Positions 1 to 64,000 of a stretch of DNA of 64,000 nucleotides are shown here, piece by piece; positions within the stretch are counted from its first letter, which is position 1; every line of letters begins with the position of its first letter. This DNA is from Catenaria anguillulae PL171 (taxonomy: Eukaryota > Blastocladiomycota > Blastocladiomycetes > Blastocladiales > Catenariaceae), in NCBI GenBank assembly GCA_002102555.1, contig MCFL01000075.1:1-64000 (forward strand), given 5' to 3'. The notes beneath the pieces are model-generated. The model ran no database searches. It was not told where the DNA came from and saw nothing but the letters and a program-made list of their open reading frames with translations. Position numbers and translations under genes: made by a program.

Positions 1-1196
1 TGGCGCCGCTCAACAAGTGGTCCGAGGTCAACAAGGACCGCATCCAGCGGTTCCTGCTGCAACTCACGGACGTGTCGGATTTCTACGAGAGCCTCGAGCT
101 CGACCAGTACGTTGCTCTGTCCAAGCGCGACCTGAAAATCACAATCACCACCAACGAGGTGTACGCCATGCACGCCATTCTCGCAAAGCACCGCGATGCC
201 GTGTGCCCACCCGGGTCGCACCTCGACCAGCTGCTTGCCGAGCTCGGAGTCGCGCCCGCACAAGTCCCGCGCGCGCTGTCGACACATCACTCGTTGCCAC
301 TGTTTTCCCGATGGGAAACCGAGATTGCCGACTCGGACATGCTCATCAAGACGCAAACCGAAACGTCCGCCTCGGAGGCGCTGTACCTGGACGCCAAATC
401 GGAATTTGTGCACCTGCTTCGGCGCGTGCCCGCGCTGCTCCCACGAACTGGTCCGCTCGAACTCACGCGCGTGGCCGAACTTGCCATTGCGACCGCCGCA
501 CACCGCGACCCGATGGTGGGCATCATGGCGCAGCGTGCCCTCGACATGCTGGCCGAACTTGAGCGCCTTGGTGTTGTACGCCGCAGAGACAATTACCGGA
601 TTTTGGCTGACGAAGTCGCGGCCGAGCTGGTGCATTTAGGCAATCTCAAAGCCAAGGTGGTGAGCGAGGCTGGCAGTTTGGAGACGGTGTATCGGACGAT
701 TTGCGAGCACAATGAGTACCTGAGCAGCCAGCTCGACACGTACAAGGCTTACTTGGCCAATGTGCGTATGCAGACCACGGGCAGTGCAGGGAGTCTGGGA
801 GGCATCTTGGGCGGCAAGAAGGATAAAAGCAGCAAATCGAGCAAGTCGAGTTCCAGCAAAGGCCTCGCAACGGCCGACCCGCCAAAGCACGAGCCGTCCA
901 CAAAAGCTTTTGCCCATGCGCAGCTCGAAAAGGACGGCGTCATTGTCGAGTCCAACGTGCCCGAGCAGCGCCGGCCAAACATTTCCGTCGGCATCACGTG
1001 CCCGAGCCCAGGGTCGTTTTTGGTGTCCTTGGACTACAAGGGCCGCGACCGGCCCATTCTCGAGATGGATTTACGGCTCGACGATTTGTTGGAAAAACAA
1101 CACGATGGCGTCTTGATTTTGGACCTCGAGTATGTCCAGCTCAGCGTGCCAAAGCTCGTGGCCTTGCTCAACAAGCACTTTTTGAGGAGCAAATAA
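1..1196 (+). CDS. IQGAP/Rng2-type RasGAP-related protein, C-terminal part (5' end outside window)
   Basis: An open frame enters from the left edge (first full codon at base 3) and ends at TAA 1194-1196, so about 397 residues are visible. The first half reads LDQYVALSKRDLKITITTNE followed by an H-x-D-A segment, which is the conserved block after the GAP-related domain of IQGAP, Rng2 and Sar1. The last 120 residues (KDGVIVESNVPEQ, then LDLRLDDLLEKQHDGVLILD-like text) match the RasGAP_C region. A Ser/Lys-rich linker lies at about residues 270-290. IQGAP proteins scaffold actin, calmodulin and Rho-type GTPases at the cell cortex and contractile ring and do not stimulate Ras hydrolysis. The N-terminal calponin-homology and IQ parts would lie upstream of the window. 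The family is clear from the C-terminus; which paralogue is not. Confidence 0.88.
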   Translation, partial: APLNKWSEVNKDRIQRFLLQLTDVSDFYESLELDQYVALSKRDLKITITTNEVYAMHAILAKHRDAVCPPGSHLDQLLAELGVAPAQVPRALSTHHSLPLFSRWETEIADSDMLIKTQTETSASEALYLDAKSEFVHLLRRVPALLPRTGPLELTRVAELAIATAAHRDPMVGIMAQRALDMLAELERLGVVRRRDNYRILADEVAAELVHLGNLKAKVVSEAGSLETVYRTICEHNEYLSSQLDTYKAYLANVRMQTTGSAGSLGGILGGKKDKSSKSSKSSSSKGLATADPPKHEPSTKAFAHAQLEKDGVIVESNVPEQRRPNISVGITCPSPGSFLVSLDYKGRDRPILEMDLRLDDLLEKQHDGVLILDLEYVQLSVPKLVALLNKHFLRSK

Positions 1197-1441
1197 GGAG
1201 GACAGATGGTGAGGACCGGCGGGCGTGTGTGCGTGTGGGAATTTAGACTTACATATGTATTGGTTATCATGTTCTTGTTTACTGCACTCGACTCTTGTTG
1301 TTTCTCTTCCCATCTCTCGGCTCTCTGATTATTTATCATGGCCATGTTGTCACACTCGATTTCGTTTCCTCATGCCATCCGCTTTCGTCTTATCCGCCAA
1401 TATGTACATATACGTTACGAGTAACAAATTGGATTCGGGAT
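1197..1441. other. 3' flank of the IQGAP gene, no gene seen
   Basis: This AT-richer stretch follows the stop codon and presumably contains the 3' UTR. No supported coding segment or RNA gene was seen. Confidence 0.5.
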
Positions 1442-2154
1442 TCATGACGGTAGCACAAGCATGTCGTTGATGTAAATAAAGGCGGGTGGGTTGCAAGTTG
1501 TGGAGGCAGCATGGTGTGTGAGAAAATGGAGGAAGAGAGCAGCCAAGGAGCGACATTTCAGTAAACGGCTAACAAGGGCTTCTTGCTCGTTGGTCAATCG
1601 CGGGAACGTGAGACAGGGATATCGCTTCTTGTTCCCTTGCACCTTGTCCTTGAGATAAACGCCTTGAAAACAATCGAGGTGAGTCACAAGCCAAAAAAGG
1701 CCGACAATGGACGGAAGAGACGACATACCACTTATGTGGCAATATGGGCAAGGGAACACTCCACTATGGCCCTTGATGTTGAGCATGGCTGCAAGTGCGG
1801 GCAGGTCGCCAGCAATGTCGAGAAGGAATACACGGCAAGTCTCGTATTGCAAGAGCATGTCAACAAGGGGCGCGAGTCAGCAGGGAAAGACGAGCGATGC
1901 AAAAGTCGCGCCACGTACAATGAAATTGCCCGGCGCATTGGATCTTCAACTTGAATTGTGAATCCTTGCTCCATTTTGAGCAAGAGGTCGGCCATTTTGC
2001 GCATGCACAAAGCAAACCCGCACTGCTCTGGCTTCTTTGGACCAGGAAGCAAACCAAGCATGAAGACGTTTTCAATCATGGTACGAAAATGTGGTGGGAA
2101 GTTGTAGGCAATGACATGCCAAAACCAAAACTCTTTCTTGCGCCTACACGGCAT
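1442..2154 (-). pseudogene. Tnp2-like transposase remnant
   Basis: Two overlapping minus-strand frames together resemble the core of fungal Tnp2-type (CACTA-like) transposases. The upstream frame (2154 to about 1732) has NFPPHFRTMIENVFMLGLLP followed by GPKKP, close to the usual 'NLPPxxRxxxENxxLxGIIPGPKEP' block. The downstream frame (1858 to 1442) has LDIAGDLPALAAMLNIKGHS, then a CPYC motif, which is the usual 'GDxPAxxKxxGxxGHxxxxPCRxC' block. The two blocks lie in different frames and no complete transposase frame is present. It may be spliced, but the simplest reading is a decayed element. No terminal repeats were located. Confidence 0.6.
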
Positions 2155-3100
2155 TCGGGTGGATGTATTTGTGATACAAAAACGTCAGCGGCTGTTCAAG
2201 GCACTGCGGGCATGCAATTAGAGAAAAAGACATACCGCTGCTTGGTCGATACTCCATCGCCACGCAACCCAATGACCAAATCGTACTCAAGCAACTTGAC
2301 ACGACGGTCCAGCTCTTTGAACAAGCCGGCGCCTGCAGGTCATCCAAACGTCGAGCTGGGTCGGAACCGAAACGCCCGAAACAATGTATGAGACCGACGG
2401 TCATCGCTCTTGTGTGAGGTTTGGCGCTTTGCTTCATTTGGGCGGTGGGACACCCATCGATCTGCGAGGACATGCAAATGGTCAATCGAGGGTCGCTGGT
2501 GAAATGGCAGAGAAACACGCACGACAAGACTAGCACACGCCAAGACACCGAAACCAAAGTCGGGCAGCGGCTTGGAATGGTTACCTCGATATCTGCTCAG
2601 CGTCCTAGGCCGTGCGCCGGTTTTGCAAGCGCGACCATCGAGGAAAATGACGCCGGTGCTCCCCTTGAAAATCACACGCATTTGGACAAAGTCGAGCACC
2701 TTTTCCGGGAAGGCGGCCCGTCACGCGGAGATTGATTGCGAAAACACAGGCTGAGAAGGCGAGCTGGAATGTTTCGCTGCGCCGACCTTTGCGGTTGCAG
2801 CCTTGTGCAGCTGTATTTGGTCCGAAGGCAAGTAAATGAGTGCCGGCCGACAATGTGAGCCGCTCTTCCGGAACAAGACTCTGCTTGGCGGCGGAGCATG
2901 GATGGACTAAGATTGCGACATGGGCGAGAATGAAAATGATGGGTGACTTGGGGTGACACATGAAGCCGGCATGGTGGAGCGCTTGCGTCAGAGGCCGGGG
3001 ATCGGCATGTTGATGTCGATCGAAGTGTTTCATCGGAGTGCCCGACAGATCGCGTCGTCCACCTTCCATTGCTCTGTATCCGAAACTTCGCTCCCATAGG
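2155..3100. other. Probable further transposon debris, no intact gene
   Basis: Only short minus-strand frames occur here, for example 3069-2605 and 2699-2340. They can be stitched together over a frame change near 2700, but I recognise no domain in them. The stretch lies between the Tnp2-like remnant and the 3' end of the retrotransposon, so upstream parts of the same decayed transposase are a reasonable guess. Confidence 0.3.
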
Positions 3101-3116
3101 CCACGCCCCCCTAGCT
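3101..3116. repeat. 16-bp direct repeat at the 3' end of the LINE
   Basis: The sequence ccacgcccccctagct is identical to 11436-11451 and flanks the retrotransposon, so it is read as one half of the target-site duplication. It differs by one C from the start of the tRNA-Lys gene at 11909-11923. Confidence 0.7.
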
Positions 3117-3370
3117 GATGATGATTGTATTGAAGTCATGATATAAGAGCCAACGTTAGGAACAAATAACACAACAAGCCAGGACCCACAGCCTTGCGTC
3201 CAACGCCAATACGGTGGTGCAGTTCGAGCCACAAATGGTATGCTGACCAGACACGCGGAAGGCATAGTTGTTGGACATTGCGCGGGAAGGCACCAGCTCA
3301 ATACACCTGAGCACGCTTGGCCTTGGATACACGTGGCCGCGCGGCTAGAGCGCATCGTCAATGCAAACGA
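3117..3370 (-). other. LINE 3' untranslated region
   Basis: About 255 bp lie between the ORF2 stop and the 3' direct repeat. No long poly-A tract is present at the minus-strand 3' end. The terminal 25 bp (3117-3140) resemble the sequence just outside the other direct repeat (11452-11476). Confidence 0.5.
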
Positions 3371-6300
3371 TCACGCAAATGGAGGAGACACGCCGGACAA
3401 CAGCAACCGCGAGGCTGCGTCATCAGCGGCGAGTCGCGTTTGGTCGTGACGACCGACAGGACAACGGAACTTGGCAATGGCGACGTCGCGCCAGCGGAGA
3501 GGAGGATCGTGGTTGGATTCGAGGTGATGAGAGTAGGGCGTCAAGCACGCCAAGCAGAAAACGGAGGGTAGAGGGAGGGGAGGGTCGAGAGGAGCTGGGA
3601 GAGAGGGCGGGAGGGTGGATACCATCTTGTACGGCAGGCGCTTGGGTTGCTCGGGCCACTGATCCAATGGCGGGAGAGGCGGGGCTGGGGCAACAAACGG
3701 TGGGGCGGGTGCCATGACCATGTCGGGTGGCTGCCGGAACCGGAACGTGGGCGTCGGGTGGTAGACGGGCACAAACCCATCGTACTTGGTGTGACGCTTG
3801 TGTGGTGGGCCAGCCACATTGGGCCGTGCACGCTCTTGCGGTGGGAGCAGACCAATGCGCGCTGAACGAGCGATGCGCAGCTCCTCCTTGTTCTTGCACG
3901 TGTTGGGGTCAGGGTAGAAGGCGTAGATGGCCGTGGTGTGTGCTTCCCAGACCCGCTCAAAGAGAAGGGACGAAACGCGCGAGAGGAGAAGGCCGGCAAC
4001 GCGCGAGGCGGGGAGTTTGAGGCGCGGGCCAGAAGGACGGAGTATGTCAACAGCGGCCATGGTCACGACGCACGCGGCTGCATGGCGGAGGGACGAGGTG
4101 GATGCAAACCAAAGGTCAACCAGTTGGTGTGCGAGCCGCTTGCGCGGGATCGGCGCAGTGGTGAGAGCGGAGAGAGCGGAAGAGACAGCCGCGACCGCAA
4201 GCTCGTGGGCAGCATCACGGTCAGCCTCGCCAGCAGGGCACTCGAGCCAGTGTACTTGGTCGTCCTCGTACGCGGCGTCGGGGAGCGGGCAGCGCGGGCA
4301 CCATGGGCCTTGATGGTACTTGTCGCACCAGCGCGTGAAATTGAGCAGACGCGTCGGGAGGTTGCCTGTGAGGGTTTTCCCCCGGCGCGCGAGGCCCGTG
4401 TTGGAAGCAGACGACGAGTGCAAGTCGCCGGCGCGGTGACCGTCGTGTAGTGCGCACTCGGTGGCAGCAGGGTGGGCATTAGGCCAGTCGATGTAGGGTG
4501 CTGATTGGGTGAGTTGAGCGTGGGCACGAATGTGCAAGAGCGTGGTGATGAATTGGCGCGGGTCATTGCTGACGTTGCGGCAGTCGAGGCATGGGTGTGG
4601 CGGGACAGTCGTGAGCGAGTCGGGGTGCTCGTCTGAGTTCGGGTGGGGCGGAGGAGGAACGAAGTATGCCTGGGGCGGTGGCGGAGGAGGAGGAGGGGGA
4701 GGAGGGGGAGGAGCAGGCACTGGGAAGATGGGACCGAGAATGATTGTATCATTTTTTCTTTTTTCGTGATCTTTTTTGTTTTCGTTTTCTTTTTGCGAGC
4801 TATTTTGAAACGGGGACAGAGATGAAGATGAAGATGAAGATGATGACGAAGACGTAGATGTCGATGTAGATGTAGATGTAGAAGAACTTGAAGATAGAGA
4901 CGGAGAAGGAGCCACACGGCGACGGGGCGGAACAGTTGGGCGGAAACGGGCGACCTGGTGGAGTTGACCGTCAACGATGACAACAGGAGGGGTGGAGGAG
5001 AGGACGAGGACGTCGAGGGCAGACTTGTGCGAGCCAAAGGCCAGCGAGAAGGGCAAGTCAGAGAATGCGAGAAGGTGGGGCGAGAGAAAAGAGGGCTCGA
5101 GGTCGTTGGCCGCTGACTTGGCAAGCGAGTCGGCTGCGTCGTTGTGGGCACGGTGGGGGTCGTCTGGATCATCGGAATGGCCCTTGACCCAACTGACGGT
5201 GACCGTGAGACTACGATGGGCAATCACAGCGCGAATGGCTGCCCATTCTTGACTGCAGGCGACTCGGACACGACGGCGGGGGAGCGGTGGTGGCTTGTTG
5301 GGCTGCTGCACTTGGCGATGGAATTGCCCGATGGCTGCCTTTGAGTCGGTGAAGATATGTAGATAGGACGAGACGGGAACGGAAGAAAGAGCGAGGAGGA
5401 TTGCCCACACTTCAGAGCGAGTTGAGGAGTGTTCGCCTGGGGGCAAACGGACGCGACAGGAGAAACCGAGCTCGGGAAAGTAGGCAGATGCACCGGCGGC
5501 GCGGTCGGAAAGGGGGGTATCGATCGAGAAAGAGGGGTCGTCAGGGTTGAAGAGCGAACCGTCCGTGTATGCAATGAGCGGTCGCGGCCGGCCGGTGGCG
5601 AGAAAGTCAGGGACAAGATCAAAAGGGCACTCAACAACCTCGCAGAGGTCGACGGTGGGGGGAGACGAAAGGAAAACGCGAGAAGAAAAAGCAACAACAG
5701 CAGCAATGTCCTGCGCCTCCTCATCGAAAAGTGGAAGCGGAGGAAGAGAAAAAGAATCGAGAGACGGAAGAGTCGGTGATTTGAGAAGAAACAAAGGTGA
5801 GAAAGCGTGATTGGTGGGGGTATATGGTTGAGGAAACGAGGCGAGATTGAGAGTAGACGGCAAACGGAAGAGGGCATCGACAACAAACGCTGCAACATCG
5901 TTTTGGACTCCGCCGGCCGTGCCGACGTTGAGGACCTTAGTGACGGCCGCATGGACTTGGGGCTTGCCAAATGAGCGGTAGTCGGCAGGCACGGCGGCGT
6001 GATGGAGCAAGTCGTGCATGTACTTGAGCTTGTGGTTGCGAAAGTACTTGACCGACGCCGAGTACGTGTCTACAGGAAGCACGGACACGAGGGGAAACGA
6101 TTGCCCGCCCCAAGGGTCGTCGGCGGGAGGGACGGAATGGGGAGTGTATGGGAGATAAAAGACACCAGCGGAATCCGAGACGGAAATGCGACGTGCGTGC
6201 ATGAGAGAGAGTAGGTTGCCAAACCAGCAGCGACTGCGGGCGACCGTGATGGGAAGAGGGTGAGAGAGGGGAAAGAACGGGATGGACAGGTGACGTTGGA

Positions 6301-9300
6301 GCAAGCAGAGCGACACCTTGATGGCGATGCTGCGTGGGTGGGTATCGTTGAGTGCTGCGAGAATGTCAGTGAGCCGCGAAGAAAGAACGAGGTCGGGAAA
6401 AGACTGCAAGCCAATAAACGACTTGTCAAAAAGGACGGCATTGGGGTGGTTGACGGGTAGGCCGAGCTTGCGCTTGACGAGCCCAGTCGCCATCGAGTTG
6501 CAGACGTTCAGAGTCGTTGGTGTGGGCACAAAGCCAAGCGTCCGGTACAGGGCGCTAGGGAAAACGACAACGTTCAAGAGCCATACAGCCATCTTGCCCG
6601 TCACCGCCTTGCGCCTCAGCAGCGGGATGCACCGCCGAAACACATCCAACATGGACTTGCGAGCGCTGGTACCGCGGAAACGGTGGTCCACCCAAATGCC
6701 CAAGTACCGAAACGAAGTCATGTCATTCACCCGCGGAATGTCTTGACCGTGAATGGTAAACGGGTCGCTGTCGTCCTTGTCCGCCCCATGCAAAATCCAA
6801 ACCGCTCCCTTCTTTGGGTTGGATCGGACGTTGGTCATCTCGTTGAATTGCTCAACACGCCGCAATATTCGGTCCATGTCGCCCCGTGTCGTGGCAACAA
6901 ACACTGCGTCATCAACGAACGCCATACCCGCGACGCGAGCCTTGCCAAGGAGCTTGCCCTTGTCCCGTTGTCTGTTGGGGGCACCGACCGAGACAATGTT
7001 GGTCTGTGCACGGAGAGTGACGCCTTGGATGGTGGGGTCAGTATTCACTGCCGACAAGAGAACATCGTAAAAGATGGCCCACATCAGCGGCGACTCGACG
7101 GCGCCTTGCGGCACCCCTCGCTCAATCGGTACGGGGTCTGACAAACCGTATGACGTGATGACTCGCGCCACCCGACCCGCCAAGTACCCGTCGCAGTAGA
7201 AAGAAATAAAAGACTCGGGCATGTTGATCCGACGGAGGGCCAGCCGCAGGGCTTCGTGTGGAACTGAGTCGAAGGCCTTGGACTTGTCCTCGAAAAACGC
7301 AAAAAGCTGGCCCTTGCCGGCGGCATGGCCGGGTACGTACCCTTGTGCCCACTGCTGCTCAAAGGCGGCGTGAAGAATGGCGATCGGCGTCGATGCATCG
7401 GTCCCCGGCAAGGTGGAGTGACAGGCACCCTCCAACACTGGATATGAAAGCATGACCTTGTATATACGAGTCAACAGTACTTTCATAAGAAGTTTGCTGG
7501 CACACTCGAGCAACGTAATCGGCCGCATCCCCTCCGTCAACCCAACAAAGCCCTCCTCGGACTTGGGCAACAGGTAGATCGAGCCCTCTTTCCATGCCTC
7601 TGGCACCCGTTCCTGCTCCAAGCACGCAGTGCACAGCGCGGCAAGCGCCTCAAGACACTCTGGGCCCGATTCGCGAATCATGCGCATCGTGATTTGACTC
7701 ACGCCAGGTGCCTTGTCAACGCCCACCGACTGCAACACTTCAGTCAACTCCTCAACCGTGATGGCGGCCATGACACCTACCCACGCCTCGGGCGGAATCT
7801 TGTCGTGTGACTTTGGCGCCCACGCACGCGCCCAGTACTCGCCGAAACCGTCAATGTCAAAGTCCTCGCCTTTGAAGCTTGCCGACATGAGCACGGCGAT
7901 CTGGGCAACAATGTCGTCCGGATCAAAAGAGAGCCGGTCGCCATCCCGAACCGAGTCGACGGCCGAAACCGGTCGCGTGCGGTCAAAGATGCGCCGTACC
8001 AGCTCAGCAATTGCGTGTGGAGCAGACTCAAAGCGGCTTTTGACGGCCGTGGCAATCTTCTCCGACAGCTGTGCCTGCTCGCGGACGAGGACAATGGTTG
8101 ACAGCGCTTGGCGGGCCGCTGAGCAGTAACGGGCGCACTCGGACTCGGTCGGGCCTGGCGGGTTGGTGCCTAGCTCGGCGAGACGGTCAAACGTGGATTG
8201 TGGGCCGGGCAATGGGAAGCCTTGTTTGCGCCATTGGTCAAGTTTGAGGATGTGGTACCCTTCCGGCGACTTTGACAGGCGCCGTCGAGGTTCCGTGAAC
8301 GCGGACTTGCCACCGGCCTTGCGGTACTTGAGCTTGGCCTTGGCCGAGTCCATCCACACTTTTTGAAGAGCGGCTTGCGCCGCCTCCAGCGACTCGGGCC
8401 TGCCCTGAGCAATGAGTGAGAGTACGTCTGCTTCCGCCACGGACCGCGCACACTCACCGCTGTACGCCTCCCACGTCTTTGTGGTGCACTCGGCAAGGTC
8501 GAGGACCTCGCGTTGCGCATCGCGGGCAGCAGACGCAATTTTTCGAAACAGATCACGATCAAGAAGCGTACCAATGCTTGTTCGTGTGGACACGATGGCA
8601 TGGTCAAGACCAAGCAGCGGGTTGTCGGGCGTGTCGTGGGGCCAAGTGACGTTGTACCCATTCAGGTAGTGGCCGAGCTGGTCGTCGACAAGGATCCGGT
8701 CAAGCCGATTGCGGTGGTGGGTGGGCTGTTCGTCGTTGAAGACAGTAGCAACATCAAGCAAACGATGCCGAGTTTCGAGCGTGTGGAGAAGAGCGGCGCG
8801 GGGCGAGCCGTCGCTGCAGTTCCAATCGCCACCGAGCACAACATGGTCGCCGGCATCAAGAGCACGTTGACACACGTCGTGAAGGAAGATGGACATGGCT
8901 CGGGTCAGTGGAAGAGCAGGCGGCAGGTTTGCACGGAGGCGAGAGGGTAGGTATGATGCGGGGACGATGCGATTGGTATCAGGTGAGAGGTAAACAGAGA
9001 CGAGGTGTAGTTTGCGACCGGTTGCGAGGCGTAGGGGAAGGTGGGTGGCATAGCCAGTGAGGTGAGAAACAGGCTCTAGGTAACAACAGAGTGAGCGTCG
9101 GACAGCAATGGCGACACCGCTACCCATCGGGTGGGACGAATCCACTGTGGAGAAAAACGCAAAAGGAAGAGAGGTGAATCGAGTGGCATTTTTTAAAGAG
9201 TTAGTGGTTGCTTTTGTTTCGTTAAGGAAAATAACGTCCGCATCGAGCCCACCGAGTGCAAACTCCAAGAGCGCAATCAGCTTGCCGAGAGCGGCTTGAC

Positions 9301-9391
9301 TGTGTACGCCCCTGCAATTCGCAATGGCCAGATTGACGCGGAGGTCGGGTATCGGGGGTATGGGTGGTGGTGGTTGTGGATCACTACTCAT
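3371..9391 (-). CDS. LINE ORF2: endonuclease, reverse transcriptase, RNase H
   Basis: A 2006-residue open frame. The APE-type endonuclease lies at about residues 18-270, with motifs NCRG, FLNETKA, GGDWNCSDGS, LDRILVDD and GLDHAI. The reverse transcriptase lies at about 540-900, with DKAPGVSQI, FEDKSKAFDSV, GVPQGAVESPL and a catalytic FVDD box (usually YADD or FADD). RNase H lies at about 1270-1425, with YTDGS, SEVWAILLAL, FTDSKAA and HNDAADSLAK, so all four catalytic acids (D-E-D-D) are present. Serine/threonine and polyproline tracts follow at about 1495-1590, then a CPRC...H-x3-C zinc motif near 1696-1717. The ATG overlaps the ORF1 stop as ATGA (9388-9391), which fits coupled re-initiation. 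It would nick target DNA and copy the element RNA by target-primed reverse transcription. Confidence 0.93.
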   Translation of the reverse strand: MSSDPQPPPPIPPIPDLRVNLAIANCRGVHSQAALGKLIALLEFALGGLDADVIFLNETKATTNSLKNATRFTSLPFAFFSTVDSSHPMGSGVAIAVRRSLCCYLEPVSHLTGYATHLPLRLATGRKLHLVSVYLSPDTNRIVPASYLPSRLRANLPPALPLTRAMSIFLHDVCQRALDAGDHVVLGGDWNCSDGSPRAALLHTLETRHRLLDVATVFNDEQPTHHRNRLDRILVDDQLGHYLNGYNVTWPHDTPDNPLLGLDHAIVSTRTSIGTLLDRDLFRKIASAARDAQREVLDLAECTTKTWEAYSGECARSVAEADVLSLIAQGRPESLEAAQAALQKVWMDSAKAKLKYRKAGGKSAFTEPRRRLSKSPEGYHILKLDQWRKQGFPLPGPQSTFDRLAELGTNPPGPTESECARYCSAARQALSTIVLVREQAQLSEKIATAVKSRFESAPHAIAELVRRIFDRTRPVSAVDSVRDGDRLSFDPDDIVAQIAVLMSASFKGEDFDIDGFGEYWARAWAPKSHDKIPPEAWVGVMAAITVEELTEVLQSVGVDKAPGVSQITMRMIRESGPECLEALAALCTACLEQERVPEAWKEGSIYLLPKSEEGFVGLTEGMRPITLLECASKLLMKVLLTRIYKVMLSYPVLEGACHSTLPGTDASTPIAILHAAFEQQWAQGYVPGHAAGKGQLFAFFEDKSKAFDSVPHEALRLALRRINMPESFISFYCDGYLAGRVARVITSYGLSDPVPIERGVPQGAVESPLMWAIFYDVLLSAVNTDPTIQGVTLRAQTNIVSVGAPNRQRDKGKLLGKARVAGMAFVDDAVFVATTRGDMDRILRRVEQFNEMTNVRSNPKKGAVWILHGADKDDSDPFTIHGQDIPRVNDMTSFRYLGIWVDHRFRGTSARKSMLDVFRRCIPLLRRKAVTGKMAVWLLNVVVFPSALYRTLGFVPTPTTLNVCNSMATGLVKRKLGLPVNHPNAVLFDKSFIGLQSFPDLVLSSRLTDILAALNDTHPRSIAIKVSLCLLQRHLSIPFFPLSHPLPITVARSRCWFGNLLSLMHARRISVSDSAGVFYLPYTPHSVPPADDPWGGQSFPLVSVLPVDTYSASVKYFRNHKLKYMHDLLHHAAVPADYRSFGKPQVHAAVTKVLNVGTAGGVQNDVAAFVVDALFRLPSTLNLASFPQPYTPTNHAFSPLFLLKSPTLPSLDSFSLPPLPLFDEEAQDIAAVVAFSSRVFLSSPPTVDLCEVVECPFDLVPDFLATGRPRPLIAYTDGSLFNPDDPSFSIDTPLSDRAAGASAYFPELGFSCRVRLPPGEHSSTRSEVWAILLALSSVPVSSYLHIFTDSKAAIGQFHRQVQQPNKPPPLPRRRVRVACSQEWAAIRAVIAHRSLTVTVSWVKGHSDDPDDPHRAHNDAADSLAKSAANDLEPSFLSPHLLAFSDLPFSLAFGSHKSALDVLVLSSTPPVVIVDGQLHQVARFRPTVPPRRRVAPSPSLSSSSSTSTSTSTSTSSSSSSSSSSSLSPFQNSSQKENENKKDHEKRKNDTIILGPIFPVPAPPPPPPPPPPPPPQAYFVPPPPHPNSDEHPDSLTTVPPHPCLDCRNVSNDPRQFITTLLHIRAHAQLTQSAPYIDWPNAHPAATECALHDGHRAGDLHSSSASNTGLARRGKTLTGNLPTRLLNFTRWCDKYHQGPWCPRCPLPDAAYEDDQVHWLECPAGEADRDAAHELAVAAVSSALSALTTAPIPRKRLAHQLVDLWFASTSSLRHAAACVVTMAAVDILRPSGPRLKLPASRVAGLLLSRVSSLLFERVWEAHTTAIYAFYPDPNTCKNKEELRIARSARIGLLPPQERARPNVAGPPHKRHTKYDGFVPVYHPTPTFRFRQPPDMVMAPAPPFVAPAPPLPPLDQWPEQPKRLPYKMVSTLPPSLPAPLDPPLPLPSVFCLACLTPYSHHLESNHDPPLRWRDVAIAKFRCPVGRHDQTRLAADDAASRLLLSGVSPPFA
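4670..4900. repeat. Two coding microsatellites inside ORF2
   Basis: On the plus strand a GGA/GGN-rich run (about 4675-4717) and an imperfect GATGAAGAT/GATGTAGAT run (about 4820-4890) occur. On the coding strand they give a run of about 13 prolines and runs of serine and threonine. They separate the RNase H domain from the C-terminal zinc motif. Confidence 0.8.
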
Positions 9392-11327
9392 TGTTGCTGC
9401 TGCTGGGTTTGGACGCCGGGATCAGCAATGTACTGAGTGACAAACTGCGGTGTGGTGTCGGGCTTGGCCAGTGTCACAAGCGGTGTCGCCAGTTGCCGGC
9501 CTGCAACCTCGCTGAGCTGGTGCATCACCCCAGCCAGGGTCCGCTGGAGACTTGATTCGAGGCTCTTGACGACCGAGTCATGGAACTGGCCTTGGTTCAA
9601 CCAAATCATGTGTGCAGTGTTGCGGACAAGCGCGTCGAGTTGGGCCTGTGTAAGGAGAGATGCTGGAGAGAAGGAGGGGTTGGAAGAGCCAGAGTTAGCA
9701 CTGTCCGTCTTTGCACGTTTCGAGGCCCTCGTGTTCCCGGCAATGCCCGTGGTCGCCTCGTGGGATGCGGCAACCGTCACTTGCGTGAGCTGACGGAGCA
9801 TGTCGTTCTCTGCGCGGAGCTCCCTGATGGTGTCGGAGAGGGCGCTGACTTGTTGCTGTAGAGGGGCAACAGCTGCGGCAACAGCAGTCGTGACCGCTTG
9901 CTCGAGGGACGCATGCGTGGGAGGCGCCGCGTTGGTCGTGGTGGCGGCGAATTGTGCGGAAAGAGAATCGATCCGCCGCTGGAGGCTGTCGATCTTGGTG
10001 TCGGCGGCCGTCGGTCTTTGGGGTTGCTGGGGGGAAGCAGCCGGGCGGGCGGGAAGGGCAGGAAAGTCGGGGTTGGGTGTGCCTGCGGCGGCAACGTCAC
10101 GGAAGGAGAGACCATTGCGCACTAGGGAGGGGGCAACGGAGCGGAGGGGGATCATTTGTGCGTTAGTGGGAGCGGCTTTGACAGCATCGTTGATGGCCTT
10201 GCGGGCTTGTTGAGCGGCGCGTGTGGTTCGGAGGCGGGCACACGTGGAAACACCGTGCCCAGCCTGGTGGCACGAGAAGCACAACGGAGAGTCCATGGGC
10301 GACCAAACGAGGTCAGCATTGAGATTGTGCCATGTGTACGTGACCTTGACACGGGCAGCGGCGGCGGCAACCTCGGCCGAATCGAAAACGACGACGGCTC
10401 GAGAGAGCTTTTTGCCGTCGCGGTTGTACTCAATGCGCCAGGACACCGCATCAAGGTCGGCCTTTCTGAGGGCCATGCCGATGAGAATGTCGGTCGCACC
10501 AGCCGGGACACCGTACAGGTGAAGGGAAGCGGGGCGGTCTGTGCGACGGCAGTTGCGAGCCGACGTGTACGTGTTCGTAATGCGGGCAATGTGCCCGGCA
10601 ACAGCAATCCTGCCGAGGAGCTGCAGCATTTGCGCATGGACGGCATGGTTGGGGCCCGAGAGCACGACCCGCCACACGCCGTAGAAACGGTCGTACACGT
10701 CGGGCGTGAACACCTTGACCTTGGCGTCATCGGGCAGTTTCTCTAAGAGGCGTGGGACGATGGCGGATGGGACGATGGTAGCAGGGGCGTCGTACAGGTA
10801 TACGACGGAGGACAATTCCTCAAGCTTGGCAGTGGCGGGGGAGGGTTGTACGCGTCAAGCTTTGTCGACGCTCCGTTCGAGTTGGGCAAGGGGCGAGCGT
10901 GTGCGATTGCGTTGTCGCGACCGCTTTCTGTGTAAAACTCGACCACAAGGTGATCGAGGTCCGGGGTGCGTTTGCCGTCGGCGTCAAAGGTACGCGGGAT
11001 CGAAAAGTCGCAGGCGCAGCGGTCGGCATCGCCAGTAAGGTATTGGAAGCGGGCGTTGTTGAGCTTTTCGGTTCTGCCCGCACCGGGCATGTCCGCGAGC
11101 AGGCAGGAGGCGAGGAAACGTTGGGCGTGAGCAGGGCGGGTAGGAGTGGGCAAGTCTTCGTCCATCTTGTCGTCATCGTCAGACGGGACAGTGATACGGA
11201 GGGCGGCAGAACGGCGGGCAGTAGTGGAATCGGAAGCGGAGGTAGCAAGAGTGACAGTATCGACTGGGGCTTGATCGAGCGGGGGCGGACCACCCATTGT
11301 TTGGGTGCCAGGGTCGGCCATGGTCAC
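9388..11327 (-). pseudogene. LINE ORF1 (gag-like, CCHC zinc knuckle), apparently frameshifted
   Basis: Two minus-strand frames make up ORF1. The first starts at 11327 (MTMADPGTQTMGG...). The second contains residues from about position 10850 to the stop at 9388, including the zinc knuckle CFSCHQAGHGVSTC (C-x2-C-x4-H-x4-C) and a coiled-coil-like Gln-rich region after it. The switch lies at a run of five C (coding strand) near 10838-10842: the upstream frame runs on into nonsense, while the other frame reads SPATAKLEELSSVVYLYDAP without a break. One base gained or lost there would unite them into a protein of about 645 residues. ORF1 proteins bind the element RNA and form the transposition particle. 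The shift could be a real mutation, a sequencing error, or programmed. Confidence 0.75.
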
Positions 11328-11435
11328 AAATGGTCCGTTTGGCGAGATTTTTGGACAGGGTACGTAAGTTGATGCGCTGAGTCGATTGCGCAGGGTTTCG
11401 TAGCGATATTGTCACTTTTGGCCTTATAGCCAACA

Positions 11436-11451
11436 CCACGCCCCCCTAGCT
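11436..11451. repeat. 16-bp direct repeat at the 5' end of the LINE
   Basis: The sequence is identical to 3101-3116 and marks the other boundary of the retrotransposon. It also resembles the start of the nearby tRNA-Lys gene. Confidence 0.7.
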
Positions 11452-11832
11452 TTTTCAGGTAATGTATTGTAGTGACTTAACACAAGCATGAGGGGAGCCG
11501 CTGGCGTCATTTCGACCAACCCCCAACATACAGACCAGGGACAATATCCACACACACAAGCCAGAGTTGAACGCATACACACGAAATGGCAGCTGGACTT
11601 ACTTGAACTTGATAGGCTTGGCACCAGTCCAACACATATCAACCACCTTCTCCTTGGAACACGCGGATCCGGCGTCTTGGGTTCGATTCTTGGACAACTC
11701 GATTGGGCGGGATCCACCCCGGACGGCTTGGACCCAATCGACCGATGGGTGGCTTGAGCAGGCAAACCAAACCGAAATCCTTACTCAAACTGTGGCCGAG
11801 GACTATGCACGAAACAGCATGCATACCTAAAG
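11452..11832. other. Gene-free flank, possibly the 3' tail of a second LINE copy
   Basis: No coding segment is supported. The first 25 bp (11452-11476, with tgtattgtagtgac) resemble the inside of the LINE 3' end (3117-3140, with tgtattgaagtcat) in the same orientation relative to the 16-bp repeat. This could be a 5'-truncated copy inserted at the same target, but the similarity is short. Confidence 0.3.
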
Positions 11833-11904
11833 TGCCGCCCGCGGGGTTCGAACCCAAACCTTCGCAGTGGACACCCGGCGCCTCGACCACTGGGCCACGA
11901 CAGC
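11833..11904 (-). tRNA. tRNA-like sequence or tRNA pseudogene, identity uncertain
   Basis: Read on the minus strand, 11904 to 11833 has an A-box-like segment (tggcccagtggtcga), a D-arm GCC/GGC stem, a B box (ggttcgaacccc) and acceptor strands gctgtcg and gggcggc that pair at six of seven positions. No anticodon stem with a normal seven-base loop and a U33 can be folded cleanly, so the isoacceptor is not assigned. It lies only seven bases from the divergent tRNA-Lys. It is either a degenerate tRNA or a tRNA-derived repeat. Confidence 0.4.
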
Positions 11905-11911
11905 CCTACCA

Positions 11912-11984
11912 CGCCCCCTAGCTCAGTCGGTAGAGCGCGTGACTTTTAATCATGAGGCCACGGGTTCGAGCCCCGTGGGGGGTA
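11912..11984 (+). tRNA. tRNA-Lys(TTT), imperfect acceptor stem
   Basis: This is a cloverleaf with T8-A9, D arm gctc/gagc, anticodon arm cgtga-cttttaa-tcatg (anticodon TTT) and T arm acggg-ttcgagc-cccgt. The 3' strand of the acceptor is ggggggt with discriminator A. The 5' strand has only five C before T8, so five pairs form and the outer two fail. The 16-bp repeats beside the LINE have six C; with that extra C all seven positions would pair (including one G-U). The gene may be slightly damaged. A and B boxes (tagctcagtcgg, ggttcgagcc) are good. Confidence 0.8.
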
Positions 11985-12347
11985 TTGGGAGCTTTTGCCT
12001 CGGGCAGTTATCGTTTTTGGAGTGGTTCCGATCCGCCCAGTTTGCTTGCCAAGCGACCCAGGGCGAATGGGAGCGCCATCCCTTTTGCTACCGCCTGCCG
12101 TGGGCCAGGGGTACCCCTGGTTGGGCGGCCAACCAACCGTGAAAGTGCAAAGTGGACGCAATATGAGAATCTTGTTGGACGACAAGGGAGACACTGGGAA
12201 CAGCAAGCCAAACGAAACATGGAGGGACACATACTCATGACGGGACTGGGCAACGAGCGCAATCCGGTCACGAGCGCGCAACAGACTCGGAAAACCTAAC
12301 GTAATCGAGAACATCAAACAACAACACCTCAACCAGGCAGCCAAGCT
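11985..12347. other. Spacer, no gene seen
   Basis: This lies between the tRNA-Lys and the 3' end of the V-ATPase gene. Apart from a short inverted repeat near 12108-12138 (cctggttgggcggccaacca) I see no feature. Confidence 0.4.
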
Positions 12348-14346
12348 TTACTCCAACAGGGCCCTGAACCGATCCTCGATTTCCTTCTGCAAGGCGGCAT
12401 ACCGATCCCTGAGCACCTGCTCGCCATCAATTGGGTTCTCAAACTTCATACTCGACAGTTTGTACACGAGGTCGCCCATGGAATCCTTGATTTTGGCCCA
12501 CGTGATTTGCGAGTTTGTCACCTCGACCGCGTGCGTGGCCGCGTCGTTGAAGGCCATGAGGTTACGCAGCATCCACACCGTCTTGTAAAAGGGACAGAAC
12601 CGGTCGTACTCGGAGTAGCCGTTTTGTTGCAAAAAGTCGTCCTTGATGATCTTTGCAATCTCGAGCGTGATCTTGTCCTTTTCGGCAAGGGCAGACTAAC
12701 GGGCAGCAACACATGTGAGCAAAAACGAGATGCGAAGAAGAAAAGAAAAAGCAGACGTACCTTGCCGACAAGCTGCACGATTTCGGACAAGTCCTCCTCC
12801 ATTTGCAAGATCTCCTTGCACTTTGTCCTAAGCGCCACAAACTCGGGGTCAAACTGCTCGTAAAAAGGCTCAAGGGCCTTGAGGTACTTTGAGTAACTGA
12901 GGGACCAGTTGACAGATGGGAAGTGCTTGCGCTGGGCGAGCTTCTTGTCCAATCCCCAAAACACTTGGACAATACCGAGCGTCGCGGCCGTGACCGGATC
13001 CGAGAAATCGCCACCAGGCGGCGACACGGCGCCCACAATCGAGACACTGCCGTGCCTCTGCGGATTGCCCAAACACACGACTTTACCTGCGCGCTCGTAA
13101 AACGACGCGAGCTTTGCACCCAAGTATGCTGGGTAACCCGAATCGGCCGGCATTTCCGCCAACCGACCGGAAATCTCACGCAAGGCCTCTGCCCACCGGG
13201 AAGTCGAGTCGGCCATCATGGCCACGTTCATGCCCTGGTCGCGGAAGTACTCGGACAGCGTGATGCCCGTGTAAATGGACGCCTCGCGCGCGGCCACGGG
13301 CATGTTGGACGTGTTGGCCACGAGCGTGGTGCGCTTCATGATACTTTCGCGCTTGCCGTCAATCTCGGTCTCCAAGGTCGGGAAGTCCATGAGCACCTCG
13401 GCCATTTCGTTGCCGCGTTCGCCGCACCCGACGTAAATGATGATGTTGGAGTTGGAGTACTTTGACAGCGATTGCGAAATGACGGTTTTGCCACACCCAA
13501 ACGCGCCCGGGATGGCCGTTGTGCCGCCCTGGACACAGGGGAAGAGGGCGTCCAGGACACGTTGCCCCGTGAGCAGCGGGTGATCGGCGGCCAGCTTTTC
13601 CGTGACGGGCCGCGGTTGGCGCACGGCCACGAGTGCATCATGGTGAGCTTGTGCTTTTCGCCGGCAAACTCCACCTCCATGATGGTGTCTTGCACCGTGT
13701 AGTTGCCCGCGGGCGCCATGTACGTGATGGTGCCGTGCGTCTTGGGTGGCACAATGATCTTGTGGTTGACGAGCGTGTTTTCGTTGACAGACCCGAAAAT
13801 GTCGCCGCCGGTAATGTGGTCGCCCACGCGCAGCGTCGTGACGGGGGTGTACTCCCACACGTGGTCCTTGTCCAAGGCCGGGGTCGAGATGCCGCGCGGA
13901 ATGTAAATGGACTTTGAAATGTCTTGAATGGCCTTGAGGGGCCGCTGAATGCCGTCGTAAATGTTGGAGCACAATCCGGGGCCGAGCTCAACGGACAAGG
14001 GTTTGCCCGTGCGCAACACGGGGTCGCCCACCGTGAGGCCCGATGTTTCCTCGTACACTTGCAAGGTGGCCTTTGTGCCGTCAATGCGGATCACCTCGCC
14101 CACGAGTTCTTGATGGCCAACGCGCACGAGCTCGTACATGGCCGACCCGGACATGTTGTCGGCAATGACGACGGGCCCGGACACGGAGAAGATGAAGCCG
14201 AAGCGCGATTCGCGGTCTTCGTCGCGGATGCGCGGCAGGTCGCGCTGAGCGTTTTCGAGGGCACCAGCCTGGGTGATGGTCGTGTCGCACGTGTGTGAGA
14301 AATCATCGGGCGAGGCAGAAGCAGATGAAGGAAGGATGCGTACCAT
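12348..14346 (-). CDS. VMA1: V-type proton ATPase catalytic subunit A
   Basis: This is the catalytic, nucleotide-binding subunit of the V1 sector, which hydrolyses ATP to pump protons into vacuoles and endosomes. Exon 1 runs 14346-12761, a 65-nt intron spans 12760-12696 (GTACGT...TTAG), and exon 2 runs 12695-12348. Visible landmarks are [19 protein letters not shown] near the N-terminus, the non-homologous region, the Walker A motif [31 protein letters not shown] and the Walker B region [20 protein letters not shown]. The reading frame breaks at about 13627: the text KLTMMHSWP is followed by [20 protein letters not shown] only if one base is added, where family members read WPVRQPRP. With one base added the protein would be 644 residues, close to the usual 617. 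There is no intein. The start at 14346 is tentative because conservation begins at [11 protein letters not shown]. Confidence 0.95.
12696..12760 (-). other. Intron of the V-ATPase A gene
   Basis: A 65-nt intron, donor gtacgt and acceptor ccgttag. It joins IVQLVGK to [10 protein letters not shown], which restores the conserved family sequence. Confidence 0.9.
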
Positions 14347-14911
14347 GATGAAGATGAATCAGTGTGTGAGTGTGTGCGGGCGAACGCGTTCAGAAGAAGG
14401 TTGCGTGGGTGGTGGGCGGGCAGCAGGCTGTGCTGTGCTGTGCTGTGCTGGATGGACTGGCGAGTCTTGATGATCTGGCGGCGGCAGCAGTCAGAAGTCG
14501 GTAAGGTGGAGTGGTCACGTGAAGGGCGGAGAGCCAGAGGTGTACTATGTGGTTGCGGAGCGAATGCGAGGGGTGTGCAAAGCGGTGCGAATCACTCGTA
14601 TTCATGTGGCATGCATGTGTTTTTCAATAGATTTTTTCTTTCGAGTTGTATCTATCGCAGTGAGCGCAGTGAGTGTGAGGCGCCTCCAACGGCTGGTGGG
14701 TCTCCGATCGGCCTGCCCGTCGTGGCGTGGCGTGGCGGGGCTTCATGCATTCAACGAGATGGATTGACCCTTGTCTATGTAGTTTTGTGCTTAGTGACGC
14801 GCATCACAACTCCGTCAGAGCGAGCCAGGGCCATGGCCAGAGCCTCTCACCGACGGACATGTGTGTTCATGTGTAATACGTCATCGATTCAGACATCAGC
14901 TCATTTACACA
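14347..14911. promoter_or_regulatory. Divergent intergenic region between the V-ATPase A and Abraxas-like genes
   Basis: This 565-bp spacer lies between two genes transcribed away from each other, so it should hold both promoters. It contains a small tgtgc repeat (about 14431-14448) and T-rich patches (14631-14643). No specific binding site could be assigned. Confidence 0.5.
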
Positions 14912-15721
14912 ATGGAACAAGCCTCTGTCTCCATCCCGGGCCCCCTCCTCTCGCTGCTCGCCCACAAGGCCTTCTCTGGGCCTGGCCCACACGCACTCGG
15001 CCTGCTCCTCGGCCACATCCACCTTTCAACCGAGCTCGCTGTCCACGACCACTCTACCGAGCAGCACGCCACCCAGCACATCCGCTTTGTCGTCACCGAC
15101 TTGCTCGACTTTTCGGCCACTCCCACTCCCACGCACCGCAATCTCACTTGGTTCGATCCTCTCGGCACCATTGATTTCGCCCTCGTCAACAAACACTTGG
15201 CCAAGGCCCAACAAATTGTGGGCCTGTACTCGCTGCGCCCGGGATCGCCTACACCAAGTATGCGCGAGACGAGACTGTGGACACAATTGATTGAACGGGG
15301 TTGCGCCGCCTTGCCTGCCAATGTCTCCACGGCCGGGTGCGTGTTCTTCCTGGGCCAACATGCCACGGAACCACTCGCGGCCACTGCAGCATCCTTGTCA
15401 TCACCATCGCCACTGGTACCGAGTCATGGCGGAGCAGGCGATGCCACCACTGCCGCTTCAAATGTGCCGACCGTGGCCACCTGGCGGCAAACGTGTTTTC
15501 ATCGGTATTCGTCGGCTGCGGGCGACGATACATCCGCGTTCCGGATCCCAATTGAGATCCCCAATTTGCTACAGTCCATGGGCGTTGGGCGGCATCCGCC
15601 ACTGGTACATGCACACTCGGCCGAGCTGGGCAGCGTGTTTGATGTCGAGGCGGGCGTCAAGCGAGCAAGGGACGTGTGTGAGCGAGGGTTGAACAGGTTG
15701 GATCATCTTGTAAACTCCTAG
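14912..15721 (+). CDS. Abraxas-like MPN-domain protein (BRISC/ARISC scaffold type)
   Basis: A single-exon frame of 269 residues starting MEQASVSIPGPLLSLLAHKA. The N-terminus (GPLLSLLxHxAF...HALGLLLGHI) and the segment AKAQQIVGLYSLRPGSPTPS followed by RETRLW correspond to the Abraxas/FAM175 pattern 'SGxxLSxLxxxxF...GFLLGE...VVGWYxFRR...MTFRE'. These are inactive MPN proteins that scaffold the BRCC36 K63-deubiquitinase, and accordingly no intact JAMM metal-binding motif is visible. I chose the ATG at 14912 over the upstream in-frame 14861 because the MPN homology begins there. The C-terminal half is Ser/Ala-rich and unmatched. An alternative is another divergent MPN protein. Confidence 0.6.
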   Translation: MEQASVSIPGPLLSLLAHKAFSGPGPHALGLLLGHIHLSTELAVHDHSTEQHATQHIRFVVTDLLDFSATPTPTHRNLTWFDPLGTIDFALVNKHLAKAQQIVGLYSLRPGSPTPSMRETRLWTQLIERGCAALPANVSTAGCVFFLGQHATEPLAATAASLSSPSPLVPSHGGAGDATTAASNVPTVATWRQTCFHRYSSAAGDDTSAFRIPIEIPNLLQSMGVGRHPPLVHAHSAELGSVFDVEAGVKRARDVCERGLNRLDHLVNS

Positions 15722-16848
15722 CAAGGCAATAAATACAGAAACATGTCTCCAATGGATGCATATTCACCGAATGAGATTGATTCCAGGCGAAAAACACGTG
15801 GTGCCGCAAATGACAGATACCGATCAACGATTTGATCAAGGCTGCGCATATGATGTTTCGACTGAGATTACGCAACAAGCAACAAGCAACTGCATTGATC
15901 TCCGAGCACAGAGCAGCAATCAATCCTTTGACATTGGCCAACTCGGCTGTCATATTCATGTACCAGTCGATTGATGTTGAGCATCTCATTCAATCATCCA
16001 ACAGCCAGTCGCACGCAGGACAGCTTCCGCATACGCAAAGACGGTCACCCGCGTTCAAGATTACCCACAAGAACAAGCAATTCGCAGCAACCAGTTCGGC
16101 CACCGCTGATCCGGGTTCCAACGCAACAAAAGACCACACGCCCAGACTCGAGAGACCCGATAGCCTCGCTATTCGCAACCGGCACAGCGACGTCGTGTGC
16201 ACTATCGACCTCCGTACCGTCGCCCAGACCACGCCTCGCCGACCACAGAATCGCCCGCCCGGCTCGTCACGCCGCAGTCACCCGCTCGTGCACATACAGA
16301 GGCCAGGGCCCTCTGCGCTTAGCCTACACCAGCGACTTTCCGCATTCAACAGCTCACGCCATATCCCAGTCCGATCTTTGCACTGCTTCGCTTGAATCTC
16401 GGCAACCCTGCGGCGGCCAAAGCAAAAGCAACAGCAACAGCAACAGCAAGTGCAACTGCATATGGTGAACGACGCGTGCGTGACGGCCGCCGTTGTTGTC
16501 CAGTTCTTTTGTTGCTGATCTCCCTGCCGTCTGGTCTGGTCGTTGAATCTGCGATCGTTTGGCCCACTTTTTGCACACAAACACTCTCTTTCCTTTTCCG
16601 GTCCCCTCCCCATTCCCAATCGTGCCCTCACTCTGCGCAATCCGCTTGTTGTCGCCTGCTGGCCTGCTGCCCGTGAAATCCTTCCAGTTGCGATCCCTCA
16701 CTACGATCGTTCCCACGACCTCGGGAAACCGCCAACACGCTCACACACTCTTCCTGTCTTCAAGTTGTCTTTGCCCACAAGCACACACTCTCACACTCTG
16801 TCGCTCTCTCTCCCTCTCTCTCTCTTTATTTATTCCTAACTGCCTGCG
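15722..16848. other. Long 5' region upstream of the cyclin gene
   Basis: A 1.1-kb stretch without a convincing gene. It has a CAG/CAA-rich patch (about 16425-16450) and a CT-rich tract (about 16795-16835) just before the cyclin start, which fits a promoter plus long 5' leader. An open frame at 15832-16395 has no recognisable domain and unremarkable composition. Confidence 0.5.
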
Positions 16849-19800
16849 ATGGAAACCAAGCAATCAAGTCATCTGATACATCACCTGCTTTCAGCTCCGC
16901 TCGCTTCCTCCTCTTCATCTTTCTCCGCCTCATCTACGTCACGTCAGAATTGCCATTCCTCGACATCCTCTGTCCAAGCTCACTCGTCCGCCCGCTCAAG
17001 GGCCGCGTCCGCACCCGTCACCGTGTCCGTCTCGGCCATCTCTGCTGTTCCCATCCTCCATCATCATCATCTCCCACTCCATCACCAGCCCCATCCGCAC
17101 CAACAGTCGCATCTCCAAGAAAAGCCAAAGAAGCCGCCCACACAGCCGCCCATGTCGCGCCGGCCCTCCTCGGGCGCGTCCACATTTGCCCTGGTCACGC
17201 CATTGCACACTCACTTGGAACACAAGCCGGGAGACGGCGCGCTGGACTCTGCAGGGCTGCCGCCATCGCCCGTCAAGAAGACACATCAAGCAAAGGAATC
17301 GACCTCGACATCGGCTTCGCACCGATTCCCGGCCTCTGCTTTTCATCAGCATCACCACCCGCACCAATCCCAGGGCATCGATCAGCACCAAGAGTTTCAC
17401 CTTGCGCGCGATCACCAACCGCCCACGGCAGCAAGTGCTTCGGCCGCCGCTGCGTTGGCCGCAACGGCCGCTCGCCCAGACATGCCGCGCATTGATTCTG
17501 GCGTAGGCTCATTTGCCACCTTGGCCTCGCTGTCCAGCACTTCGTCGCTTTCACTGTCCCTCTCGGCATGCAGCACAACGGACACGGCCATCGTATCGCC
17601 CAAACTCGGAGCCAATGCACGCGCCTCTTCTGTCGCTGCCATTCCCGAGGCGACACAACAGGAGGAGGAGCAAGAAAAGGCACAGGATGCGGATGACGAG
17701 CACGAGGAAACCGATGAAGACGACGACGACGACGACGACAAGTTTCACGATGCTCGATCGGGGCTACTTGGACTCGGGCTGTTTGGATCCTCATTGACGA
17801 CAAACAAGCACAGCGGTCACATCGACTTTTCCAACCCACCACAGCTGCCAACCCCGGCACTCAACTCGGACGACCTGTTTGCCGAATTCCATCTAGCACA
17901 TTCGTCCTCGTCTCCAATGCACTCGCTGACCCACAAGTCACCCGCTACCACGTTGTCCTCATCCACCTCTTCGCTTCTCGATGCGCTCGCCGACCACGCG
18001 CCGCCCACCCCGGCACTCGCACCTGCCTCGTCCACACACCATCTGGTTGATTCGGCAGCCACGTCGCTCACGTCGTCGCCCAACTCGGCCACGTCCAGCA
18101 CGGCACATGCCAGCGCCGATGCAAATCCACATGCACACGCACTTGTCCTGCCGCCACTGCACGCCAGCCACCCGCGGGTTGTTGGCGGTGTCGGCTATCC
18201 CGAATTCCACGTGCGCCCACGCGCCGATCGCGAGGCCGGCATCGACGACACGTCATCGTCGTCCGGATTTGACGTGGACATTGATGACGAAGTGTCCGCG
18301 ACCGACTCGGACTCGGAGTCGGACGGCGAGCACCGGCTCATGCTTCGCGCATACACGACGCATCCACACGCCTTAGCAGCGGGACCCTCGGGCGGAGCAG
18401 CACCGGCCTTGTCATCGGTGCCGCACCTTCCGCAGCCACAGCTCGAGCCTCTGACGCGCTCGTCGCGCTCGTCGTCCATGTCGTCCACGGCGTCGCACAA
18501 GTCACACGCATCGTCGCTCGCGCAATCCATTATTGACGCCGCACTCAACTTTACTGGATTTGCCGGGCTGCGCGCTCGCGCGGCAAGCTCAAAGCCCAGT
18601 GCCACAACCTCGTCGGCGGGATCCACGGCAGGCTCGTCGCCCAGAGTGGGCGCAACGGGCGCGGGCCGGCGCGACCAAGATGCGCACGATTTGAGCTTGC
18701 ACGTGGCACAGGCTGTGCTTGCCGCGTCCGAGGCGGCGGGCGTGGCCGCGGATCAGCCACGAGACTGCAAGCCCACGGCAGGCTCGGGTGCGGCGGCGGC
18801 AGCAGCAGCCGGGTTGCCCGGGCTGTTTGCGCGACTTGGGCTGGGCGGTGGGTCAGCGCACGAGAGCAAGGCGCCGTCGTTGGCGCATTCGCGGTCGGAT
18901 ACGTGCACGAGCTTTGGGCTGCTAACGTCCGACTTCATGACGACACTTGCGCCTTCGGCTACAGCTACGTCAACGTCGACGGCCGCCCACGTGGCGGCAG
19001 CACCCTCGGCCGTGGCAGAGTATGAGCCGAGTGATGCGGGCACGGGCAAGACGGCGGTTGGGGCAACAATGCCCGCGCACCAAGTTGAGGCACATGCGGG
19101 CAGTGGCGTGCCCGTGCCGCCGTCGCCCACGCGCGCGCTGCTCCGGTCGACGTGTAACGATTGGGATGCGCATTTGGCGACATACATTGATCCAATCTTT
19201 GCGCATTTGCGTGCGCTCGAGGTGCGTCTCTATTTTTTTTTTTGTCTCTTGGATTAGTTGGTTCGCGAGCAAACGTCTCACACGCTCTTCGTCATGATTC
19301 AGACACGGTACCGCCCAAAGCGGCATTACATGGACACCCTGCAGACGGCCATTTCGCGCGAGATGCGCGACAACCTCGTGGATTATCTTGTTGGTGTCCG
19401 TGTCGACTTGTCACTGTCGAGGGACTCTGTGTTTTTGGCCGTGAATTACCTGGACCGGTTCCTGAGCAAACGGGTTGTGACCAGCACCACCTTGGACAGT
19501 GTGTGCCTGGCTGCGTTGCTCGTGTCCACGTACGTCGAGCTACTTGCGACCTTGTTCCCTTCATTTCTTTCCACTTGGTCTCACACGCAACTGAATTTAC
19601 GCAGGAAATACGAGGAAGTCGCCCCTCCCGACGTGCTTGACCTGACGCGCCTGCTCGAGGGCCAATTCACGCCCGACGATCTGCTCGACATGGAGCGCGA
19701 GCTGCTCACGACGCTCGCATTCAAGCTTAACGTGGCGACCATTGAATCGTTCCTGCCGCTGGCCATGGCCGCCGCAGGTATCGTCAACCCGGACCCAGTC

Positions 19801-20157
19801 ACCACCATCCACGTCGAGCACGTGGCGTGGATGGCGATTGCAGACTATGATGTCGCGCACATGCACTTGGCAAGCGTGCTGGCAGGCGCAAGTGTCATTG
19901 TGGCGGCCGAGGTGTTTGGTGCAGGTGGCGCCGTGGCGCATGCTGCTGCTGGGGGGTCGGGGCACAGGGCCGTCGTGACGCATGAGCAGGCAGACCAGAT
20001 GTGGGATGGGGTGTGCAAGTGGTTGGGCCAAGACGCGGCAAGGGAGTTGGCGGGCGCTGTGTCGGGCCTGCGCAGGGCGTTGCGCAAGCCCAGGATGAAC
20101 ATTCAGAGGTGTACCGAGTTGGCCCTCAGGGCGGCGTCGAAGGCTGTCGAGGCATAG
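16849..20157 (+). CDS. Large A/B-type cyclin with a long disordered N-terminus
   Basis: Exons are 16849-19221, 19258-19529 and 19605-20157, giving 1065 residues. The first 780 residues are low complexity (Ser, Ala, His, Pro runs and an acidic stretch with consecutive D near residue 295). The cyclin box starts around residue 795 with YRPKRHYMDTLQ, then MRDNLVDYLVGV, LAVNYLDRFLS and LLVSTKYEEVAPPDV, followed by a second cyclin fold. The pattern is that of mitotic cyclins ('MRxxLVDWLVEV...LAVNYxDRFLS...ASKYEEI'), with Y in place of the usual W. It should activate a Cdk. Intron 1 is 36 nt. Intron 2 is 75 nt (19530-19604, GTACGT...GCAG), a multiple of three without a stop, so unspliced RNA would add 25 residues inside the cyclin box. 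Confidence 0.88.
19222..19257 (+). other. 36-nt intron of the cyclin gene
   Basis: Donor gtgcgt, a run of T, and acceptor gattag. It is needed because the upstream frame stops at 19257, and removing it joins LRALE to LVREQTSHTLF in frame. Confidence 0.8.
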
Positions 20158-20280
20158 CCATGAGAAGTGAGGCGAGGGGAGCTTGCTCATTTGTGTTCAA
20201 CCGTTTTTTTCTTTGCCATAACCGTCATTTTTTCCCCCTTCCCCTTCCTTCCGTTACGCCCATCTGCCATCGTGTTTTAC

Positions 20281-20287
20281 CCACGTC
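20281..20287. repeat. Target-site duplication (left), CCACGTC
   Basis: The seven bases immediately outside the left terminal inverted repeat are repeated exactly at 28849-28855, immediately outside the right one. Confidence 0.85.
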
Positions 20288-20380
20288 TATGGCGGGGCAA
20301 AGTGCTCATTTGCTGCTAAACAAGCTGACGTGACTGGTCTGACGTGACTGACGTGACTGAGCTGAGCTGACTGAGCTGAA
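20288..20380. repeat. Left terminal inverted repeat with subterminal motifs
   Basis: The repeat starts tatggcggggcaaagtgctc. A 66-bp core (20300-20365) is identical to the reverse complement of 28771-28836. It contains three copies of tgacgtgact and several ctgagctga units, which are likely transposase-binding repeats. Confidence 0.9.
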
Positions 20381-21324
20381 CTGACATGCCCAATATTTCT
20401 TTAGGCTTTATGGAAGCCCACAGTGACTATAAGATGGAGCATTCAATGCACGGTGGCATTATCATTAATGCCTATTCTGCCCAATGAAGACAGTCGTCCA
20501 TGTAAGTTCAATTCAAATGAAATCTAGATGCAATAATGCAGGCCATTCTCATGCAATTCCATCCCAACTCGTCGCACAGCCTTCAGCCGACATGGACAAG
20601 ACCCCCTGCGTTGCTCCCACCGGCTAGAGCTGTACCATCCATGGTCGAAACCGCCGTCCTCACTGTGCGCCGGCGACGGCAAGTTCGCTCAACAGTAGGC
20701 CCGGTTTAGATTTCGACGGATCGGTCGGAGCATGTGTCGATTCGGTTGCGTTGCTGGAGCGGCCAACAATACCGCTAGATGGCACGGGCGCTGGTAGCGT
20801 TGTCGCTGTCTTCCGACCCACAGGTCGTCGTACTTGCGGGACATGAATAAACGGCCAAGGGATGCCTTCAGTTCCCGTCCTGCTGTAGCTCGGATATTCG
20901 CAGCGCTTCGACCTCGTCAAGTCTCCTGCACCGAGCCTGCCATGGTGAACCCGGTGTGGCGCGCCAAGTCGACCAGCACTTGGACGAGCTATGCCACCAC
21001 TTTGCCCGTGGGTGACGAGCAGCTCGCAGCTCTTGAGTCATTGGTCGCGAAAGCCGAAGTCTTGGATCTCCCAGTCTAGTCGTGGACCTGTTGGGTGACG
21101 GATTCTTGGAGCTTCCTCATCAATGCAAGTATGCGTCGTTACATCCAGCACGCAGACGGGACAGGTCCATACATTCTCTAAGTGTGACTAATACTTTGAA
21201 ACATTGAGCACCCGACGGCAGTTCAATGTGCGACTCAGACATTTGCAACGTCCGCACATCGGGATAAATGTCTCGCATAAAATGTGGGGAACCGAAACAG
21301 GATATAATTGAGAGCGATGCAAAT
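20381..21324. other. Transposon interior, left part, no confident gene
   Basis: Short minus-strand frames at 20660-20920 and 21120-21431 could be downstream exons or UTR of the transposase gene, but no domain or convincing splice path was found. Confidence 0.35.
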
Positions 21325-23090
21325 TTACACAGTGCCGAGGAGTGCAACCGTCGTAGAGATGAAGTCCAAGATGTACTGACGGAAGAGTGGAGAGTGCGTG
21401 GGATGAAAGGGACGGACAATTTCGGAAGCAATCATGTCCAAGTTATGGTTATCATCTAAGCGGGTTTTGCGCTCGGCCTGGAGCTCTGGCCACTCGCTGA
21501 GCGGGTCGCGCAGTTCCATTTCCGGAATGATGGAACCCCCTTGAGCGATGTACTCTGCCGCCGCGGCACCTGTGTCCAGAAGCGATCCAGGAATCAAAGG
21601 CATAGTGTTGAACTGATTCTTCATGACCTGCTTTGGACGCCCAACTCGATCAATGCGGCGGTTGACGAGCTGGCCAAAAAGGCGGTCGATGAGCACATTG
21701 GCGATGGAGCATGCTGCCGTAGCCACGCAAAACTTGTGCACGTCATTGCCCAGGTCAAAGTCGTGGTTGGCAAACATGGTGTCGAGGGTCAAGAGCATGG
21801 GCCGAGTGACGCCCTGGTTGAGAAATCGCCATTGGTATTCGGCACGTGTGTTACTTGTAGATGGAACGACACGGGCAGATTCGCGGCCGGGATTGTCCAT
21901 GACGTATGGCACTTCGTGCAGGCGGGCAAGGTGATTTTGGTAGTGCATGACAAGGACATTTTCCGTTCCACGATCACAAGTGACCCGGTGCCATAGGCCA
22001 AATTGGTTCACGGCAAGTCTATGTCAAGAACGAGAAGCCATCGTGTCATGATAAATGGTTCCATGTGAGGCTGAGAAAGTGAATGGGTACGAACTGGTAG
22101 GCGTGGTACACAACAACGGCTGTTTTGCGAGTTGCGGCGAAAAGGTAGACGGGATACCGAGAATGTGCGTCAATTCCGCCGAAAAGGTAAACATGGTATC
22201 TACTCACGGTAAACAGATATGTCAACAACAACGACTTGTGCACAAGTCCGATCCAAACTGACGTACGCTTGCAACTTTTCATTTTGATCAATACACAAAA
22301 CGTCCCCGAAAAAGTTGGTGACGAATGGTCGGCGGACGATTCGAGTGTAAGCGTTGTTGCGTCGGAGAATGAACTCCTCGCGGTACAGGTACCACTGAGC
22401 GAGGCTTACGAGGCGTGCAGGGTATCGAGTTCCCGTTCGGGATTCGATCGAAGCGGTGAGCATTTCCCGTCCAACGCGAGTCCCACACTAGATGGCAATA
22501 AATGGCTTGCGTCAGACACCGTGGGTTACAACAGGTTGGAAAAGGTGCCCTCGTGCATACCCGTTCCACCTCAATGGCCACATTCTCTACGATGTCGCCA
22601 AAGTCCCACTTATCGTGCTTTTTGAGCCCGAGTTTCTTGCGGATACGCCGAACGGATGCTTTACTGAGCCCTCGTACATCCGGGTGCAAGGTTTGAAGCT
22701 GGTCAGCTATTTGCTGGTCGGTCAAATTGTCGTTGACGAGCGATGCCAGGTCGGTCTGAACATTGACATTGTTCGCCGTCGATTTGCGCTGGAATTGAAT
22801 GCCTAGCTTACTCCGACGATAACGGACTGAGGCCGCAGAGAGGCCGCCTGGTTTGCAAATATTGGGAGCCAGTTCGTAAATCGGGCGGGTTCACGATCGG
22901 ACGGAATGGTAATGTGTATGGGACGGATAGGTAAAAGGTATGTACGAAGGGGCTCGGGAGCCAATCGTTGCAGCGCTAGCGAAATTTCTCCATCGTTGGC
23001 GTAATTGTCGCACAGGTGTCGAAAGACTTCGTCGGAAACGAGTGTTGGGATGCACCCAATGCTGAATTCCTGATTGACGGCGGCATCCAT
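21325..23090 (-). CDS. DDE integrase-like transposase (eukaryotic integrase core domain family)
   Basis: A consistent five-exon model: 23090-22946, 22847-22561, 22487-22267, 22199-22095 and 22018-21325, giving 483 residues with no internal stop. Introns are GT-AG and all phases agree. Two helix-turn-helix-like repeats come first: LSAASVRYRRSKLGIQ, then DQQIADQLQ with LSKASVRRIRKKLGL. The catalytic core follows: GDVLCIDQNEKLQ (first D, about residue 211), FGGIDAHSRYPVYLF, GLWHRVTCDRGTENV (second D, about 268) and SNTRAEYQWRFLN (E, about 313). These match the family pattern 'WHxDGNHKL / HGGIDGxSR / DxGGENV / NxRIExxW', although the first motif is IDQN where DGN is usual. The gene lies inside the inverted repeats and is the likely transposase. 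Ginger/retroviral integrases share the fold but not this motif set. Confidence 0.8.
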
Positions 23091-23379
23091 TGCACTTGGT
23101 GAAAAAAAATTGCTTGAGAGAGACAAGGAGCGTTGTCTCATCATTGGAGAGCACACAGAATCGATTTAGTTATTGAAGCGCAAATGACAGTTTGTGACAA
23201 AGTCGTGCGATCATGTGATAAGTTGCCTCTCAGAACGGACAGAGAAAATGTTCGCAGCAAGGAGTTGGAATGTCCAGCAGCCCGCAAATGTATTGGCGAC
23301 GTTATAAATGGTGAGTGAATGGAAACATGAATACTATACTAGCCGCCACCCGCAATCCTCAAGCGTCGGCGCGCACTCC

Positions 23380-25136
23380 CTACCTATTCCAGACGTTGAC
23401 CTGCTCCAACAATGTAACCGCGTCCACTCGTTCTTGTGCGAGACGGTCCCGTATTGACTGGGGATTGGCGAGAAGCGGGAAGAGCAGCAACACCTCATCC
23501 CAGTGCGCCTTGCTGGCAGCCGCCGCTGCGCAGAGGAACTCAACAAATGCCAGCACAGCCTACAAAATGAAGCAAACTACGTCATGCACTGGAGGAGCAA
23601 AAAGAAAAGTGGACTATGGGGTGTCACGTACATTGGTCGAGGAGGAAAATGCGTACGGGGAGGCATGTTTGTGCCCACAACCTGTCCCGCATCGCTGGGC
23701 GGGTGCCTCCGATTCGTTAACGGGGGCTTGCATGAGTTCCCTTAGGCAGGTCACGCATGTCAATCGCACGCAGTAGGTCGAGTCGTGGCAAAGCAGAATT
23801 GTCATAGAGCTCCCTGGATTTGGGACGTATAGACCGGGTTAGCCAGTGGCAGCAGATATGTTGGCATCGCTCATCAGAATCACATACGGCATTTCGAGCA
23901 ACGAACCACATCACAAACGATTGAGTACATGTACGAGATCATGTCAACAACCTTGAGTGCGCTCATCGTGCGACTGAGCTCGGTTTTGCATTCGTTCCAA
24001 GTCTTGAAGCACGTTCCGCGAGATGGCCGGGTCCCTGCAAGTGTCATAGCAGAGATTGTGAATCAAGGGCGATTGTCTCAATGGAATGGTTGAATGGGCG
24101 TGTACATATGTGTCTGTTCAACGTCGTGGCGGCGTTTCCGAGCGAGCGACAGCTGCGGGAGCACATGGTGATCTGAATCGATGTCCATGCTTGACACACT
24201 CGGCGACGACGACAAACGCCTGTTGCTTGATTTGGGAGACAGCATGAGGATATCTGAGCTGTCATCCGAATCCATGCTGCCATCAGTGAGAGTGATGACG
24301 GCCCTTGCCTGCGACTGGTTGGGGATGGCACTTGTGAGAGCTGAAGAGGGTGCGGCAGTAATGGTGAATGCCGACTTTGATGGACGCTTCTGCAGCTGGC
24401 GAAGTGGAGCAAGGCCTGTGGTTGTAAGATTGTGAGTGGACGGTCTAGTATCCGCGACAGATGATTGAGTGAACGAATGACAAACCAGCTTGCAACTGGT
24501 CAAGGGGGATGAATCCTTTGTCCTGGGGTCGGCCGTATTCTGCATGACAGGGAGCGGGAGCAGAATCAGCACTGCCCATTTGAGAAAGAATGCAAGTCAA
24601 GATGGTAACGTACGAATAATGGTCATGGGCTTGACGTGCGCGCATGTTCCGTTGTTCATGCGCTCGATCAATGTCAGGTCGGCGGAGCTCTTCACGGTCT
24701 TGAAGGCCATGTGCTTGTCCTGCAGCCTTTCGACCTGAGTACGAATCAATGGCCAGTTGCTGGGGTCGTTGAGAACGGCATTCAGCGATGCATGGCCACT
24801 GCGGATTTTGAGCGCTATGGCAACGGTGTCCAGCGTCCACAAATGAGATGAAGATGACGATGTCGATGTCGATGAGGCAGCAGTTGCTGGGGGAATCGCG
24901 AGCTTGAGCGTGCAAATGAAGTCGCTGGCCTTTTCTTGAACGTTAAGCTTTGCGCTCGGCTTATTCTTTTTCTTGGGATCCGCCTTGGCAATGTGCGATG
25001 GTGGGTTGGCCTTGTCGTCTTGTGCCTTGGCCAATCGGGCATCGTGAAGGCTGGGCGTTGCGGCGCGGACATGGTCCTGCGCGCTGGTTCCAAGGGCAAT
25101 GGGCTTCGTATTTATGGGTGGAACACGAACTGCCAT
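23380..25136 (-). CDS. Uncharacterised spliced gene with cysteine cluster, transposon cargo
   Basis: The C-terminal exons are well supported: 24034-23888, 23813-23632 and 23559-23380 join in phase with GT-AG introns and end at TAG. They encode a cysteine-rich segment with CSKC, CVTC, CGTGC and a following H (possible zinc binding), then a helical tail (AVLAFVEFLCAAA...LLEQVNVWNR). An upstream frame, 25136-24597 (starting MAVRVPPINTKPIALG), has a Lys-rich stretch and a block LTLIERMNNGTCAHVKPMTI. A middle frame (about 24570-24078) has Ser/Asp-rich text with ITLTDGSMDSDDSSDILML, which resembles a SUMO-interaction motif. The joins between these parts are not settled, and an extra 5' exon near 25200-25330 is possible. 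I recognise no family, so function is unknown. Confidence 0.5.
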
Positions 25137-26799
25137 GGTAACAATGTGAGGTAAATGACGTGGCAGATGAAATCAAACTAAGGAGACACATACAAGTTGT
25201 GGACAATGAGCCACTCAATGAAGCCGACGAGGCAGATAATGATGATTGAGATGCTCCTCCTAATAAAGAACCTACAGATGCCAAAGCATCAGGTGAGCTT
25301 GACTCTGCGGAATGGGAGGCTGCGTCGGCTGTGCGACGAATAATTGTACTGTTAGCGTGGCCAAATGCTGTAGCTGTGAAAGGGCATCGTACTGGACAAA
25401 ATGTGCACTGTAAACTTATCACCAGTTCGCGCGGCTTCGCCCAAAGCTTGCTGGACCGCGCTAAAGCTGACAGATGGACATGTCTCGCCATGTGCAATGA
25501 CTGTGAATTGTGTCAATGGTTGGTTCAACCGCGTAAGCTCAACTGCAGCAGCGTCATAGTCTGTACAACATCAGTGATGGGTCAGAGCATGTCCTCTGTT
25601 GAGGGAAGAAAGGGAATCAACGCACCCATGTCCAAGTCCTTTTTCGAAAAGAAACCAGACTCGAACTTGCTGGCAGTTTCGAAATAACGGAGAGTGCAGG
25701 GGAGTTTGGGTGGCATGCTGCGGCGAATGACTTGGAAAGGAATTGGTTGAGATGTCGCTGAGAATGGAGTGTGAGGGTCGAGAGTCGAGAGTGAGTTTGC
25801 ACAGCTGTTTGCAGTGAGGCCCGAAAGTGGGGGTGAGTTGGCTCCTTATGTACTTGCCGAGACGGCGAAAGTGGGACTCTGTCGCCATAGCAAGTACACT
25901 TAAGCGCTCGTGCAAAGCTTTGTTCTTGGGTGGGCGGCATCATGGAAGACTTGCACGATTACAGCAACGCGGCTGACGCAACGGCCGCAGCTTGTTAGAG
26001 GCAATGACTCTGGAATCAGGACAGGTATGCTTTTGGGCGAGCAGCTTCATGTATGGCTTGCTCGTTGTCATTTGACCGGAGAGTACATAATGGCAAACTA
26101 GCTGACGCACAGTCACAGCTTGTTTGTATTGACTGCGGATCGCGAATGGGCTCAGGTAAGCACGTGATGGTTATGGAAGGCTTGGGAGCGATTCGCCCGT
26201 GGTAACGATGGCAACTTTCTTGATGGACGCAGTAGCTGCGGAAAGTGCATGGGCTGAGGAGCTCGATTAACGGGTCTTCATGGATGTAAGCCTTTATGGT
26301 GGGTTTGATTGCTTGTGTGTAAACGCGAACGTTGGGCACGACATGCAATGTCTCGTGATCTTTCGGGTTTCAGGAGCATGATCGTGAAACATTATTGGGA
26401 TCATTTTCCACTTGCATCCGCCTCCAAACACAACACGACGTCTGACCATTACAACAGCGGCAGCCATGGCACGCCGTTGAGATTTCAGTGCATAGCCATA
26501 TGCACGCTTGATTTTCATATTGTAGTGACAGCTGTGGATGGTCACACTTGCCTCTATGCCTTGGACCAGAAGGAGAGACTCAAGTCGCGACCACTGCGGC
26601 CAACCTTGGTTATGCATTGGTGCTGTCAACAACAAGGAGAGGAAAGCCTTTGGAAAGAGCTCAAGGGCTGGGAACTACAAGTATATGCCAACGCCCCTCT
26701 ACCATTTCAGATTGAGAGAGTCGTTCACCGAGCACATCTCAGCAAGCATCCCTTCTTTCACACTTCCCATCCTTGCCTCGCACATCTTTCACGTTCAAC
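25137..26799. other. Transposon interior between the divergent cargo genes
   Basis: This probably holds the 5' part and promoter of the cysteine-rich gene (minus) and the promoter of the PWWP-like gene (plus). Short frames such as 25915-25571 (minus) and 26309-27043 (plus) have no recognisable domain. Confidence 0.4.
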
Positions 26800-28574
26800 A
26801 TGCCTCATCATCCATCCATCTACGTCTCTGCGGGCACCCTGTGCTGGACGCTTGGACCCAACACAGACTTGCCGTGGATTCCTGCCATCATCAAATCTGT
26901 CAATGTGGACGCAATCACCATGGTCCATGGCGACGAGCCGCTCGTGCAGCACACTGTCTCGCAACAACAGTTCATTCTCAAGTATAGTCAATGGGTTCCA
27001 CCGGAGACCATGCGGATTCGCTGGCTGCACCACAAGTGTTTGACTCCTGGCGCCAATGATGACGCCATACGCGCATGCATCGACTTCATTCAAAGTGCCC
27101 AAGGTTTTTTCATTCTTCCTGTCGTTTCAAGCACCGAAGATACTCACTTGTACTCCATGTGTCTTGCAGAGCATCGCCCAAAGTTCTTTACCAGAGAAAG
27201 CCATGACCGCTTTGCTGAAGCAGTACGTCGTTTCCGGAAATCGCTGCATTTTGTGCCAACATGAGCTAACTTATATCATCTCCACCTGCGCAGCTTGCCG
27301 CCTCAGCCTTCGACGATTCCATGAACGCTGACGCACCGTACATGTCAGATCCGTTTGAGGTATGAACCAATTCTGAACTCTGCTACCACCTCGGCTCATT
27401 CTAACAATTCATCTTCCTCAACCAGATTCCGGATTTCGAGGTCAGCAGCTCTGACACCAACAGCGACTCCGACCTGGACCATGGTGGCTCATTGCCTGAA
27501 AGCGAGCTCCCAATTGGCTTGCTGGTTCTCGCACGAGTTGAACAAAACGACAACTGGTCAATTTCCCGAGTCATCTCTGCCATCGAAAATGGCCGTGTTC
27601 TCGTCCGTTGCTCCGCCACGTCGTCCATGCTTGACGTGCCCGTGTCTCGCCGTCACTTGATGATCAAGAACCTCGTTCGTGATTCTTTTCCGACGGTAAT
27701 CTACAACCCACCGTCAAGTTTCTCGCATGTACCTTCGGGTAATCTCAAGCACCCCGACCTGCTCGATGTTCTCAAGCGCCGGTTCCGCTCCATTCGTCCG
27801 CTGCTTCATGATTTGCTCCGCGGCAAACGCCCATCGATCCTCGCCGCTGAGCTGGCACGTGTGCGTGAGCAGCCGCGTATCACGTCGTACCAAACTACCA
27901 CGGCCATGTCGGCGTTCTTCACCTCGATTGGATTTCGGGCGGACAACTCGTATGGCATGTCGGAGGCGGAAGAGCGCTTTATGATGCTCGCCCTTGACAA
28001 GCACTTTCCAAGTTGCACTGGGGATGACCGTTTGTTTGTGCTCCACCACGAGTGCATGGTTCGATTGTTTGTATTGACCTATATGGTTGATGCAAATGGC
28101 CATGTCAGCCTCGATGAAGCGTACCACAAGGACCGGATTGCCCAAGAATGGACCCTCACTTCACGGTACAACGACCCAACATTTCACGGGGGATTGGTGA
28201 CGTACACGGCCATTCAAAATGTGGACCAGGAGGCCGAATGGTTGCCGATGGCATGGCGGATGGTCGGCGAGCTGTTCTGGGCTCGCAACTTGCGCGCCGA
28301 ATGGAGCACTGTCAAGTGGAAATTGCCGGAGGATCCAGTGGTTGTGGAGGAAGAGGGGGAAGAGGGGGAGGAGGGGATTGACGAGGAATATGCATTGGCG
28401 GCTGCGTTTGCTGCCACCAAGCCAAAGCTCAAGATGCGGCGTCCCGAGCGGCCAACAACGGACATGAAGGAACTGGAGAAGAGGCGTCAGAGAAAGTTGG
28501 CGGCGGAAGCGCAAGCCAAGCTACGCAGGGAAGAAAGAGACGAGTCGGATCCTGATTCAGAGTATATGATGTAG
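26800..28574 (+). CDS. PWWP/Tudor-like protein, transposon cargo
   Basis: Four exons (26800-27103, 27170-27222, 27294-27359, 27426-28574) give 523 residues. All introns are GT-AG and phases agree; the first (66 nt) is a multiple of three without a stop. Near the N-terminus, AGTLCWTLGPNTDLPWIPAI resembles the PWWP signature 'GDLVWAKxxGxPWWPAxV'. After an acidic Ser/Asp linker a second small beta-barrel-like segment follows (IGLLVLARVEQNDNWSISRV). The rest is helical and ends in a Glu-rich then Lys/Arg-rich tail. PWWP and Tudor domains read methylated histones or bind DNA, so a chromatin-targeting role is possible but inferred. It lies inside the inverted repeats, 183 bp from the right one. It could also be a host gene captured by the element. 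Confidence 0.7.
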
Positions 28575-28756
28575 TGGTTCCCATATGCTTGTTTTCAATT
28601 TATGCCTAGGCTTGGCACTTGCGTTGTTTGTGGGCTCTAAGATTTGCTTCCACATCTTTTGAGGTCAGCAATGAGAAATGCCTCTCACACCTGTTGGGAC
28701 CATGAAACAATAAGTAATCCAGTTAGATTCTTGTTCGAAAGAAATCATACTTGTGA

Positions 28757-28848
28757 GCTCGGTCAGCTCAGTCAGCTCAGTCACGTCAGTCACGTCAGAC
28801 CAGTCACGTCAGCTTGTTTAGCAGCAAATGAGCACTTCGCCCCCCATA
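28757..28848. repeat. Right terminal inverted repeat
   Basis: Reading inward on the minus strand it begins tatggggggcgaagtgctca and matches the left repeat over about 90 bp, with 66 identical bases (28836-28771). The right copy lacks one ctgag unit present in the left copy. Confidence 0.9.
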
Positions 28849-28855
28849 CCACGTC
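28849..28855. repeat. Target-site duplication (right), CCACGTC
   Basis: Identical to 20281-20287 and directly adjoining the right inverted repeat. Confidence 0.85.
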
Positions 28856-29509
28856 CCTTTCACGTTCCTTCTGGTCCTATGCCCCATATTCTCGCTTATT
28901 CATGATTCCCCAGATTCTCTTCCCGTCGCCGACCTACCATATTCGTACCTGCCTATGCTTTCCATCACTCGTGACCCTTGCACATGCTTCCTTGGATGCA
29001 CCTTCTGCCTCACATTCTTTCCCCCCCTCCTCCTCTCGTCCGCATGACCCCCAGACCCCCCCCCCCCCCGTGGCACCATTTGCTGCGCTCTGCCTCATAT
29101 CTGTCCTTTCCAATGTCTTGGTTTTCCTACCCCTCCCGTCCACTGCACTTGATTCATCACGTTTGATCTGTGCCCTGCAAACAATGCGCCGTCAATTGTG
29201 ATTGTTGCTGTCCAAATTATTTACTGAAATATCACTCGCTCGTTCTCTTTTTTTTTTCCAAGTTTATTGATTCTGGTGCGATGATCTGATCTTGGAGGAG
29301 GTGGACAGAAGGCGAAAGAAGAATGAATAAGAACAAAACGTAATGGCGTGAAAACTCCGGTCCGAGTCCGGGGATCCATGTGGCAAGTTATGCGGTTAGC
29401 CTCTTGTGGAGCAGAACTTGCTTTGGCAGCCAATGACTTCATCAATACAATCGCCAGATCAAGGAAGACGCTGCGATGTGCACTTGCGTGTCATCGCTAG
29501 TTGCGTTTC
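28856..29509. other. Spacer right of the transposon
   Basis: Pyrimidine-rich DNA with a run of 14 C (29056-29069) and a T run near 29249-29258. No supported gene. Confidence 0.5.
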
Positions 29510-29760
29510 GTGAGCGCTCGTCCGGGTCGCTCATAGCGGGAAGAAACTGCGACTGTGTGTGCGCAAGGCCAAGCGACCGATACGGCGTATCCAAGCATCC
29601 GCAGGCGCCGACGCAACTCCAATGATGCATCCCGCTGGCAGACTTAGGTGAGGTGGCCCTCGGAAATGAGAAGAAAGAACTTTTAAACAACGCAATGGTG
29701 ATCTGTTGGGCGCTTAAGCAAGTTGGGGATGGCAAAAAAGCGTGCTCGGCGCTTACAATA
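29510..29760 (-). pseudogene. Decayed paralogue of the 32.3-33.6 kb hypothetical gene
   Basis: One minus-strand frame reads FFLLISEGHLT, stop, VCQRDASLEL, then RRRLRMLGY. It aligns with LFVLISEGRLTEIRQRESSL and WRLRQLGY of the gene at 32343-33649. The DNA shares the block ggccctcggaaatgag (29655-29670 and 32834-32849). At least two in-frame stops and a small deletion mark it as a remnant. Confidence 0.6.
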
Positions 29761-29883
29761 CCAAATTGGCTGGGTCAACTTTCGGTCATCCTTGGCCCCT
29801 TTAGCTACACATGCAGTCGACAATCTTGAAGGCGTACTGAACGATCCCGGCCGAAAACAGGTTGAGCTGGTCGGAGTACCCAA

Positions 29884-30966
29884 TCAGGTGCAAGTGCCAA
29901 AAGATGATGGCAGCATAAGTAAATCATGATCGGACGCCAGTGAGCGTTGCGCCGCTTGTGCAGTCAATCCATCAGATATAGTGACAACAGAATCTTCGTC
30001 ACAGCGACCAGAGTCTTGGGCTTGCCAGTGCCATGACCGTTGTCGTCGGAAGCCAGGTGGGTTTGAGCCCGACTGAGGGGGGCGCTTGAGTTCCGGGATG
30101 TGCAAGTGCACCTTTTCGAGCTTCGCATCGTACATCGACTTGGTATCATCGTGGATCATGGATGTCAACTCTGAATGCTTGATGTTGGTGATGACCTCAA
30201 GTTGACGAGCGAAGTTGAGCCCCGCGAGGACATTGTACTTGAGCTCAGGAACATCCGAGTGCTCATAGCGTTTCACAACCGAGATCCTGCAAAGTGACTC
30301 ACGGTTTGAAGCATAGAATTGCCCAATGGTGGCTTCATAGTAATGACTTTTCGCAACATAATTCGAGAGCGTCTGCGTGTGCACATTGGAACCCTCCGAC
30401 TGGCACCCTTGCGCGACATACTGGCAAACTTCATGGTAGTCCTTGTAGGTGGGGCACGCGTCGAGATGCTTGTACAAATGGGCGTCGGCCACGTAACCAC
30501 TTGCCACGCGGACACATTGGGCCGGCTCCGGCTGCACCGCCTTGTGGTGGTTGAACATACCAATCAACGAGTTGATGAAGTCGGGCAAGTTGCGTTGGTT
30601 GTTCTTGTTGCCCGGGTGGCCGAAGGATGGGCCGTGGTCGCCGTAGGTCGCCCGCATATCCTTGACCTTGGGCTTTTCGGCCGTGGCTGGGGCCGGGATC
30701 GTGGTTGAAGCCCAAAGAGCTTCGAGCGATTCTGCGGCTTCACGGAGTTGGGACTGCGCGATGGTGACGGCCCCGAGGAGCTTCTCCCTGGTCTCAGCAT
30801 CCTTCTTGGTCTCGCCCTCCCGGATGGCTTGAAGGTTGAGCATGCGCGTGACATACTCCACGAGGGCGACTTGGGCGGCATTGAGGACGAGCTGGCGGGT
30901 TTCAGGAGAGACTTGGGCCTTGACCGTCGGCCGAGCGACGGCGAGGAGCTGCACGTGAGTGCGCAC
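29884..30966 (-). CDS. Hypothetical protein, 5' end uncertain
   Basis: An open frame of 360 residues with coding-like composition but no domain I recognise. Visible are a helical N-terminal region (LVLNAAQVALVEYVTRMLNL) and a middle part with Cys and Tyr residues (CPTYKDYHEVCQYVAQGC). The last 60 residues (after IPELKR) look non-native and may be read-through of a 3' intron. In the same frame upstream, an ATG at 31032 starts MDAQALQPGHPDWIPTD and is separated from this frame by a single TAA at about 30979-30981. Either the gene has a nonsense mutation, or an intron (possible donor gtatct near 31058, acceptor cacgtgcag near 30950) removes that stretch. No function is assigned. Confidence 0.55.
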   Translation of the reverse strand: MRTHVQLLAVARPTVKAQVSPETRQLVLNAAQVALVEYVTRMLNLQAIREGETKKDAETREKLLGAVTIAQSQLREAAESLEALWASTTIPAPATAEKPKVKDMRATYGDHGPSFGHPGNKNNQRNLPDFINSLIGMFNHHKAVQPEPAQCVRVASGYVADAHLYKHLDACPTYKDYHEVCQYVAQGCQSEGSNVHTQTLSNYVAKSHYYEATIGQFYASNRESLCRISVVKRYEHSDVPELKYNVLAGLNFARQLEVITNIKHSELTSMIHDDTKSMYDAKLEKVHLHIPELKRPPQSGSNPPGFRRQRSWHWQAQDSGRCDEDSVVTISDGLTAQAAQRSLASDHDLLMLPSSFGTCT

Positions 30967-32342
30967 CTCCTCAAGGGTTTAGTCGGTCGGGATCCAGTCG
31001 GGGTGGCCAGGTTGAAGGGCTTGGGCGTCCATGGCCGGGGCGGGAAGGGAAAGAAAGGTGCAAGATACGAGTGCGGGCAGCGGCTTTCGGCCTTGACAAA
31101 GATGTGTTGGGTGGGTTTGAGAGGTCCATGGAAAGTCTTTCAGAACCGTTGTACTGCAATACATTGGCTGCGAGCGACAAGCAGATCGGGAGCCCTTCTT
31201 GCTTGCCGCCAACAGGCCACTGGGAACATCAGTGGGAGACACAGCATGAATGAGTTTTGTAGTAAATATCTCAGCTCACATGAGCATACCTGACCCTGAG
31301 AGGCTGGACCGAAGCAGTGAACGCAGCGGTTTTCCACTCTCACACAGGAGATGGCGCATTCTGTGGAACCAAAAGTAGGCGGAATGAGCTCGGGTCCAGC
31401 GCCTGTGAAGACCTGGCGAGGAGAATGAGTTGCGAATAAAATGCATACCACCCGTAATCATCGCGACATGTCACCGTGCCAGGGTATCGGCATGAATGCA
31501 CGTCGGGTCGCTGCGTTGGCGTCGCCTGCCCTGAGGCCAGAATCCAAACAAAATGGAAACGCTACTGCCTTGGGTTTTCTTTCATCTGGGGAGTGTATAC
31601 ATGGGCCAGGTAAATCGCAGCCGTCGCGGCATGCGGCCGGTCGACAATACTTGATGGAACAGTGACAGACGCAGCAGGAACATGCCGCTATTCTGTTCTT
31701 CTTCGGGTCGCAAGGAAGAATTCAAACACGATCAACTTGAAGCTCCGCTCTGATCCGAGGAGCTCATGATACTCCACTGGTGTGTGTGTGAGTAGAGCAA
31801 CCAGACCAATAGTGAGAAAACGTCGCAATTTATACGAATACATGCCGAACTATACAAACCACACAAGAGGGTGAGTGGAAGTGAGGAGAAACACATCCGA
31901 CATAGTTGGAATATTGAAAGGACGGGAATTGTAGAATACAAGGAGCAAAGGTGTGTGTGTGGGGGGGTCAACTGTGGTTCAGGCAGGAAGGAAACAAAGG
32001 AGGGCGAATGTAGAAAAGAAAACTGGCCCGGTGAAATGGAACTTGTGGAACGGAACACTCCCATGAAACAATGAAATGGAACTTGTGGAACGCAACACTC
32101 CCGTGAAACAATGCGATTGATGTGAGAAATGGAACAGCATCGAGCATGCGACGGGATAAGGTACGAAATGAAAACAAAGCGAATCGTAGAAGAAACGGGA
32201 AAGAAGCACAACAGGGCGAGTCGCCGTTTCAAGATTAAGATGGCTGGTACCGGGACTGGCGCAGATAGATATCGACCGACACATGGTCAATGCTACAGAA
32301 GCGCATTGTGACACGGTGAGACAGGCGCGAAGCGAGCCGCCA
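30967..32342. other. Spacer, no gene supported
   Basis: Apart from the 40-bp tandem duplication at 32031-32110 nothing convincing is seen. A minus-strand frame at 31732-32232 runs through that duplication and is rich in Ser, Phe and Cys without a domain. Confidence 0.5.
32031..32110. repeat. 40-bp tandem duplication
   Basis: Two adjacent copies (32031-32070 and 32071-32110), each built on tgaaatggaacttgtggaac and cactcccrtgaaacaa, differ at about three positions. Confidence 0.85.
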
Positions 32343-33649
32343 TTAATGAACCGTAACGTACGACAAGGTCAGCTCCTGGCTTGGGAACACTGGTGGCAGA
32401 TATGCCCTGGTTGATGTTCCAGGCGCAAGTGTGGGAACGCCTGCCCAGAGCGGGTTTGATCCCGAGACAGAAGTTGCCCTTTCAAACATGTGGTCAAAGT
32501 CGGCTTGCCCAATCAATGGCGTTGGGTCAATCCATTGATCATATACATCGAGCTTGACGGCCGTACTCTTGACCATGGACACGATTGCCAATTGGCTTTG
32601 CACAATAGCAGCCTTTTCCTTCTTGTTGTAGATGACTGCTCGCGTCCATTTGGCACCTGACCGTACTTGCTCGACAATGCGTGCGACGAGACTTTGCGAG
32701 TATGCAAACACGTGCGCAAATCCGATGGGAGTCAGCAGATCAAGCTGATGGCTGTACCCAAGCTGGCGGAGGCGCCAAGAAATGAGTGACGCAAACTCCA
32801 AAGACGATTCCCGCTGCCGGATTTCAGTGAGACGGCCCTCGGAAATGAGGACGAACAACTTGCAAACGAGGACAGATGTGATTTGCAAGTGCCTGGTATG
32901 CGCCTTTTCGAGTGCCCGCTTCTCTGCCTGGTCATTGATACCGCTGAAATCACATGTCCCGAAGAGCGCTTCCGGGCAAAGCGAACAATCCCAGGCCAAT
33001 TGTACGGGAAAGGCTAGCGATAAGTCGGAGCCAAGAAACCTGTGGATATGCAGCCATCAGTCGCGTCAGAAATCTGAATTCTTTCTCTCGAGGAAACACA
33101 AAAGATCGAACCTAGCCTTGCTGTCAACAGACAACTTCGAGTCACGGCGCTCGTGCGCACGGCACTCGTCTGCCCATGTGACCCGCTTGGGTGCAACCGT
33201 CGCCCCACGCTCATGACGTTTGAGAATGCCGGGCGGCAACGGTACTGATCCAACAGGCAAGGGCGACTCCAATGCTACGGCAAGCTTGCCTGTCCACCCA
33301 AGCTGCTTCTCGGCAATGTCCCACGAAAACGACGATGGCGCCTCTTGCTGCGGCAATGGCGTTCACACTGCTGCGCGAGTCCAGTAATCCATGGTTGCAA
33401 GTTGGATGGTCGGCCGCTTGTTGAAAACGGAACATACTTTGGCAGCCAATGCCTTTGCACTTCCAGGTCAGCCAAATGCTGCGAATTGCCTGCGGCCAAT
33501 TGTGTGTCATGACTTGCTGAGTCTGGTGAGTGCAGCTCAAAGTCGTTCATATCGGGGAGGACCTGCGACTGCAGGTGTGATTGAGCGGCATTTTTCTTTG
33601 GATTCGCTTTCAAGAAGAACTTGCGAATCGACTGGACAAATAACGGCAT
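32343..33649 (-). CDS. Hypothetical three-exon protein
   Basis: Exons 33649-33434, 33347-33112 and 33039-32343 join in phase with GT-AG introns and give 382 residues. The middle part has PGILKRHERG and PKRVTWADE, which resembles an RVxF-type phosphatase-docking or basic regulatory motif. A Cys pair (CSLC...C) and a helical C-terminal half (LISEGRLTEIR, LISWRLRQLGY, FAHVFAYSQSLVARIVEQV) follow. The family is unknown to me. A decayed copy of its third exon lies 3 kb away at 29510-29760, so it belongs to a local or dispersed gene family. The first intron (86 nt) is the least certain join. Confidence 0.6.
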
Positions 33650-34695
33650 GATGGCGCTTGTAAGGAGTCTGGTGCGGATGGAATATTTGTCCCGGTCCCC
33701 TGTGGAGGACTGTACTGGAAAAGTAGTCCAAACTACAGATGTGGCACGGAAGGATTAGCAAGTCGCGATAGACTTGAATCGAACTGTGGCAAGCGGGAGA
33801 CTTACGCTTCAGGTTTCAAGACACTGGCTGCTGTATCGGCGGTTGCAGTGCTTTGCTAGGAAAGTGGTTACGTTGGCAGCTACAAAGGCGACGGTATGAT
33901 GGTGCTTGTATCGAGGTCACGGGTCGAATGCGAGTGATTTCAGCAAGTGTACAAGTCGCAATATGGTTTTTTTATACCAATGTTGGTATGGAGACAAGGA
34001 ACAGGTATCGCGGGTGGACATGGGGGCGATTCGCTTTCAACTGTTTCCGATCCAACATCAGCAACCAAAAATCAAACAGAAACACTTGCGTGGGCGCTTC
34101 ATCGGACGACTGGATCCACAGCTTGTCCTCGACAACTTGTACTTGACTGCACCTTGGATCATGTCGACTTGCCCGAGCGAGTCAGTTGGGATGGTTCAAG
34201 GTCAACCCAAGTATGCCTCGCGAATGCTTCGGACAGTCGTGTGTTCGCGAGGCCGCGCGTCTGGTTGCGGTACCGGGCCTGAAATAGCTGGATTCGAGGT
34301 GCACATTGCTCAATGTCAGTATGAGTGGGAGCGTACATGTCCCTGGTGAGTATGGGCGAGTCTTGTTCGCTCTCAGGACAGTTGATGTGGGAACCCGCGA
34401 ACACGCACATTTGTGTAACCCGTCAGCGACGTGCCTTCATATGTGCCACTATGGGACTTGTGACCTCGGTTCGGCGTAGTGCTGATCGGCAAAGAAAGGG
34501 GCTAGATACATATAAGATCCAGTGGACTTTTGCGGGGACCATCGAGTTGACAGGTGCGTGCAGACAACCATTACCTTACGCGAGCCGTCACGGTGTGCTA
34601 AGCTCTGACCATCGCTTGCCAGAAATCCTGTGTTCGGTCCACCGAAGCCACGTCCAGATAAAGGTTTATGATATTGGGCAGTATGTAAGATGCAC
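33650..34695. other. Spacer, no gene supported
   Basis: Plus-strand frames at 33906-34349 and 33947-34282 overlap each other and show no domain. The region probably holds the promoter of the 33649 gene (minus) and the 3' flank of the gene ending at 34696. Confidence 0.45.
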
Positions 34696-37600
34696 TCATT
34701 CTAGTCCAACCTTTTCCCATACAGAGTCTTTCACCAACCGAGCCGCGGTTCTAGCAGTTGTCATGGATCCGTGCCGGCACAAGGACCAAAACGCTGCTCG
34801 CGCATTCCTCTGTAATCCCATATGCCCAGAATGACGCAAAATGTGCAGCGGTTCCAAGATGGCTGCTGTTTCGGGTGGTCGTTCTCGCACACCGCCTCCC
34901 GCATCTGGTCCTGTGAGCGATTGATGGCTGCCCGTTGCGCCAATGCTTCCAGAAGTAGAAGCATTGAGAAGACTTGAAGTTTTCAAGCGGCCATTTGAGG
35001 GAGATGGACTTGACGAACGGCCTCTCGCCGACGCTGCCAACGTGGGTGACATTGATCCGCGCCTCAGGCGCTCAGCAGCTTGGTGCGGTGTAGATGCCGA
35101 GCTTTCCTCAAGCGACGTCAACGGGGACAAGGACACTCTTCTGCCATCCTTTGGGGATCCAGATGGTGAAAGGCTGTGCAAAGTGATCGATTCAGGCTGT
35201 TGTTCTGGCCGCGGCGGTGGAGAGACACTATTTCGGCGGCCACCAGGAGGCCGTGGGAGCAAAAGCGACGGGTTAGCGACACTGGAACGGCGAGACATGA
35301 TGCTGTTGCGACGAGAAGCGGGTGTTGTGGTAATGCTGATGCTTGTTTGATGAGATGAAATGTCCATCGAAGATGCCTCGATCACACTTGGCCGCCTGCC
35401 ACGAGAAGCCAAGTCTGGCGACGATGGAGCGTTTGATAGAGACAATCTGCGCTTCGGCGGCGAGGATCTGTCGTTGTTGTTTCCTCCGCTGATTGCGTCG
35501 CCATATAAGGAATCGGTACTGATTGCCTCGCCAATGTCGAATGCGGCAAAGACATCGTTGGCAGATCCATGGCCGCGATGTGCAAGCTCCCCATTGCTGC
35601 TGGAAGCAGAGTGAGATGAACGCGAATCGCCGAGGTGTGCTCGAAGCAGCTCGCTGGCTGCTTCAGGCTCAACAGAGTAGATTTGGACCAGCGTCACGGC
35701 ATAGTACAATACCCGAACGGCGTAAGAACGATTCAAAATGCGCAGTAGCGTGCGAGACACGCCAAGTTCGAGAAGTCGTTTCTTTACTTGCGCATGGTGA
35801 ATTAGCCCGTCAATGGATACCTGCGGGTCGGTCGAAGTTGCGGCGTTTGGTAGGCGATAGAGCGGTGGAATCGTGGCCCCTCCTGTGACGCTGCATAGTA
35901 CAGGGCTGTTACGTTCCTTTGCGCCACTTGTTGGAGCAGTGACGGTTGCAAGCATCAGAGCTGAGGCATTGGCTGTTGACGCACGCTTGCCGTTTGAAAC
36001 TGACGCAACGGTCGACTGGCGGCGTGCTGCCGTGCCAAGTGGGGTTGCTGAAGAAACCAGCGTGCCGCGTCGAGCGAGAGCGTTTGGCCCGGCAGATGGA
36101 TTTGATGTCTGAGACGTAGCCGATGCAGGTCGCTGTGAGGTCCCAGACCCAGCACGACCCTGTTTCTGCCCGGCCGTACCGACGCCGACACTTGAGCTGG
36201 TGGACTTGCCGTTTCCACCAGGTGGTGAGGTCGTAACTGTTGAGTTCGCGACTGTCGCAACCAGCCCCATGTGGACAATGAGCACTCGCAACTGTGCCAA
36301 ACAACCCGAAATGTATCGATCCACAATCTCTTCATCCCAATCAACCAGCACGGCTTGCCCATCGCCAGATGCGCGGGCGGCCTCATCGGAGTCAGGATCC
36401 TCGTTTGGATCCAACATGGCCATGGTAATGTTCTTTGGCGCATCGAGTGCTGCAACTAGCAGAGCATGGATGCGTTCAACGAGAATGAGTGCCTCAATGA
36501 CGGACAAGGGCGACTCGCTTGTGAATGAAAGCGCCCGTCGCAGAGGTGAAAACCAGGGCTCGCCTTGACGCATAGCAACCAGAATGGGACGAATCGCCGA
36601 CGACACGCTCCGCTCAAGTGGATCCATGTACTCCTCTTCTTCTGGCTCCTGGACTTCCTCGGCCACATTCTCAAGCGATCCTTCTTCTACTGGCGGCTCC
36701 AAGGCGCGGTTCCCCGAAATGATGACCGATCCCTTCAAATCTTTTGTGGACGACCGCCTCCGACCTTGGTTCGACGTTGGTAATGGAAGAATGGGTTGGT
36801 GACTGTTACGTTCAACTCGCAGCGGCCCGGTTCCATCCGCCGCCGTGGGAACGTCAACACTCGCTCGCCGCAGCTGTTTAATCACTTCCCTTGCATCACG
36901 AATCGACCGGCGGCGCGTCATTTCCGCGGCTTCTGCCTCTTCTTCCTCCTTGGTCTTGCCGGCCGGTTCCTTGTCATTCTTTGCACCACTGCCTTTCTGA
37001 TCCTCTTTGGCCTTTTTCGCATCCGCTGCTGCTTTGCTTTCACTGGGCTTTGGTTTCGGCTTCCTTTTCCCTCGCGGCGGATACGTATCTTGACGCTTGG
37101 CGGGCTGCGCTGGCCTCTGCACTGTCGGCGAAGAAACGCGGACGCGGTCCACAATCGCAACCTCGGCTCGGCCACCCGACGGAGACGAAATGCGCAGGCG
37201 CAGCGGCAGCTTGCAAATGTGCAAGAGCTCCACAGCGATGGCACTGGCCCAAGCGGGCCCCCGATGGACGCGACGGTGAATGATTGTGGCAATGTTGAGC
37301 CCGTCGTGCCGCAAGAAACGCAGCCGGTTCGACTCGGATTGCTTGACGTGCTTCAGGAGCCCGTGGAGAATTGGCATACATTTCGGGAGCCGAGTGTGAA
37401 TCATGGTGTGTATGTCAGTCCATTCGTACTCGTCCACGTACATGGACAAGATGGCGTGATGGGAGAGCCATTGGGACATGATGACTAGGTAGTCGTCTGT
37501 GCGTGAGCTGAAGTGCGACCAAAAGTACTCGTTGATTCGCTGAATGCGTTCATCGCCGAGTGGGATGGCAGGTGCGAGTGATTGGGTGAGGAAGGTGAGC

Positions 37601-38192
37601 AGGTCAAAGGCTTCGGGACCTTGAGAAGAAGTGGGTGGCGGTCGCTCGAGAGTACGAGCAAGTATGGCGTCGAGAAGTCGGCACTTCAGCTCGACATCCC
37701 TCGTCAGTTCCGAGCTTGAGTCATTCGTTGCGGATACGAGCTGGTGCAGCGCTTGATGGAAAAGGGAAAGGAGGAACGACGCCGGCGGTTCCGATGAGCT
37801 TGTCTCAATGAGATGCAGAAGCTTGAGCACAAGTGACCCTGATGATCTGTCGATGCGTTGCTGATACGTCAGCGACTGTATGAGACGATAAGCGAACGGT
37901 AGTTGACAACATACTGATTTCGGGCGATTCTTTCAAAGAGCATGGTCGACATGAGTGACTTGAGCCTTGGACGCACGGGTCCACGCCTGTCATCCTCTGG
38001 GTCGACATATCCATGCGTGCGCATTAGAAGCGCCAAGTGGAGCATGGATGGGAGTTGGTGAGGCGGGTCCACGGCCGCAGTCCATGATGGCAAACGGCCT
38101 GCGTGCTTTTCCTCGGACTCGACAGCAAAAGCATCCGCTTGCACATTTTCGTCCTCAAACTGCATTGCGCCGACTGACTTTCCATGCAGCAT
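34696..38192 (-). CDS. Large uncharacterised protein, helical N-terminus and disordered C-terminus
   Basis: Two exons (38192-37915 and 37846-34696, intron 68 nt GTATGT...ACAG) give 1142 residues. The ATG at 38162 is an alternative start. Residues 50-330 are Leu-rich and helical (FLLSLFHQALHQLVSA, LPKCMPILHGLLKHVKQSES, ASAIAVELLHICKLPLRLRI), in the style of an armadillo/HEAT-like solenoid. A highly charged Lys/Glu linker with a predicted coiled coil follows (KEEEEAEAAEMTRRRS). A second helical block lies at about 490-620, and the final 400 residues are Ser/Pro/Arg-rich with many RRxS sites (possible basophilic kinase targets). I do not recognise the family. Confidence 0.75.
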
Positions 38193-38369
38193 TTTGTGTC
38201 GAATTGTTTGCCTGCCCGTTGTAACGACAGATTGAGAATTCAGACCCGCGTTTGGTCAGTGGGAACTGGATCAGCAGGACATGACTTGTTGCGGTCAAGA
38301 TATGCATTTATTGAACTACACATTTTCTGTTTCCTTCGGTACAGCATGACATGCATATGGACTTTCGTT
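38193..38369. other. Short spacer
   Basis: A 177-bp spacer between two co-oriented minus-strand genes, with no feature seen. Confidence 0.5.
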
Positions 38370-40331
38370 CTACTGCGGCGTCTCAAGTCGACCTTTGATT
38401 CGCTCAAACCATTGACGAACAGGATGAGCTTCATCCAACTCGTCAATTCCATCAAGGGCATCCGATGACAAAGCCCCAGGATACCCGGACGATTCCCACC
38501 ATTCCAATACTGGAAACACTGTGCTGTGAACAGCATCATCCAAGGCGTTGTCGTAGGTCAAGAAAATGTCAATTTCAAAGGACGGCTGGCGAGCGCACCA
38601 CTCCAGCACGCAAGGACGAGTTGCCCCCGTGGGGCTTAAATAATCTGCTGCTCCACCGTCAGCGGAAATGCCTGCCCGCCTCTTCATCATCTCGAAGACG
38701 ATCGGTGATTGACAGCCAGATGCATCTGAGACATGTTTGCATAAGCCGTGGTGCAATGCCCATACACAAGCAGCTTTCGATGGCCAGCAGCCGTAGTACC
38801 GGTAGTCGTTGACCTTCAATTGTGGTTGATCGTTGCGCCACCAATCTGCTGCATCCAAGCTGCACTCGCAGACGGCAAAGTGAAATGCTTGCTTCGTGTG
38901 AGGCAAGGGATCCACGCCCGACTCGGTCAACCACCAATCAAGAACATGGACTTGATTTTTTCGACTGGCAACGTCCATCACATCTTGCTTGAAGGAGGAC
39001 ATCATGTCCAACTTTTTTTCCTTCCACCATCGCAAAACGTGCACGTGGCCCATGCGGCTCGCCAGCTGCAATGGAGGATCCCAATCCAAGTAGCCAAACG
39101 GGTGCTTGTCGCAAGTCAGCCAAAAATCGAGGATATCAACATGTCCAGCCTTTGCAGCATATCCAACCGCCCGATTCGCATCTTGAGAGTCAATAGGCAG
39201 CCCAGCTTCCATCCACCATTGAAGCAAATGAAGACGACCGTCCTCCGAGGCGCTCGACAATCCAAGGCTAAAATCGAGAATGTCGCCAAACTGGTCACGG
39301 CGAGCCCACCACCACTGAATCACATCCAAATGGCCAGCAGCTGCCGCCTCTGCCAACGGAATCCGATCACGCAGTCGCTCGTCGGGTTGGATAAATTGCT
39401 TGACAATGTAATCGAGCAAATGCACGTGGCCATGGTTTGTCGCAGCGATAAAGCATTTGGCAATGTTTGGCGAGCGACCAAGCTTGACCGCAGACAGCTC
39501 GTGGCACCATTGCACAACGGAAACATTGCCAGACGCAAACGCGCCGGGCAGCAAGTGTTCAGTGCACTCTTGAAAGTCGGGCATCTCGGCAAACTCGACA
39601 AGCCATTCTAGAGCCACAAAGTCGCCCCGGAAGGCAGCTGCATACCACGTCCAAGATTCAATTGCCAGTCGTCCAACCGAATCATGGCCACCCGCACACA
39701 GAATGCGGCCCACAAGTTCCAGGACATCTGTGTGCCCGCCCTCGACGATGCGATGAATGTGCATGCCCAATGAATCTACTTGGTCCTCGTCGAGCGTGCC
39801 CACCGATCCCAGGTCGTCGGGGTCAATGCCAATGCATCGCTAGCAAAACAGCTTGAAAAGTCCAACAACACCAGGATTGTTCGGCTCAGTGCCACCAGCA
39901 CCATCCTTTGCAAAGCCAATTGCCACGTGCTTGAGCAATACGTCGGTGAAAAACAGCGGCCCACCGTTGCGATTCCAGTGTTGATACCACCATTCAATGA
40001 CATCGGGCCTACAAGCCAAGAGGCCGTTGAAGAATCCACGATCCGAATAATCCAGCGGCCGGTGGACCCGCATGGCCAGTTGCAAGTCGAGGATCTTGAG
40101 CGGAAGCAGCTTGGAGGCGAAGTCGAGGTCGACCCACCACATTTGCATGAGCGCGGCCTTGGTCGGGATGGTGAAGCCGTCACTGAATGGGCCAATGACG
40201 TTGAGCAGCGACACGAGGGGAGCCAGTTGAGCCGGTTTGTCGGGTCGAACGATCGTTGGCAGCTGGCGAATCGCCGTGGCGAGCGTGTGTTCGACGAGTT
40301 CGAGGGTCAAATGCGGCAAGGGTGGGTGCAT
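38370..40331 (-). CDS. Ankyrin-like repeat protein ('LDWW' type)
   Basis: The model is exon 1 40331-39870, a 30-nt intron 39869-39840 (gttgttgg...ttgctag), and exon 2 39839-38370, giving 643 residues. Without the intron, a single in-frame TAG (39842-39840) splits the gene. At least ten repeats of about 33 residues carry the pattern A-x-x-G-H-x-x-V/I-L-x-W-W, for example AAAAGHLDVIQWWWARRDQF, GRLHLLQWWMEAGLP, AAKAGHVDILDFWL and SRMGHVHVLRWWKEKKLD. This is a degenerate ankyrin pattern that I associate with expanded families in Blastocladiomycota. A likely role is protein-protein interaction; the partner is unknown. It is divergent from Gep4 with a 229-bp spacer. Confidence 0.8.
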
Positions 40332-40560
40332 GATGATTGCATGTGTTTACGGGTGCATTGCAGACGGTTTTGCAGAAGGTAGCATGTGTCACGAGTTGGC
40401 GACGGCGGGGGCCCGTTGAGTTGACAGGAAGTGAGTGTGCTGGCTGATGGGCAAGGCCGTGCCAACCTATGTAGCACTGTATTGACGATATGGCAATGAA
40501 ATCATCGCAGGACGGATGCACACTAGGCATTGTATCCTTGCTTCCCTCGACTGCGTCAGC
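40332..40560. promoter_or_regulatory. Divergent promoter region, ankyrin-like protein and Gep4
   Basis: A 229-bp spacer between head-to-head genes. No specific motif assigned. Confidence 0.5.
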
Positions 40561-41566
40561 ATGGTCCAATCTCTCAACTTTGCGGGCATCCGTGCGCTGT
40601 GGTGGGTCATCCGCAATCCGAGTCTTGCCCGCCCTTGCGAGTCGGTTCCAGGTTAGTCGTGAAGAACTTGACCTCGAGACGACGTTGTTGGTGCCGTAGC
40701 AGATTTCTCACGCAGTCGTTTCCGGAATGGTCAGACATCTCGCACGTCAACTTTGACAAGCTCAAGCAGTCTGGCATCAAGTGTCTCGTGTTTGACAAGG
40801 ACAACTGTCTCACGGCCCCTTACGCCGACCAAGCACATCCCACCGTGTCCAAATGTACGCCGACTTGGGCCCACCGACCGACGCCATGTTGCCACTCGAC
40901 ATATTTTACTCAACCCTTACGATCAACGGTTGAATGGATGTGCAGCATTTCAATCTTGTGTCGAGCTTTTTGGCCGTGACAACGTGGCCATTTACTCCAA
41001 CTCGGCTGGCACGCCAGACGACAAGGACGGTGTCCAGGTTCGTAGAGGCCCTTTTTTTTCATTTGGCCCCTTGTGCTGCGCTCGCAGTCTTCCTCGCCCC
41101 GGCTAACTGAAGTGTCACTGCTAATAGGCCAAGCGAATCGAATCTAGTTTGGGTAGTACCACCTGATGCATGTTGATCCAGCCTCACTCTTTCAAGATGC
41201 TGACACCTTACCCGCTCGTCAAATGTAGGCGTGCCTGTCCTTTACCACACGGACAAGAAGCCCGCGGGTGGCGAATCGGTCGTGCAGCACTTTTCACTCA
41301 AGTCGCCCACGCAGCCTCGCCAAATCGCCTTCCTTGGTGACCGATTGCTGACGGACGTGGTCTTTGCCAACCGAAATGGCTTCTACTCTGTGCACACGTT
41401 CCGGGTCTTCACAGAGCAAGGGGACAACTTTTTCGCCCTTTGGGTACGTTTCACGCCCGCTTGCCGGTTTTTGCTGTTTTGCTTTTCGGGTTTGAGCTTA
41501 CACACTCATTCTTGACAGATTCGCCGGTTTGAGAACATGTGGCTGTATGGCAAGAGCCGACCATGA
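40561..41566 (+). CDS. GEP4: Mitochondrial phosphatidylglycerophosphatase, Gep4 family
   Basis: It dephosphorylates phosphatidylglycerophosphate to phosphatidylglycerol in cardiolipin synthesis at the mitochondrial inner membrane. The model has six exons (40561-40644, 40716-40854, 40946-41037, 41128-41152, 41229-41443, 41519-41566; all phases agree), giving 200 residues against 185 in yeast. Recognition rests on the N-terminal FAGIRALWWVIRNPSLARP block, the HAD nucleophile motif IKCLVFDKDNCLTAPY, AIYSNSAGTPDD, VLYHTDKKPAGG and the acidic motif IAFLGDRLLTDVVFANRNG. One exon is only 25 nt. The first splice donor (after CES) is the least certain. Confidence 0.9.
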
Positions 41567-42555
41567 CGTTCATGATACACATTACATATACCTTAAGCCT
41601 TCCGTTGATGACAAGGACCAGGAGAAGTGGGTAGACTCGCGCGTACTCTGTCAGATTGGTCTTTGTCACTCGCCGCTTCCACCAATGCCCAAGATGCCCT
41701 GCTTCACCGCACATAGAGTCAGAGCTTGTACTAGCGAGAACAGCAGGCCCGTGCGCACGAAGACCATTGACCTCGAAGCCAATGCCACGATCAGTGGCAT
41801 TCAAGAGCTGGTTCAGGGTGGCGTAGAGCATAGACGAGCAGCAAGACGGTGACGAGTGCGGCTATCCATCACTCCTATTCTTCCAAAGTGTTTGCCACAC
41901 AGATTGCATGTCGTTCACGCCAGTATTCATGTTGGAGGCCGCTCCGTTATTGCTACCATGGGAAAGGTTTCAACTGCTGGTACTAATGACGCGCACACGA
42001 TCCATTTGAAAGCACTGCTCCTGCCTTGGTCTCTCGTCTTGGGGACGTGGCGAAGAGGCTCACCAAGGTTGCCTTTTCCCATTGAAGCGAAGTGCTTCAT
42101 GCTTCTTTGATAGGTTTCGCACAAGACGTCCGAGAAACCCTTTGTTGGATAGTCGTCACGGGCGCACGGGCGCACATCTTGTCAGCTCGAGCTCAATTCT
42201 GTTCCTTAAATCGAGTCGGCGACGGCACGATAGTCCGCATCCTGACATGACAGTGGCTCTCGAAGCACGTTTAGAGCACAGTCGCCCTTGCCCTCACACG
42301 CCAAGAGCGAACTGGCTCAGGCGCGTTCGCTTCCAGGCACGATCGAGGCAAAACCGACCACTTTGGGCCGCGCCATAAACGTGGACCGATATCGGGAGGC
42401 CATGGACCTGCTCCATCGCGGCGTATTGATGAAATCCACTTTTTCCAAGCACGATACACTGGCAACGTAACAATGTGACATTGTCGAGGTTTGACAATGC
42501 CAAATTCAACCCCGCAGTCAGGGTAGCAACTGTCATGCCCCATGCACTGAAATTC
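41567..42555. other. Spacer, no gene supported
   Basis: The 3' flank of Gep4 and unassigned DNA. Short frames on both strands lack domains. Confidence 0.5.
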
Positions 42556-42738
42556 GTGACCCCGTCGAGCAAAAACTGAACCCCGTCGAGCAAAAACTGA
42601 ACCCCGTCGAGCAAAACGCAAACCCCGTCAAGCAAAAACGTAACCCCGTCGAACAAAAACGTAACCCCGTCGAGCAAAAACGTAACTCCGTCAAGCAAAA
42701 ATCGAACGCCGTCGAGCAAAATTGTAACCCAGTCGCGC
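42556..42738. repeat. 21-bp minisatellite, about 8.5 copies
   Basis: The unit is close to taaccccgtcgagcaaaaac plus one base, repeated from 42556 to about 42738 with scattered substitutions. The minus strand reads through it as a seven-residue repeat (FLLDGVT). Because 21 is a multiple of three, both strands stay open, so the open frame alone is no evidence for a gene. Confidence 0.9.
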
Positions 42739-43186
42739 ATTGTAAGTTCGCAAAGCGCAAAATGACGCCATCGCCATCAGCGCTTTTGTTTGTTCTAAAG
42801 GGCCTGTTGTCCAAAGTTGCGAGTTTGGCGTGGGAACGCGGGGATGTCTCTGCGCAATACCGCAATTGAGTGGCTTAGCTAGCCAGCATCGCCTTTGCGG
42901 AAAACTGAAGCAAACGGCAGGATCTGGATCGATCGATCTGGGAAAGGTCAGCGAGACTTACGGGTTGTCCGACCAGCCATCATCCATCTTCAGACGCGAC
43001 CTGAAGGAAAGACAAAGGTCAACATTTGGACAAATACGGTTGACTTCCCCCCGTCAGCTCTCGCCTCCACTCGCGTGCAGACCTCTTGCTTGCTCCTGAG
43101 TCTTCTCCTTTGCGACACTCCCTCGCCGCCGCACGCACTACTTTCCGCCCTCTACGCTACTGCAATCTACTCAAACGTCATCCATC
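42739..43186. promoter_or_regulatory. Upstream region of the Gln-rich protein gene
   Basis: 448 bp without a gene, presumed promoter and 5' leader. CT-rich segments (43085-43170) precede the ATG at 43187. Confidence 0.45.
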
Positions 43187-44803
43187 ATGGGTCGCGATCA
43201 CAAGAACAACCCCGCTGCGCCCGCCCAGGCCGCTGCCTCGGTCGTGAACCAGCAAGCCTCTGCCCAGCAGGCCAAGAACCAGCAGCAGCAGGCCCAGCAA
43301 AAGCAGCAACAGCAGCAGGGCCAGAACCGCTCGCGCTCGGCCTCGCCCAACCGGGACCAGGCCCAGGCTCAGCAGCAGGTGTGTACTCTATCACTTCGTG
43401 TGGGTGGTGAGAATTCGACCGATCCCCCGATTCGCCGCGACACCGTGAACAACGTGGTCGTGGGAACGCGTCACCGTCTACCCGTCACATCACAAGTCAC
43501 AGTCTGTTGCCGATTCGCTCACTCGAATTCAAATCCGTGCCATACTGTAGAAGCAGCAGCAGCAGCAGCAGCAGTCGCCCGGTAAGCAGCAGCAGCAGGC
43601 TCAGCGCCCTCCCTCGCCGCAGCAGAAGCAGCAGCAGGCGCAGCCCCAACAGCAGCAGGCTCAGCAAAAGCAGCAGCAGGCTCAACAGCAAGCCCAGCAG
43701 CAAAAGCAGCAGCAAGACCGCTCGCGCTCGGCTTCGCCCAACCGTGACCAGGCCCAGTCGGCCCAGCAGAAGCAACAGCAGCAGCAGGCTCAGCAGCAAA
43801 AGGCGCAGCAGCAGCAGGCTCAGCAGCGCCCGCCCTCGCCCCAGAACCAGCAGGCCAAGCAGCAGCAGCAAGCACAACAACAGCAGAAGCAGCAGCAGTC
43901 GCCCGGTAAGCAGCAGCAGCAGGCTCAGCGCCCTCCCTCGCCGCAAAACCAGCAGGCCAAGCAGCAGCAGCAGCAGGCCCAGCGTCCTCCCTCGCCTCAA
44001 CAAAAGCATCAGCAGCAACAACAGCAGGCTCAGCAGCGCCCGCCCTCGCCCCAGAACCAGCAGGCCAAGCAGCAGCAACATGCTCAACAACAGCAAAAGC
44101 AGCAGCAGCAGGCTCAGCGTCCTCCTTCCCCTCAAAACCAGCAAGCCAAGCAGCAGCAAGCTCAGCAGCAGCAGGCTCGCCCCGCCTCGCCTTCCAACCA
44201 GGCCAAGCCCCAACAGCAACAAGCTCAGGCCAAGCAGGCGTCGCCCCAGTCGGCCCAGAAGCAGCAACAGGCCGTGCGCCCTCCTTCCCCTCAGCAGCAA
44301 TCTGCTCAATCTGTACGCGTTTGTTGTTTCGTGTCTCACTCTGCCTTGACTCACTCGTCCAACGGTCTGCAGAAGCAACAACAATCGCCTGGCAAGCAGC
44401 AACAGCAGGCCCAGCGCCCTCCCTCGCCGCAGCAGAAGCAGCAGCAGCAAGCCCAGCAGGCTACCCAGCAGGTTTGTTGTTCATGCTTCCTTCGGTCGCA
44501 TCTTGCCTTTGGATTGTCTGAGACTGACGATTCCATCTCTCTGTCGTGTCACAGCGCCCTGCCTCGCCCCGGCAAAAGCAAGCCCAGCAACAGTCGCAGC
44601 AGGCCGTGCAGCAAGCGTTGAAGCAAGGCCAGCAGCAGCAGCAGCAAGGCCAAAACCGGTCTCGGTCTGCGTCGCCCAACCGCGACAACTCGCCTTCCAA
44701 GCAGCACCACCAAAACCAGCAGCAAAAGATTCCCATTCAACAACCCCAGCAGCACCAGCGCGGCACGTCGGGTGACCGTCGCGACAACAAGCGCTCGTCG
44801 TAA
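43187..44803 (+). CDS. Gln-rich low-complexity protein with RPPSPQ and NRSRSASPNRD repeats
   Basis: Exons are 43187-43378, 43551-44312, 44373-44471 and 44555-44803, giving 433 residues. All introns are phase 0, GT-AG, and fall between repeat units. After MGRDHKNNPAAPAQ the protein is almost entirely Gln, Ala, Lys, Pro and Ser. Recurring units are SPGKQQQQAQRPPSPQ, SPQNQQAKQQQQAQ and QNRSRSASPNRD (three times: N-terminal, middle and C-terminal). The C-terminus is basic (GTSGDRRDNKRSS). No globular domain is seen. SR-like and SP motifs suggest phosphorylation and RNA- or condensate-related behaviour, but that is inference. Exons 2 and 3 look like internal duplications. An opposite-strand Leu-rich frame (44450-43497) is a shadow of the CAG repeats. 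Confidence 0.85.
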
Positions 44804-46433
44804 GTCAAGGGCCATTGGCTGGGTGCACGATTGTCGTTGGGAAGACACAGATTGATGTTGTTGGCCGTTAGTTGAGAGTGGGCATGTTTGTTTGTTGCAA
44901 GATAAAGAATTATAAACCCACATATTTGTGCCCATAATGTCGTTCTTCTGGCCCATTCTGAATGTAGTTGGCCCTTGATTGTGCGTTTCTCGCCATGCCA
45001 GATCAATGCAACTAGGTGTGCCCGGCCACTTAGATGAACCGCCATTTTGGCAAGGAGAGTCACGAAACACTGATTGATAGACACCCGCTGCAACGCTCGA
45101 TTCTCAATCTCTGGGTGAGGGGATGGGTGAGAAGCGCTACCAATCGTGAGTAAGGAATGGGGCTGTCGTGGCACCTCGGCAATCCCATTGAAGATCAATC
45201 AATTCTCTCGTGCACACACAGCTGGACTGAGGACTCGATGAGCTTTGCTTGAGGCTGAGTCGACAGCATGAATCATGCAACCGCGTAGACATATGTAGCT
45301 ACGTCCAATTGCCCCGGGAACACTCACATCTCTGTTGCGTTCGAATGCTACTCTCAACGGCCCCAGAGACTGTCAGCGCTGAATTCGCGCCCGTCCCGAA
45401 ACGATTCTCAACGACCCTGGGTGATAATGAGCCCGAGTCAGGGGGGTCAATCGCCCGTCCGTCCCAGTTGCCCTCGGCAACTAAGGGCCAACACGTGGCA
45501 CCAAAGTCAGCGGCGCTGTCTCTTGGTGCGGCGTGAGCGCCATTGGGACATCCAACTTACAGGACGACCCGCAAATCGTGCTGACCAGCGCCAAGAGGAT
45601 GTAATGCCCCTGCCCATATCATCATTCGACAGCCCAGCAATAGCAGACGCACCACTTCTCTTGCCTCTTGTATGATGATTTGTGCAGCCATCGCTGAGCC
45701 GCCAAAGCGCCAACTTGCCAATTGGATCAGGTCCATGCCCGTCACCACGGCTCAGGCGCGTTTTCGCTCACAGCTTGACACGCAGACCAAAGTGGCTGTC
45801 AAACTGCCGCCCGCCGAGTGGCAGTCAAGCTCCCCATGACAACTCAAACAAAGATTGTGACGGCCATTCATGGAATACCAGCCGATTGAGGAGTCGGGCG
45901 AGAGAAAATGCGAAGGAAACTCAGACCGGTGGATAGATCAATATTGTTTGTATGGTGTGGTGGCAGGTCGGTATTAATGCATGGTACAGGAGGTAAATTA
46001 ATGTGTGAAATGAAATCCCTCGTGATCGTCAAGGCATATTGCTCGAGCGAGAGCTCGCGGCGTAGATGACCACGAAGGTACCCACTCACGCGCTTCAGAA
46101 ATCAACCGACGTGTCCGAAAGGACAAGTTCAGCCGCCGAACTGTCATCCAACTTGAATCGCCGACGTCGCCGCACACGTAAAGATCAAGCGTACAAAACC
46201 ATGGCCACCAAGCGAATGCTGAAGCGTAATGGAAGATAAGCAAGGTTTTCTGGCCCACCCATTACCAAGTAGGTGCCGACCTCGGAGCTGGCGGAGGATT
46301 GCGGTCAACCCGCCCACCCACCCCCGACCATTGGAGGGTATAAAGGCTGGCCAACCTCTCACCACCCGGAGGCGAAGTTGATCGCAAGACTCACAAGCTC
46401 CATCAGCCAACTTAACTGACACAAACTATCACC
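44804..46433. other. 1.6-kb spacer, no gene supported
   Basis: Short frames on both strands show no domains. The part just upstream of 46434 contains a plausible promoter for the small Cys/His protein, with ggtataaagg at 46337-46346 resembling a TATA box. Confidence 0.5.
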
Positions 46434-46669
46434 ATGTGCATGCCCGTTGAATGCCCGCTCTGCCACAAGTATGTCTGCCTCCTCGCCGGGCAAGACGACA
46501 CCTCGTTTGCTCACTGTCTTGCCACGGCATCCACAGGACCACCTGGAAAGGTTGCGGCCAACACATTGACTCTGTCATGTCCAAGCTGACCGAAGACCAA
46601 AAGTGCAAGTGCCCGCGCGACCAAGTCGAAGGTGAGTTGGCCAAGCAGAGCATCTGCTCCATCCTGTGA
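46434..46669 (+). CDS. Small Cys/His protein (55 residues)
   Basis: Two exons (46434-46468 and 46537-46669; intron 68 nt, GTATGT...CACAG) encode MCMPVECPLCHK joined to TTWKGCGQHIDSVMSKLTED, QKCKCPRD and a short tail. The Cys/His pattern C-x2-C, then T-W-x-G-C-G-x-H, then C-x-C matches a small protein I know as widespread but uncharacterised in fungi, with the same 'KTTWxGCGxHIxxVMxxVxxxxxCxC' core. It probably binds one zinc ion. After DQVEG a donor-like gtgagt occurs, so an extra 3' exon is possible and the last ten residues are uncertain. A TATA-like element lies about 90 bp upstream. Confidence 0.75.
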
Positions 46670-47116
46670 TCTTCGCGCTTGACCCCAGAACAGAACGTCA
46701 CTGACGGCCAATCTGCTGCACTTTTGTATACGCCCACTTGATTTTGAATCTTGGATCCATCCAATCGCTTGGTCGATTTGCACTCCCAGTTGCCATGAAG
46801 CAAGGCGTGCCTGCCCCCAAGCCGTGAATGTCTTTCCCTGGAACCGTTCAAGGGTAGCTGTTGGATGTCATTGTCACGGCGAGTCGCTGTTTGTTGTTAT
46901 CCTTCATTGTCAGTGTAAATACGTTTTCGTCAATCGAACGTCTTGATGTGTGTGTTGCGAGCACAGCCAAGAGCCAAAATGGTCTATGTAACATCTATTG
47001 AGTAAAGTTACCGTGCCGACGACGCGGGCAGAAACCATGAAGGGAGGATCCAAATGGAACCCCGTCAAACACGTCCGCAACATGTCCATTCCCATGTGAA
47101 TTGGCCCATCCTTTCG
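46670..47116. other. Spacer between convergent genes
   Basis: 447 bp of 3' flanks, no gene seen. Confidence 0.5.
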
Positions 47117-49846
47117 TCACTTGCGCGACTGCTGCACAAACGCACTCACACTGGGAGTTTTCCCGTTCGCAGGCACTTCCATCTCACTTGCCCGCCCCGT
47201 GACTGCCGCCAACAACCTAGCCATATCCTGGCCCATCTTGGCCAACCGCTCCTTGTTGCTCACAACCTCGACGCCACGCTGCACAGCGCCGACATAATCA
47301 AAAGAGCACGCCAACGGGCCGGCCATCCGATCTCTTTGGACCACCTCAATGGCCACCGTGTACGTCTGATACCGCACATTGACCTCCTCGGGCACAAGTA
47401 ACCCACCCTTGACCAGATCCAAGTACCCATAAAAATCGGTCGTGGCGACCCACCGCCGAACACATTCTGCACTGGACGCAACCTTGTCGCCAGGCAAGTA
47501 CTGGTGCACCGTCTGCGTGGGCGCAAAGTGCTCGGCAATGTCCATGCGATACACGTCGCGATGCCAACGCGTGAAATTTGCTCGGTGCGCCTCGCCCGTG
47601 ACCCGCGGCGTGTAGTAGGGCAAATCAAACATGTTTGGCCACAGAGCATTGGCAGGCAAGCGCGTCACATTGCCCGTGATGGGCGGCTGGCACGGGATCA
47701 TGGCATGGAACCGAGCTGCAAGTGGTAAACCGGGAATCCCAAGTAGGTGTGTGCGAGCGGGTCCTGGGCGCGACCCAATTGGCACGTCGCGAGACGAACA
47801 AATGATGGCTGTTGGAATGGTTTTCCATGCCTTGGCCTCGACGTCGTACGCTTGGTAGTTGGACATGGATCCGCGTGGGTGCATGCAGACGCCTGGGTTG
47901 CAGAACTTTGGGATCTGTGCCGGGTTGCCGCCGGCAGCTGCCAGCGCTTGTGGTGTGGGTGGGACACACAGGACGTGGATGCGGGCCGTGGGCAGGTTGG
48001 ATTCGGCAATGTAAATGTAGCGCGATAGCTCGTCGGGCGCGGCAAAGAAGGCGAGAGGGACAACAAGCCACATGCAGGTCGCAAGAAAGGTCAAGATCCA
48101 GCGGAACGATTTGAAAACAACAGAGTCGTGCATGCGGTCGGATTTGGAATTGGAATTGGGTGCACTTTCGGATCTGGCCGTGCCGCCGCAGGTGAGCACA
48201 CGGGCGGCAAATGCGAGGAACAAGTGTGAGCCCATACGCGCGAGTGAAAGAGACGACAGGACGAGCTTGGTGAGTGTGAGCACGTTGGCGTCGTGCGGGC
48301 CCAAGTTGGTCAGAATGACGAGCATGCCGAGCGAATCGCGCAGGACGAGCTGGCCCAAGCCAAGCAGTTTTGCTTGGTTGATGGCTCCGTTCGACCACTG
48401 CTCCCACTCCGAGTCCGCCAACCACAGGATCGCACGTAAAAAGTCTCCTGGGTGCTTGTCAACCACCACTTGCGCGATGTTTTGCATGTGAATGTGAAGA
48501 AAAAAACCGGCCGAGACAGATGACACGAGTGCAACGTAAAACATGGAGTAGGCCGTGTCGAGCCCCCCGTCAAATGGCGAGACTAGGGCGTAGCAGCCAA
48601 AGTGGTAGGTGGCAAGGTAAACGAAACCAAGAAGCAGATCGAGGAACTCGGAAAGGAGGACGCCGAGGTACATGAGAATGACGTATTTCCGGTCAAACGT
48701 GAGCGCTGGCCATTGAATTGGCGGGTCATCTGCTGCGGGATCGGGCTTGCCACCTGGGTCACTGCCGCCACTATTGGACGAAGCCGGCTCAGAAGCAACC
48801 GAGCGGCCGTCCTCACTCGAGCTCATACTCGCTGAGGCCTTGATTGCAGGTGCGGCAGACTTTTCGTCGTCAGCACACTTATTGGCGTCGCGGATTGGGC
48901 GCGTCACAACAGGCGGCGGTGAGGACAACTTGGCAGCAGTCCCAACAGATTCCGTCTCTCCCAGCGGCACGTCGGAAAATTCTGTGCTCGCCACCTCTTG
49001 CTTGAGCTCGCGCAACGGAGACTGCCCCACCGGCGACCGGATAAAGGACGATGGCGACTTAACCGCCATCATGGGCACCAGCGGAGTCGGACTGGAACGC
49101 GTTCCCACACCGCCAATTCCGACTGGCGATCGTGGACTGGAGCCAGAAAGTGACCGGGGCGACGCCATAGGAAGCGGTACACTTGATGTATTAACGGGAA
49201 CAGGAGAAGAGAGAGAGAATGGCGATGGAGCGCCCGTCATGGGAGTCGGCTCGGGCAAGTCGATTTGGCGCGCATCCTGCTCCCCGGGTGTAGTCTCAAA
49301 GAGAAAGTCCATATCAGGATCGATCGGGCGCTTTTTGCCCAAGTTGGGGAGCGTGGGCTCGTCGGAGGTGAGCACATTTGCTGGGACAGCAGCTGTGGCA
49401 GGCTGAACGTGCAGGCCAACGTCCGTGCTGGCCTGCCAGAGGAGATCCGAAGCGAACGGGTCCGAGGCGTCATTATCCAGTTGTTCTAATGCATTATCGT
49501 TGATTGGTGCTTCGGCACGATGTTCTACATTCTGTGGTCCAGGGAACGGTGCTGAGACGCCCTGGTCTTGGGGAATTGTAGGCTCATGGTTGTGGTTGTC
49601 GACGTGACATGACACATGTTCGGTGGTCGCCTGGCCGGGCGGAGGTAGATCTGGCGGTGATGACATGACTCTATTCCGTGGCTGACTGCTCAGTTGCTGG
49701 TAGCCCCGACCAAGTGCATGGAGATGGAGATGTTGAGGAGCAGGTAGCCTGCGCGAAGTAGACGTGTCAGCCACTTCCAACGTGCGCGTCATCCCGAGGT
49801 GAGTGCGAACAGGCAAAACGTTCGCTTGGCGTGGGCCGTCGATCAA
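47117..49846 (-). CDS. Uncharacterised polytopic membrane protein
   Basis: A single open frame of 909 residues. A start at 49666 (MSSPPDLPPPGQ) is as likely as 49846. Residues 60-390 are disordered and Ser/Pro-rich with many SP sites (SPRSLSGSSPRSPVG), so they are probably cytosolic and phosphorylated. About five membrane segments follow: ILMYLGVLLSEFLDLLLGFV near 400, MFYVALVSSVSAGFFLHI, LGMLVILTNLG, VLSSLSLARMGSHLFLAFAA and WILTFLATCMWLVVPLAFF near 585. The remaining 300 residues have several Cys and N-x-T/S sites (GNVTRLP, ANFTRW) and could be a luminal or extracellular domain. I do not recognise the family. It is divergent from MPE1 with only 115 bp between the starts. Confidence 0.75.
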   Translation of the reverse strand: MIDGPRQANVLPVRTHLGMTRTLEVADTSTSRRLPAPQHLHLHALGRGYQQLSSQPRNRVMSSPPDLPPPGQATTEHVSCHVDNHNHEPTIPQDQGVSAPFPGPQNVEHRAEAPINDNALEQLDNDASDPFASDLLWQASTDVGLHVQPATAAVPANVLTSDEPTLPNLGKKRPIDPDMDFLFETTPGEQDARQIDLPEPTPMTGAPSPFSLSSPVPVNTSSVPLPMASPRSLSGSSPRSPVGIGGVGTRSSPTPLVPMMAVKSPSSFIRSPVGQSPLRELKQEVASTEFSDVPLGETESVGTAAKLSSPPPVVTRPIRDANKCADDEKSAAPAIKASASMSSSEDGRSVASEPASSNSGGSDPGGKPDPAADDPPIQWPALTFDRKYVILMYLGVLLSEFLDLLLGFVYLATYHFGCYALVSPFDGGLDTAYSMFYVALVSSVSAGFFLHIHMQNIAQVVVDKHPGDFLRAILWLADSEWEQWSNGAINQAKLLGLGQLVLRDSLGMLVILTNLGPHDANVLTLTKLVLSSLSLARMGSHLFLAFAARVLTCGGTARSESAPNSNSKSDRMHDSVVFKSFRWILTFLATCMWLVVPLAFFAAPDELSRYIYIAESNLPTARIHVLCVPPTPQALAAAGGNPAQIPKFCNPGVCMHPRGSMSNYQAYDVEAKAWKTIPTAIICSSRDVPIGSRPGPARTHLLGIPGLPLAARFHAMIPCQPPITGNVTRLPANALWPNMFDLPYYTPRVTGEAHRANFTRWHRDVYRMDIAEHFAPTQTVHQYLPGDKVASSAECVRRWVATTDFYGYLDLVKGGLLVPEEVNVRYQTYTVAIEVVQRDRMAGPLACSFDYVGAVQRGVEVVSNKERLAKMGQDMARLLAAVTGRASEMEVPANGKTPSVSAFVQQSRK

Positions 49847-49961
49847 ACTCGAAGCGATCTCATCTCATTGACTTCGACAGCCAAGACTACTTATCGAATC
49901 GGACACTTCGACATTCAATGAAAGGCATACCAGTGCAAAACCAAGCGCAAATGTAACTACC
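49847..49961. promoter_or_regulatory. 115-bp bidirectional spacer
   Basis: This separates the start codons of the membrane protein (minus) and MPE1 (plus). If the downstream start at 49666 is used for the membrane protein, the spacer is 295 bp. Confidence 0.5.
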
Positions 49962-51832
49962 ATGTCGTACATTCACTACAAGTTCAAATCCGCGAAAACC
50001 CACGACTCGCTAGTCGTCGACGGCATGGGCATGACCGCCTTTGACCTCAAGCGAGAGATTGTACGCGCAAAGAAGCTCAAGGGCGAAGACTTTGACCTGG
50101 TCCTGTCCAATGCCGAGTCGCTCGAGGAGTACAAGAACGACCGCGCACTGGTCCCCCGTAACTCGTCCATCATTGTGCGCCGTATCCCGGTTCCCGACGC
50201 AAAGAAGCGCGGTATTCCTGCTGGAACCGCCAAGTACAACACGGACGATTTGCACATGGGGTTGCCAACGGTTCAGGATGATTCTTTGGTGGGTGGTCAA
50301 GGTGGTGGTGCAGGGGCTCAAAGGGAGTTGGTACCAGTGTCGCACCGCGGCAGTGCAGGCGCAGGCGGGGCAGCCACGGGTCCCAGTTTGTTTGGCAATA
50401 GCGGTGGGCGGTACGGTGGCGGTATTCCTGGTCTCGGTGGCGTTCCAGGTATCAGTGGCACCGCAGGCGCGAATGACGACGATCCCTTGGATGGGTTGAC
50501 GGAAGAGGAGAGGATTCGAGCCGTCATGAGCGAAGGGACGTCGTACTGGCAGCAGACGCAGGACAAGCTTGGAAGGTATGTACATGGTGAGTGCTCCGAG
50601 TGTATCATTGTGAAAATATATGCTCATTGCTGCATTTCTCTTGTACTCCCCTTAGCATGCGCCGTGTCGCCTACACTTCCAACCAATCACGCCCGCGTCC
50701 CGGCGGCCCTGGACAGTTTGGAGGAGGTGGTGATCGCAACAACGGCCCTGGCGGCAATCAACGCTTTCCACCAGGTAAGCCACCTCCGCCCACGTATGTG
50801 TGCCATCGATGCGGTGTCAAGGGTCATTACATTCAAGACTGTCCGACCAACGGCGATGACACATTCAACAAGCCCAAGATCAAGCGCACCACGGGTATCC
50901 CGAAGAGCTTCTTGCGTGAAATTGATGCAAGCGAGTTGACCTCGGATGGCGCGCCGTCGGCTGTGATGGTCAATCCCGAGGGCAAGATTGTGCAGTTTGT
51001 GAGCAATGAGTACGGCTACAATCTTTTTCTGTTTCCGTATCTGTTGAGTTCGAGACTCACGGTGTTTGCGCGTGCGTGCAGGGGCGAATGGAATCGGATT
51101 CAGAGCAAGCTCACGGCCGCAACATACACGGGTGACGATTCGAGCACCGCGCGCGACAACATGCCCGTGCCGGAAGACTTGCAGTGTCGCATTTGCCGCA
51201 AGTTGCTCAAGGAAGCCGTCGAGTTATCGTGCTGCCGGTCCAATTTTTGCGATTCATGTACGTTTTCTCCCCTTTATTCACAAATCAGCCACTTTTTCAC
51301 TCATTTCAAACGCACAGGTATCCGCTCCAGTCTCACCTCGGATGGCCCACTGCGCATGACTTGCCCCGTGTGCACTTCCAAGGCGACGCCCGACAACATC
51401 CTGCCCAGCCCAACTACCCGGCGTCTGGTTGCACAATTTGTTCGCGACCGGATCGTCCGCCAATCACAATCGCAATCGCAATCATCTGGCCCGCAGTCGT
51501 CATTCAACAGCAGCAATCATAACGAGTCCCTCCCGCCTCCCCCGCCTGGGCCGTCGGCATGGCGCAACAACAACCCCGGGGGCCCCGGTGGGTATCCGCC
51601 ACCGCCGTCGCAGCTTCAACACCATCAGCCTCCGCCACCACGGATTTCGCAGGTGAATGTGGGTGGGTCGTCGCTGGACCAACGCATTTCATTCCGCGGG
51701 CCAGGCATGACAGCGGCAGCCAGCGGCGCAAGTGGACCCCCGCAAGTCAAGCGGCCAGCGTCGGCGCTCGATTCGGGGTCGGGATCAGGAGCAGATGCAG
51801 AACGGGCGACCAAGCGGGCGCATTATGGATAG
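49962..51832 (+). CDS. MPE1: Mpe1/RBBP6-like cleavage and polyadenylation factor subunit
   Basis: Exons 49962-50575, 50656-51009, 51082-51257 and 51318-51832 give 552 residues. A DWNN ubiquitin-like domain lies at residues 1-80 (MSYIHYKFKSAKTHDSLVVD through SSIIVRRIPV). Next come a zinc knuckle, CHRCGVKGHYIQDC, the conserved TTGIPKSFLREID, and a U-box/RING-like domain with CRICRKLLKEAV, CCRSNFCDSC and MTCPVC. The C-terminus is Pro/Gln-rich and ends in a basic KRAHYG. Mpe1 acts in the CPF complex in pre-mRNA 3'-end cleavage and polyadenylation and has ubiquitin-ligase features. Introns 2 and 3 (72 and 60 nt) are multiples of three with no stop; removing them restores VSNEGEWNRIQ and NFCDSCIRSSL, as in the family. 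Confidence 0.93.
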
Positions 51833-52119
51833 GGCCTGTTGCTTTGCGTGCATATCTTTGTGCATATGTTTACTTCGGTTTCTCTATATCGATTTTCCTT
51901 TTCGACATCATCATTCCATCATTGGTTTGGCCTTTGGTTGTTCCAACAGGTCCGCGGTAACACGCCTTGCTCTTTGGGGCAGGGTCGTATGAAAATGCCC
52001 TCGACTTATTTGGTTGGATGGACGATTGTTTCCAGGTTGATTGACGAGACATCATTCAAGATGTTTACTGATTGTACCAGACACTGGAATCGGTCACTTT
52101 AGACTCAATCTCACATGGG
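51833..52119. other. Convergent 3' spacer
   Basis: 287 bp between the 3' ends of MPE1 and the paxillin-like gene, no gene seen. Confidence 0.5.
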
Positions 52120-53689
52120 CTATCCGTAAAGCCGCGTGTGACATGGTACGCAAAACGCCTTGCCCTCCTTCTCCTTGAACGGCATCTACAAAAGTCATGC
52201 CACCACGAGCGTCAGCAATGTTGCACGACACATGACACGAGAAAACAGGCATACCTTGTTCAAGTTCTTCTGGCAGTACCCACATGAAAAATGCTCCAAG
52301 TGCCACTTTTTACCCATAGCATTGACGCATTTGCCCACAATCGGCCGGTTGCACCCCGGACACAAGCTCCCGCGCTTCAAATGGTAATGCACCTCGCAAT
52401 ACGGCTTACCTTCGTGCGCGAAGAACGTCCCGCCAGCAAACGCGCCTTTGCATTCTGCGCACACAAAACAGCTCGGGTGCCAGCTTTGCTGCAGCGCGGC
52501 AACACAGTCTGCCATGACTGGCTTGCCGCACGCGCCACACGGCGGGGCAAACAGGGCAAAGTAATCCTCGTCGCAGTATGCCTTGCCCTGGTGTTCCATG
52601 AACCCGACACCGGTCAGTGGCTTGCCACACTGCGAGCAGAAAAAGTGGTCTGGGTGCCATTGCTGCCCGAGCGCCGTAACGCATCGGTCCGTGATGGCGG
52701 TCGAGCAGTAGGCGCACCGTGGCGCGACAAGATCCGAGTGGTGTGTTTGGCAGTACAGAGCGCCTTGGTGCTCGTAAAACGTGGTGGCGGTCAGGACTTT
52801 GGCGCAAATGGTGCACGCGAGGTGGTCCAGGTGCCAGTCTTGGCCGAGGGCTTGCACATAGGCGCCGTTGATAGGTTGATGGCATGCGGCGCAAGTACGA
52901 TCATGCTCGGTTGGGTTGGGAGTGGAGAGGGTGGAGGAGGATTTCGGGAGATGTGTGGACGTGGACGTTGTGCTGGTAACGGAGGTGGGCGCGGGCGAGC
53001 AGCAGAGTCAGATGATGGTGGAGGTAGAGGTGGCATAGGATGAGCGAGCGAACTCGTCGAGGATGGGCTCTTGATCCATGCAGGTGAGGGCGGTTGCTGT
53101 TGAATGGGGGGCTTGGCGATGCATTGCTTGAGCTGCTTGATACACTCTCTAAATGTTGCGAAACATGGGAAGGACGTTTATCTTGCGGAACAGGTTCACC
53201 TATTGGGAGGGAAGGCGGTCGGTCCGAGTCGGGGTGGTCTTGTAATCCCACAGCCGCCTGCACCTTGAAGGTGAGCGACTCTGATCGGGGCATTTTCTGA
53301 TTCGTTCCGGCGCTCGCAGCGCTTGGGCTCGGATCCAAAGGACCACTATGGGCATGAGGTTGATGCATGGCCTGAGGAGGCGGCGGCGTCTTGATGGCAT
53401 CCGCCATGACCGAGGCAAACCCAGCGGCGACATTTTCGCCGACGGACACGGGCGATGGCGATGAGCCGGTTAGGCCACCGGAATTGACGTGAGTGTCTGG
53501 GTCACGAATTCAAGCTCCACGAGCAGCTGATCTGTTTTAACCACGTCAATCTATTCGTCAGTTTCATGGTTGGTTGAATGTTGTGTCGTTGGGAGAACCA
53601 AGTGGACGACGCGACGATGGGAACCGAGGAGCGTGGACAGTGGAGAGGGAAGCGTCACATCATGAGGTTGACTTACCGAGTTCGTCCAT
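52120..53689 (-). CDS. Paxillin-like LD/LIM-domain protein
   Basis: Four tandem LIM domains occupy the C-terminus. LIM1 starts TCAACHQPINGAYV, LIM2 PRCAYCSTAITDRCVTALG, LIM3 PPCGACGKPVMADCVAAL and LIM4 LCPGCNRPIVGKCVNAMG. LIM4 is completed by a last exon (52185-52120, FCVPCHTRLYG) after a 69-nt intron (52254-52186). The first exon is only 13 nt (53689-53677) and joins across a 145-nt intron to 53531, giving MDELDQLLVELE, an LD motif as at the paxillin N-terminus. The middle is Ser/Pro-rich. Exon limits between about 53515 and 52920 are not fully resolved; one further intron near 53030-52975 (branch-like ctgac, acceptor ttaccag) is likely. Paxillins are adhesion/cytoskeleton adaptors that bind Rho regulators and partners of LD motifs. 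Confidence 0.85.
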
Positions 53690-53926
53690 CCTGAGTGAAT
53701 GAACAAATAAATGTTCTTGATTGCATCAAGTACTTGTCTCCTTCCGCTTGCCAGGATCCTTTTCTTCGTAAATCTCGAGTAACACTCGCACCCAATTGCA
53801 GGGGTGGAATGCACGCGAGCTGGATCGAGGGATGGAGAGATCGATACCGAATGAAAGCAAGCACACAGCAAAGTGCCAATGAATATGAGATTACATATGC
53901 TCTCACGTTGAGCAATCCACAAGGCT
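53690..53926. promoter_or_regulatory. Divergent spacer between the paxillin-like and hypothetical genes
   Basis: 237 bp between head-to-head genes, no specific motif assigned. Confidence 0.4.
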
Positions 53927-54580
53927 ATGCAATTCCAACCTAACGACCAAGTTTCCCGGCGCCCGCCGTTACGACTGCCTGCCGGCGTTTGGCACGCCGT
54001 CGCCCGCATAGTGCTTTCTCAGCATGAGCATGATGATCGTTGGCACCACGTGTTTCCCAAGCTCGACCGGTTCGCCATCTGCCAACCGCTGTGTGGCGGG
54101 ATGCTCGAGCAAATGCTCGACAAGTTGCCTGCAGGTTGCAAAATTGAGTTGATGCCGCCAACGACCTCGTCGCGATCGCGGCCAGTGTGCGAGGCATTCA
54201 CGTTTGGCGATTTGGTGCTCAAGTTTAAGGGGAAGCGGAATGCGAACGTGTGGCGGGCGCTGTTGAACCCGGCGGCGGTGCCGTTGCCATGCGGGTTGGT
54301 CAGAGACACAGTGATGGTGCACGTGGAGGAGACGGATCGGGCGTTGGTGGAGGTGCATGCGGACTTGGTGGCCAAGGTGGTGGTTAAGCTGTTGAGCCAG
54401 CATTTGCCCACTGCCATGCCTGGTGTGAGAATGAGGGTGGCTGCGACGAGGGAAAAAGAGCAAGTCGAGAAAGTGTTCTTCAAGGCATTCGCGACGTCTG
54501 GTTGTGAGGCAAATGTGTATTCGCCGGATACGGACGTGGAAATTGATGTGCATCATGATCAGGATGATGTTCGGAACTGA
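53927..54580 (+). CDS. Hypothetical protein, 217 residues
   Basis: An open frame starting MQFQPNDQVSRRPPLRLPAG and ending in an acidic tail with several D and H residues (VEIDVHHDQDDVRN). The middle has alternating hydrophobic and basic text (FGDLVLKFKGKRNANVWRAL, DRALVEVHADLVAKVVVKLL), which suggests a small alpha/beta domain. No family is recognised and no clear splice sites are needed. Compact spacing to its neighbours (237 and 105 bp) and good codon composition support a real gene. Confidence 0.55.
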   Translation: MQFQPNDQVSRRPPLRLPAGVWHAVARIVLSQHEHDDRWHHVFPKLDRFAICQPLCGGMLEQMLDKLPAGCKIELMPPTTSSRSRPVCEAFTFGDLVLKFKGKRNANVWRALLNPAAVPLPCGLVRDTVMVHVEETDRALVEVHADLVAKVVVKLLSQHLPTAMPGVRMRVAATREKEQVEKVFFKAFATSGCEANVYSPDTDVEIDVHHDQDDVRN

Positions 54581-54685
54581 GAATGCAATGTCGTAATTGA
54601 AGACTATGTACAGAAACACAACAACAGCAGGTATACTTGACACTCCCTAACCGTGTCACAAACCATGAGCGCAAAAGGACATCCT
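54581..54685. other. Short convergent spacer
   Basis: 105 bp between the 3' ends of the hypothetical gene and the MFS transporter, no feature. Confidence 0.5.
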
Positions 54686-56845
54686 TTACTTGGACGGATC
54701 CAAAAGGGCCAAGCACACTGCCCAGCCAAGCACCATGAAAAACGCCATCAACCCCAACATGAACCTTCCCCACCACATGCGCCGTGCGCTAATGACGGGT
54801 CCATGGTGGCCATTGACCTGCGCCGTCCCATACGTCGGCGTTGACGGCCGCAGCAAATCCTCGCCCTCACCTTGCCCCTCCTCATCAGCCTCGTCTCCCA
54901 TCACATGCTCCCTGCGCATAGGCCTCCTCCGCGTGCGAATTCGCACTTGCCCATTTTCCATGCGATTCAAAATCGCCGGCCGCTCCTTGGCATCCGCACT
55001 CAGCACGCCCGACTCGACCGCATCCATGACCCACAAACCAACACTAAACACAAGCGCCAGAACCGTGACTGCCACGAGCACCGCCAAGGGCCACGTGTAC
55101 CCGCCCGAAATATCCTGCAGCCATCCGAGCGTGGGATCCAGCAATGTCGACGCAATGTTTGTCAACGACTTGTAAATACCGAGCGCGGTACCCATGGATT
55201 TCGGGCCAATCAAGAGACCCACGGCCGACACCATGGCGACGGGGCCAGTGGTCAGCGACATGGAAAACAGCAGCAGGGCAATGTACGGCGGCCAGTGCGC
55301 AAGTGAGAGCAGCACAAAGCTCGCGAGCAGCGCAACCGACGCGCCCACGAGATGCTCGGGCCGACGGCCATACTTGTCCATGAGGTATCCGAGCCCGGGC
55401 GCGCCAAACACGGGCAGCAATTGGCCCAGCGAGGCGTTGAAGGCGGCCAGAGCTTCCGGTTGGTGGAACCGCTGCATGATGAGTTCGGGGGCAATATGCA
55501 AGAAAGCGGTCCAGGCAGATCCGAGCGTAAAGCTGAGTCCGGCAACGAGCCAAAAGGCCATCGGGAAGAGGTACACGTCCGAGAGGTTGAATGCGGTTTT
55601 GGCGCGGATTTTCGCCAGTTCCGAGACAGAGTACAGGCCGGCGTCGCCTTGTGTGATGCGTGGCGCGTGGAGAGGAGCAGGAGAAGAGTGATGATGGGCG
55701 GTTGAAGACGACGAGGTTGGCAGGTCGAGCGACGAGTCGATTCTGATGTGATTTGTGGGAGCTAGGAGCGGGTGTTGAGCATGGTCCCCTTCACGACTGG
55801 GCGCCACCGCATTTGTGTTCGTGGTGGTCGGCAACCGATAAAACTTGCGCATGCCCGCGACGTAAATCACGTCAATGATCCACGACGCCAAGCACAGCAC
55901 AAACGCGACCCAGAGCGAGTACCCGTACCACCCCGTGACATTCTTAATGGGCACCGTGACAAGCGTGGCCAAGAAACTCGCGAGCCGCGACGTTGCAATC
56001 TGTACGCCGACCGTGACGGCGAGCGCCGTGCCACGGAACCAGTGTGCGAGAATCGTATGTTGTACGGTAATCACTGTCATGGATCCAAGCCCGTACAGAA
56101 GGCGGCCCATGACCATGAGCGCGAACGATTGCGCGTGTGCAGAGAGGGCAAACAGTAGGCCGCCCAACATGATGAGCGTGCACGACACGATCGAGCCATT
56201 GGACACGCCAAACGTGTCAATGAAGCGGCCACCAATCACGGGGATGATGGTGTTGACTAGACTGACAGCGGCTTGCAGGACGCCATATTGCTGTGAGAAA
56301 CGTCGGCCTGTGAGAAAAAAAGAAGTGGGGAAACTGCGAGATGGTGACGAAAAGGAAAGCATACCGCATTGTTGATGCCAAGATCGGCCTTGATTGAAGC
56401 CTTGAGTGCGCTGACTACGTGAGCCGAGTCTGTCATGTGGGTTCAGCGCAATTCGAGGGTTAGCTCGCCGAGACTTGAGTATGCAATGAGGGAACAAACG
56501 TACAGTGACTGCCAAATCCAATGAGCAAAGTACACGAGAAGGCGAACAGCCGCCAACCGAGTGGAGCCTATCAATGAAAAATCCGCTTCAAGTCAGAATC
56601 CGCGTTGTTTGTCCCAGTCGTATGCCAAGCAACGAATGGGCACATACATTTGCGCGCTGATCTTGCGCTTGCGTGCGCAACTCGAGGCACACGTCGTCCT
56701 CGCGGTTCGAATTGTTGTGCGCCAGCGGCGCGACCGTAGCACATGGACAGTCGCCCGGGGCATTGCCCATGGCACACGAAATGGCGGCCGAGCTGGGCGC
56801 TGGTGAGGCGCGGCCTCGTTGGGGAGTGGACGGAGCAGTTGTCAT
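54686..56845 (-). CDS. Major facilitator superfamily transporter (MFSD1-like)
   Basis: Four exons (56845-56648, 56567-56504, 56429-56365, 56290-54686) with GT-AG introns and consistent phases give 643 residues. The spliced text ADLGINNAQYGVLQAAVSLV followed by NTIIPVIGGRFIDTFG is a typical MFS first helix pair and loop. About twelve membrane helices follow, with the MFS motif MGRLLYGLGSMTVITVQ, a long cytosolic loop between helices 6 and 7, and GYLMDKYGRRPEHLVGAS in the second half. The N-terminal 70 residues are soluble and Cys-containing. The C-terminus carries a last helix after an Arg/Glu-rich stretch. The layout resembles the MFSD1 group of lysosomal/vacuolar dipeptide transporters, but substrate assignment is tentative. 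Confidence 0.88.
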
Positions 56846-57546
56846 TTGCAACACGCTTGAAGTGGTCGGCGTAGTTGTCGAGGTCAGTACGTATCTACTG
56901 GGCCGCGGGCGTTGCCAAGAGAGGGAGAGCAGGTCCCTTGTGCAGACTCTCTGTCGTCTGAGAGACTTTTCGAGAGAAATGTGCAGGGACCAGCAATTGT
57001 CACGAGATGATGGGCGGCTGGTGTTGCTTTTGAACGGCGACCAAGTGTGGGTTCGCCGCCGGCAAGCTGTCAGGTAAATTGCATGGGTTGTGAACGTTGG
57101 GACATTGGTTGAAGAGCGTGGGAATACATGCGAGTGCAAGTTTATCGATGTGGAGCCCATCGATATCTGATACGATTTAGCCGTGAGATCGGCACCTCGT
57201 CACCTGACCCGGCTTCCACTCAGCTATTGCACGCGTCGCTGTTTTGTCCGCACGCAGCAGTCGCGTCTGCCATGCTCTCGTTTCGAACATCTTGTTTCGA
57301 ACATCTTGGGCAGCCGACGTTTCTATTGTGCAACATTGGCTTAAGGATACATCCCTGGAGAAGCCCATGAAGGAGAAGTTCGGGTTGGTTTGCTGTTGTC
57401 CTTCCCTAAAGATTAGTCCCTATTCCCTCACATTCCACTCCCAATCACATGCGCACTTCCCGTCAGGGCAAACCTTCCTCAAGGGATCCGCCTGTCAACA
57501 CTTGAATCCATGCGATTGACTTACTCAATGTACCCAATGCAATATC
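56846..57546. promoter_or_regulatory. Divergent intergenic region, MFS transporter and WD-repeat gene
   Basis: 701 bp between head-to-head genes. It includes a small tandem repeat tctcgtttcgaacatcttgt/tttcgaacatcttg (57277-57308). No gene is seen. Confidence 0.5.
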
Positions 57547-60500
57547 ATGTCTGAGCCACCGCATGCATTGCAACGGAGTGGCGCTGGCGGCGGCGGAATG
57601 GTCGCCGCGATCGGCGGTCCAGCCGTCGTCGGGACCAGTGGTCCGGGAGGCGCTGGAGGAGGTGGTGGTGGTGCAAGTGTGGGAGCTGCCGCAGCTCGTG
57701 CGGCCCAACTGAATACGCTGACGCTCCAGTCTGACGCCTATGCCAACAAGGTCAACACGCTGAAGGACAAGGCCTTGTACCGATTTGAGCGCGAAATGAA
57801 CCTGGCACAGTTCAAGGAGCTCATGATGGTGTTCCAGAAAAAGGCCAGCCGGGGTGGCAAGCTGACTGTCGAAGAATTCAAGGCTGAGTTTTCTAAAATC
57901 CTCGACAAGGACATGTCGGAAGCCCAAATCACACTGATGCTCATGCGCATTGGGATTCGCGGCAATTTTGTCTCGTGGGATGCATTTGGCAACTTTATGC
58001 TTCAGCGGGCACAGGAGCAATCCAAGCAAAAGGAGTCGGAGGAGCAAGAAACCATGCTGTTTGCGCCGGCGAGCCGGCTACTGCCCATGGGGAAACCTCA
58101 AGCAACGCCGCACCGCGAGATGATTTGTAACGTGATGTATATGCCGACGCAGCAACGGTTTGTGACAGTGTCGAGGGATGCCACAGTGTGTTTTTGGAGT
58201 GAGCAGTTCAAGTTGCAGAGGAGCTTTCCGTCAGTCATGTATGTACGCAGCTCGTGGTGCCGTCGGCCCACCTCATCAGATCGACGCTTGTACTGAATCA
58301 TTCGTTTTCTTGTGTTGCGTAGAAATGGAAAGAATCGTAGCGAATCGCAACAGCAAGCTGCACAAGCCAACCTTTTGTCCTCAACCACCACAAAGCAATG
58401 CTGGGTCCTGGCTTTCTCTTACCTGCCTGACGTCAAGAAGTGGGTCTTTGCAACCGACACGCACGAACTCAGCTTCCACGACCACGCCACACTGCACCCG
58501 CAATGCAAACTGCGACTGCCCGCCAATGTCCTCTGCCTGCACTACTTTCGCGAGCAATACGTTCCCGACGATGACCTTGCTAGCTCGGCGGCGATGCGAG
58601 ACCCGACCGCGCTTGTCGGATCCACTGCCGCCCTGTCCACTTCGGCGCCATCCGCAGCAGCGCCAGCAACCGCTCCATCCTCGTCGCTTCCCACAGACCA
58701 ATACATCAACAACGGCATGCTGTTTCTCGGTGACGACCAGGGAGACCTGACTATCATTACCTTTGACCCGGAATCCATCTTCAACCCAAACTCGCCAACC
58801 ATGCTCGCGGCGGCCAAGGGCAAAGTCGTCAGCATCGACAAGCGCCACGTGCAATCCATTGTCAAGCGCAAAGTGCACAACGACTGGGTCACGCGGGTTG
58901 GCTACTTTCACGAGTTCCGTACCGTCTTCTCCGTGTCTCCAGACCCACACGAGTCGCTGGTTGCCGGGACACTGGTCAATGGGAAGTGGAAGTTCATGTC
59001 CACGTCCGTCAACAAGGGCGTCAATGCATTTGCCGTGTGCAAGTTTCCCGTGGCACTCATTACTGTTGGCGCAGACCGCAAGGTGCGCCTTTGGAATCCG
59101 CGGCGCATCACCAACCCACAAGCCAGCATGCGCGGGCACCAGGCGCCGATTCTGGACGTGCAAGTGCAACAGTCGCTTGGATTGTGTGTGACTGCGAGCT
59201 CGGACAAGGTGGTCAAAGTGTGGGACATTCGCAAGGCCGCGTGCATTCAGACACTCACGAGCAATGTCGAGTTTTTGCACCGGCCCGACGATATGCTTGG
59301 GTTTGTGCAGTTGGTGACGAGCACGGTTCGTGGACCTGGTGGGGCCGGGGCGGCCGCGATGGGAGGGGCGATCACTGGGAAGGGGCCGGCGGCAGGGGCA
59401 GCAGCACCGACGGTGAGGCTGTTTACGGGCTCCAGTTTTGTGATGGAGTACTCCATGATGGACACGCATTCCATGGGCAAGACGGTCACGTCGCACAAGA
59501 TGCCCATTCGACAGATTGTGTACAACCCAGTGTGCAAGATGGTGTCGAGCCTGTGCGATGGAAGTGTCGTCCAAGTTTGGGTATGGCTTTACGCTCGCCC
59601 TCGTCTCATCAGTGTACTTGGCCTGACCGCTGTCACTGCGATAACACACAGGAAGTACAAAACGGCTCGCTGACTTTCAAAATCGACGACGCAATGGAAC
59701 CGCGTGAAATCACCTGCATCGGGTTTGACGAATACTCTGGGTATCGACGCATGCTCATCGGCACGGGCGACGGCAAAGTGCACCTGTCGTCCATTGAGGG
59801 CCACGTGTTGTGTGAGATGCGCAAACGCGACAAGGTCGAAATCACCAATGTGCTGCATGTGGATTCCAACGAGGGCAGGTTCTTTGTTGCAGGTGGGTGG
59901 CAGTGTCGGCTGTACTTGTACACGGACGATTCAAGATCCGAGGCAACGAGTATGTGGCCGACAGAGACATGGTCCAACTCGGGAGATTCTGGCGAGTTGG
60001 CAGATGGGAGGAACGATGACATGTGCGATGGTCCTTTCTTTCTCTCCAGTCCAAATCCCACATCGTCTGACAACCAATTTAAATTCATGTATACTTAGCC
60101 TGTCTATGGTCTTCATCAAACCCCACTTTCTCGCATACAGCACGTTCCGTGGCGACATATGGATCCGGACCATGGCCGGCCTGCAGGTGGGGTCACTTGT
60201 CCCACCGGAAATCAACTCGATCCCGCTTTGGTCTCGGCCCGTTGAAAAGCTGCTCTCTCTACGCCCAGTCCCAACCCACAAACACTACACGGACCCATTG
60301 GATGCCAGCAATACCGCTGACCCGAGTAGCAGCGGTAGAGGGAGCACCTTGGACCATGCGCATCTCATCAGCTGCGGATCCGATGGCACCGTCCGCTTCT
60401 GGAACGTGTCCAAGATGGTGCAAGTGTACACGCTGGACGTGCCTGGCGCCACCGCCATTGGGCTCAGTCCGGGGCCCGTGCATGACGCGTTGCTCGTGGG

Positions 60501-61983
60501 CACTGCACAAGGCACCTTGTACGTATACGTGCTCACGGCGGGCGAGTATCCGAGCGTGCAGGCGCGATGGACCGCACACACACGCAGCATCACGTGCATT
60601 GATACTTTTTTCGCTAGCGGGTCATCGACGGCGTCGAACGACGGGTGGTTTGTTGTGACGGGCGGAACAGATGGTAATGTACGGTGCTGGTCAAATACTG
60701 GCGAGTACGTGGGCACCTTTGGCGGTCTGAATCCGTGGGATTTGGGGAATCGCGCTACGTGGCGACATCCGGACAAGCCCAGAGATGTCCTGGAGATGTT
60801 GCGGAGCGCAGATGCGAGGGCAGCCGCGGCCAATGGAGGAGCCAGCAAGATGGACGAGCAAAGCAAAAAGAAGCGGGGTCTGGTGGGAGACGATGAGGAC
60901 GAGGATGTGTTTGATGACGAGAAGGAAGGCGACCAGGACGGAATCAAGCTGGTGCTATCCCGCCCGTCAACACGTAGCGGACGGATGCAGCGCGAGATTG
61001 GCCAAGACGCTGCTGCTGCAACCGAGGAGGAGGGGACCTCAGTCAAGGATGCATCCAAGTCTAATCTGACCTCTTCATCCCGACCTGCAACACGAGCAAA
61101 ATCATCTTCCCCCGCGAGTGCCGACGAGACAAAAAAGAAACCTCCTCTAAAATCCGCAATGGCATCTGGCCGGCGGCCCGCTACACGCAACGGTGTTCGC
61201 CTATCTGCTCACTCGTCTCAATCGCCCATCAACACCGGCAGCCGCGACTCGATTGCGGGAACAGGCACGGGCCGGAAAACCCCGTCCACGTCTGCCTCGC
61301 GGCGCCACCTGGCCCTCAAACGCGTCACAACGGCCGACCTCATGCAAAAAGACTACCGGTCGTGGTTTGCCAAATCCAAGTATGCGCAATCGCACGCGTT
61401 TTCGCTGGCTGCACGCGCGCGAAAAGGCCGTGAGGCGGCGCTTGCTGCGCGCAGCCCATCCTACCAGTCGCTCAACACGGCGGGAGCCGCAGCCCTGAGA
61501 GCTGCTGCTGCCGGCGGCGGCATCAGTCTTGGCGGGTCCGTTTCTGCGCCCGTCACGAGCCATGGCACCGGCATGGTGACAGGAGCCGGCGGCGCAGACA
61601 ATGCGTTCCATTCGCTGCCCGACTACTCGCTCGACAGCACGGCGCTGCCGCCGCTGCCCGGTGGCCATCTCGCCACTGCGCGGGCGGTGCAAGCAATGGC
61701 CGGAACGAGCAGCGGCTTGGGCGCTAATGGTGGTGGAGGCGGCATGGCCGGCGCATACATGGGAAAGTCACGCGGCCGAGGGTATGTGAATCCCGGCGCG
61801 GGGACCGGCGGGGGTGGGGCGGCCGGGGGACCGTTGGGGTTGGGTGCATCGTCAACGTATCGGGTGAAGGTCGGGTCGCCTCCCACAACGGCGACGCCGG
61901 CGCCGGCGGCTCAGGGCAAGGGAGGAGTTGGATTGTCGTTGCCTGGGTTGAATGGCGGGGTCGTAGGTGGGCGGCGGCGGTGA
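57547..61983 (+). CDS. EF-hand/WD-repeat protein of the WDR49/WDR64 type
   Basis: Exons 57547-58238, 58323-59580, 59652-60022 and 60099-61983 give 1401 residues. After a Gly-rich N-terminus comes an EF-hand-like helical region (FKELMMVFQKKASRGGKLTV, EEFKAEFSKILDKDMSEAQI, about residues 90-160). At least eight WD-type blades follow, for example NVMYMPTQQRFVTVSRDATV, WVFATDTHELSFHD, FPVALITVGADRKVRLWNPR, LGLCVTASSDKVVKVWDIRK and LISCGSDGTVRFWNVSKMVQ. The third splice (donor gtgcgatgg, acceptor tacttag) restores NDDILSMVFIKPHFLAYSTF, the pattern 'DDILxxxFxPPxLLAT' of this family. The tail is Ser/Ala/Gly-rich with KDYRSWFAKSKYAQSHAFSL. WDR49/64/EFCAB8 proteins occur in ciliated organisms, so this suggests a zoosporic fungus. 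Confidence 0.85.
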
Positions 61984-62090
61984 GAGACGCGCTCGCCGCA
62001 AACAAGCGTTTGACTCGAGATATGTTTTGCACAAATAGAGGATATACACCATACAATATACATATGCTTAGGAGGTATAAATTGTGGATA
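61984..62090. other. 107-bp convergent spacer
   Basis: Separates the stop codons of the WD-repeat gene and the Zn2Cys6 factor. AT-rich with catacaatatacatatg, no gene. Confidence 0.5.
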
Positions 62091-63971
62091 CTATCCGTCT
62101 TGGTTACCCGCCAGCTCTGCGAGGGCTCGGAACGCAGCAAACAGCGGGTCCTCGTTTGGATCCTCCTCAACCACCTCATCGCCAGGCTGCAAGTCTTCTG
62201 GCCGAATGACTTGCTCCTCAATCACGTTGGCGAGCACTTGTGGGTCAATCAACATGTCTTGATGCTGGTGCTCGTCTTGCTGCTTGGTCTTGCTGGTCTT
62301 GCTCTTCCTCCGCTTGGACGACGACGACGACGACGACGTGGACGACGATTTGCTCTTCTTTGGGCGCTTCTTGCCCTCATGCACCGATGTTTCCAACATG
62401 CTCTTCAACGTCGATCCACCACCGACCCGTGTGTCCTCTTCATCCTCGTCCTGGTCGTCCGTATCCGACACAAGCGCCACCTGATCCTTTGGCAAAAACG
62501 GTCCATGCAGCCCATCAATCTCGAGATCCAGTTGCCGCAGGTAGGCCGCAAAGTCGAGCGTGTCTGCGGGCATGAGTGGATACACGTCGCCCGTGTCGCC
62601 CTGCGTGCTCGTATCGTCGGCAGCGAGCATGGTCTGTGACGACCCCGACAGCAGGATTTGGTCCAGGTCCAGGTCAGACAGGCCCGCGAGCGCATACGCA
62701 GACGAGGTCAGTGTCGGGCGGGTGGGCGAGGTCGGAGCAGAGAGAAGCTCGACGAGTTGCGATTCGGTGAGGTCTGGGTCAAGCAGCGAGGGGAGTTGGG
62801 TCGAGGCAGACGAGGATGGGACAGAGGGAGGGGTGAGCAAGGAGACAAGGTCCGGGATCGAGGCCAGGTCCATGGCCGATGTCGGAGCAGCCGTCGTGGT
62901 GGGCATGGGAGCACAGTTGAGCTGGGTTGAAGTGCGGGTCGGATTGGATGTCGAGGGTTGCGGTGCAGGTCCCGGAACCACAGCGTGTTGCATGGCGGCG
63001 GCAAATGCGGCCGCCATGTCCTCTTGTGACATGACATCTGGTTCCTGCTCCCGAGTAGTAGGCTGGACTTGCGGGTACAATGGTGGTGGTGGTGGTGGCA
63101 TAGCAAACGCAGAGTTCGAAACCACCGGCGCGTTGCTTGCGGCTGCCGTCACGGACCCACCAGAACGATTCGATGCCGCCGCCTGCCCTCTCTTGTGCAC
63201 CGTCGGAAACACCTTCTTGAGTGCCTCTGCCGCTGCCTCCTTCTTTCTTACTCTTGCCTCGCGTCTCATTTGCTTCTTGCGCTCTGCCCGTTCTTCTACC
63301 GCCCGCCTCCTTGCCTCTTCCTCCTCCTTATCGGTGCCAATCGGCAGATGCATGGGTATTGGCGCCACGTGCGGCACAAGGCCATTGTTGCTTGGCTCGG
63401 GCTTGCGCTTGCGCTCCGCGTCCACACATGTGTCAGCCCTGCCTGCAGTGACGCACCGCTTGCACGGTCGGTTTGTGTCGCACGCCAAGTGCCGGTCGCG
63501 GCAGTGCACACACGCTGTGATGGTGGACGTGTGGGTTTTGCGCTGCTTTTTCGCAGGGGGCGGACCGTGCGCGGGGGCACTGGATGGTGCTGCGGCAAGT
63601 GCCAAAGAGGAGGAGGAGGATCGTTGTGCAAGCACAGGCGCAGGTGCGGGTGCAGGCCGCTTGGTTGGCTGTGCAAGCGACTTGGACGTGGCTGTTGCCG
63701 TTTGCGACGAGGTGACCTTGAGTGGTGGCGGTGTGATCATGGATGCAGTGGCAGACACAGCGGCCACGTGCGCGGCAGCAGCAGCGTGTGCATGGGCAGC
63801 GCGAGCGGCATGCGCAGCAGCAGCGGCAGCGTGTGCTTGCATTTGGAGGTGCATTTGCATCTGCATTTGAGTCGAGGTGTAGTACCCAAGGCGGACAGGT
63901 GCAGCAGCGGATGAGGACGAGGCTGCGGCGGCCGAGGTGTGCGGGTGCGGGGTTGCGTCAAAGGAGGGCAT
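62091..63971 (-). CDS. Zn2Cys6 binuclear-cluster transcription factor
   Basis: A single frame of 626 residues. The DNA-binding cluster lies at about residues 154-182, CVHC-x6-C-x5-CKRC-x8-C, preceded by a basic stretch (PPAKKQRKTHTSTITA). The spacing C-x2-C-x6-C-x5-C-x2-C-x8-C is canonical, and the text RDRHLACDTNRPCKRC resembles the Ert1/AcuK (Rds2) group of gluconeogenesis regulators. No PAS domain is visible, so that assignment is weak. The N-terminus is rich in Ala, His and Met-Gln runs. Residues 210-260 are Arg/Lys/Glu-rich and helical. The C-terminal half has acidic, Leu-rich patches (LSDLDLDQILLSG, TLDFAAYLRQLDLEIDGL) that look like activation domains, then a Lys/Ser-rich patch. Confidence 0.88.
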   Translation of the reverse strand: MPSFDATPHPHTSAAAASSSSAAAPVRLGYYTSTQMQMQMHLQMQAHAAAAAAHAARAAHAHAAAAAHVAAVSATASMITPPPLKVTSSQTATATSKSLAQPTKRPAPAPAPVLAQRSSSSSLALAAAPSSAPAHGPPPAKKQRKTHTSTITACVHCRDRHLACDTNRPCKRCVTAGRADTCVDAERKRKPEPSNNGLVPHVAPIPMHLPIGTDKEEEEARRRAVEERAERKKQMRREARVRKKEAAAEALKKVFPTVHKRGQAAASNRSGGSVTAAASNAPVVSNSAFAMPPPPPPLYPQVQPTTREQEPDVMSQEDMAAAFAAAMQHAVVPGPAPQPSTSNPTRTSTQLNCAPMPTTTAAPTSAMDLASIPDLVSLLTPPSVPSSSASTQLPSLLDPDLTESQLVELLSAPTSPTRPTLTSSAYALAGLSDLDLDQILLSGSSQTMLAADDTSTQGDTGDVYPLMPADTLDFAAYLRQLDLEIDGLHGPFLPKDQVALVSDTDDQDEDEEDTRVGGGSTLKSMLETSVHEGKKRPKKSKSSSTSSSSSSSKRRKSKTSKTKQQDEHQHQDMLIDPQVLANVIEEQVIRPEDLQPGDEVVEEDPNEDPLFAAFRALAELAGNQDG

Positions 63972-64000
63972 GGTCGGGAGCGGGGGGCCGGCGAGGGCGC
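63972..64000. other. Right edge of window, upstream of the Zn2Cys6 gene
   Basis: 29 bp only. The frame of the Zn2Cys6 protein is still open here, so an upstream start cannot be excluded. Confidence 0.4.

Follow-up and report, generated by a model that had tools for sequence, protein, structure and literature searches.

An apparently autonomous IS3EU-like DNA transposon with 7-bp target-site duplications in the zoosporic fungus Catenaria anguillulae

The window, i.e., the whole stretch of 64,000 nucleotides analysed here, originates from Catenaria anguillulae PL171, a zoosporic fungus of the Blastocladiomycota, and contains an element of 8,561 bp with TATGG...CCATA termini (Table 1). The first-pass annotation had described a complete DNA transposon of 8.56 kb with inverted repeats of approximately 90 bp, both starting with TATGG and bordered on the outside by CCACGTC, which bracket a transposase and at least two other genes. 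These boundaries proved correct to the base, the flanking heptamers were confirmed, and three predicted genes were modelled between the ends, all of which were spliced by hand from open frames. A gene encoding a Cyclin N-terminal domain (PF00134, E 3.4e-27) is located at 19258-20157 on the plus strand, and its frame stops 130 bp before the element.

Table 1. Features of the element, in window coordinates
Feature	Position	Strand	Basis
Left target-site duplication, CCACGTC	20281..20287	.	Flank comparison
Whole element, 8,561 bp	20288..28848		
Left terminal inverted repeat, ~90 bp, starts TATGGCGGGGC	20288..20377	+	Alignment
Transposase gene, predicted, 5 exons, 500 aa	21325..23090	-	Hand-spliced model, Pfam
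Transposase exons	23090-22895, 22847-22561, 22487-22267, 22199-22095, 22018-21325	-	
Second gene, tentative, 316 aa (25136-24610, 24571-24486, 24415-24078)	24078..25136	-	Hand-spliced model
Third gene, predicted, 523 aa (26800-27103, 27170-27222, 27294-27359, 27426-28574)	26800..28574	+	4-exon predicted model
Right terminal inverted repeat, end CCCCCCATA	28759..28848	-	Alignment
Right target-site duplication, CCACGTC	28849..28855	.	Flank comparison

An inverted-pair search of positions 20000-29200 ranked the two ends of the element first among the 20 pairs listed, with arms of 72 nt that are 99% complementary (20294-20365 and 28772-28843); the best listed pair without these ends spanned 36 nt at 72%. 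In a gapped alignment both ends begin with TATGG, and their likeness extends with small gaps to approximately 90 bp. The inner parts of both ends are made up of the repeated words CTGACGTGA (at 20325, 20339, and 20348 in the left repeat) and CTGAGCTGA (at 20357, 20362, and 20371), which are possible candidates for transposase-binding sites. When TATGG and CCATA were taken as the fixed termini and flank lengths of 1 to 20 were tried, exact flank matches were obtained at lengths 1 and 7, and the frequency of a chance 7-nt match between random window positions was 0.00013 (200,000 draws).

The predicted transposase gene contains four GT..AG introns of 47, 73, 67, and 76 nt, and its exon-4 donor was set to agree with the predicted proteins P0001 and P0002. 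The spliced 500-residue protein matches the Pfam family rva_4 (55.2 bits, E 9.6e-15, cut-off 26), with the integrase core at residues 227-369, and it scored 22.2 bits with rve, below the cut-off of that family. The unspliced exons matched rva_4 weakly (E 1.7e-4 and 0.038). Up to an E of 10, no Pfam families beyond rva_4 and rve were listed, nor was an HHCC domain or zinc-finger family found. The window protein was aligned with three other transposases of the Catenaria assembly, i.e., P0002 (contig C19), a hand-assembled protein of C290, and a protein of C9, to which it is 43%, 30%, and 21% identical, respectively. The predicted catalytic residues D228, D285, and E330 are invariant in this alignment, while the D2-E gap amounts to 44 residues in the window protein, 41 in both the C19 and C290 proteins, and 34 in the C9 protein. 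A protein search with an earlier 495-residue model of the transposase returned two proteins, both from Catenaria, from approximately 8,000 candidates scored, a depth at which distant relatives may be missed; a profile search with the four aligned proteins, again with approximately 8,000 candidates scored, also returned two, one from Catenaria and one being the window's own entry. The transposase profile had no PDB match, and no Rfam match was obtained.

Besides the transposase, the element carries two predicted genes that are probably accessory or passenger genes and for which no relatives were recognised at the sensitivity used. The model of the second gene is tentative: its first intron would be just 38 nt, an upstream exon is possible near 25717, and its 5' end is therefore unsure. 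The encoded protein contains VITLTDGSMDSDD, which we take to resemble a SUMO-interacting motif. The third gene has GT..AG introns of 66, 71, and 66 nt, and its product was found in the assembly only in the two copies of the element described below, apart from two short, weak matches in the remnants on C157. Neither the 316-residue nor the 523-residue predicted protein matched a Pfam family above cut-off or an alpha-kinase family at E up to 10, and no TET/JBP gene was recognised in the element. A protein search with the 523-residue protein returned only the window's own entry among approximately 8,000 candidates scored, which may miss distant relatives. Three PDB matches of the third gene with E values of 0.21-1.1 were taken as chance, the AlphaFold2 model of its last exon has a mean pLDDT of 36.7, too low for interpretation, and the idea of SH3/Tudor-like folds in this protein found no support in any analysis.

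The search for further copies covered the organism's own assembly (41.07 Mb, 457 contigs, the window being located on C431). The left end (20285-20395) gave at least six matches, and those listed included two inverted pairs, i.e., the window element and a second copy on another contig (C436:514580-523140, 8,561 bp), as well as two partial matches on C157. The search for additional inverted pairs proposed in the first-pass annotation thus yielded one more. In their aligned parts the two copies differ by no substitutions and by two 1-nt indels, neither of which is inside a predicted exon: a 1-nt gap with its first difference at window position 23987, and one extra C in a C-run at the right end. 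The C436 copy is flanked on both sides by the 7-bp sequence GTTGGAC, and with the same fixed termini the only exact flank match among lengths 1 to 20 is at length 7. This insertion sits within a GTTGGACAC(G/A) repeat, of which the 10-bp period is restored when one 7-mer is dropped; the duplication could also be read as 17 bp with one mismatch, but not as 6 bp given these termini. The window insertion site is free of this repeat ambiguity. Consequently, duplications of 7 bp flank both known copies of the window family, no other length was encountered, and a 6-bp duplication is excluded at both sites, given the TATGG/CCATA termini. A search of the assembly for an empty counterpart of the window insertion site found none.

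The alternative that an unrelated dispersed repeat was inserted twice, or that the two copies represent a segmental duplication, can draw on the resemblance of parts of 20491-21015 to another dispersed repeat. However, the likeness between the copies stops at the termini, beyond which lies unrelated sequence, and the two sites carry different duplications; this contradicts the alternative and leaves it a negligible probability. Lone inverted repeats elsewhere, which had been named as a finding that would count against a transposon, are confined to two truncated remnants among the matches listed. The element is thus a DNA transposon that has recently moved. The two remnants lie at approximately 298-315 kb on C157, in a 7.58-kb tandem duplication (97%); they are rearranged, with the transposase part turned round, and their matches to the left end begin only at element base 53. 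Patches at 20491-21015 and 27545-27672 of the window are 71-84% like dispersed repeats on C268, C449, C68, C29, C112, C46, and C66. The ends of these repeats are not TA-type at the five loci inspected, and the element therefore has this sequence in common with another repeat family.

The rva_4 profile matched 17 places in the assembly, including five strong-scoring copies of a single family of approximately 7 kb with ends TATGACGG..CCGCCATA (C9, C399 twice, C1, and C334). Duplications of 6 bp were present at all four copies examined, i.e., TTCCTC (C9), CAAATT (C399), CTCAGG (C1), and AGTGAG (second C399 copy). For the latter two, the left flanks were located with a degenerate pattern common to both, which matched exactly these two, and the C334 copy is outside the count because its alignment does not reach the terminus. 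Hence, the genome houses two such families, one with 6-bp and one with 7-bp duplications. These have an rva_4 transposase, TATG..CATA ends, and an opposite-strand second gene in common, whereas they differ in duplication length, in transposase sequence and D2-E gap (see above for the C9 protein), and in the second open frame, which is unrelated. In the C9 element, a 975-residue open frame contains a long glutamine-rich repeat and matches no Pfam family up to an E of 0.1.

Other relatives in the assembly lie on C19, C201/C308, C290, C419, C171, and C82, and those on C19, C201/C308, and C290 were read in search of element boundaries. The C290 relative has TATGG at 152062, with no inverted partner nearby among the matches listed. 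A candidate end of the C19 relative, near C19:31796 where likeness stops, was rejected, since it is not TA-type and resembles another repeat. C201:45200-48500 and C308:2900-6200 are approximately 98.6-98.9% identical and carry a distant transposase relative (DNTRVERLW), C308 being longer by approximately 840 bases at one place; TATGGCG at C201:45550 was discarded as an element boundary, because C201 and C308 continue to match to either side of this position. Approximately eleven short matches to the C201 sequence are found at C419:116146-116894, adjoining another transposase relative, and this array is probably a coding tandem repeat.

IS3EU elements, which form one lineage with GingerRoot, are described as having TA..TA termini, duplications that are usually 6 bp long, and an IS3/IS481-like DDE transposase that lacks an HHCC domain (PMC10045372). 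Those of rust fungi are reported to have TAYGG..CCRTA ends and inverted repeats of more than 30 bp, and the TET-bearing ones an alpha-kinase gene beside the transposase in opposite orientation (PMC12730594). The window element agrees with these descriptions in the TATGG..CCATA termini of both copies, in the long inverted repeats (72 nt at 99%), in an integrase-core DDE transposase in which no HHCC domain was found, and in carrying extra genes, one of which is oriented opposite to the transposase. In contrast, it duplicates 7 bp where 6 bp is the usual criterion, lacks a recognised alpha-kinase or TET/JBP gene, and has a divergent transposase with a D2-E gap longer than that of the 6-bp family in the same genome. 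Among related elements, Styx of Zymoseptoria is described as active, IS3EU-related, and 7,927 bp long, with many copies, observed jumps, and four coding sequences, two of which are known from the host genus only (PMC10853768). It resembles the window element as a fungal element of similar size with an IS3EU-related DDE transposase and extra coding sequences, but it has a 36-bp inverted repeat and 6-bp duplications, compared to approximately 90 bp and 7 bp here. Ginger1 and Ginger2 share an integrase-type DDE transposase and inverted repeats that span tens to hundreds of bp, whereas the TGTNR ends, H2C2 zinc finger, and 4- or 5-bp duplications reported for them (PMC2836005) are absent from the window element, as are the TNT..AYA ends and duplications near 4, 15, or 25 bp given for IS481EU (PMC10045372). 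Fungal 7-bp duplications are also described for hAT7 and for Kyakuja, the latter with CA..TG ends and described without inverted repeats (PMC12730594), but their transposases differ.

The first-pass statement that no named superfamily fits was therefore largely mistaken, since IS3EU/GingerRoot matches the ends, the long inverted repeats, and the type of transposase; what stood was the departure in duplication length. Because these three features agree, the element is regarded as an IS3EU-like variant rather than a proven member, named IS3EU elements having been compared by description only, and rva_4 proteins are presumed to be IS3EU transposases. A search of the available literature returned no report of IS3EU elements with 7-bp duplications, nor of Catenaria transposons of this kind. 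The 7-bp duplications, together with the 21% identity to the transposase of the 6-bp family, the D2-E gap of 44 versus 34, a first catalytic D set in the motif IDQNEKL instead of NDGWHKL, and the lack of recognised homologues for the second and third genes, might alternatively indicate a separate integrase-type superfamily whose relation to IS3EU is limited to distant ancestry and to TA ends that arose by convergence. This is quite improbable in view of the rva_4 match, the TATGG/CCATA ends, and the long inverted repeats held in common with IS3EU; moreover, the C290 protein, which has IDQNEKL, scored 92.9 bits with rva_4, an intermediate value compared to 55.2 for the window protein and 216.7 for the 6-bp family, and the proteins look like one graded group.

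The element at 20288-28848 is very probably an apparently autonomous class II transposon related to IS3EU/GingerRoot that uses a 7-base stagger, as judged from its ends, the duplications, the two insertion sites, the intact predicted frame, and the aligned D/D/E residues. Its transposase would attach to the long inverted repeats, cleave at the TA termini in a presumed cut-and-paste reaction, and join the ends to target DNA across a stagger of 7 bases, one base wider than in IS3EU, after which gap repair would generate the 7-bp duplication. The wider stagger would be a property of this transposase. It might be argued that the element is an ordinary IS3EU element in which a normally 6-bp reaction occasionally slipped at two sites, as two insertions only are known and the duplication length of IS481EU is described as variable even inside one family (PMC10045372); the occurrence of 7 bp at both sites of the window family versus 6 bp at all four of the other family makes this unlikely. 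A lineage of IS3EU-like transposons with IDQNEKL and a D2-E gap of 41-44 may have widened the spacing of its strand transfer by one base, from 6 to 7, while residing in the same genome as 6-bp relatives, a tentative proposal held with less than even confidence. More speculatively, the residues added between D2 and E could belong to the structural change behind the 7-base stagger.

The length of a target-site duplication reflects how far apart the two strand-transfer sites lie in the transposition complex, and it serves in the assignment of transposons to superfamilies. A duplication of 7 instead of 6 bases is a modest but real variation, and it warns against the use of a strict 6-bp filter for IS3EU. 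Moreover, by ends and transposase, a blastocladiomycete fungus is added to the hosts of such elements. Finally, the related 6- and 7-bp families within one genome would provide a natural pair for the investigation of the protein basis of this spacing.
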